NCBI RefSeq assembly: GCF_000003815.2
Contig: NC_049990.1
Coordinates: forward strand, 18,066,020-18,130,019
Source of the DNA: Branchiostoma floridae
Taxonomy: Eukaryota > Chordata > Leptocardii > Amphioxiformes > Branchiostomatidae
Direction: 5' to 3'
DNA: 64,000 nt
The notes below the pieces were generated by a model. That model made no database searches. It worked only from the letters and a program-made list of their open reading frames with translations, and was not told the origin of the DNA. The position numbers and the translations under genes were made by a program. Numbering within the stretch: the first letter of the stretch is position 1; every line of letters begins with the position of its first letter. This document shows positions 1-64,000 of the stretch, in pieces.

Positions 1-105
1 AATCTATAGCTAGCTTCTCTTTTTAGAGACGTACAAATGTACCGTGTCTACAGGCGGCATAGCCCTAAAACTTGGGAAAACAAGATCGTATTTTTCCAGC
101 AACAA

Positions 106-252
106 TAGTGTAAATGCATCTAAGTTCGCGGGGATTTAATTTCCCGGTAGCAGAAAAAAGGACTTTTCGCGGTGGTTTTAAGTTTGCGGTGAAGCGGCCA
201 CCGCGATAACCGCGAACATTAATCCATCGCGAAAGTTTCTGCATTTACAGTA
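106..252. mobile_element. Small TIR element (TAGTGTAAATGCA ends)
   Basis: The left end TAGTGTAAATGCA and right end TGCATTTACAGTA are inverted. The inside is rich in CGCGGT/ACCGCG motifs. Related sequence (GCGGTGGTTGTAAGTTCACGG) is seen at about 20860-20920 and 21340-21400. Confidence 0.65.
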
Positions 253-310
253 TATTATAGAAACCATGTAAAGGTTGTTTGAATATTTTTCTGTATCGTA
301 ATGTCCTCAG

Positions 311-3300
311 CTTGAAGATTGGTGGGTGGATCTGATGTACCTTCAATCACGGCACTCCCTCCCCCTGACTTCCAACGTTGTCGGGTTTGTACCCGTCATG
401 GACCACATGTGGTCTGCCATAGGGGTGGAACCAGCAGACAGGGTTCCACTGTTCCTCTCGGCATCTCTCTATCTGTGGAAACTCCTCAGGAAGTAAGTCC
501 AAGAGAATGTATGTCTGGATGAACCTGTGGAAAACAGAAAATTAAGTTTTACTGAGTAACATCTAATTAATGTTATTTGATAAACTTGCATAAAACTCGC
601 AAAGAAAGTTTATTTGCCTAAACGCATTTTCTATCATGATTATTCATTCTTTTTCAGGTCAATGTACGCTATAAACGTATTTGATATCTATGTATTATTC
701 AACAAAGTCACTAATATCAATATTGTGCTTTTAGTATTTTGTTGTTATCTAAGATTTGTAGGGATGGGTACAAAACCAGTTTTTCTTATTGGACCGGTCC
801 GGAAAAACCGGACCTGAAAAATTAACTGGACCGGATGTTGGACCTATAAGAAAATTAATAGATTACTAGTATTTGATTAGTCATTCACATGTTTTCGCGC
901 TTGCAGGTCGAAGAAAATAACACGAGCGAAGTTTATAGTCATTTCTACCAAACTTTACGGTCAGTCGTACAGAGACAGATAGCGTTGTATGGTTTTAAAA
1001 CGCCAGTGTAAGTCGATCACTCCACCGAACAGATTTCTTTGTGGTGAAATGGACCATTGTTATGAGTATCATCCATTCACAAGTTTTTACATACTGAATC
1101 AGGTCCAGGTTCAGGTCCGGACCTGGACCTGATCCTCTGGACCTGAACCTGAACCGGACTTGGACCTGAATTTTCTGTACCGGTACCCACCCCTAGTGCT
1201 AACCTTTATCCACCTTTCTACTTCATCTTCATGAAGTCTGAAGTTTGTACAGAAGATGAGGTCATGAATTGTATTTTCTTACATTAGAGAGCAGATACCA
1301 ATTGACAAGGCTGTGCTGACAGGTCGACCGTTCTCTATGGACCAGTTTCGTAACATGTTCTCGGCTCACAGGGTTCCTGGTGTGGCCATGGACAAGCTTG
1401 TCAGCCATTTCAAGACAGGTATGCTCATTTTGACACCGTTAAGATTAAATGATAATTAACGACTTTGATTTGGGGTTCATTGTACTGATTTGCACAGTCT
1501 GGTAAGACACTGCAGTCGTGAATAATTTCATAAGGTAGGAAAATCATTGGCTATAAACGAGGTTCTTTTTTAACAATCCTGAGTTCTATATTCAATCAAC
1601 AACCTACGTTTCGGCGACTGTGACTCTACTCAGGGCAATACTGGCTGTTTCACCCAGCCGCTAGGCGTCGCTGCTATGTGGCACCAAACGTTACGTATAA
1701 AAACTATAATGGCAGTATTTATCCTGGACATTACTGTCATACATAGCAAATTGTCCGGCAACAATTGACTGTCGATTGTGTAGAGATCCTGGTTGTGAAT
1801 ACAGAACATAAGGTTACGCCTGATGCTACAGCATTTTGGCCACTGAGAACATGCATGAATCATGGAGTATGCTTACCACTGTGAAGCATCTTTAAATGCT
1901 GACCCTTTTTCTGTAAACCATCTTTAAATGCTATGCACTGCAGTTGTTTGCCAGCTGTAGCAACAATATGCATAGTAGATAAATATGTAGTGTGAACTTT
2001 TCTTCCCTGATTTTGCACAGAATCTGAAGGCCCATCACCCACCCACATCACGGTACTGTGTAAGGGTCGTGTGTTCAAGATGGGGGTCATCGATCAAGAT
2101 GGCGAACCTCTCACTCCTGCAGAACTTAAAATGTAATTATGATTTAATAATAAACTACGGATTGCGTTTAATCCTACAGCTCCAAATCTCAAACCAAGAC
2201 ACTCAATACATAAGTCACGTAAGAAACTAGATAAGTTTTAAAAACGGCGGGACGTTTCAAACCTTCATCTACCAAAAAACAACTTGTTCTGATACTGATT
2301 AATCTATTGACAATCCGAGACATTCGTTTCGGTCTTGAGTATCGTTCACTTCAGGTTGCCTCAGATCAACTGATCTAGATTGATATTAATTGTCTCGTTT
2401 CTCTTTTCCAGACAACTGGAAGGCGTGAAACAACAATGTGAGAACGTCTGTGAGGGACCACACATCTCTGTGCTAACTGCGGGAAACAGGACGCAATGGG
2501 CAAAGGTTTGTTAAGTTTAGAGAAAAATATCCACGTTGGCGAGAATGTTTTAGACATGAAAGTACAAGAAATATGAAAATAAAGCGATGTAAGTGCGCAT
2601 CAGCATCAATTAAAAAAGAACACCACAAGTTATTTTTTGAAAGTCTTGATGGTTGTCGACGCCCCAAAAAAAGTACAAAAATATATCTTACCTGCACAGA
2701 ATAGAGAGAAGATGACGGAGATGGGCCCAGTCAATGCTCATAACCTGTCCGTCATTGAGAAGAGTATCTTAGTCTTAGCGTTTGACGATGCCACGCCGAA
2801 GGACAGTGGGGAGGTAAGGCGATGTTTTGAGCGTACATCTTAGAGCGTCTCCATGGTTCTCTATGTAGCATTTAGCAAATTTGCCAAATTGTTTTCGCTG
2901 AAAGTCTATCTTTTGCATACTCAGTACAACATACTGAGTCTAGATATTCTAGTGCCTTACACCGTATCCAGACTCTTCACCAGACGTTGGCAGGCAGTGG
3001 CAAGAACAGATGGTTTGACCATGTCAACACTGAGGTGGCCTTCAAGAACGGTCTTTTCGCTGGCAACTTCGAGGTTCGTTTTTTTTTTTTTTTTGGAACA
3101 GATCTTGCACATCATACGCATTCCTGAACAATTATCATGTACCAAAATCAGTTAACATTATCTGCATAAATTAGTCATCATATACGTTTCCTAACCTCTG
3201 TACACAATTGTGGACAAGGGTTTCTGTGCTTTAGTTTCCATAACGTTTATATTTTCAGCATACACCAGCAGATGGCATGGTGGCTGCTTTTTTGGGATAC

Positions 3301-6223
3301 TTCGTTTTTGCTCAGTCACAGAGGATTGGACCAATACGGAAGGTATTCATACTTGAAAGCCATTAAATAGAATTCTGTTTACAGCGTATTGGGGGTATAT
3401 ATTGTATACCTAGACTGACTTGCTACTTGTTCTGGATATCCCGAATGTGCTTCGATAATTAATTCTAAGCACGTTTGGAATAGAAGTGCATATAGCTTCT
3501 TCACGTGCGAGACCGGTTACTTCTCACTGCATCGCCACCTAGCGGTAGGAAGAAAAAAGTTAGTATTGTCCTGTGGAAGGTGGCAGAAGGACTATCGAAG
3601 CCTGAAGATGTGCAACAAGAATTGTATCATCCATTTGACTTGTGTACCGGCCTAATCATTGCGGACATCGTTACTTTCACAGGACAAGGTCTCTGACAGG
3701 TCCGTTCCAGAACCAGAGGAGCTGATTTTCGCCATAGATGACGAGATACGTGATGAAATTATACATACACAGGAGACATTCATTAAACAGGTAGATCACT
3801 ACTCTTATCAATAACTATATCAAGCTGTAGACCTATACATTGAACACAGATTAACTGCAAAAGTACTATAGATGATATGACGAACATAAGAAATGAGTCC
3901 ATCATCGTTGTGCAAATACTGTGTGTAGATTGTAATATCATATGTTCGACCCAGGCTTCGGACTTGGAACTAGTCTGCCCCAGCTTCACAGACTATGGGA
4001 AGAAGTTCATCCGTAGTTTCAAGCTCCACCCGGACTACTACATACAGACTGCACTACAGCTGGCCTACTTCAGGCTACATGGGAAGTAAGTGCAATAGGT
4101 GCAGACTAAAGCTAAGGGCACAACCCGCCGTACGTGCTATTTGTCCGTGCGTTTCTTGGGATGCCACGTTCGCTCCGTATTTCTGAAAACGTCCAGGCTG
4201 TACAGGACAGGCGCGTCGCCCGTACTGGCACGTACGGGGGGCGAGTCCGCAGCCCGATGACACGACGGCGTGTCTGCGTGCTCCAAACTCCGTCGGATTC
4301 CGTACGAGTTTGTACGGAAGCGATACTTACCACTAGCTTACGGATCCCAAATATTGCCCACGTCTTTGCACGTGGGCAGCATGTATTTGCACATACGCCG
4401 GGTTGTGCCCTTAATTAGCTTAACGTGGTGCTATAGGCGACGAGATCAATATACTAGTATCCAAATATATCTAAATCATGGTGACCTTGGGTGCGAAGTT
4501 AACTATTCACTAGTAACGTTTGGGGTGTTCCCATACTTTTCCTTCCCAAATCATGACGTCAGACCAGCTCCCACGCACCAGCCGGCGACGCTGCGGCAGT
4601 ACTACCACGGCCGGACCGAGACTGTCCGGTCCTGCACCATGGAAGTGGTCAACTGGTGTAAGGCCATGATGGACAACACAGTACCGGTATGCTGCTGCTT
4701 ATTACTTGATTACATGTATGGCATATTGAACGAATTCTGGTGGTTCAAGCTATGTCCCAAAATAAATGTATTTTCGTCCAAAATATTGCCTATTAACCTA
4801 ATATGCTGTATATAGGAATATATCCGTCAACACACTTCATATGATATCATGTTTGTTTTCTTCCCTTGTTAGATTCAAGAGAAGAAAGAACTAATGATGG
4901 CGGCGTTGAAGAAGCATATACAACTTATGGAGGAGGCGAAAAACATGCTGGGTAATCATACTTTTATGACGTATCTATTATTAGCAAATCGCCATGTAGG
5001 CATGCAGTAGTGAAAATACGCCGCTTTTGTTGCCATCGTGCCACAGCTCTTATTTTAATCGATTAAAATAATTTTCATGTACTTTATAGATATTGTAGTG
5101 AGGGTAGCAAAGTTTTCTTAATCTTTGATTGTTTTCTTCAGGCTGTGACCGTCACCTGCTTGGTCTTCGAGCTATATCTCAAAGTGCAGGAATTCCTCTT
5201 CCTTCACTCTTCAGAGATACTGCCTACACAAAGAGGTAAGCAGAAAATTCTCCAATCCCGGACGTCGTTCGGCCCTTACTTTTAGACGGCCAATGCAAAC
5301 TTTGAGACAATAAATGACAAACAGTTCAGTACGTACGACAGACGTAAAATGTTGAATAAGATTTAGATTACTTTATTTATTTATTGAAAATGACAACAAA
5401 TCATTACACTGGGACAGCCTAGGCAGGCTATGCAAGCTGATGACGGCTGACCCACAAAGATACAACAGACAAACAAATCTAAATTACACATATGTACATA
5501 ATAGGCCACATAGGCTACGTAAGCTATGAGGAGCAGATGGAAGGTGCTGTAAATCGGTTTGTTGATGTTAAAAGTGAATGCAGAGCGTCTGAGAGTTTTT
5601 GGTTTGTAGCAAAGTTATGACCTGGAATTTAGATTACTTATTGCATTCTAGCTATTTATTTGTCTTTACAATTTTGACATTCTCTCTTCCAAACCTCTGA
5701 TGACGACTGAAGTTTGGGGGGTGGGTACGTCATGCTCAATACTCTGATTGGCTATACACCAGCCCCAGCGGCAGTGGCTCCCAAGGTACCTCACGGCTAT
5801 TGCATCGCATACAACATCCAACCAGATAGGTTTGTTAGTATTCTGTGTAATGTGTACTTCAATGACTACATTCATAATGAAAATTGGAAACCTGGAAAAA
5901 TTGGAACTCATGCATAAAGTAACTAGGATATAGCACCCTGGCTAGCCTTCAGGTGAAGAAAACTGTCCTTTTCTCTTTTTTTATCATAAAAAATGGCATT
6001 GCTCAGTCTTAACCAAAATTACAGATAAGATTAAGAACTACGAAACGCTGACTTTTCAGTATCATATATGATTTAACGTTACGAAAAATGTTTTCGCTTT
6101 ACTTTTAGGTTGACCTACAGTGTGAGTGCCTGGAAGAGCTGTAAGGAGACCAGTGCTGAGGAGATGTCGGCTAGTATACACCAGTCACTCAGGGACATGC
6201 ATCAACTTCTCATGACGTCATAA
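311..6223 (+). CDS. CROT: Carnitine O-acyltransferase, CROT-like (5' end outside window)
   Basis: This enzyme family moves acyl groups between CoA and carnitine; CROT handles medium chains in peroxisomes. Fourteen exons chain in phase: 311-492, 1288-1418, 2021-2132, 2412-2505, 2700-2813, 2972-3073, 3259-3342, 3683-3790, 3955-4085, 4563-4686, 4873-4951, 5142-5235, 5713-5829, 6109-6223. They give 528 residues plus a stop, against about 612 in human CROT. Family landmarks seen: EDWW at the first visible exon, GRPFSMDQFRNMF, the catalytic-His block NFEHTPADG (3073/3259 junction), RTETVRSCT in the substrate/CoA-binding region, DRHLLGLR, and a final KSLGGGYV...SVSAWKSC block. The KS-GGG and SAWKSC blocks fit CROT better than choline or carnitine acetyltransferase, so the subfamily is likely but not certain. 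The protein ends LLMTS, so no PTS1-type tripeptide is visible. The exons before 311 lie outside the window. Confidence 0.87.
759..1195. mobile_element. TIR element, TAGGGGTGGGTA family, copy 1
   Basis: The ends are TAGGGATGGGTA and TACCCACCCCTA. The inside holds runs of GGACCTG/CAGGTCC. It lies in a CROT intron. A second copy in the opposite orientation is at 32925-33264. Confidence 0.8.
4113..4413. mobile_element. TIR element in a CROT intron (TAAGGGCACAACCC ends)
   Basis: The left end TAAGGGCACAACCCGCCGTA and right end ending CGGGTTGTGCCCTTA form inverted repeats of about 26 bp. A TAA/TTA flank is compatible with Harbinger-like insertion but is not decisive. Open frames here are shadows of the GC-rich element. 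Confidence 0.75.
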
Positions 6224-7035
6224 GGCACCCATCACGGAAAATACAGCAATCATAATTTTACTGTTAAATTACAGTTCATTGCTGCTATTTTGTTATTTAA
6301 CATTCATAAGATTGATGTTACTTTGGATTATAGGCACAGCTGACCAGAATTATCTTAATTCATATAGTTGATTATGTCAATGGTGCTTTAAAATTTCAGG
6401 GGTCAATTAATGCACTTGATTAAGTTGTTTTGATTGACTTTCTTCCTATTTTTCAAACATCTGTGGTCTCTCTATAATTTTGTTTTAAATTCAACGTCCA
6501 CATATCGACTCATAAAGCTGTCAGAGGGAGAGTGTTCATTTTAGTTGTAAAGCCTTGAATTCAGCCGAAGTGGGCTGCCACTGTATGTTGTTGTGTGTCG
6601 ATCGATGACGTAAATAAACCATTCATTCATTCATCTGGGACATATGCAAAGCATGAGGGGCTCCTACGAGGCGGCTCAATACGAAAGATGCAAATACACA
6701 TGCAAATGCACATGCACATGCACACACTCACACACACATGTAAATGTACAAGCACACACACACACAAGAAAACAGAAACATAAGTTAACTCTCACAAACA
6801 TTTTTATTGTCGGAAATTCATATCTTAAAGGCCACACAGCAAAAATGAACACAAGAAAGTTCCACTGTAAGAGGTTTATTTGTTTCCAGACATTCTCTAC
6901 AAACATGAAAGTATTGGAAATATACTTATATTTTGTCTACCATGTAATGTTATATTTCCATCTTTATTGTATGGAAAATGAATCATGTAACTGATATTTG
7001 TGACATGACAACTAGCAGGTTGAGATCGCTTCTCT
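6224..7035. other. Spacer between CROT and the lectin gene
   Basis: This is the shared 3' flank of two convergent genes. AATAAA at 6613-6618 could end the CROT transcript. A CA-rich low-complexity stretch lies at about 6690-6770. No gene is seen. Confidence 0.6.
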
Positions 7036-9753
7036 TCAGAGACAAGCTTGGATGTCGACCCCTACCCTAACCCATTGCGTATCAGCCCACGTGCGCATGC
7101 ACACTTCAGCCATGGTTGTTGTAGCACGTTTCACATACGTGTGTATGCGTTCCTGACCAGCGTGGTGGTCAAGGTGGTAGAGACCGATATGGACGACCGG
7201 TACGCCAGGGAAGGCATTGCGGAAGCGAAAGATTTTGCAGACATCGCGGGTTCCGAGACCGGCATTGAGACTGTGGGGCGGTGCACCAGTGTCCACTCGT
7301 CCCTGGTCACCTGAAAGAATATCCAATGACATGATGTTATAGCTACTAGTAACTTCCTTTCCTTTTTAGAAAGACATTGTTTTTGTTATTTCTGAAAAGG
7401 AATAGCAGTACAGGATCGGTTTGTGAGAAAACTTATTGAGAAAAGGGATTCTTCCGACTTTGGATCAGTAGCTTATCATTGTTTGTGAAATGTCTTGTAA
7501 AAATTTTCTCCTTCACGCAAGAAAAAAGGCATAAACATCAAGCAACATTTCAAATAATGTTTCACTGTGTTAAATATCATGTCCACAACCCAATATGAAA
7601 TGTTTTTATAATAAACTGACAAACACAAAGTGCCAATTCTTGAAAGATTCGGTTTCAAAGATGACGAAAAAATCACAACATCAGTAACAAGTATACTGAG
7701 TCACTCACATTGCCGGACGTGTGGACCGACTGGGCCCGGGGAACCCCTCTCTCCTTTGGCGCCAGGCAAGCCACGAGCACCCCTGGGGCCGGCTGGGCCA
7801 CGGTCACCCTTCTGTCCCCTGGGGCCGGGCAAGCCAGGGGGTCCCTGGTCACCCTTTTCCCCCTGGTGGAATGAAAAACATTTCTATATCAGGAAGGAAA
7901 TCGAAATGTTGTCCGTGCTCTATCCCCAGTATCGCCATGCAAGTCAGACGGACCGGGAGCTCCAGTGTAAAGTAGAGTGGAACCATACCTCAAGCTACTT
8001 AACGTTACATCTTTCGTGGTCTAACAAGAAAACACCGAGAAGCACGGCGAGCCTTCAACAAAGACGTTCACTGAAAGACCACACCGCCGCCAAGTCAAGC
8101 ACAAGAAAGACACTCAGATACCTGAGTCACTGCCCACCACACCACCGAGAAAAGAGAATGAAGCCGGTTTGTGCGTGTGACAGGCTGAATAAAAGTTCTT
8201 AGTAACAGGAACTATATGCGTCTGAAGAAGTGTTAGGACCCGGCCGGGTAGCTTTTGGAATCGAAAAATATTATATAAAAGGCAACAAAACACACAGAAC
8301 GTAAACAAAATAGTCAGGAGCATAATTTGTGTATATTCCTTGGTAAACAGTCTCATTTTTCATTTCCGCAGACATCCCGGCCGGGGCCCGTTTAGGAAAT
8401 GGAACCAAAGCCTTACTGTCAATATATACTGAGGGACGACTGTGGTGCAAAAGATGTTGACAGCTTGAAGTTCCTTCTACTTCACAATACATAGTATCAT
8501 GTGAAAAACACAATGTTCATTGTCTTTTCAATTATCGTTTTAAGCTTACCTTAAATCCCCGTGGTCCTCTCGGTCCTGGAAATCCCCTGGGTCCCCTGCA
8601 CCTCGACGGGAGCCCCGGCGTGTTACACACTATGGATAGTTCTATTTGTAAAAGACGTCATACCGTTAACAGCAGAAAAATCATTTTATACAACTGCTTT
8701 ATTCTTGTGGGAGATTTGATAGAGATCTTAGACCAGAACCGCTAGATGTCTTGGTTTGAACTAGATCCGAACTATTTTCCTCTATCTTGGTCATAAAACC
8801 GTTAATACACAAACATATCTTGATCGATGCTTACTAGCACTCCTTTTCGACCTGCCGTGCAGTACATCTTCCAGTCGCCAGGGTGTGTCCTTCTCATCGT
8901 CCAAATCAACACTATCAGCATCACTGTCCGTAGATTCCGACTACAAAATAAAAGTAAGGATGAACATCATTAGGGCAGCTGGGACTATCCATTGAAGCGT
9001 AGCGTAAGAAACAATGAAGCAATACCTTGTTTGAGTGCTTACCCCAAAACCTCAAGTTTTTTCATAGGGCCTGCTTTACAATTCAAAGAAAACAAGGGGT
9101 TGTCCAACTCCACCCACAGAACCCGACAACTCAAATCTGTCCTTCCGCCAGCTACACTGGTGAACTGAACACAATCTGACCAAAATGGGAACGTTCACAT
9201 ATATATAGACCCCGGATACTGCACAACCCAACTCTGACGTCTGCCTATTGTCTATCCCACCCTTAGGCGAGACACTGGTTCAGGTCAAACTTCGAATCAT
9301 TTCCAGTCTATAAAGATGTACATGTAACAACTATTTGTTCCACCCGAGTTCGCATCGATAGTTAGCTAAGCTGATAGTGGCGCCTCATTTGTGTCCACTG
9401 ATTCCTTTATGTACGAATTTGCAACAACGAAATGGAAAAAAATGGATTCTTACTTCATTTTCTGCAGTCAGATCTTGAAGGCTGGTGTCTTCTTGGGTCT
9501 CAGAGTATGTGTTTTCGCCTTCTCTTTCTTTCTTCATCAAGTACACCTCCTCTCTCAGGTAGCGAATCTCCCCGCTTTGCAAGGCTACCTCGCCCAGCAC
9601 CCTGTCCAGCACGGCCCGGCGTTCCCTCAGCTCAGCCCCCTGCCACAGCACCAGGCAGGCGGCAACCAAGAAAACACCGGCCGCCAAGAGCTGGATGACA
9701 AGGCCGCGGCTGCTGTGGTCCCTGCCCTGGAGGACGAGCTTCTCTGGGATCAT
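7036..9753 (-). CDS. Type II transmembrane collagen-like protein with C-terminal H-type lectin domain
   Basis: Five exons on the - strand: 9753-9454, 8940-8835, 8629-8550, 7862-7709, 7310-7036. They total 915 bases, which is 304 residues plus stop. The ATG at 9753 is preceded in frame by a stop. Residues 1-17 are a short cytosolic tail, 18-37 a hydrophobic membrane anchor, and about 41-77 a charged coiled coil. An acidic stretch follows, then RSKR at 130-133, a furin-type site. From about 150 there are 21 uninterrupted Gly-X-Y triplets that continue across the exon 3/4 junction. The last 91 residues read as an H-type (discoidin/snail agglutinin) lectin domain, with [22 protein letters not shown] and [13 protein letters not shown] marking its strands. 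By analogy with transmembrane collagens and ectodysplasin it is probably a trimer at the cell surface that can be shed as a soluble lectin. This is inference; the ligand is unknown. A TTTATT at 6803-6808 could be its poly(A) signal on the - strand. Confidence 0.8.
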
Positions 9754-10016
9754 TTTCTCTTAACAAACTGTCACCGATCTGCGACAGAGACGAAGTGGCG
9801 TGGGTTCTCAAATGTCGTGTCGGTGAGATGATCTTCTAGGTAGGCGATGTCGAACTTATGGTCTTGCACAAGTCTTCGGTCCTTTTTATACAGTTTTACA
9901 CGTCTTATCCGTCATAGACGGTAGAAAGAAGGGAAAAACCCGCGGCGTATGTCCACCATTCTTCTATTGTTCAGTTTACTATAAATATACAGCGACGTCA
10001 CGTTTAGACATAAGCT

Positions 10017-12553
10017 GTCCAATTTTCCCTGTATTCTGTCCTAGTGATTCGTGACGTCACGGTCATAACGTCATCACCAAGCGCGCCCATTGGTTCAGAG
10101 TAAGGAGGAAAAGCCCTCCCGGTTCTATATTCGTATGGCCTTCAGCTGATGCCTGAGAAGTTTTGGCGGGGTTTGCAAAAACTGTCAACGTCACAGATCG
10201 AGATGGTTACCTGAGGTCAACACAAGTTTCCTCTAAACTTGCTTGGTACCGCAAAGCGAGAGGGGTATCTTGCCGAGAGTATTATACATGTTGGATATGG
10301 CATGGCAAGATGTTATTGATTTACACAAAATCTGCCTATGGCCATTTTTATTCGCATTTCTACCTATTTTTGTGCCCCGTCGTTTCAGACTAAGCTACAC
10401 ACACCTCCCTGTGACAAGTCACGCGCGAGTTATCTTTCTGTTAATGCATGACTCAATTGCAATGTTGTTTAAGTGTGCTGATCTGTAAGTAGCTCTCCTG
10501 TCCACGTATACTAAACTACTTCCTCCAAGCCCTTCGGTCCTGATTTGCAAAATCTCTTCACGTCACAGTTGACATGGTTACCTGGGTCAGATTTGACCGT
10601 CTAACTGAGTGGGCATTATGGATACAGAGAGACATACATGTACATCTGGTACATTTTGACATGTATTTCAACCTGTTTCTTCCCATTGTTTTCGACTGCT
10701 GTGCCTCTCTGTATCCGTGACAAGTCACGCACTAGTTATATTCTGTCAATGCATGAAGGACTGTTCAAGTATACCACTGTAACTAAACTTATATTATTAG
10801 TTCGGATCGGTCACACATGTGATCAACTACAGAGGCGCTTGGAGGAAACACATTATAGACCACATGTGACAAGTCAAGTCAAGTTTATTGCACAACGATT
10901 GCATCAGGTACCGTGTATGGCAAATAACATGTATTACTAACAGCTACAAACTAACAACATTAGTATACCAATCTAACATCATTAGTTAATAAAGAATATG
11001 GTGGTACAGTGTATTTCACATTGTGGCAGAGCCCCTCGGGCATTACGGATAACTTGTGCGTGAAGGATAACTTGTGCGTGACTTGTCACTGCGTACAGAC
11101 ACAGACTGGTGTGTCTAGCTCAGTCTGAAACTGACGGAATAAAAAATACAGGTAGGAATATAAGTAAAATGGTCAGGTTCCAAGCGTGTTAACCTGGCAT
11201 ATCTATATCTTACAATACCCACAATGCTGTCGGTAAGGTACCAGTCTTGCTTTGGTCAGAGTCAAACTGTCAGGAGGAAGCTTGTGTTGAAAAATCTCCA
11301 GGTAACCATGCCAACTGTGATGCAAAGAGTTTACGCAAAAGGAAACACGAAGGGCTTGGAGCTTGAGGAAACACGTAGTTGACCGTACGTGACCACAAAA
11401 GCTAGGTACAGAGTGGTACACTTTAACAGCCATTCATGCATTAACAGAAGGATAACTTGCGCGTGACTTGTCACGTACAGACACAGGCTGGTGTGTCTAG
11501 CTCAGTATGAAACTGGCGGGATAAAAAATACAGGTAGGAATATAAGTGAAATGGGCAGTTTTCAAGTTTGTAAACCTGACATATCTATATCTTACAATAT
11601 CCACAATGTCCTCGGTAAGGTACCAGTCTTGCTTTGGTCAGAGCCAAACTGTTTGGACGAACCTTCTGTTGAAAAATCTCCAGGTAACCATGACAACTGT
11701 GACGCAGAGAGTTTTGCAAATTGCACAAGGAAACGCGAAAAGCTTGGAGGAAACACGTAGTCGACCACACGTGACAATAAGAGCTAGTTACAGAGTGGTA
11801 CACTTTAATAGCCATTCATACATTAACATAAGGATAACTTGTGCGTGACTTGTTACAGACATAGGGAGGTAGGTGTGTCCAACTCAATGGGGTAAAAAAT
11901 CAGATCAACTAAAAATGGGCAGATTTCGTGTGAATCTTGCCACTATATCTTGCCATACCATGTCCATAAAGTGGAATGCCCTCGGTAAGCTACCCTTCTC
12001 GCTTGTGTTGACCAACTGTGAGGTGAACTTTGCAGAAGACCAGGCGCTTGGAGGAAGCTTGGACGCATTTGACCGCACGTGACCCCAAGAGCTAGTTGCT
12101 GAGCGGTACATTTGAACAGCCCCTGGGGCATTACCAGAAGGATAACCTGTGCGTGACTTGTCACAGACACAGGCTGGTGTGTCTAGCTCCGTCTGAAACG
12201 GCGGGGTAAAAAACAACAGATAGGAATACGAGCAAAAATTCGCAGATTTTGTGTAAATCTGACATTATCTTGCCGTATCCACAATGCTCTCGGCAAGATA
12301 CCCTTCCAACCCTGCCAGAACCAAGCGGTTTGGAGGAAACTTGAGTTGACCTCAGGCAACCATCTAGATCTGTGACGTTAACAGTTTTTGCAAACCCCAC
12401 CAAAACTCCTCAGGCATCAGCTGAAGGAAACACGATAATAGAAGCAAGCAGATTTTTTTCCTTCTTACTCTGAACCAATGGGCGCGCTTGGTGATGACAT
12501 AAGAACGTGACGTCACAGATGATTGGGACAAAATACTGGGAATATTGGGCAGT
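10017..12553. mobile_element. 2.5 kb foldback element built from repeated modules
   Basis: The outer ends are inverted repeats. The left has GTGACGTCAC then CAAGCGCGCCCATTGGTTCA; the right has TGAACCAATGGGCGCGCTTG then GTGACGTCAC. Inside, a module marked by CTTGTGCGTGACTTGTCAC occurs in direct orientation at about 11071, 11456, 11838 and 12146 (spacing 385, 382 and 308). It occurs in inverted orientation at about 10411 and 10717. Six modules are therefore arranged head-to-head, two against four. All open frames in it are repeat shadows. The left end lies about 260 bases upstream of the lectin gene ATG. Confidence 0.85.
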
Positions 12554-12678
12554 TTGCAATGCTAATGTTTAGTGGCATACCTACACGTTTATAGCAAGCT
12601 GAACAACAGAAAAGTGAAATCGCCGTGGGTATTTCCGTGCTGTTTACTTTTCATGCGTATAAGAGGTTAGCTTTGCGA

Positions 12679-12707
12679 GTGTGTGTTTGTGTGTGTGTGT
12701 TTGTATT

Positions 12708-12738
<31 letters not shown>
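12679..12738 (+). repeat. (TG)n microsatellite
   Basis: A run of GTGTGT with a few TT interruptions, beside the TIR element at 12781. Confidence 0.95.
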
Positions 12739-12780
12739 AGTTGCACACTGCCCGTGTATGGAAATGGTTGTGTCTACTCA

Positions 12781-13280
12781 TTAAGGCCACAGCAAGTAAA
12801 TTTTATGGATGACATCCTCTGCAGACTGCAAAAATAATGAGATAGGGCGAAAAAAAACAAGATGGGTAAAAAAAACAAGATGGCAAATTTTAAAATAGAC
12901 GCTGTAACAAGACAAAATATGGCATCGCAGTCAACAAGGCATTCATTCCTGTACTTAAGAAGTGCACCAGTGTAGCTAAAGTGACACTAGTGTGGTAGAC
13001 TGGTATCATTAACCATGTTGGCAACTACACTCATAGCTTCCATAGTTGTGCCACTTTTACAACTAACTATAAAGTTGCACCTCTGCAACTACAGTCAATG
13101 CTACAGAGTCTCTAGTGTCAATTCTACATTCAATGATTAGGTTACAACACAACCTTTACCCATTTTCGTCTATCCGGCATTCCCTGAAGAAGAAAAAAAT
13201 TCTTGTTTTTTTTTCTGAAATCAGGCGAAAATTAATGAGCGCGCGGATGTCATCCACAAAATTTACTTGCTGTGGCCTAA
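12781..13280. mobile_element. TIR element, TTA-GGCCA family, copy 1
   Basis: The left end TTAAGGCCACAGCAAGTAAA continues through ATGGATGACATCC; its complement ends at GCTGTGGCCTAA. The arms are about 37 bp. It sits next to a TG microsatellite. Confidence 0.8.
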
Positions 13281-13646
13281 TTCTGACTTCTATTGCATCA
13301 CTACAAGCACTTTAAGTAGTTTAAGATTCCGTTGAAATCAGTGAAATCACTTGCAACACAAGTAAGAGTAAACTCCATTTGCAACACGGAGGTACACCCA
13401 AATAACATGGGAAGAACCCACTGGGAAGAACCTTGCATTGTTACGTCGTTGATTTTGGAACGTCGAATCTGCCGCGTTGCCATGGAGTGTATTTATTGTT
13501 TAGAACGCTAGGTGTCGCCGTGACCGACAACACGCATCGTTGTTGCTCTTGCAGAAATAACTGTTGCACGTGAATAACTAGCGTTTTATTACAAGGCTGT
13601 TAGATTTTCTTGTGTAGGAAAGTCATTTATATCTCTCTCTTCAAAT

Positions 13647-14551
13647 ATGGGAAAATGTTGCTCCAAGTCAAAGGTTGACGTCGCGAAGCAAGCTCAGCCC
13701 CAAAATGGTGCCAGCATGTACAAGCCGCCAAAGGAGCATCGACCAAAAAGTGTCGGGAAGTCTCACAACAAGGTCAAGGTCAATGGTTCAGGTAAATTAA
13801 AGTCCATAATGTATTCACATAGTTTAGCCAGCATAGGCGTTGAATCTATTACTACTAAACATTAGTTTTATGTTCTGAAACGCCAATACATAATTATGTA
13901 ATTAATGATACCTAAAGGAGGCAAAGGAGAACAGTTCTTGGTTCTAACTTGTAAACATGCCTCAGTAGTGAGTTCTAGAACACTAGAGCAGAAGGTGACA
14001 CGTTACGATATACGAAATAAGTTGTGCTATACTTAATACTATGAATCTATCCGACTGTTCCAGACAAAGTTGGCTCCCCTACCCGTATCGTGGTGAAGAG
14101 CCGATCTCAGTCGGACGTAGAAAAACCTGCCGCCGCCACCGTCAACTCATCTACGGAGCTGAAGCAGACAAACCTCCCGCCCCTCCCCACAACTCCCGGC
14201 GGCTCCCCCCGTGGTCGGTACTTCCAACACATTCCCAGCACCGCCTTCCAGTGTCCCCCGCCCGAGAACGCGTCCATGGCCGCTCGGGCCTGCGGCTACT
14301 CCTCCAACCTGCACCGGCTGCACAGCGACCCCGCCTGCCTGAGAGAGGAGGATCCTATGGCTGACCCAATCAACTGCGAGTATCGCTACCAGCTGACATT
14401 GACGTCATTGGTCAAGCTGAGGCCACTTGAGCGCGGGTTCCATCTACCCAATTATGAGCCCATCAACACTCCTTATATTTACTATCAGAACGAGCAGACA
14501 TGGAGAGAAGAAGATGATGAAGACACAGACTCTATGAAGCCGCTTCAATGA
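13647..14551 (+). CDS. Uncharacterised 210-residue protein with acylation-type N terminus
   Basis: Two exons, 13647-13791 and 14064-14551, join in phase (G|AC gives Asp) to give 210 residues. The protein starts MGKCCSK: Gly2 is a classic N-myristoylation site, and Cys4 and Cys5 are placed for palmitoylation, so plasma- or endomembrane attachment is likely. The next 130 residues are basic and Pro/Ser-rich, with low predicted order (for example LPPLPTTPGGSPRGRYF). The C-terminal third is different: CEYRYQLTLTSLVKLRPLE, then a Tyr-rich NTPYIYYQNEQ segment and an acidic tail, EEDDEDTDS. I do not recognise the family. The size and acylation signal suggest a membrane adaptor or scaffold, but that is inference. 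The start is chosen because it alone gives the acylation motif, and an initiator methionine directly before Gly is required for myristoylation. Confidence 0.72.
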
Positions 14552-15868
14552 TCACATCTACTACTAGCGATCGGTATCGGTACTGCAGGCAGATTCCTGT
14601 GGGCGCTGTCAGGTCTTCATGGCCGCTCGGGACTACAGCTATTCCCCAACCTCGCAGGGGCAGGGTAGGGCCGCGGGAGGAGACACACCCCCAGTTGGGC
14701 GGTGGTCTGTTCAAAGGTTAACCATCAGGGAAGACCGAGCTGGTACAGGGTAAGGAGACCTCTTCAATATGCATTAAAGAGAGAACGAGCAGTGACAGTA
14801 GTCGCTTGGTCGCTCCACAGATGGGCGTTACAGCCGCAGGGCTCTAGCCAGCTTGATTTCATTTCCGTCAGCCAATTCCCATTGTCGCGAAAACCGCGAA
14901 AATTGAGATAGGAAGACGGAACTGAGACCTTGAAGACCTTGAAAAGCGGGTTTTTAATGAGATTATCGTATGCGAAGGGGCGCCGACACACTAAGTCAAC
15001 AATCATAATAATAGCAAAACAAATAGTGTGTGGCTTTCCGACCATGGACCGTCCCCAAGCCGCCTGTAGCTTCCACCAAGAATTTTTGTCCGCCAAGGTT
15101 GACGGATTGGTTTAAAAAATTTTCCGTCACACGCAGCAAATTTCCGTCAATTGACGGAAAAACGGACACTGGCTAACAGGAGCCAAGGAACAGCAAAACC
15201 CAGGTGGCAGCCTGTCGTCTGCTGAGTAAAAAGCGACGGAGAGGGTCCTACCGTTTTAGACTGCCCATTAGTAGCTGTATGGGTAGCAGTAAGCTTGTAT
15301 TCATCATTAGTGACAATGCAAAGTATCCTCAAATTTACGTAAACTGATTATTGTTATAATATTAAGAAGTTTCAGTCGCCCAGATCACCGTTACGCGTTA
15401 CATAGCCAGAACCATAATCCATTGAAATATTCAGTAGTTCATCGCAGTTCGCCTCAAGTTTGTGTTAACATCGGTGTACCTGCCATTATGACTAGAGTCA
15501 ATGATATTCTACACGTACAGTACGTGATAGAAATGTTTTAGTTGGGTCGCCAAACCACGCGCCGGACACACAATGACCATCTGGTGTTGTCCACGGTGCT
15601 GACCAACCGTTCCTCTGCCTAGTCTTGTACACGATAAACGTTGTCATATTCGCCAGTGGATATGATATGTTGTACGTTGTCATTTGATTATTTCTCAATT
15701 GTTACCAATGATCTATAAATCAATGCATTTGACGAAATTTTTGAGAAGATGTGATCGACTAGAATTGAATTTCCGAAATGTTTGTGTCAAGTTTAGTAGC
15801 ACCCCCCTCGCTGCAGATGGAATCGTCCAACGTCCGGATGACGTCCATTCCCTCTGACGTCATCCAAC
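14552..15868. other. Spacer between the acylated protein and GPATCH3
   Basis: It contains the 3' UTR of the upstream gene and the GPATCH3 promoter side. At about 14618-14660, GCCGCTCGGGACTACAGCTA resembles coding sequence at 14280-14318 (GCCGCTCGGGCCTGCGGCTA), a decayed local duplication. No other gene is supported. Confidence 0.5.
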
Positions 15869-18800
15869 ATGGCTGACACAAACACCAAGAAAGTCGTCTA
15901 CGGAATCGTTGGCAATATTCCTGCACATTTTCACTCTGCGGATCTCAGAAACTACTTCTCCCAGTTCATAGAGAGCGGCGGCTTCGACTGTTTTCACTTC
16001 AGACATCGTCCGGAGGCGAGAGACGGAGATACAGCGGGGGAAAACAATGATGAAGAAAGTGTTTCGCAAGAAGGGAAGGGGGAGGGGGGCAAGTTCGTAG
16101 GTTCGGGAACAAATGTTTCGAAAGTAAGTGGAATTACGGACATTTTACCGTCTACGTCTACATCTGAACAGAAAGTCTTGACAGACTATAGAGCAACTGT
16201 GGATAGCGAGACTTCAAGAGATCCAAGCAGAAGTAAGACGAACAGAAGAAAAACTTTGTGCTGTGTTGTACGCGTTGTGGAACAGAGGTGGGACGAACTA
16301 GTGAAGATGTACCACGGGAAACACTGGGTGGACAGGCGGGGGGACTACCTCCGGCACCGGGCTACCGTCAGGAGGGTCAGGCTGGCAGAGGAAGGTGCGA
16401 TAGACAGAAATCACACTGCTATATGATTTGATATCATATGTTGCTTTGATTGTGATGATTTCATTTTATAAGCGCTTTCACAGAGGTCAGCATGCATGTG
16501 CAGCGAAAGGAATTCTAGGTACCGGTAATATGTCAAAGGCAAAGGCCTCAAAAAAAGAAAACAGTCCTTGTCTCGACCATTGTTGCGATTTGCATAACAA
16601 CGTCCAGACAGGTTCTGTTTTCATTTTGTGGGCCTTTACCTTTGACATATTATCTAGAATTCCTGTCGCCGCACATGTGTTCTGATTTCTGTGAAAGGGC
16701 TCATTGCTGATCAGATATTGCAGATTTTATAACATTTTATTGTCAACACTTACACTACAGGTTTTTCTTTCATAATTTTTGTTTGTAATTTTTTTCAATC
16801 AAATAAATGTTCTTGTTCTGGAATAGCACGTTTGGGAGTAATTTTCTTCTGAAAAAATCTTTAAAGTGACACAAAATGCATTGTCCCAATCTTTTCCAGC
16901 TTGTATCTATCACTTCAGCCAAAATCTTTTTATTTTAATTAAATGATAGAATCCCTACTGAGTAATGACCAATTTTTTTCAGGAGCGTAACCAGAAACAC
17001 AACATATTTTTTTCTAGGCCTTACAAACAATGTCCAATGTTTCAGGTTCTGATGCATTGAAGTACCAGACAAGAAAGGAAGTTGAGCAAAGACGGAAGAG
17101 GAAAGATGGAGAAACCATCAGCCAATCAGAGCTGCAGAAGCTCATCGAGCTCCACCCGCCCAACGTCATGCCTCGCGGGAACGTGGGAACGCCAATCAAA
17201 GTGTTTCTAGAACTGATCCGCACATGCAGGCTCCCCCCTATTCTCATCCACAAACTTGGACTGGTCTTCCCTTCCACTGGGTCTAGCAGGAGGTATGGGA
17301 ACGTACCATTTGACTATGGGGGGAGTGTGAGGGAGGGAAGCATGGTGCTGACTGCTACAGGGGAGGAGCTGTCTGCCGAGGTGGGGTTTGTGGAACAGCA
17401 ACAAAGAAGGAGGGAAGAAGAGAAGGAGGAAAGGAGGGAACAGGAGAGACAGCAGAAGGAGGAGGAAGATAAAGCAGATGAGTCTCACTCTGATGATGTA
17501 AGTTTTAATAAGTGTGTACTGTATTTAAGGAGTACATATACTTAACTCCAGAAGTGGGCCTTCCATTAGATGTCTTGATTCTGCTTGTTACAGGAAGTGT
17601 TTCTACCGGTAGATGCGAGTCAAATCTGTGTCTTCTTGTAACTTCACAGAAATGTTACTCAGAAACGCAAATTGCAAAATACATGGAGATGTCAGTGAAA
17701 TACATGTACCTATCTTGTGCCTAATAGCATTAGCATGGTTACGAAATTGGAAAACTAGTGATGTGCAGTACATATCACTGCATAGTTATAAAATGAATGC
17801 TGCGTGCAGTGTGTTAAACTCTCAAGTTATCCCCTTCCAACAGGACGATGACAGGTGTGAGGAATGGGAGCGCCACGAGGCCCTGTACGACGACGTGACC
17901 AAACAGGGGCGGAACAAGGAGCGACTGTTTGAGGAGGAGATCGAGCTGAAGTGGGAGAAGGGCGGGAGCGGGCTGGTGTTCTACACAGACGCGCAGTACT
18001 GGGACCAGCTCAGGGGGGACTTTGATGAGAGGACTACTGATGACTGGGATGTAGACATGAGTGTGTACTATGATCCAGGTAAGGTATAGAGGACTACTGA
18101 TGACTGGGATGTAGACATGAGTGTGTACTATGATCCAGGTAAGGTATAGAGAACTACTGATGACTGGGATGTAGACATGAGTGTGTACTATGATCCAGGT
18201 AAGGTATAGAGGACTACTGATGACTGGGATGTAGACATGAGTGTGTACTATGATCCAGGTAAGGTATAGAGGACTACTGATGACTGGGATGTAGACATGA
18301 GTGTGTACTATGATCCAGGTAAGGTATAGAGGACTACTGATGACTGGGATGTAGACATGAGTGTGTACTATGATCCAGGTAAGGTATAGAGAACTACCGA
18401 TGACTGGGATGTAGACATTAGTGTGTACTATGATCCAGGTAAGGTATAGAGAACTACTGATGACTGGGATGTAGACATGAGTGTGTACTATGATCCAGGT
18501 AAGGTATAGAGGACTACTGATGACTGGGATGTAGACATTAGTGTGTACTATGATCCAGGTAAGGTATAGACAACTACTGATGACTGGGATGTAGACATGA
18601 GTGTGTACTATGATCCAGGTATGGTCATCGTATTTGCCTTTCTTACCATCTTTGTTTATTACCAGTAGTACATGAAAAATGTTTTTTGTTCTATCTGTAT
18701 GTTTGTCTGCTTGGCAGTACTTGCCTATGTTTCCAGATATTTGTGGTCAGCATAACTTAAGAACCTTCATATGGATATGTGATGATATTTGGTTTGTAGG

Positions 18801-20820
18801 TCTGTGTTGAGAAGTGGAGGTTGAGGACAATGCATTATAGGCCTCCTGGCAGCTGACCTTGGTACTGCAGCAAAACTTTCCCAGTTTGGTATCTTTTGTT
18901 CTGGGCATGCTATTGTCTTGTTTTATAGCAACTTTTTTGTAACCAGCATTGGTCAGTTAATGAACAGGATAACTCACAAAATCATTTAAAAGGTTTTTGA
19001 TTTTTGTTTGAAGGAAGAATTTAATTTTTAGCCCCCTACCAACGTCTTTCAAAGTGCAGCTTCCTATCTAACTACAGATTAGTATACGTTGATTATAATT
19101 ATGTTGCCTTTGCAGGCATTTGCCTTGTCCAAGGGTTGGGAATTTTCATAGTAATTGTTAGACTTCTTAATCTAATGTGAAAATGACTGATAAAAGATCT
19201 CTTGTATTGTTCTTACAGATGGAGGAGACAAGGATGCCCGTGACTATCTCCAGATGCGTCTTGAGCAGCGGCTACGGGCGGGTCTAGATGGGGAAGACGT
19301 CACCACAACGAAGAAAGACAAACGGAGGCAGCGGAAGGAACAGAAGGATCAAGAAGGAAAGATTGGACAGTTTGAGAAGCATACAAAGGTTCATGTCTTG
19401 TTTATGGTATCAATAATGTGACATAAAGTAAGGAAACAATAAATGTACAGTTTTTGATAAGTGTAAGTTGTACTTTCATGTAGAATAAATCTAGAATACA
19501 ACGTGATCTGACTCAAGAATTCACTGCGTAGTGATTTATTTTCATGTCCTGCCCTTCTGAGAAAACAGAAAATTCAAGGCAAAATATGCCGAAAGTTTAG
19601 CATGGGCAAACAAAAATGACAACAATAGCAATTTCAACGTCCCAATCTAGTATTTAAATTTACCATGTGATAACCCAATTGTTGCCCTATATGGATTACC
19701 CATTTAGAACATAATCACAGCTTGGGTTGGGACATAATAGGGGATATCAGACAAGTCCCAAATCTCAGCCAGTTAGTTTTGGATGGTTGTTTCATAAAGG
19801 TATTTTCATAGATCATTTATGTGTATGTTTCCATCCCCAGGGTCTCGGGCGTAAGATAATGGAGAGGCAGGGCTGGCGAGACGGGGAGGGGCTGGGGTCC
19901 TGGAAGAAGGGGCCGGCGGACGCTCTGGGGAACGAAGGACAGGGACCCTGGGACAAGAGGGGCTTCGGGTGAGTAGAGAGATCCTTAATGTCAGATGTAG
20001 TAACATAATTACTACTTAAGTCTTCATGCATTGACCTCTTCTTGCATTCAATGACGTACATGTATACATATGTACAGGGCTTGAAATACCCTGTGCAGGT
20101 AAAATTTGAGCTGTGCAGGTGTTTTTAATGTATACCTGTACCTAAACTGCACAGGTCAATATACTGGGTTTTTATTATACATGACTGTACTATGATGTAG
20201 GTGTATGTGAATTTTAACTAGCTTCATTAACTGGTATACCACCTATGAAGTATAAAAGAAATAATAGCAATGGTTTCTGAAAAGTTTTTAGTATGATCTA
20301 TGCTTCCTAACTTTTGAGTGGACTGGTGCAGGTAAAATTTTTGTCTGGTGCAGGTAGTGTCCAACGTTACCTGCACCAGTGCAGGTATGCAGAAAAAAGT
20401 ATTTCGAGCCCAGTAGGTTGTATCTTCATTGAGTCCGAGGGGTAGTCTGACAAGATACAGTAGCTGATATCTTGCGTACCTTTACCGTTAAGTTGATAAA
20501 TCAAGAAGTACACTACTGTCACTCAGTATCAGTACATAGTGTTTTGTGGTAGTTTTGTCATTCTTGAGTGGGTACATGTACTAGTACACTAAACTGTGTT
20601 GTTGTTTTCTTTCTGCAGTTTCTATGGCGAGAAGCTTGACCGCCAGGCTGGAGGGAACAAACGCCGGCGCGTAGAGAAGGACGTTGTGATCTCTACCGTG
20701 TACGACGAGCCGCACCAACTGGATAACGCAGAAACGCTGACGAGACAGGCTGGGCCACATACGCTCAAGTACAGGACTAGTGTTCCCTTTGTCAGGGGCA
20801 CACAGGAGGACAAGACATGA
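15869..20820 (+). CDS. GPATCH3: G-patch domain-containing protein 3
   Basis: Six exons: 15869-16394, 17046-17497, 17844-18078, 19219-19388, 19841-19968, 20619-20820. They sum to 1713 bases (570 residues; human about 525). The N terminus VYGIVGNIPAHFHSADLRNYF is the RRM-like start of GPATCH3. The block RGNVGTPIKVFLELIRTCRL in exon 2 and the acidic EEWERHEALYDDV block in exon 3 follow. The G-patch itself is exon 5, about residues 462-505, reading GLGRKIMERQGWRDGEGLGS. The C-terminal exon carries basic RQAGGNKRRRVEK. G-patch proteins usually bind and activate DEAH helicases; GPATCH3 is nuclear and is linked to RIG-I/MAVS signalling and CXCR4 regulation in vertebrates. Exon 2 ends in a Glu/Arg-rich coiled coil (EEEKEERREQERQQKEEEDK). 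The last 50 bases of exon 3 and its splice donor are tandemly amplified in the following intron. Confidence 0.9.
16471..16701. mobile_element. Foldback element in GPATCH3 intron 1
   Basis: Arms of about 75 bp: GCGCTTTCACAGAGGTCAG through AATATGTCAAAGGCAAAGGCC, and GGCCTTTACCTTTGACATAT through CTGTGAAAGGGC. It accounts for the open frame after exon 1. Confidence 0.75.
18029..18627 (+). repeat. 60-bp tandem array spanning an exon end and its splice donor
   Basis: Ten near-identical copies of a 60-bp unit begin inside GPATCH3 exon 3 and run into the intron. Each unit holds 50 bases of coding sequence (encoding about TTDDWDVDMSVYYDP) followed by AG|GTAAGGTATAG. The donor dinucleotides fall 60 bases apart from 18079 to 18619. 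Copies differ at only a few positions (GGACTACTGA, GAACTACTGA, GAACTACCGA or CAACTACTGA; GACATGA or GACATTA), and the last copy has GTATGG in place of GTAAGG. The unit is 20 codons, but each intronic part contains an in-frame TAG (GGT AAG GTA TAG). Only use of the first donor therefore gives the full protein. Confidence 0.97.
20077..20411. mobile_element. TIR element, GGGCTCGAAAT family, copy 1
   Basis: The ends are GGGCTTGAAATA and TATTTCGAGCCC. The inside repeats GTGCAGGTAAAATTT on both sides. It lies in GPATCH3 intron 5. Confidence 0.75.
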
Positions 20821-20921
20821 TGGAAAATAATTACTATAGTATAACAGGAAAAATTATTTTTGTGGGGATTCGATTTTGTGATAGCCAAAAAACGGTGTTT
20901 GCGGTGGTTGTAAGTTCACGG

Positions 20922-21314
20922 TTAGGCCATGTTAATTTGATTATATGGATGACATCCTGTGGGAATCCAAAAACTGATGCAAGCGTGCGAATAAAAAAGA
21001 AGTTTGCCAAAAAAACTTGCCTTTATTAAGAAATCAAAGTGGTCAAGAAGGTTGAACAAATGACTGAAAATAGTATACCAAACAAGAGAATTTTCATTTT
21101 TGTTCTTTCGTATCTTCTTTGACCTTGTAATGTTCTCTGACAATGGTGTACGTTTTACGATATCAATTTTTGCAATCCACAGCTTATGTTTATGCTCATT
21201 TCGGAGCTGCTTTGTATGATTTAGAGTATGGTTGAAAACTTTTTTTTATTGGAAATGGCCAAAAATTGATGCGCGCATGGATGTCATCCATATCATGAAA
21301 TCAACATGGCCTTA
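20922..21314. mobile_element. TIR element, TTA-GGCCA family, copy 2, nested
   Basis: The ends TTAGGCCATGTTAATTTGAT and ATCAACATGGCCTTA, with the same ATGGATGACATCC/GGATGTCATCCAT inner block as copy 1. It appears inserted inside a different element whose halves flank it at about 20860-20921 and 21315-21400. The region is the 3' flank of GPATCH3. Confidence 0.75.
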
Positions 21315-21798
21315 GAACTGCCACTTGGGTCTTACTGTAAAAGAGGAATTGTTTGTAATGGTTGTAAGTTTGCAGTAAAGAGGTCACTGTGTAATTTGCA
21401 ACTTTTCATATAATTGTTGTGACATAGATAAGAATAAATCATTCCACATATTCTTTATGTCTGGACATAATTTCATCTTCAAACATGTTGTCACATTTTG
21501 TAAATCTACATTCACACTGCTAGAATATTCTCTTTACAACAATGTTGTAGCATTTCTTTTTATAGTTGCATAGTAGTCAATACAACGATTCATACAAATA
21601 TGTACATAATTGATATACATTTGTATTGCAATTATACTGTATTGCACAATCTATTTTTTGTGTATCATTTTTCTACTTATTTACAAAAAGTTTTTTTACT
21701 ACATTGTAGGATTTGGCCATGTGAAACAATGGCAAGATTGTCAGCCAATGAGGTAAAAGAATAAATTGCCCAATCAGGAAGGCTCTACCTTCCCCTCT

Positions 21799-24700
21799 TC
21801 AGTGCAAGGGTACAAACTTTTGACTCTGATTGGCTCCTATTTCTCCAACATAAAAGGCGCCTGTTGATTGGCTGACAGAAAGTAGGTGTGGTTTGACACC
21901 AGGAGCCATCTGGATGGTGTCAATCACTGTGCAGTTGCCAAGGAAACCAGGTTTTGAAGGAGCAGCCAGGATTAAGACACGTGACAGGTTCAACTGAATG
22001 ACCAGGAGGTACTTCTTGTCTGCACTGAATCTGAAACAGTGAAGAGAAAAAGATATTCCAAAATTTGAAAAGAAAAAAATCATCATCACTCTACACAATG
22101 CATTGTGAACATATATGATTGTATAGTATATTACATAAATGTTATGGTCAGAAATAAATGACAGATCTGACCATGACTTTTGCAAACTATTGTATGAGAT
22201 TTCATAATTTCAGATAGTTCTATCTACTTGTCCTGGAGCAGAGTTAAATTGTAACTTCCAATACCAAGAAATCTCCATACACAAACTTTTGAATGACCAA
22301 CTCCAGTCTTTGTCAAGGAATGAGCAATCTGACTACTTTTATGACATCAAGGAAGGGCGCCAAAGACTTTCTGCAACTCATGATCCAATGCTCACTGAGT
22401 CGTGTTCTATCTGCATAATGTGACATCACAGAAGCGGTCAGATTGCCAATTTCTTGACAAAGACTGGAGTTTGTCAATTGAAAATTTGGGCAAGCCAATT
22501 TTTGTGTGTGTTGGAAGTTACAGTTAATTATGATCCAGAACTACTTTTACCAACACAGATACACATTAAAGTTACGTATCTACTTGTTGCATACCTCACA
22601 GAATATGGGCCGTCCCCTTTAAAACAGGATGACCACTCCCCGATGAAGGTGGGCTGCTGTCCTCCATGGAACACCTGTGTCCTGTTGTTGGCCCTGTCTG
22701 CCACCCACACCTGCCCAAACATGTCCACCTCCACACTGTGGGGGATGTAGAACTCCCCTGTGTTGTTCCCCTTCCCTCCAGACACCCACTCCAGTTTGTA
22801 ATCTGTTTATCGTGGTAGAAGGCGGTCATGTCGAGGAAAATATGCCCAAATGTCAAGAAAGTTAATCGCAAACTGAACCTACAAAATGCCAACCCCCTTA
22901 ACAGAGGCAGCTAGAGACCAGTAATCAGACCTGAACGACATCCCAAAATGTCCATCGCTTGTAAGACAGGGAATAACAGACGCTAAACTCAATAGTTCAG
23001 TTCAGTTCATGGTGTTTGAAGTTTACAGTCAAAACGATGGTCATACAGTAGTAAGACAGAGCACAGAGTCTGACATATTTTGGTGTGCTGAGTTTCCAGT
23101 GAGAGTTCACTGCAGAAACAAATTTTGAACCACTGCAAAGATTGCACAATTTACAGGGTAAAGGTAAAGGTAGTATCATAGCCTTTTGAGGCTGTAGGGG
23201 CAGTGGGTTGTTCTCCACTGTGTGTGGGGCACGCAGGCTTTTAGCCAGGCATGCGTCAACGCGTCATCTGGACGCCCTTTTCTTAGAATAACAAGAAATT
23301 TGATGCCCCTGGACGCCCTATACTGGGGAGAAAATCCTCTGACAAGCATGAAATTCTGATTGACACAGACAAGGTCATCTGTGGTCACAGTCTTCTACTG
23401 TGACATCTGTAACAGTATTTTTGCCTCTTGGGATACCTTAGAATGCACTATTTTAACTTAAAATCGTCAAAAACTCTGCACCATGGAAGGTGGATGCCCC
23501 CAGACCCCCCTACAAAAGTCACTTACCACGACTCACCAATAAGTTTGGACTCCCTATTATAAAATCTTAGCTAAAAGCCTGGGGGCACGGTATTAGGAGC
23601 CCGGAGGCAGAGCCCATTCCTCTTATCTACTCCTTTTACTTCCCCAAATGAAGTCAGGTACCCATTTTGACACCTCGCTGGAGTTAGGAAAGTCCTGTTA
23701 ATCCCCCTTTATAAATCAAGAATTTAGCTTGGCCAACTTGTCAGCGAGCTCTAAATTACGAGGAGGCATGACCCCGATGCCTACGAACAAATGGCAGAGT
23801 TTCTTCGTCGGCATCAGGGTCATACCTCCTCGTAATTTAGAGCTTGCTGACAACTCGGCCGAGCTAAATTCTGGATTTGTAAAGGGGGCTTAAAGGACAG
23901 CATCAGAAAATTTTCAATTCTTTATTTTCCAGTAGTTTACTCATTAAAAAGTTGATGTACGTCAATTTTTACATTGATCCGCCTAATATGACCCTGTAGA
24001 CACGTTTGAACTTCGCGCTCTCCTCCTCTCCCCGCCGGGCTGGCCAATGATGTAATGGCCTCGTTCTGATCGTCTGAGATTGTATGACGTCACGGATCAG
24101 AAACTTCTAGCCAGCCATTTTGCTCGGTGAACCTCGGTCCTCTTAGCGGTAAATAATCACCCCGCCATTCTGGAGTTCAGTTTGTTGTTGTTGAAAATTA
24201 CTTTCGTGGACCTGTAAGTCGCATTGTGAGCTGTCTACGAAGCCATAGTCCCCGGGAGACTGAACATGAATAAGCTTGCCTGCGAGTAAACCGCGCGGCG
24301 ACGGGACGAAATTAAAACAATGGCGGTGGGGGAGGTTCACGCACCATGCCTTTCTGGACTTTTACAAGAGCGAGTTCGGGTCAGTTCTTACCTTCTCCTT
24401 TCCGGACAGCACAGCGATAATTACACGTAAGCTTCCACGAATTTTGGTTGAATTCACAATTGTCCAACTAGCAGGGACATTAAAAAAAACAACATTTTTC
24501 CTCCGACAACATACCCTTGATCGCTACATATCGAACGATACCCCTTCCGCGCCGAAACATACATACAGCATTGTTGTTTTTACATACAACACAGGCCGGC
24601 ATTGTGAATGGCGCGAAATGTCGGCTTCGTTTCAGAGTCCGTGATTTGTTTTGAATGAACCCCCAGCAATCTCAGCCAAAGCTACATGATTGAAAAACCG

Positions 24701-27700
24701 ACCAGTCCAGATAATTTACCCGAGAAACAGAAAATAAAGTGAGAGGCGAGGCGTAACTCGCACGATCTGTACAAGTTGCGGTGCTATCTGTTTCAGCACG
24801 AAAAGGGGGTCGTTCGATATGTAGCGATCAAGGGTATGTTGTCAGAGGAAAAATGTTGTTTTTTTAATATCCCTGCCAGTTGGACAATTGTGAATTCAAC
24901 CAAAATTCGTGGAAGCTTACGTGTAATTATCGCTGTGCTGTCCGGAAAGGAGAAGGTAAGAACTGACCCAAACTCGCTCTTGTAAAAGTCCAGAAAGGCA
25001 CGGTGCGTGAACCTCCCCCACCGCCATTGTTTTGATATCGTCCCGTCGCCGCGCGGTTTACTCGCAGGCATGCTTATTCATGTTCAGTCTCCCGGGGACT
25101 ATGGCTTCGTAGACAGCTCACAATGCGACTTACAGGTCCACGAAAGTAATTTTCAACAACAACAAACTGAACTCCAGAATGGCGGGGTGATTATTTACTG
25201 CTGAGAGTACCGAGGTTCACAGAGCAAAATGGCTAGCTAGAAGTTTCTGATCCGTGACGTCATACAATCTCAGACGATCAAAACGAGGCCATTACGTCAT
25301 CGGCCAGCGCGGCGGGGAGAGGAGGAGAGCGCGAAGTTCAAACGTGTCTACAGGGTCATATTAGGCGGATCAATGTAAAAATTGACGTACATCAACTTTT
25401 TAATGAGTAAACTACTGGAAAATAAAGAATTGAAAATTTTCTGATGCTGTCCTTTAAAGACATTGCCTTTCTGGAGGACACAATGTCTAGCCAGGAAAGG
25501 CAGGAACTGAACCTGTGACTCCTGTTCACAAGCCTACATGAGTGTAAAAAATATTAGTCCTTACATTTCTCCTATCTGTTTCAAATGATTTACAGTTGTT
25601 AGTGATTTTCATGCTTACGACTGCATGCTTATGATTCTTGTGCGGAAATGGACACTGACCCGGTGAGAACTTGAGCAGCCTGTTGTTCATCCCTCCGTCC
25701 CCGTCTACCACGTACATTTCCCCTTTAGCATTGAAGGCCACATCCGCCGGTTGGTCGAACTGTAAGGGGTTCCTCCCTGTGCCCGCCTGCCCTGGTGTAC
25801 CCAGGACGTGTATCAGTGTACCATCCCTGCCAAAGGCTTTAACTGTGTGACCCCAGGGACCTGTGTAGAGAAGTTATCATAGATAAGTGAGACATGAAAT
25901 GTTACATGTAGAAGTAGGCAACTGTTATTCAAATTTCAATCTCCAAGGCAAAGCAGATCGTACGGTAGCATAAGATAGTATGAAAAGCTGGCCGAGGAGT
26001 GTAGCTGGCCTAGTAGGAGTGTGATTTGGCTACCGTGGCATTCTGTTACAGATCCTCCGGTAGCTATACACACTCCTAGGCTGGCTCCACACACTCCTTT
26101 GCTGACTTTTGATACTGATGCTTGGAGATTACTGCTTTCTTGCCTGTACATGCATTTTGCTGTAAATCATTACATAGCAACTAAAACTTAACCAGTTGTA
26201 GTACTGTACTCTAAGCATTCAAAGCAGGGTCTGCAATGCACATCAATTTGGCATGTGCTTCTCTATTGTACAATTTAAAAGGCAGCTCCTCAAAAGCATT
26301 GTATTACTAGCCACCTTCACTGGCATCTCTGGTGGCCTTGGCGTAAGTTTTTATGTGTGTGGTGGTGGGGGGGGGGGGGGGGGGTGATTCGCCGGGAAAG
26401 GGAAATATGCCGGGAAAGGAAAAATGCCGGGAGAGGAATATACATGTATACCGGGAAGCTTGTACGCCTAGCATACAGCTAGATAGCATCCCTCAAAACC
26501 ACTCTAATACTAATCTAGCTCTGTACTTTGAATATAAGTAGCTTAGGCAATACTAGGTCTTACTAGCTCTGTACTTTGAATAATTGTGATGCCAGTCCCT
26601 CTAGTTTTGGAATAAATTCCTGTAAAAGGAACCTTCCTGCATCCATCTGAAGCTCTCTGATTTAAAGAGCAAGAACGTAACGCCCAGTATCATATACAAT
26701 AGACTAGAACTGACCACTGCCCACATCAGTGACCCATATCTCTGCCTCGGCTGCAGTCTTCCCTGCAGGGATGTGCACCCTGGTCCCGTGGGGCATGTCA
26801 ATCCTCTCTATGTCGGACCAGCTACGCAGGAACGTGCCGTCCTCCGAGAACACGTTCATCTTGGTGCTGACATTTCCTCTCTGGAAACAAATCAATGGAC
26901 ATTAAATTTAACCCTTGTCCTGCTGAGCCTGTACTGTATACACGGGATCAACATTATATATATAATGCCTATAATGTGCGTACAGTATCTTTACAGGTTT
27001 GGGGCATTTCTCACTTGAATGTGGCATACCACAGCAAAGCTTATCGATTGGGGAGGTAAATCTGCAGCAGCAGCACAGAATAGGTCAAATTTTACTGATC
27101 TGATTATTAGCCAGTTTTAAATAGGGTGGTTAAACTTAAAGTGGCAAAAAAATTCTCACCAGGACGGGTTAACCTTAACTTTTAGCATCCTTATGGTGGG
27201 AAAAAAAAGCATCATTATGTTAACATCCTGGTATCCAAATCTATTGTTGGTGTCAAGTTCATTTATCCTGGGAAGTGGTCGGAAGAGACTCGACTGGGCT
27301 ATAAAGTACTGAATTTCTTGAATTCCCACAGTTATGTTTGTGGCTTTTCACGATGACAACCGCAAACCTAAAACCGGTGTTTCCATTATTGTAAAGAATG
27401 CAACAGTGCTATGGCAAACTTAAAATCACTGCCTGTCTGCAAATGCTCCACATTTTCTCATAAATCCACACAAACCTATGGGCATTTACAATAAAATAGG
27501 CTTGGAGCATTTGGATGTCTCTTGGCAAGAAATAGAATCGTGCTATCAAAAGCTGTTCAAAGTACATGTACATGTAGTTGTGAGCCAGGAATGATGCCAT
27601 CACGACATCAAAAGTGTATGGGATGTTGATTCTCTGACTGGTGATGGCGAAAAAGAGTTACTAGTAGTTCAGTATGATGGAATTCAGCTGTTCAAAGAAG

Positions 27701-28135
27701 CACTTCTCAGTAGTGTCACCTAGCGACTTCACTCATACTTGCAGCTTCCCAGTCACAACAAGTGATCAAGTTGTGTTTGTACTATCCGTGAACGTATTTA
27801 AACCATGAATGTTCTATTTCTGGACTAAGCCACCACGCTGATGCTAGTGACGGACCAATACACCCTTTGAGCTCTAAAGGAATGCAAAAATCGATAAATC
27901 GTTACATGAAGTTGTGAAGTTTCTGTGTAGTGTTTACCTGTGCCACGAAGACTTCGTCCACATTTTCGCCTACCAAAACGCCTGTGCTGAACTCCTGCGC
28001 TTGAAAGTGGGAGGGAACCAGCGGCCATGTCGGCACCAGCTTGTACAGCGGCGATCTGTACGAACTAACGATTCCTAGCAGCAAGAAGCACACAAAACCT
28101 CGACACACAGTTTCACAAGTTCGACTGGAAGCCAT
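21799..28135 (-). CDS. NHLRC3: NHL repeat-containing protein 3
   Basis: Five exons on the - strand: 28135-27938, 26880-26715, 25860-25660, 22802-22595, 22030-21799. They sum to 1005 bases (334 residues; human 347). The N terminus has a signal peptide with hydrophobic core FVCFLLLGIVSS, so the protein is secretory or lysosomal. NHL-type beta-propeller blades are clear: IWVTDVGSG, GHTVKAFGRDGTLIHVLGT, MYVVDGDGGMNNRLLKFS, IPHSVEVDMFGQVWVADRAN, LLVIQLNLSRV, and a final blade FYVGEIGANQSQKFVPL at the C terminus. The blade order matches vertebrate NHLRC3. Two donors in this gene are GTCAGT rather than GTAAGT (exons 2 and 3), which is within normal variation. Function is poorly known; it is reported in granule/lysosomal content in vertebrates. 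The ATG at 28135 faces VHL across 517 bases. Confidence 0.9.
22243..22526. mobile_element. Foldback element in NHLRC3 intron 4
   Basis: The left GTTAAATTGTAACTTCCAA and right TTGGAAGTTACAGTTAA ends are inverted. A second inverted block, CAACTCCAGTCTTTGTCAAG and its complement, lies inside. Confidence 0.7.
23234..23585. mobile_element. Probable TIR element in NHLRC3 intron 3
   Basis: The ends CAGGCTTTTAGCCAGG and CTTAGCTAAAAGCCTGGG are inverted. The inside repeats GGACGCCCT twice. Confidence 0.55.
23692..23900. mobile_element. Hairpin element abutting the NHLRC3 intron palindrome
   Basis: Inverted arms of about 80 bp: GTCCTGTTAATCCCCCTTTA on the left, and AAAGGGGGCTTAAAGGACAG, its near complement, on the right. 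Around 23730-23770 and 23825-23860 the arms share a block ending CTAAATTACGAGGAGGCATG. It shares the terminus TTAAAGGACAG with the larger neighbour, so both probably belong to one family. Confidence 0.75.
23891..25456. mobile_element. 1.57 kb near-palindromic element in NHLRC3 intron 3
   Basis: Two arms of about 665 bp (23891-24560 and 24793-25456) are inverted copies with few differences, separated by about 230 bases. The ends read TAAAGGACAGCATCAG and its complement. Each arm keeps the same open frame: - strand 24340-24143 and + strand 25007-25204. It contains GKLIHVQSPGDYGFVDSSQC (GML in the other arm) followed by DLQVHESNF. Each arm also has splice-like signals around it: GGAAAGGAGAAG|GTAAGA upstream and ACTCGCAG|GC at the start of the conserved segment. 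No transposase is visible. Confidence 0.85.
25938..26130. mobile_element. Foldback element in NHLRC3 intron 2
   Basis: The left AATCTCCAAGGCA and right GATGCTTGGAGATT ends are inverted. CTGGCC/GAGGAGTGT and CACACTCCTAGGCTGG blocks pair inside. Confidence 0.65.
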
Positions 28136-28652
28136 CTTGGGACTTATCAGAACGAACTACTTCTATGAGGGTATAGACAAGTTTAAGTATTCTAGGTATT
28201 ATATCCTACAGCCCAAATTAATTTACTAACTTAATTCTGTAAAATTTAAGTTACAATATTAAACATATTTCTTTGCATTGCTTTACAAAAAAATAATAAA
28301 AAGGCAAATTTTCAATGTTTGACATAATTTACTTGACCCCTATGTATAAAATGCGCTAGTCCAACTTGTGTCGTCATGCTACCTTGTGCACCCAAAACAA
28401 CGGAACCTTTTCTTCTCTTTTCTTTTGTTCCCTCTTTATGTTTATCCTGTTAGAGTTTGTGTCTATAAGGAATAATTTCATCTTCATCAAATCGTTTTAT
28501 AATCTTTATTTCCTAAGCTTAGAAGTACTAAAGCTTTCTACGGGAATAAAAACACAGGTATTGATGACGTAGTACACATCAACATCTGTAGTACATTTTG
28601 TGGAAGAAGACGACGGAGGTTGCCACGTTAGAGCTTCAACTTTGGCTGCGAA
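28136..28652. promoter_or_regulatory. Shared upstream region of NHLRC3 and VHL
   Basis: The two start codons are 517 bases apart and diverge, so both 5' UTRs and core promoters must lie here unless an upstream noncoding exon exists. The middle is AT-rich with no clear TATA box at a credible distance from either ATG. A shared bidirectional promoter is inferred. Confidence 0.5.
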
Positions 28653-30723
28653 ATGCCGAGTAACGAGGGCCACCAAGGCAACAGGGACAGGAAACTCGTA
28701 TCAGGACCTTCCCTGGTACACTCTTTTACCAGATTTATCAACAAGAGCGAGCGCTGTGCGGATATAATCTGGATTGATTACGAAGGGAAGCGAGTGACTT
28801 ACACCACCGACCTAAGACCTGGCGAGTATTTCGATGTAAACACCTTCGTAGGACACCCGTGGATTTTTAGAGACAGTCTGGCCAGAGACAAGCTGACGGT
28901 CAGGAGTAAGGAGATTTACTTCCCCACACCGTGGAACGGGGACTGGCCACCACAGAGGACAATCATCAACATTGGCATACCAGGTAAAATGATTTTTTTT
29001 ACATAATCTTATACAAGTTAGTTACCTTCGCCAAGAAGGTTATGTTTTGACTTTTCGTTGTGTGTGTCTGTCAAATCTGTGTGTGTGCCCGTCTGCGAAC
29101 ATCATAACTCCAGAAGCCTTGGCATATGGTAGGTGCGTAGGGGTTATTGTTGTTGTCCTTGTTTAAATTTTAACGCCTAGTATTATTTTGCTAGACCCGT
29201 GTTCCACTTGGTTCAGCCTCTATGTACTACGCTCTTGGAGACTTGTGCTTGAGAGTCGCCCCTTGAGAGTTGCTGGAAGTGTTTTTAGGAGAGCACGTCA
29301 AGTCTGGGCATACTCACAATGTACCGAGAGAAGGCTAGGTACATCTGTTTGTTGGTTCCATCTGTAACGCCATCTCGCATTCCGGCCATTGTGGCACCTC
29401 TGCTGTGTTGTACACTTGTATGTCCCTGATTGTCTCGTATATGCTCTCCACTTCTAGCAGCATGTGATGTCTTTCCTCTTTGTAGAGAAGGCAGTTACTG
29501 TGGTACAAATAGTGGTTGATGGTCTCTAGAGCACTGCAGTGTAAGCAGACCTCTGGGTTCTTCCAGTTTTGGTTGGCATAGGGTGTAAAAATCTACACTT
29601 TATTAATTACTATGTACTGTAATTTCATGTGAATACACTTCCATTTGTAGAATGTTTAGTTGCTGTTTTTGTTGAAAATCACAACACTGCATGCAAATAC
29701 ATGTATATGCTTTATACATGTAACGTTACTACTTGTTTTGTTAGTGCAGAGCTGTTAACCCCAACCTTAAAACACTGTGAAATCCCAGCAAAAATAGATG
29801 AATATACACTATACTGCCCATACATCAGGACAAGCGGGTTAATCTCCTTGATCAGAAGATGCATCGGGCCCGGCGCCCATCTCAGCTTCAAGGGGGCACA
29901 CACCAGTTTCTCGCCCCCATTGAAACCTATAGTTAAGAGACTTTTTTCAACGATGCCGCATTTAAAAAAAAAAATTTTCCCGGGAACTACGCCTATACAG
30001 AAAGTAAGCATGTACCATATGGTCTAACATATCTTATTTACAAGAAAATTCTAGTACTACAAATCTCATAATAATGAATATTCTAATGCATGTCGAAAGC
30101 CCATGGCGGTGACGTCATCGCTCAAGCGGCTCCGGCCCCTTCACTGTTTGCGGCCTCGGAGCGATACCCGGAAGCCAAGATTCGGCGACAAAAACTTACC
30201 GAAAACAGCATATAGGGGTCGAATTTTATACTACCAGCGATTTGGATCCGCTACGCTAATTTTACACTGTGTAACTGGGCACAAAACGGATGCTAAAATC
30301 CCCTTACTCCGAAATAAGTTGGGACTACCACGGACCCCGGTCGCGGAAGAACTGGTGTGTGCACCGTCAAAGCCCTGGGTCACACATAGGTGCTAGCATT
30401 ACAGCAGGGGGCTAGTCCACTGGTAGTGTAGTGTGTTTAGCTTCCATACTCAACCTCTTAGCAGAAAAAGAAGTATGTACCATTTTGAAGAGTCTTTGGT
30501 ATGACCCGGCTACTGCATCCAGTTTTTCTTGGTTGTCTCCCATCCAAGTATATATAGCATACTAACACTACCTTTTCCTTCCCACCCAGTGTACACATTG
30601 CGGGAGCGCTGCTCACAGGTCATCAGGCAGCTGGTGCCAAGGTCGCAGTATGACCTTCTGGAGATTCCCAAGACTCTGAAATTTGAGCTGGAAGGAGTGG
30701 ATGACGCAATAATCATCTCATGA
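28653..30723 (+). CDS. VHL: von Hippel-Lindau E3 ligase substrate receptor
   Basis: Two exons, 28653-28983 and 30590-30723, join in phase (G|TG gives Val) for 154 residues; human VHL has 213 with a long acidic N-terminal repeat that is absent here. The beta domain that binds hydroxylated HIF-alpha is present: IIWIDYEG, VTYTTDLRPG, then GHPWIFRD. Residues matching human Tyr98, His115 and Trp117 are kept; Ser111 and Tyr112 appear as Thr and Phe. Exon 2 begins VYTLRERCSQVIRQLV, the elongin C-binding BC box. VHL is the substrate receptor of the CUL2-elongin B/C ubiquitin ligase in oxygen sensing. The single intron sits at the same codon as the human exon 2/3 boundary, so human exons 1 and 2 are one exon here. 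The C-terminal helix is short. Confidence 0.93.
28996..29160 (+). repeat. Dispersed repeat fragment (AAGGTTATGTTTT type) in the VHL intron
   Basis: CCTTCGCCAAGAAGGTTATG is followed by a GTGTGTGTCTGT tract and ATCATAACTCCAGAAG. This layout (short hairpin start, TGTCTG tract, ATAACTC) is shared in loose form with the intron repeats near 18700, 56272 and 62570. Confidence 0.5.
29800..30400. mobile_element. Degenerate inverted-repeat element in the VHL intron
   Basis: GCACACACCAGTTTCTCGCC near 29890 pairs with GAAGAACTGGTGTGTGCACC near 30345 in inverse orientation. Boundaries are unclear, and the open frames inside are not credible genes. Confidence 0.4.
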
Positions 30724-32082
30724 AGACAGGATAACTCAATAACGTCCTGTCTATTTCCGAATGATGGAAACATGGAGTTCCGACAACACCCTGTGCGTAC
30801 CGAACAGTGAAGACAGGATGTCTGTAACTACTAGTACGTCCTTTATATGCCGAATGAGGAAATCAGCGCCCTAGATCTGCACCTTGATGCCAACGAGGAC
30901 ACGAATACTTTTGAATATAGTTTTCTTATGTACACAAAATTATTTTTCTCCTATAAAAATGTATCAATAGGCTGTCTGCTGTCTTCATCATGTAAAATAG
31001 TATTTGTGCTAACAGTGCTTTAGTGAACTTATCCTGTCAGTGCAAAGTAAAATTGACCTATTGTAGCGTAATTGCTGACAAGAACGTGTTCTCTAACATA
31101 AATGTCATTACTTTTACTTCTCCTTGACACTTAGTGACGAAACAGTGAGGATGTGATCCCAAACATGACACAAGTACTACTCAAGATATGATTTGAACCA
31201 TATGTAATCGGTTAAGGTATAGTGATCCATCAGCATTTGTATTGTTTGCTTGATATCGTATCAATAACCATCATGTATAAGATGACAATAGTAATTAAGT
31301 ATTTCATTTGGACAAATGTACACTAGATGTTAGCGTAGTTGTTTCCGAAGTCAGTTGGATTCCAGGAAAATTGGGTTGGAAGTTAAAACTTCTTTTTGGA
31401 AGTTATGAAGATGACAAAGCTTCTGCACTTGTGTGGACTGAAGATAGTTTTCTGTGGAAGTACAAGGAGCGATTGTTGCGAGCGATTGTTACACAAGTGA
31501 CTGGATAGAGTGATTGACTATTTATAAATTCTATCCAGTTGCTTGAGTAAGTGGTACCTTGCACGGAGTAATGATGAAGCAAATCTACTAGTAAGTCCTT
31601 TTTGGCGACGCCTCAGGGATAGAGGCATTTGTGATAGAATTATGATCCCTTGAATATAATACAAACTCCCACCCAAAGTTTTACTACTACATGAAGTAGC
31701 CATATGCCAAAAAAGCAGTTACTCATGACAAGCAGCTGGTTATGAGTTTGGAAATGGTCAGAAGTTTTTATTGATGATCTATGATTATAACATGGAGTTA
31801 CAGCGACAAAATATGATGATGATAACATAAAAAAGTTTTTCAAGGGGTCAAAAAATCTGCAAAAGTGTTAGTCTTACTGCATGACTTTGGAATGTCAGCC
31901 CACCGATGTTCAGGCAAGTACTTGTATGTTCCAGACCTTCTCATTGCATTAACTTATACTTTCCTGATGTTGAAATCCTCACAAATATATCCAGTACAGA
32001 GCAGTTATAAGAGTGTGGGTGTCATTATAGTGTTTGTTAAGTTCTCAGACTTGTATAAGCACCAACATATTATATGAGATAC

Positions 32083-32277
32083 TACAGTCAAACCTGTCAA
32101 AAAACACCCCCCAAGAGGACCAATAAAGTCTGGTCTTTATGGACAGGTGGACAGACACTTATGATAAACAGGATTTTTAATGCTCGTGTCAATGGTGAAA
32201 AATCCAAGGAACCACCAAAAAGTGGTCACATTGGCCAGGTGTCAGTAGACGTGGTCACTTGTACGGGTTTGACTGTA
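32083..32277. mobile_element. Short TIR element (TACAGTCAAACC ends)
   Basis: The ends TACAGTCAAACC and GGTTTGACTGTA are perfect inverted repeats. The terminal TA fits a Tc1/mariner-type target site. Confidence 0.75.
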
Positions 32278-32924
32278 CATAGATTCTCTAGGTGTCCAGG
32301 TAAAGCTGAAGACAAACAACTATGTTACCTGGCAAGAATGTATCAACGAGGTATACAATGTACAACACCAGTGTGGCTTAAAATACAGGTCAATTGTCTA
32401 GGTCAACTGTAAGAGTATAAAGTATTCTTGCCAATGAATTGTTACATTGTATCATATTGGACAGAAAGTGCAGTCATTGATTTTTTTTCTCAAGAAAGAT
32501 ATTGTGTGCTTCTGTTCTTGAAATGAGAAGTAAATGATTATTCGAGCAATGGTATGAATTGTTGTCTTTTCATAGAATTTTGCAGCGGTCTGCAAGGAAC
32601 TGGAAAAAAAACTACTGTGTTATGTACCTGTCTTTAGCCTTTCAGTAGATAGAACTTGACACCTTTGATAACATACAAGTTCATTGGTGTTGGTAGATGA
32701 GAAAAAGATTGAACTTTCCATAGCCAACACTTTGAAGAAATTGCAGGACACATTCAAGCCCACCATCTGACATTGAACCGAGACGGGGGACGCCGCAGGT
32801 TACCTGGCACTTATGACTGATTGCTGAGGTCATTTTCTGAAAGTAGCAGTAGACATGTCCATTCTGTGAACAAGGCTGAACATTTGGGGTAAGTCACAAT
32901 TTCTTCAAAGTGCTACTAAGCTAT

Positions 32925-33264
32925 TAGGGGTGGGTAATGGTTCACAAAAGATTTGGGTCCAGTTCAGGTCCAGAAGTACCTGGACCTAGTTGTGAAAAGC
33001 TGTAAATGGCCAATACTCATAAGTCTAAACCTGAGTGTTACTGCTGGTAAAATAAATAAACTAAACTAAACTAAAGCTACAAAGGAATCTGTTTGGTGGA
33101 GTATCCAACACCCATTCTAAAATCCTATCTTCATGTAAACAATGCTAAGTTTGACTGTAGAAACTTGGCAGAAATGACTATAACCTCTACTTTACTTGGC
33201 TCTTGTTACTGGCTTAGCACCAAAACATGTGAACGCCTGCCGATATAATCCGTACCCACCCCAA
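32925..33264. mobile_element. TIR element, TAGGGGTGGGTA family, copy 2
   Basis: The ends are TAGGGGTGGGTA and TACCCACCCCAA. Internal matches to copy 1 in inverse orientation include GGAATCTGTTTGGTGGAGT and GGCAGAAATGACTATAAC. The flanks TAAGCTAT and CTAGCTAT look like an imperfect 8-bp target duplication, which would suit a hAT-type nonautonomous element. Confidence 0.75.
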
Positions 33265-34969
33265 CTAGCTATGTAAAGTTAGTTTTCTTTCATAAGACTT
33301 GATAGAGAAGAGGGCATGAATACGTCAACCAACAAATGTTGATGAAAAGAATACAAATGCTGAAGGCACCACATTCTGGTATATTTATATGTACTCATCA
33401 CACAATTATAAACATCACCAAAACTGTTTAACAACATCATCATTGTACATAGAAAAATACAAGAGAATGAACAAGAAATGTTCAAGTTTATCTAGTTCTT
33501 AACCTAACAGACTGCACTTCTTGGAGAATTTGTTTGAATTACTGCATATAATACCATAAAATATTCTGGTAAGGCCATTGTTGGTATGCTTTGGTCCATA
33601 TTATTGTTTTCACAGTCATTAAGTGTAATACAATTGATATTCACACATCTTTTTACACCGAATAACATAATTTTGAATTCATAGAGTTCTATTATGTATG
33701 AAATAAAATGCATTGTTTCAGTTACCTCTTGTAAAGTTTTCACTGAATCAAAAAGAAAATGGTTGCCTTGCTTGCTTAATAGAAATCTGAGCATATTGAT
33801 GCTAACTGATTGTGGTCAACATACAATTTCGCTAAGAAAAACAGTATAATATACAATACATCCAATCATATAGTCATAGCACAAAGGTCATTTCAACAAA
33901 ACTGCACAAAACACTAACATATTAAAAATAAAAGCAGCAAGGAAAAAACTGTACAATTTTAGGTTTTATCAATCTGAACGAAAAAGGCAAAAAAATTACT
34001 TCCACATTCAGTTCTGAGTAGATCATGAAGTTAAACTGTTTGCATCAAAACATACTGTTAGTAATAGCTGCACCCAACACATTTATTAGTCATTACACAA
34101 CATTAACTATTGTTCTTGTATATTCTCTTTTGCTTCTGCAGTTTATGTAACAAAGCTAGACATTTGCTAATTCACCATTGAAAAACCAAGTACAAATTCG
34201 AAAGGTCATAAAGAGACAGAGCTCAGGGTTTTAGCTAGTGCATTTTAGCATTAACAGGCCATCATGCTATTATTCGTTACCACCATGGTAAATTGAAGAC
34301 CATTACACTTATTTTCAACGTGGAATGGTACTAATGTTAGATAAAATGTGAGAATTGTTGGTATGACCTTCCAAACTGAGAAAAAATTCTAATTTTACAT
34401 ATGGTCTGAAAAGAATTCATCCCCCCATTGGTGCCCACTGATTGTCTGCATTTTCAAAATCTCACTGTTAAACTGCCAAGACCTCCATTCCAAACCATTG
34501 CCGATAGGTCAGTTCTAGCTCAACCTTGAATTTACCATTATGAAACATTATCTAAAACCCTTGCTAGAAACCAGGAGCTCCATCAAATTCCTCAATCCTT
34601 TTGTTTGTAATTTTTCGTTACCCTTACTAGTGCTATAGAGCTGTACTTGTACTGGACACCAATTTTGGTAGTTTGTAAATACAAATTACTACGAACATGT
34701 AGAACACTAGAAAGTTAACATGTGGCACCTGTATTTAATAAGACAAATTCCTCACTGGAACTTTCAAAGAGCTAAACATCCATGAACACATACATGTACA
34801 GTACTACTCTGACTCCAACACTTTCGTAACAAAACTGTACAACATCCAAAATCATAGAAAGTTGGAGAACATTTAAAGATGTTTATCCCCATTGCATAAC
34901 ATGACTTTACAAATGATAACATCTTAGTGTATTGGAATGATTGTGAGCCTGCAGTTAGGAATGTTTTCG

Positions 34970-37900
34970 CTAGTGGACAGGAGTGGGGCTGTCACCTGCA
35001 TCCTCCCTGCGGCCCCTCTGTCTGCGCAGCTGCACCTGTAACAACAAAAACACAGATGATGAAACTATAGAGAAGGCTCTGCCCTAGAGGCATTACCAAA
35101 CTATACAGTTTACCATAGAAAAATCATACAACTGTAACAATTGCAACTAACATGAATATGACATTCTGTGAAGCTACATGATATGTACTGGCCAAAACTG
35201 TGTTGATTTTTTACGCTCACACAGTATGGTAATATGTATACTTCAGTCTAATAGACCGTGTTTGACTGTGTCTTGCAAATTTTTAACTTTCCTTCAACAG
35301 ATTGTTTAAGACATAACACCAAATTTTCCTCTAAAAGGCTGAAGGGGTCAAGGTAAATACCATAAATGTCATCTGGCCTCTAGATATACAACAAATTTGC
35401 TTCGCCCTAATGGTGCTTAGAGCTATATGGTCAAAGCCAAGGCCCAGCCAGGATGTTTTGTGTATTTTGTTGTCTTTTTATTTATTCATTTATTTATTGA
35501 TCTTTATGGTAGTCCCTTCAGTTAACGTAGTAACTGATTTCCAAGGGAGCCCTATAACAATAATAATAACTCAGAGTACAAAAAATAACTACTAACATAG
35601 GATTGAACATAACAAAGCAATAATCCAATTCGGATTTGTAAATCATACAAGCAACTTAGGAAAACTCAAAAGAATAACAACTCATACTTAATAACAAAAA
35701 CAACTCAAGATCACAAACTCATAAGGTCATTGGGTCTTTTATATTATATTCACCTATTTCACACTTCCCAGAATCCTTTGCTTCAGGGATTCAGTTCCAG
35801 AACCTCAAAGAAAGGGATTCTGCAAATTCTAGAAAGCTACCCGACAGGGCCTCAGTTTGGAAATGTGACGGAAGCATTTGATGAGAAGAAAACACCCCAC
35901 CTGCAGCTGCAGCTTGTTAGTGAAGAACATACTCTTCCAGCCCACATCTTTAGCCAGGTCTCGCATCTCCTCTGTCACGTTCTCACAGTGGCGCTCGTAC
36001 ACGTGCTCCCACAGCTCGTCCGAGTTACAGATCTGGGATATAGTAAAAGTCAAAGATGTAAGGATAATGGTGTATTCATCAACATTGTGTTATACTTGAT
36101 CAACTAGTTAAAGCAAATTTTGGACGAGGGCGCTGATTGGTCCCTACACATGAGCAAATCAAGCAATGGGTTCTTCAAGCGTTCATTCAAACAGGCATTC
36201 CAACACCAGAAACGGCCCTCCGTCCACTTGCGGGAGGGCCTGCTGTCATCGAACGAGCGCTCTAGAACCCATTCCTTAATTCCCTCTTTAACTGACGTTA
36301 CCACCAAATGTATTTTCTTGTTAGATCAGTTCAGTCCTACCTCTCTGAACAGCTTGTTGGTCTGTGGCTGATTTGATTGACACATGTCTCACCTCTCTGA
36401 ACAGCTTGTTGGTCTGTGCCTGATTTGATTGACACATGTCTCACCTCTCTGAACAGCTTGTTGGTCTGTGCCTGATTTGATTGACACATGTCTTACCTCT
36501 CTGAACAGCTTGTTGGTCTGTGCCAGCTGAGAGATGTCCTCCAGCTCCAGGTACGACACCAGGAAGATCAGCATGGGCTTCGGCACACGTGTGATGAAAT
36601 CAACGTGCCCGCGGCACAACCCCAGGGCATGTTCCAGCGTAGGCTCTCCGAACACCCTCCGCACATCCCCTACAAACAACAACATCAACAGTCATTCATG
36701 TGGTTCCAAACAAGGGCTGGCTCCAGCTTCAAGTTTTTGTCTATCTAATCATCTATTTAGTGAATTTTCAGAAGCATTTCTTTCTAATTTGTTGTTGAAT
36801 CTATCATTTTACTACTAGTAGGCTCATGTCAATATATCATGTTATATCATGTATCAGACTAAGTATTTTTCCAAGCAAGCCTAGCCTGAGTACCAGACTG
36901 CTGTGCTATTATGTATAATAGTGACTGTCGCTAATCATTTCGGCCCGGGAAACATCTAATGCTTCGCCACCAAACACAGCACGCGGGCCCTCTGATCTTA
37001 GACTGGGTGACAATTAGCTGTTGGTGCCAATAGAGGTCAGGCACCAGCTCTATATGGGCTTGTGACCTTTTGGGGTGAAAGGGCTATAGTTTAGTGCAAA
37101 AGGGCTATAGTTTATAGCAAGGGTCTACTATCCAGGCTAAAGCAAGCCATGTTCCAACAGAGGGTCTTTTATATGATAGTATATTGCTAAACCACAGAGA
37201 ATCTCCTTGTACTTTCAAGTGAGTTACAAAGGGTGTGTGGCCTGTTTCCCTATTATACGTCGCTACCCTCCGAAATACAATGGCGTTTTCCCTAGAAACC
37301 GCAAGGTGGCAGTTCTTCACAGTAAGAGCAAACACAACATCCGGGCACTGACCCTCCCATCATCCTCTTTCCCGAAACTGCCCTTCTTCGAAGTGGTTTG
37401 TGGTATCGTTTTGTCTCTCGCTTCGGTGGTATTTTCCTACCTTAGCGGGACATTTTCTGTCCTTTTTAGTTCACAGTAGGTTCTTGAGACTTCATAGTCT
37501 CTTTAGGTCGCTTTTGTGACTTTGGAACTGTTGTTTTGCATCACTATTCACCTTTTGCTGTTTTCTTTCACAGCGTTTCTTTTCAGGCTCACGTGCTAGA
37601 CGGACATGTTCGAACATGCCCTGTTCTTCGTGTCTAGCGGTGATGATCAAAGTGATGATCCCAACCACGTCTACGGACCATGGTTGGAATCTGTACCCTC
37701 CTGTATCTTTGTGCAGGCAGGGAGGCGTGACCCCTCCCACTGGCTGGGTTGTCACGCCTGAGTCTTACGCAATCCTCTGTCCTTCGTGGCAGCAGGTTTT
37801 CTGCGAGCAGTACCAGTGCTTGTCCGCCGCCACTTTGTTGCCGGCAGGCCTTCTTGAAGCACCCCCGCTGTTTTCCTATTACAGCGGGGCCAGGTACTGG

Positions 37901-40900
37901 GGTTTTTATGACCCAATCCCCTGTTGAACACTTGTATTGGAACGTGTTCACGAAGTTTAGCCGTCTCATGACTGACTTGAGACCGGCATTAGTTCAGTCC
38001 CGTCAGTTTCACGTGGTTCACGTGCGTGGGTTTTTTCGTTTCAGACGATAAACGTTCGAGGCGCGCTTTGCGTCCTCCACGTTATAAGCCCAGTTGCCCA
38101 CTGAGAACATACTCAGGGGTGTGGTACACGGAGGCCAAGGACCAGTCGGTCATGCGCCTCCTCCAGATTCGGAAATGTTTTCCGAGAATGTGGAGTACTC
38201 CGGTGCTATTACTGAACAGGTAAGTAGTCAGACTTTTCTGTACTGGAGAGGCCTTTCACTTTCCTTTTAGACCTCACCAAACCTGAACACAGGGAATGTT
38301 GTTTTCCCCTGGAGTTCTGGGTTGGTTTATGAAGAAAGGCTTCACACCTGGAACGAGGATTTCCTCGCTGATAAACCGTATCTTTTGACGGTTCCCAGGT
38401 GTAGGCGGTCTCCGCCTCATCTCATAGCCGGTATTGAAAGCGAAATGGCGGTCTGTGTAACAGACTTTTTTAGCTATGCATGCCGCATAGCATGACGATT
38501 CGCTCCGGCTTAAACAATAAAGGCACTGCTTTGCAGGCCTTACAGTCCTTTTTGAAGGTCATTGACCTCTGGCAACCTCATTGACTCGTTCATGAGGATG
38601 GATTTCCTTGCGAACAGGCAAGGGCCATGAATGACAGGTAGGACCACGAATGGCCACCTGAATTTTGCGGGACATTTGAACGTTTGGGGTTTTGCCCCCA
38701 TGTCACCCAAATCAGACGCTTCGTGCATGATTGGGTTAAAAATAGGTTCTTGTGTCTGGCTAACTACAGTCAAAGACACAAATGATCACCTGACCAAAGC
38801 TAGCTGTAGCTAGTTTTGGGGACTTGCTATTCCCCAGAGGATAGCAGTCCGTAAGGCACCCAAGACGCCGATCGACAGGACTGGTATAACAGTCCGTTGG
38901 CCACAGTAACGCCTAACCGTTTGGTTTTTGGGCGTGGCTGCGGGGAGAAATCCCTTTCCTTCCGTGGCTGCTACAGGCCGGAAGGGTGTAAGGGACACCG
39001 CAGTTGGTAGGCAATAAGTAATTGCCTCGCCTCTTGTGCTTGAGCACAGGTCGCTCTTTGTGTGTGGTACCTTGCTGCCCCAGCTACAAGTAGATTTGAG
39101 GGATTTCTTGTTCCCTCTTGTGGACAAACATCTGTTCAGACCCTTGGGTACTGGGCGTTGTGTTGTCAGCTCGAGATGGACCGTTGTTTCATCTCTCAAG
39201 GCGACTCCGTCTTTTTGTCCCTCCAGAGGAGGTGACAGGGCCAGAAGTATGACTTGTGGCTTGTTTTTGCTTCAGCGGAATTGGGATCTCCTTAGAGAAT
39301 CCTCCAATCGGGGACCAATTTTTGGCCCCGTTTTTGGTTTTATGGTTCCAAAGAAAGATGGAACTTGGCGTCTAGTCATAGTTTCAGACCTCTGAAACAG
39401 TAGGGTGTTTTCAGAACACGTGAACTGGAGAACATCAAGGACGTGATGTCCCTCCTAAGTGGGGATGACTGGTTTGGTATACCTGGACATCAAGGTTGCC
39501 TTTTTATTATCACACCAGTCACTTAGAAACTCCTGTTGTTTCTTTTCAGAAACAGTTGGGGAGTTTTTCAAGTAAAGTGTCCCAGGGCCCTCTGGCGCTC
39601 CTAGGACATATGCGGTTTTTAAACCAGTAGTTGGTGCCATCCGATTCAAAGGGATTCGGATAGTTTTTGTCTGGATGACTTGCTGAATCAGGCTCGTCTC
39701 GGGCAAAGCGTCTCCAGTACCTGCAAACGTGTTCGTTGTATGACGCATGATGTGGGTTTCCTGATCTTTTGGGAAAGTCCCAATTGATCTCAACCCAGCA
39801 GTTATCTTCCTGGATGGAAGTAAATCATTTGTCTTCTTATGACCTTATCTCTTCCTCAAGAGAAAAAGGTGAAGGTTTACAAGACTTGTACCTTCTTGCC
39901 TCATGTGTCTCTTTGGCACTTTGCCGAAGTGATAGGGCGCATGGATGTAGCGTCAGCGGTGGTCTTACATGCTACGCTCTTTCACTGGAGCTTGTAGAAT
40001 GGTCTAAACGAGGCTCTGAAAGAGACTCGTCTGTGGGACACCGAAGTTGTGTTGTCCCCAGAAGCTCCCTCGGGACTAGCTACCGGGTCAACTTGCTTGC
40101 CACGGTGGAGTAGTCGAGACTTTTGGGCGAGTCCGGTAGTTTAACTATCACAACGGACGACTCGCTTCAAGTCCGAGGAGCAGTTTTGCGGTGGACGCAG
40201 GACGAGAAAACGGTTCCTCTCTTCAAGAGAGAGACACGTATTAGCGAGCTATTTTTAGAGCTCGCTACAACGTTTACTCGACCAAACCTGCTTTGCAAGC
40301 AACAGTCAAGTCCACCTCAGGCTTATACATACGTCAGCAGTGGCGCACAGATGTAGGCAAGGAAGTTGTTTTGCCAACTTCTATGCCAGACAGCCATAGC
40401 TTTGTGGTAGTGTGCCTCTTTAGGCAAGGGTTTGGTGTTTTCATCGGAACCCTTGCTGGGTCCGATTTCCGAGGCCGACTTGGCGCCCAGAGTGTTTCCA
40501 AGACCAAAACCAGTGGAGTTTTTCGCCCACTCCTTTTCCGCCAAGCGTATGCTTCAGTTCTACCAAAGGTCGATCTGTTCGCATCCAGGCTGAAATACAG
40601 CTGCGTTTGGCACTCTGTGCCTAGAACCAGAGGCGTGGAAGATCGACACTTTAAGTTGCAGGGGACAACTTGAGAGTGTACGGGATTCCACCTTTCTGCC
40701 TCCTCTCGAGTTATACGTTCTTATGAGAAATTTGCCTCGATCAGGCGAAATCTATGGCCATAGCTTTGGCCATCTCAACCGTGCTTTCTGTTCCTACAGG
40801 AACTCTGGTTTGAGATCTACTGTCTTTTCCAATGGAACAAGACGGTGTTCCTCTTCCGGGTCAGAGGAAGTTCATCCTCGTTTGAGGTTACTCAGACCAA

Positions 40901-43900
40901 CAGCCCGGATAGTGTCAGACAAGCTCTGATCACTGCGGGTTTGTCGTCTGAGGCGCGCCGGCGGCACCTGTAGCGTGTGCTGCGCCGCAAGACTGTGTTC
41001 ACAGAAACAGTATCAGGCAGCCTGGAGTGCGAGACTAGGGCATTGGATCCGTCTAAGGCGACGGCCATGGAGGTCACTGATTACCTCTTGTGCCTTAATC
41101 AAGGGGGTCTTTTTTATAAGACCATAAATGTTCATGGCTCTGCGATTTTCTCAACTCGTCTGATCACAGACGGAGTCCAGTCAGAACAACACTGGTCTGA
41201 CTGGAGAGCCTTTAACTCTAAGCGGGTGTATTAAGCATACACGCGTGACCCTCCAAGACTGAGGTACTTAGTCTTGGGACGTGGGTACGATTCTGAGATT
41301 CCTTCAGACTTGGGAGCCATTAGGTCCCTGAATTTGAAACAGCTCTCGCTTAAGCCAATCTTGCAATTGATGGCTTTGTAATCTGCTGACAGATGTTGGA
41401 CTTCGGCGTCCTTGTATCTCATGCTGTACGAGAGTTTGTTTCCAGAGTTGTTTTGTTCTTATGGAACTAACAAATCTGATAGGCTGACTCAGCCTTACAG
41501 AGAGATCGTTGTTCGATTGCACCCAGATCTTAGAGAGATCTTGTGTGGTGAGACATATCTTACCTAAGGAGAAGTCACTCCTTTCCTAAGATCTTAGTGA
41601 GATCTTATGTGTGGTGAGGCATTTCTTACCTAAGGAGAAGTCAATCTCCTATCAGACTAAGGGGTTTCTTCTTTAAGGCTGATAACCCAGTGGTGTCGGC
41701 CTTTTGGGCCAGTTGGCTGAAAGATGTTGGATCTTTCAGGCTTTGACACCAGTCTATTCAATGCTCATCCTCACCACAGCACTGCTGCTTCTGCATCGGT
41801 TTTTCCTTGAAGGATTTGTGAAAGCTGACAGACTGGGTGTCAGCCAGAACTTTCTAAGTTGTTGTCGGCCAGAGGCCGAGTCCGTTTGGGCAGAGCACAC
41901 TTATCTCAGTTAACTTATAAGTGGCAAGACTGTACCCTTCGGGCACTACAGTCGGTTAGCTCTGCCTTTGCATCCGGCACTTACAGCTGTAAAATTGGGG
42001 GATGAGACAGAAGCATCCTTCGATAGCAGCTGGATGACTCTGGAGGGAGGTGTGACTCTTAGAGGTCTAGTCTCCTGCTCCCATGGGGGCTTGGTGAGGC
42101 CAACAAGGTTTTAACCTTCTTGGTGAGTCTCAGTCTACCTCCTTCTCGCGGCTTTAAAGTCGCCATTGTATTTCGGAGGGTAGCGACGTATAAATGAAAG
42201 TTATCATACCTACCTGGTTAGATAACTACAGTTATACTAGCTACCCGGAGAAATACAATGTCCCACCCTCTTTATTTAGCCCGACCCAGGCTCGAGCGAG
42301 GTAGTTCGACTCGGGACGTTTCGGGAAAAGAGGATGATGGGAGGGTCAGTGCCCGGATGTTGTGTTTGCTCTTACTGTGAAGAACTGCCACCTTGCGGTT
42401 TCTAGGGAAAACGCCATTGTATTTCTCCGGGTAGCTAGTATAACTGTAGTTATCTAACCAGGTAGGTATGATAACTTTCATTTATTCCACAGACCTGATT
42501 ACCCATGGGGTACAATCTGAAACTGTTTAAGTCAAGGGTTAACAGACATCTTTCTTCACAAGACAGTATTGTAACCCAAAATCTCTGTGTGGCTCCACGA
42601 GCCTTGTTTTGCGGTGAACTCTAAGTAAATAAAAAAGATTTAGAACTAAAGTAGCTGACCTTGGATCACTTCGTCATTCAGGAAGTCATCGTGTGATTCT
42701 CTGGTCTCCCCTGGGAAACACCTGCGCTCATCCCCCTTCCTCAGAGTGATCCTCCACCAGCGCCAGACAACCTGCACAGGGAGGCAATTAAGCCAATTAA
42801 TTGCACAATAGATAATCGCACACTTCTGTTAATTGCACGGAATCCAATATACCGTGATGGTGTGGTCCAGCTAAATAACTTTGCTTTGTTGCACCATTCG
42901 GATAATTACACGAAATGCCTTGGCAAATGGGGTGTGCAATTAAGCGGTTTCTACTGTAGCTGATATTGATAACAATTGAATGGTTATCGTCAATGTCTGT
43001 TTAGAGGCCAGCTATGAATTTTTCTTATCAGAAAGCCCTCCCATCTCTGTCAATATATGTGCTGAGAATGCAAAATTAAAACATCAAAATGCAAAATTTG
43101 ATAGAATGCAGCCACACTCCTATTGGTGGATAACTGCCATTCTCTCATTGATTGAACCACTAATTGCCATTCTCTCATTGGTTGAACTGCTAATTAAGTT
43201 GGTCAGTCAGGGTTCAACGTCTATGTCCAGCCACCCATAGTGTTATATATTTTTGCTGAAACTAGTGAAAGTCGCAATTGGGAAAAATAACTTTTGGCAT
43301 ACACTATATCTAATATTTGACATATTGTATATTTTGCAATGTTTTGTTTTCTTTTGAAATATCCCTGGGCAAAATTTGTCAATATGACCAATGAATTACC
43401 TCACCTACTGAAATATCCCACAGATGACCTTGGAATGTCATTGTCAGTGACCTTCAAGACCCCCCCCCCCCCATTTCAGTGCTCTTCACTTAAGTACGTT
43501 ATAAAACATTGCTAGTACATGTAATAGGTTTATACCGTCATAAATCTTTGTCACTGACTCAGTCTACATTACAATACTTTGTATGAAGTTGTCATTGTTT
43601 ACAAGAACCTTGTAATGCGTTGTACACTTCTAAATGTACAAATAAACAGGTCCCACGATTATTGAGCAATTGTATGTGACTTTAAACTTGCATCATCAAA
43701 ATATCCCTGGCAGGACTGAACATAACATTGTCCCAAAGAGTTAATCAGAATATTACAGCATTATGGTGCCTGATTTCAGCACTAATTTATTATTGGGTGT
43801 GTAGCAATGGTAAACAAAGAGGGTTTTTTGGCCTTTGTAGGCTATAAGTATGAGGTCACAATGACATTGTTGCATTGCCTTTCTAAGGTATATTCTCCAT

Positions 43901-46128
43901 ATTGGAGAATTTCCATGCACCTCAACTGGGGGTCTGCATGCCCATTTCTGTTTGGCATAGGCGGACCATTTTGATTTCCCGTAATTTATAGAAAATAATT
44001 TTGCGTAATTGCCTTCCTTGATTTCAGCTTAATACTCAGGGGGTTCTGAATTCAACGTAGATTATTGTTGTAAACCCCCGTGCAGACCCTCTCAAGTTGA
44101 AATGGACATGCCCTAGAACCAGTCAAGACTGGATACCAAGAACGTTCAGAAAAGACATCCTGACACCCATTCAATATCACTGTACCATGTGCAAGATCAA
44201 TTTCGCGAACCCAATTCTTTTGTCTGAGAATGGATGACGTTGCGTTTTAATTGTTGTATTTTAGAAACTGTGGGTGGAGTAGCGTTCTTAGATTTCGGTC
44301 GTTTGACGTCCGTGCCTACAATCGGGATCGGCCATTTTATGTCGAACAGCGAAATTTGTGCCCATTCGCAGGTGCGGCGTTCAACCTGTTCAAACATTTG
44401 AAATAAACAAGAGTTGAGTTAAGGAATTGGAAGCGTCCAGACGTGTTTTATTGTTGTCTGTTTGTACTTCTTAGCTAATACATCACTCTCTCCATGACAA
44501 ACTCTGATCTTACACTCTTAGCTGTATTCCCAAAGAACCAAGGAAGAACATTGGGATGTACAGTGGCTCTTGTTCTTCCCCAGTAACATCAAAGAGTGGA
44601 ATGAACTTGAGCCTTATGTGGCGGAGTCCCTCTCCCAGTTCAAAACTGAGCTGGGATGGGCTGCATTGAGCTGCCCCCTGTCCCTTGTACATTATAAATA
44701 GTAAATAGGTGTGACTAATTAACAACACTAAATTCACCTGTCCTGTCTTTTTGCATATGTCTACGTCTTTCCCCGTTCTTACCCTTTATTTGCATTAGTC
44801 TTACTAACACTGGTCATTGCACAGCTGCTGATAATTTTTTGCGGGCTAAGCAGTAACAAAGATGATATGGTATAACTATAAACATGTATACAGCATCTTC
44901 CCTTGTTTTCACACCAAACAAGACAGGAAATTCCTGCTTTGGTCAAGTGCAGTGGTGTGCCAGGAGAGAAGCACTTCTCGAAAACACCTGCTAACACTTG
45001 AATACATAATACATGAAGTTTATATACCACACAAGACATCATCCTCCAGTTGACCTTTTCAACAAAGGAGACTTAATAACTGCCGACATGTCGGACAAAC
45101 ATTGCAACATCAATCATGCAAGAGCTATCCTAAGACTAATGTCAACGCAACAATAAGAAGGCTTTGATTGTAATGTCATGAATGTTGACCCTTTTTTGTT
45201 GACCCTGATTACCATGGCAACAAGCTGAAATGGTAAAGACAAAACACCATATATATAAATAGCCATATAAACAGCAAAGAATAAAACCCTAAATAAACAA
45301 GGCACTGGACTTCCTGTTTACAATAGCCATGAAAAAATGATGTCAGGTTTAGCTCTCAACATCAAAATAAGTAAATAAAAAAGGTGTGTTTTGGAGTTTG
45401 GTGTGACAAGAAACTAATTGAGGGATTTGTGTCGGACAATCTGGGGGGTAGCTTTTGAGGTCTCGGAATGTATGGTAAATCTCAACAAGTGAAAACAAAA
45501 CAATTTATTCAAACTAAAACAAAGATAGGCGTATTTGCAGAATACTACTAGTGTGCCCAACCTAGAAACTGCAAGAAGCATTTGAAGCCAGACAATCCGG
45601 GAGGTTAGCTTTTGAGGTCTCAACTTTCAAAACACTCTTAGTTTAACTTTGAACAGGTGCATGGACCTCATACGCAGTTGAACTTAAAAATCAATAATAA
45701 ACCATAATGATTAAGACAAAAATCAATCAGTTATCCATTTAGACAACTATTTCAACTTCCATGTTGAAGTTTCTAGCATTGATGTAAGTATTCAAGCTTG
45801 CCTTAAGAATAGAATTCCGTTGTTCTCCGTGATCATGAATGCGTACCAGATCACGTACGCACTTTGTTTTGGTTTTCGAACTTCCGTAGGCGGGAATGAA
45901 AGGGGGGAGGGCGATCATCGATCGGTGTGATCTACGGCCAAACTTGAGCGCTTACGCCGAAGACTGCGTCTCAAAAACACACCACTGTGGTCCAAAGATC
46001 TTTAGAAGTGCACTCACCTCCTTAGTGGTGATAAGGAGCTGGCAGTAGTCCTTGGAAGGCGCGGGAGCTTGGTCTGCTATCTCCAGCAGCACTCCATCTC
46101 TCACTAAGGACGCCATACTGGTTGCCAT
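34970..46128 (-). CDS. FBXO36: F-box only protein 36
   Basis: Five exons on the - strand: 46128-46018, 42771-42660, 36669-36497, 36032-35901, 35035-34970. They sum to 594 bases (197 residues; human 188). The N terminus holds APAPSKDYCQLLITTKE, then WRWWRITLRKG. The F-box lies in exon 3: PMLIFLVSYLELEDISQLAQ...NKLFRE. Exon 4 holds SDELWEHVYERHC and ends MFFTNKLQLQ, as in vertebrates. The last exon gives a short basic tail. F-box proteins recruit substrates to the SKP1-CUL1 ubiquitin ligase; the substrates of FBXO36 are unknown. The start is the first ATG (46128); a second in-frame ATG lies 12 bases inside. The donor of exon 3 is part of a four-copy tandem array. Intron 2 (6 kb) holds a DIRS-like retroelement. 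Confidence 0.92.
35475..35730 (-). mobile_element. LINE 3' end remnant in FBXO36 intron 4
   Basis: TTTATTTATTCATTTATTTA opens the segment, then CTTTATGGTAGTCCCTTCAG and further A-rich text. No coding remnant is seen. Confidence 0.35.
36341..36524 (-). repeat. 52-bp tandem array spanning the FBXO36 exon 3 end and its splice donor
   Basis: Four copies of a 52-bp unit start at 36341, 36393, 36445 and 36497 (+ strand coordinates). The 36497 copy is the true 3' end of FBXO36 exon 3. On the - strand each unit reads AACAAGCTGTTCAGAGAG followed by GTAAGACATG, GTGAGACATG or, in the outermost copy, GTAGG, so each carries a plausible splice donor. About 28 bases of each unit are coding in origin and 24 intronic. 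Because 52 is not a multiple of three, use of a later donor would change frame. Confidence 0.95.
37253..37380 (+). repeat. Left inverted terminal repeat of the DIRS-like element
   Basis: It starts TTATACGTCGCTACCC and runs through TCTTTCCCGAAAC. The segment 37275-37380 matches the complement of about 42310-42425. Confidence 0.8.
42150..42484 (+). repeat. Internal complementary region and right inverted repeat of the DIRS-like element
   Basis: About 42160-42187 is the complement of the left terminus. About 42186-42258 is the complement of the right terminus at 42413-42484, so the two also form a 72-bp-arm hairpin. The remainder holds the right inverted terminal repeat. Confidence 0.78.
42501..42625 (+). 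mobile_element. Possible LINE reverse transcriptase C-terminal remnant
   Basis: A short frame reads YNLKLFKSRVNRHLSSQ, which resembles the conserved tail of non-LTR retrotransposon polyproteins (F-K-S-R-V-x-x-H-L). It directly follows the DIRS-like element. Only this motif supports the call. Confidence 0.4.
43913..44110. mobile_element. Foldback element in FBXO36 intron 1
   Basis: The left ATGCACCTCAACTGGGGGTC and its near complement GACCCTCTCAAGTTGAAATG pair imperfectly. Confidence 0.5.
45428..45640 (+). repeat. Pair of direct repeats in FBXO36 intron 1
   Basis: GTAGCTTTTGAGGTCTCGGA near 45450 and TTAGCTTTTGAGGTCTCAAC near 45605, each preceded by GACAATC(C/T)GGG, lie about 160 bases apart. 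Confidence 0.6.
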
Positions 46129-49100
46129 CTCACGTCATGCGCGAGAAACGTCGAGACTTCTGCACGCAATTATTACATCAAAATGATATCAAAATCTTTT
46201 TCTTTTTCTATAATTAATGAATTTTAAGCTTTTCTTTTTAAAAGAAATTTAATTTATTTGTTTTAGGTACAGAAATGAGTTTTAGGCAAAGGTTCCTCAT
46301 CCCAGCAGGCTTTGCGCGTTTTGTACCATCTCTGATGTTCGTCAAGTTCGATGGTAGGTACCAGAAAAAGTTACATTTCTCTCTAAAATAGAGGAAATGA
46401 TGAGCCCGATCGATGATTTTTAAAAAGGGGGGATTTCGAGGAGCATAATTTGACAGGAATGTGCCATGTTGGCCCAAAGGATATGATAATAAGGGCCGCG
46501 GATTGATCCGGGTTCGTCAAAGGGGGTATCGCAGGGAACCGGAAAATTGATCTTCGACAATCGCCTGCAATTCCGTCCAGTTCTGGCCAAATTTTAACCT
46601 CAAGGAGCGGTTTGCAGGGAAATCTAAGTAGCAGTATTATGAGGTGATATCTGCGATGCATTTAGATGATCTTATCGGCTTATAATTCCGTGAAAGTAGT
46701 TCCCAATGAGCGATGATATAAAGGGTGCAAGCAGGCCTGATGTGACAGAAAGAGAGAGAGAGAGAGAGAGGCTGTCTGAAGCGGAAGAACCCTTGACAAT
46801 TGTGCCGACACAATCACCCATTTTCAGCATTTTGACGGGTTCTACGGATCTAGAATTGTAGGTGTACATGCCTAGTTTTCTTCACTATGTTTTTGTGGGG
46901 CATTTTGGTCTCAGAATGGACGTAGAAGCCGAAAATGGTGCGTCTTTGTGAAAGTGCTACGTATGTCCATTTATCTGGGTCAGCACAGGTCAAAGGGTTC
47001 TATGTCGTCATATGTATGCATGCTTTCCAAGTCTGAACAAACGATTCTTTCTAGCACATTCTCAATATGAAATCATAAGCGATATCTGTACAATTTTATG
47101 CTACATCACGAATCTGTAGGAAATTTACAGAACATTTGGATGCTGTTGTGTTGTCAACAGTATAGATAATTATATAGGTTGATTGACAATTTATTACGAA
47201 TGATTTGCAATTTGTATTTCATACCAAATTTTGGGTACCAAATTTTTGGGTGTGTTATATTGCTGTTATGCTGATGATTGTTTGTTGCTTTTGCATTGGA
47301 TACTTGCTCTAATTCTAAACCTAAAGATCTTTTTAGAAAGGCTACTGAGTCATGGTGACCAGATACACTTAACATGTGGTCATAGGGCACAACCTACATT
47401 ATCCGTTTGGCAAAGCCAACCAGCGAATAATTTTAGCTCATGCAGAATTTCATCATCAAATGTTGTCTAATGGGGCATTAAGCGATTGTTTATATAGAAT
47501 ACAACGCAACTTGTATCCATATCACCTGAAGTACCAACTAGACCTGCGGGAGGGCTTGGTCATCTATCAAAAATTGTAATAATTCCAATGTCTGAATCCC
47601 ATGTTCAAATTTTCAATCCCATGCAATGCAAATTTGAGTCCTGTGCAATACTAGTACATATACAATACAACATGGGGTAAATTCCGTATCGGCTGAGTTA
47701 CGACCCGACCATGGATAGGATCTTTCAATGGCCGCGGAAGGGTTGGGACCAAGGGCGATACGGAAAACCCTGTGTAGTATTCTTTTTATATCATGCCGTC
47801 CCAAGCAATTTACTCAAGTTTATTGCAAAAAGAGAGCAAAAGATGTGACATCTATGCACATTTCGTCAACAACTTTATGATCAGAAGAACTGGGCAAACA
47901 GTTGACTGGCTGTTTAAATCTTCGACCGCGGCCGGCGCATGCAAGCGAATTCAAATTGTTCAAATCCAATCGTACTGTAGTGCACTAGTCGGAACACTGG
48001 CATCGAACATAAATATGACCTTGTATGATATAATGTAGAATACAGGAACGCCATTATAGAACATTATACGTAAGACACGAGGAAATGTACCACAGATTGC
48101 TAGTGAGTTCTGCCATTTTGATGTAGGTTTTACCTTGTTGAAGTTGTTCTGTGTATATTTTATATTTATGGCCATGAATTATTAATTTGCAATTGATAAA
48201 ATGCATATATAACCATCACTTTTCTGCAGTAATCTATCAATCAACAATTTGGATCAGGGTGAATTATAATAACATGTTATGCTAACATCAACAACAAACT
48301 GCTTAATAAAAAGAGTTCCAGAAACAACGCTGTTGAAAACATCCAGCAACTTTCTATATGTATGCGCATATTTAGATTAGATTTTTTGACAATCATATTG
48401 ATTCATGCATAATATATGCATCATATTTTGACTTGTGCACACACATGCACATATGCACACACATTTTGATTTTGAAAGGCATTATTCAATGTGGGGATGA
48501 AGGTCTGTCTGGGTATGACAAAATGAATACCATTTACGCAAAGTACATGGTGCAAAAAGTGCCTGTTAAACAACCTCTCGGGCAACACTACTGGTAAAAG
48601 TAAATTGTGACTGCCAAACCATACATAAAGATGTTGGTGGGTCAGTGACTTGTGCTATCCCATGTTTTTCTGTAGGACCAAGTAGAATATTACCGAGGTA
48701 AATGGATGGCAGTCTCATTGTTAACAAAATATATATTTAAAATGACGACGATGAATTCATGAGTGTAGAACAATTGTAAGCACAGGTGAACTTCACTTGT
48801 TGAAATGTGTCTTTGAGTATTAACTTGGGATTGAAAATTGAAACATTTTCAGGACATATTTGGTCGTTTGGCACTGCCCCAAAAATTGGACGCTACAGGA
48901 ATACCAGTCTACCAGACATGGCTGGACCAGCCTTCAAAGTATCAAGGATCATTTGGCTCGAACCATTCAATAGGCAAATGTTCAGTCATCTGGAAATATC
49001 AGACTACTATGTCCAAAGTCTGGATGTGGAACTATTTGTTTTGGGAAAATACAGTTACACCCGGTGAAAATTGTGGTTCTTTAAATTAATAAATGTGGCC

Positions 49101-50339
49101 ACTGGCAATGTTTTTAGACCATATCATATTATTTCATTTGACAATAGCTTTACTGTAATTGGTGCAAGGTGAAATTTGATGGTCTACATTTGCTCCACAA
49201 AAAGAGGTATCCAATGTGCTGTGAAGCAAATAATATAGGGAAAAATACATTGTTAAATGCTACACGACTTAAACTTACGAGAAGATCTGATATAGATATG
49301 TATTGTTTTTAGATATTACCCAGGACAATTGAACTTTAAGAGGAAGTCAAAATTAACGTGGATAGACCCACCCAAGAGAAGCAATTTTATCCAAGGGTGT
49401 GTGATAATGTCAACAACTTACAAGTGAACAGTTTTTTTCCACTATTGTGGGCACATTTATAATGGTCATTAAAACTGAATGGAATTATTTTGGAAGGTAA
49501 ACTTTTGCTAGTTTGAAAGATGGGATATTCTCCAAAATTTTGACACTGTAAATGTTTTTGAGTATAAACATGTCCAGTTTGTGATATCCTAGCTTTTCAT
49601 TTAAACCCAATAACCAATAAATATCCCAAATCTGAACATGTTTATAGATTTGAATATTATTATTCACAGAATGATTCATACACAACATTAGCACTTTCAA
49701 CTTTGTTGTTGTTTCAAACAAACTGCTTTGAGTTTGACTCTGAGTTTTCAATTTTGGAATTTTTGATGTATAGAATGTTGAGTTGTACACGTACGAGACA
49801 TTACCGCATGAGGGATTTGATAATGTTCTTGGAACTTCTTTATGTTCAAAAAGCTGGTAGACAATGTTTTGATTTTGTTGTATGGAGAAAATGAAGTGTT
49901 GTAACAAGCGGATGTAACAGGCGCCATTAACACATGATATTGTACCGATATTGTACGTACAAGTAGCAAGTGTTCTTGCCAGGCCTTTTCAGCAAAGGGG
50001 GCGCTTATGTGATGATTTGGATCCCTATGCTGTGATTTGGGCCCTACGCTGTGGTTAAACCAGCTAAGGGGACTCGGTGTTTCTGAGGACTATAAATTAA
50101 AATATTTTGGAGGCAAGGATTCCTCCAGACCCCTTACAATGCTCATGCCTGTATCACTTACCACATGGCTTTACTGCACTAAGATGCCCCTACGCTGTGA
50201 AAATATCCTGGCGAGAAAACTGAGTAGTGACAAGGGGGTTGGTTGGTAGAACCATAGAACACAATAAACTTTTTTGCTGCGATTTTGAATTTGCAGCAAA
50301 GATATCACCACAAAAGCCATGAACATAAAACCACTGAAC

Positions 50340-50460
50340 TTGAATGCATTGCGCCCTTGGGAAATGCACTTAATATGGCTTCCCTCACTCCACCCGCACA
50401 CCAATAAATAGGTTACTGGCTTCCTTTTGGGAGGTAAAAAGGTGCCTGTGACATTGTGAT
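50340..50460 (+). mobile_element. SINE-like fragment, decayed
   Basis: GCCCTTGGGAAATGCACTTA then CACTCCACCC and AATAGGTTACTGGCTTCCTT match the order of motifs in the 51035-51180 copy. Confidence 0.45.
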
Positions 50461-50568
50461 GGGCTCTACTTCTGAGAAAGATGGGCTCTACTTCCTAGAA
50501 AATTATAGCTCAGGACATAGTGTTGTAATAGCTCTTTACCCCCACAGACTCCAATGGTGATGGGATGT

Positions 50569-50668
50569 NNNNNNNNNNNNNNNNNNNNNNNNNNNNNNNN
50601 NNNNNNNNNNNNNNNNNNNNNNNNNNNNNNNNNNNNNNNNNNNNNNNNNNNNNNNNNNNNNNNNNNNN
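50569..50668. other. Assembly gap (100 N)
   Basis: A run of exactly 100 N; the true length is unknown. It lies in the region expected to contain the TRIP12 start exon. Confidence 1.
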
Positions 50669-51034
50669 CTTGTCCTGTCGAGCAAGTACATAGAAATGTT
50701 ACTTGAACAAACTAACTTTTCACTTGCCATTTAATTGACATTTGTCTAAGTATTGTCAATTCCATTAATGGAATTCTTTTAATGTTGGCTCTATTTTCTG
50801 TGTTGACCGATGCTTGATGCTATGACTGTGAAAGGTAACAGGTATATCAGCATTTCACTCAATGGAAAAATCTTACTTGCCCGATCGGACAAGTGGGGTA
50901 GGACATGCACTTGCCCAATCAGCACTTTCACTTGCCCGGGACTAGTAGACCCTGCATACGGTCCAGTAGTTACCTGCATTAAATTTTGTTTTATGCAGCT
51001 ACATTCATGTGTGGGTTCATGTGACATAATTGCA

Positions 51035-51180
51035 AGGTGTTTGGCGCAGAACCGAGGTCCTGGGTTGGGTTTTTGTCATGCTACCAATCTTCTGCACTCG
51101 GGAAAGGCACTTTGCACAACTTTCGTCACTCCACCCAGGTGTAAAAATGGGTACCTGACTTCGGTCACATATTGTTATAA
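51035..51180 (+). mobile_element. SINE-like fragment
   Basis: CTCGGGAAAGGCACTTTGCA is followed by CACTCCACCCAGGTGTAAAA and ATGGGTACCTGACTTCGGT. The same phrase set appears, more decayed, at about 50340-50460 and 59140-59290. Confidence 0.55.
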
Positions 51181-51637
51181 TGCATATTTCTATTACTTTG
51201 TTTGGCACCACTGCACTAGTACAGTGTTATCATCAATTTGGCAAGGTCCTGGCTGCTATTGTTAGGCCTTGTCTGCATTGCTGAGGTGGCCATGAATCAT
51301 GGCCAGAAAGGTGATTATCAGTAATTGCACAGTGGAATGACCTTTCCCATGGGTTTGTCTCCTAAGGGACCACAAGCTTCTATCACTATGGCTGTAAGGT
51401 CTGGAAAGTATAGCCTCTACCAGGCTCCACAGGTCGCCGGAAAAATAGTAAAAACTGGCCAAATAAAAACATATTTGCCAGAGGAGTACAGTTTGCGACC
51501 TGAGGAGCAAGGCTAGCCAATACTCCTAGGCCAATTACCTCTACTAGGCTTTTATTCCTATCTTGGCCAACGTCCCCTTATTTGGCCAGTCTGGTAGAGA
51601 TATGGAAAGTAGTGCAATGCACACTGTGTCATCAAGA

Positions 51638-51750
51638 CATGTCATTTTCGTTTTGGCAACACCACTGGGATGTAAGCATTTTTCATTTTGGCGACACGTC
51701 TGGGGTGTAGACATGTTTCTTTTTGGCAATATATCAGGGACAAAGGCATT
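51638..51750 (+). repeat. Short tandem repeat, about 37-bp period
   Basis: Three decayed copies start CATGTCATTTTCGTTTTGGC (51638), CATTTTTCATTTTGGCGACA (about 51677) and CATGTTTCTTTTTGGCAATA (about 51713). Confidence 0.7.
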
Positions 51751-52536
51751 TTAAATTTCGCACCCTTACAGTTGGAGCCCAAACTTGTCTAGTTGCATGC
51801 TAGGCGTGACTATGATCACACCAAGTCAAACAACAGCACACATGTTCATTCTTACTGTGTGTTGTGACAGCATGCTAGAGCAATCTGAAGTGTCAGGGCC
51901 TGCAGTCTGTGAGACTAAACTGTGGGCAGTATAGACTTCATACAATCTGCAATAATCTGTTAAGGTTACTTCATTACCGAACATGTTTATGTGCATAGTC
52001 ATTACAGCACCATTGTAATTAGCATGTACTGTCATTTTGTATTATGGTGATTGTAACTTTTACCTGGGGCTTAAAAGTGGACATATTAAATCCTTCCCTC
52101 CTGTTTACATAAATTTATCGAGATTTAATACTGTGTAACTATAAAAGTTTGCAAATGCAAGCAAGTACATTATGTTTACCTTCACCTTGTTTAACCTAAC
52201 TAATTACTGCAGCAGCTGTGATTATTCTTACGCAAATACATTGGTATATATGGTGACCAGCCTCTCCATCTGTCCTGCCACTTGCTACCTATGTAATATA
52301 ACACCACAAGGTGACAACCATCTGGTCCAGGTCACTGACAAAGTTGCTTGGAGAAGAATAAGAAATGGAGTAATAACAATACAAAGATCTACCTTCATTG
52401 AAGGTAAACCTAACAAAAGTGCTTAGTAAAAATGACTATTGGTCATGTGGTGTAAAATCGTACTAGTATTTTAATTCACGTCTATTTGCCAAATCGAGAA
52501 AACTTGAAGTTTTTTTATTGGTTTTCTCCACTGCAG

Positions 52537-64000
<11,464 letters not shown>

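What the first reader, a model, noticed from the sequence alone, without database searches (positions are those of the whole stretch)
18029..18627. Ten-fold tandem array of a splice donor at the end of GPATCH3 exon 3
Seen directly: a 60-bp unit holding the last 50 bases of exon 3, the GT donor and ten intron bases is repeated ten times with very few changes. All ten copies carry a good donor (nine GTAAGG, the last GTATGG). Each intronic part has an in-frame TAG, so only the outermost donor makes the full protein; any later donor gives a premature stop. The copy homogeneity suggests recent expansion or ongoing homogenisation. Inference: such an array could tune productive splicing by donor competition, with downstream use sending transcripts to decay, and copy number could vary between individuals.
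Basis: partly seen in the sequence, partly recalled or inferred. Interest (0 to 1): 0.75.

Follow-up and report, generated by a model that had tools for sequence, protein, structure and literature searches.

The report
Lancelet splice-donor minisatellite in GPATCH3
A lancelet gene carries ten back-to-back copies of the end of one exon and the start of the next intron; this is one more example of a repeat type already described in lancelets, most likely harmless, although repeats built around splice donors seem to be common in this genome.

Summary
The array is real: ten 60-bp copies at 18029-18627, nine with CAG|GTAAGG and the last with CAG|GTATGG, at the 3' end of exon 3 of a 570-aa GPATCH3-like gene. 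Only the first donor gives the full protein; donors 2-10 meet a stop at codon 408. The genome (513 Mb) is a lancelet, very probably Branchiostoma floridae: a globin gene carries a 158-bp acceptor array fitting the published BflGb6 'mirage'. Mirages are tandem repeats of exon-intron boundaries, known from lancelet Adh3, globin and TnC genes and reported not to disturb normal splicing (passages). So this is a new member of a known kind; the regulatory idea has no support. Added here: a second donor array in this window (F-box gene, 36339-36524); a third (NDK exon) in 200 kb of spaced samples; and a genome-wide excess of triplet CAGGTAAG arrays, 1620 matches against 17 for the reversed word, about 61-fold after normalising, partly from dispersed families. 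A small test on 264 kb showed no clear excess. Because each unit holds AG|GT, re-splicing could restore the normal mRNA; untested, and the acceptor signal is weak.

The parts
18029..18627 (+). tandem array, 60-bp unit x 10 (50 exonic + 10 intronic bases incl. GT); donors at 18079, 18139, 18199, 18259, 18319, 18379, 18439, 18499, 18559, 18619
18569..18627 (+). copy 10, the border copy: 6 of the 12 differences, donor CAG|GTATGG, runs on into the single-copy intron flank
   Evidence: U1 duplex energy -8.0 against -11.5 kcal/mol for copies 1-9
17844..18078 (+). exon 3 of the GPATCH3-like gene, ending in copy 1; of the ten donors only 18079 keeps the frame free of a stop
   Evidence: gene model and donor-by-donor translation
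18079..19218 (+). intron 3 (1140 bp) when the first donor is used; holds the other nine donors
15869..20820 (+). GPATCH3-like gene, exons 15869-16394, 17046-17497, 17844-18078, 19219-19388, 19841-19968, 20619-20820; 570 aa
   Evidence: Pfam G-patch PF01585 E 2e-5 at residues 460-488
36339..36524 (-). second donor array of the same kind: 52-bp unit x 3.6, four donors (36496 GAG|GTAAGA, 36444 and 36392 GAG|GTGAGA, 36340 GAG|GTAGGA) at the end of an F-box exon
   Evidence: Pfam F-box-like E 1e-9

Best explanation
The array is a 'mirage': a lancelet minisatellite whose unit happens to span an exon-intron boundary. Shown: a 60-bp boundary segment is present in ten tandem copies, the inner copies are nearly uniform, the border copy is divergent, and only the first donor gives the full reading frame. 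Inferred: the array grows, shrinks and is homogenised by unequal exchange or conversion; the first donor (18079) is the one used; copies 2-10 leave as silent intron DNA; rare use of a later donor gives an mRNA with a stop at codon 408 that is discarded. The array is tolerated rather than selected for a function. It belongs to a class of donor-bearing arrays found at many places in this genome.
For: Anatomy and uniformity. Lancelet genome: 513,431,437 bp; globin locus L014, one of nine places found, carries four acceptor copies in a 158-bp array at the 5' end of a globin exon, fitting the description of BflGb6 (150-160 bp, 3' end of intron B12.2 plus start of exon 2; passages). Published: mirages seem not to interfere with regular splicing (passages). 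The unit is specific to this locus: 5 matches at E <= 0.001, all inside the array (that search scores only its best candidates). Same structure at other exons: F-box, NDK (L027, 42 bp x 51.6, found in 1 of 20 spaced 10-kb samples), dynein D4, TMEM237, ephrin-receptor-like and, below Pfam's cut-off, SPATA7/HSD3. Genome-wide: three CAGGTAAG 38-68 bp apart 1620 times, reversed word 17; single words 27,256 and 17,430.
Against: No RNA was examined, so use of the first donor is inferred. Copies 2-9 have donors as good as copy 1 by U1 pairing, so what directs splicing to copy 1 is not explained by sequence. PMC3087553 allows that repeated sites could be used as cryptic sites. A small test on 264 kb did not show donor motifs clearly enriched in array units (7 seen, 4.7 expected). 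The species name rests on the globin locus and on my recollection of the assembly size.
Confidence: 0.82

Rival explanations
1. Donor-competition switch: the array sets the level of productive splicing; later donors send transcripts to decay, and copy number tunes expression.
For: Ten intact donors; each of donors 2-10 gives a stop at codon 408; nine of the ten are equally strong.
Against: Published mirages seem not to disturb splicing (passages). Such arrays sit in unrelated genes. In the 42-bp NDK array GT is intact in 49 of 50 copies and AG in 47 of 50, while many other columns never vary, so no sign of selection on the inner donors. No conservation data were available.
Confidence: 0.06
2. 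Dual-specific sites: each unit end CCAG|GTAAGG can act as donor and as acceptor. If splicing starts from a later donor, re-splicing from donor 1 to a later CCAG removes whole units and gives the same final mRNA, so the array heals itself. It works like the tandem AG|GT arrays of human UBC.
For: Ten of ten units keep CAG|GT; F-box 4 of 4 donors and globin 4 of 4 acceptors are AG|GT, the NDK array mostly so. AG|GT arrays are spliced by whole units in human UBC, and introns spliced in this way are 8.4-fold enriched in human tandem repeats (PMC10809524: abstract, passages, sections 7 and 9). A CTGAT branch-point-like motif lies 38 nt before the CCAG of copy 2. CAGGTAAG gives more array matches (1620) than AAGGTAAG (276), whose AAG is, from general knowledge, a poorer acceptor.
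Against: The pyrimidine content before CCAG is 0.47 in three of the four copies measured (0.53 in copy 9), at the 32nd percentile of all YAG in the window and below all five real acceptors of the gene (0.53-0.82). The CTGAT motif is lost in copy 7 (change at unit position 10). TAGGTAAG, with a good acceptor end, gives only 231 matches. Adjacent units are only 60 nt apart. No RNA seen.
Confidence: 0.12
3. Assembly artefact: a stuttered single-copy boundary.
For: Five of ten copies are identical. PMC3087553 notes that one mirage was aberrantly assembled in the genome draft.
Against: Shared internal variants (unit position 4 A in copies 3, 7, 8, 10; position 31 T in copies 7, 9) are not what stutter would give; the same kind of array recurs at other exons; for the similar PGBD5 repeats re-sequencing argued strongly against assembly error (passage of PMC3902484).
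Confidence: 0.04
4. Intron-gain intermediate or introner-like mobile unit spreading donors.
For: Tandem duplication of AGGT segments is an accepted route to new introns (PMC3443670 passages). Dispersed donor-rich 51-bp and 68-bp families exist in this genome (listings).
Against: The GPATCH3 unit was found only at its own locus and the gene already has an intron here; no new intron results if donor 1 is used.
Confidence: 0.05

Closest known systems
Amphioxus 'mirage' minisatellites (Adh3, BflGb6, BflGb9, TnC; PGBD5 likened to them)
   Different: new gene (GPATCH3-like); donor side; 60-bp unit x 10, where BflGb6/9 units are 150-160 bp and Adh3 units 10-72 bp (PMC3087553 passages)
Tandem arrays of dual-specific AG|GT splice sites (human UBC, VCX3A)
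   Same: AG|GT in each head-to-tail unit; unit length a multiple of three (228 nt in UBC, 60 here)
   Different: in UBC the units are coding and dual use is shown by RNA; here the units carry an in-frame stop and dual use is not shown
Intron gain by tandem duplication of an AGGT segment
   Same: duplicated AG|GT boundary segment
   Different: an existing intron is extended; no new intron is made

Membership tests
mirage minisatellite | tandem repeat spans an exon-intron boundary | tested here: met
mirage minisatellite | found in a cephalochordate genome | tested here: met
   indirect: the same genome holds a 158-bp x 4.2 acceptor array at a globin exon that fits published BflGb6; species name inferred, no call names it
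mirage minisatellite | inner units homogenised, border unit divergent | tested here: met
   copies 1-9 98.1% identical on average, copy 10 has 6 of 12 differences
mirage minisatellite | regular splicing undisturbed | not testable with these tools
   no RNA data; published for Adh3, globin, TnC (passages)
mirage minisatellite | length instability between alleles or cells | not testable with these tools
   one assembly; single locus found
dual-specific splice-site array | AG|GT core in every unit | tested here: met
   10 of 10 units
dual-specific splice-site array | sequence able to act as acceptor | tested here: inconclusive
   weak pyrimidine tract (0.47, 32nd percentile of YAG, below all five real acceptors of the gene); one CTGAT motif 38 nt upstream in the interval tested, lost in copy 7
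dual-specific splice-site array | junction reads as both donor and acceptor | not testable with these tools
   no RNA data
introner / mobile unit | similar copies at many loci | tested here: not met
   5 matches at E <= 0.001, all within this array (only best candidates are scored)

The most novel reading that the evidence does not exclude
In lancelets splice donors are preferred sites of minisatellite birth or survival, giving (by extrapolation from one chromosome) hundreds of donor arrays genome-wide, and these arrays are harmless because each AG|GT unit is a dual-specific site: whichever donor is used first, re-splicing by whole units converges on the same mRNA. This would link mirages, dual-specific sites and intron gain in one system.
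Probability: 0.13. Interest if true: 0.72.

Novelty: new member of a known kind. Interest (0 to 1): 0.38.

Why it matters
As a single locus it is ordinary for a lancelet. The genome-wide excess of donor-bearing arrays, if it survives a full annotation-based count, turns a phenomenon known from a handful of genes into a natural experiment: many introns in which several near-identical donors compete, all in one animal that can be studied by RNA sequencing. That would make it testable how the spliceosome picks one of many equal donors and how tandem duplication makes introns.

Tried and rejected
Rfam families in the window: 0 at gathering scores. Enrichment of strong donors in array units over 264 kb: 7 motifs seen (two of them in one zinc-finger array) against 4.7 expected, no clear excess; this small test disagrees with the genome-wide word counts, which have far more data but rest on few donor words and partly reflect dispersed families. 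Avoidance of T at +6: suggested by 0 of 9 CAGGTAAG clusters on C1, but only 24% of all CAGGTAAG are followed by T (6660 of 27,256), so p = 0.08, and the single-word listings show clusters with T (e.g. C1:222125-222431); dropped. Adh3 as a second published mirage: the one locus fetched of the 23 ADH_N places (L035) looks like a sorbitol dehydrogenase (recalled), with one 47-bp x 2.1 repeat that does not reach an exon I recognise; Adh3 itself not found. A role for acceptor quality: CAG 1620, TAG 231, AAG 276 matches do not rank by it. Assembly size of B. floridae in print: a search (listing) and one paper (passages) gave no size.

Limits of the counts: match counts are inflated by long arrays and overlapping triplets. 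Clusters and their sorting into 'locus-specific' and 'dispersed family' were done by eye from listings that show only about the first 100 matches, in contig order. On C1 (35.3 Mb, which these listings run past) I count 16 clusters for CAGGTAAG (9 taken as locus-specific, 7 as dispersed families), 4 AAGGTAAG, 5 TAGGTAAG, 5 AGGTAAGT, 1 CAGGAAAG. Control words vary: reversed words gave 17, 36, 68, 53 and 93 matches; CAGGAAAG gave 157, and 48 of its roughly 100 listed rows are one C7 array whose unit itself holds a donor. AAGGTAAG is only 4.8-fold over its reversed word after normalising (276/25,509 against 53/23,715). Genome-wide single counts of CAGGAAAG, TAGGTAAG and AGGTAAGT were not obtained. 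Planned and not obtained: CAGGTGAG triplets and a genome search with the F-box unit. In one search other arrays gave candidate donor or acceptor lines; I judged them by eye and did not test them against Pfam.

Full report
Observation. The window holds a clean 60-bp tandem array at 18029-18627. Copies 1, 2, 4, 5 and 6 are identical; the ten copies show 12 differences from the consensus, six of them in copy 10, which runs into the unique intron flank. Ten donors lie at 18079 + 60k: nine CAG|GTAAGG and one CAG|GTATGG. Predicted U1 pairing is -11.5 kcal/mol for copies 1-9 and -8.0 for copy 10; of the 7990 GT sites on both strands of the window only 0.2% and 1.8% pair at least as well.

Gene. A six-exon model gives 570 aa with a G-patch domain (E 2e-5). 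With donor 1 the frame stays open; with each of donors 2-10 it ends at codon 408.

Which genome. The window is C12:18066020-18130019 of an assembly of 513,431,437 bp in 431 contigs. A globin search gave nine places; in one of them, L014, a 158-bp x 4.2 array repeats the acceptor and the start of a globin exon, with four acceptor copies before GTTACTCCG, three ending in CAG and one in TAG, and a globin domain after the last. [quoted passage not shown] I take the genome to be that species; the assembly size agrees with my recollection, and no call gave a species name.

Known kind. PMC3087553 and PMC3902484 (passages) call such repeats 'mirages', name Adh3, globin and TnC examples, and liken PGBD5 repeats to them. 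They say that regular splicing seems not to be disturbed; the first adds that repeated sites could act as cryptic sites. The original Adh3 paper is not held; what I say of it comes from those passages.

Not an isolated case. The same window has a second donor array, 52 bp x 3.6 at 36339-36524 on the minus strand, at the end of an F-box exon. I took 20 segments of 10 kb spaced along C12 plus the window: 264 kb with 49 arrays of period 20 or more. Of these 49, I recognise three that begin at the donor of a coding exon whose gene or exon has Pfam support: the two in the window and, in L027, a 42-bp x 51.6 array after an NDK exon (E 9e-14). The window was picked by a reader, so only the one in 200 kb is an unbiased find; other candidate lines were judged by eye only. 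In the NDK array GT is intact in 49 and AG in 47 of 50 aligned units, while many other columns never vary: no sign that inner donors are protected.

Genome-wide. Three copies of CAGGTAAG with 30-60 bases between them occur 1620 times; the same word reversed 17 times. Single words number 27,256 and 17,430, so the excess is about 61-fold after normalising. The word with GT changed, CAGGAAAG, gives 157 matches (reversed 36), 48 of the roughly 100 listed rows being one array that itself carries a donor; AAGGTAAG 276 (reversed 53; 4.8-fold after normalising), TAGGTAAG 231 (reversed 93), AGGTAAGT 161 (reversed 68). So the excess is strong for one donor word and modest for the others. Counting clusters on C1 by eye I find 16 for CAGGTAAG against 1 for CAGGAAAG, but 7 of the 16 look like dispersed donor-rich families. 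Flanks were fetched for 15 of the 19 clusters that I see among the listed matches. Translations from seven of the 15 went to Pfam; four matched: dynein D4 (9e-11), TMEM237 (7e-27), ephrin-receptor-like (1.3e-6) and SPATA7/HSD3 (1.1e-5, below Pfam's cut-off); three did not (L037, L038, L045). The other eight were not sent: L046-L050 showed no long open frame before the donors or no array, L041 no donor in the range searched, and L039 and L043 no frame that I trusted. The small test (7 against 4.7) did not show a clear excess, so I hold the genome-wide bias as likely but not settled.

How it works. Best reading: a blind minisatellite process amplified a boundary segment; the first donor is used and the rest is intron. 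This use is inferred; by U1 pairing copies 2-9 are no weaker than copy 1. Why tolerated: one attractive answer is that each unit carries AG|GT and can serve as acceptor as well as donor. PMC10809524 (abstract, passages, sections 7 and 9) shows this for human UBC and finds such introns 8.4-fold enriched in human tandem repeats. Here re-splicing by whole units would give exactly the normal mRNA. Against it, the stretch before CCAG is poor in pyrimidines (0.47, 32nd percentile of YAG, below all five real acceptors of the gene), the branch-point-like CTGAT is lost in copy 7, and word counts do not rank by acceptor quality.

In print. A search for 'dual-specific splice' with 'amphioxus' found no paper. 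Searches for a survey of lancelet boundary minisatellites listed the two papers above and others that I judged unrelated from the listing and did not open; two searches showed only 20 of 479 and 10 of 79 papers. The library holds open-licence papers only.

Verdict. The regulatory interpretation lacks support. The abundance of donor arrays in this genome is the part worth following.

Noticed in passing
window 36339-36524, minus strand: Second splice-donor array, 52 bp x 3.6, at the end of an F-box exon; four donors. Donors 2 and 3 shift the frame, donor 4 keeps it but passes a stop.
   Followed up: yes
L027 5710-7873 (C12:13000001-13010000): 42 bp x 51.6 donor array after an NDK exon; each unit also has a T-rich stretch and most end in CAG, so a unit looks like a complete mini-intron.
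   Followed up: partly
L046-L050 and listings: Apparently dispersed minisatellite families (51 bp and 68 bp units) rich in donor- and acceptor-like words at several places without a long open frame.
   Followed up: no
L014 954-1601 (C18): Acceptor array, 158 bp x 4.2, at a globin exon; apparently the published BflGb6 mirage, here with four acceptor copies.
   Followed up: yes
window 17814-18746, minus strand: A 310-aa reading frame runs open through the whole array on the other strand; probably a by-product of a period divisible by three.
   Followed up: no
window 11062-11853: 382 bp x 2.1 tandem repeat, not at an exon that I could recognise.
   Followed up: no
window 50569-50668: Run of 100 N, likely an assembly gap or a withheld stretch.
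   Followed up: no
L031 3358-4991: 132 bp x 12.4 repeat inside a 1.7-kb open frame, looks like a coding repeat.
   Followed up: no
G000:C7:25808355-25811753: Very long array (about 50-bp unit) whose unit carries CAGAAG|GTAAGAC; looks like another donor array.
   Followed up: no
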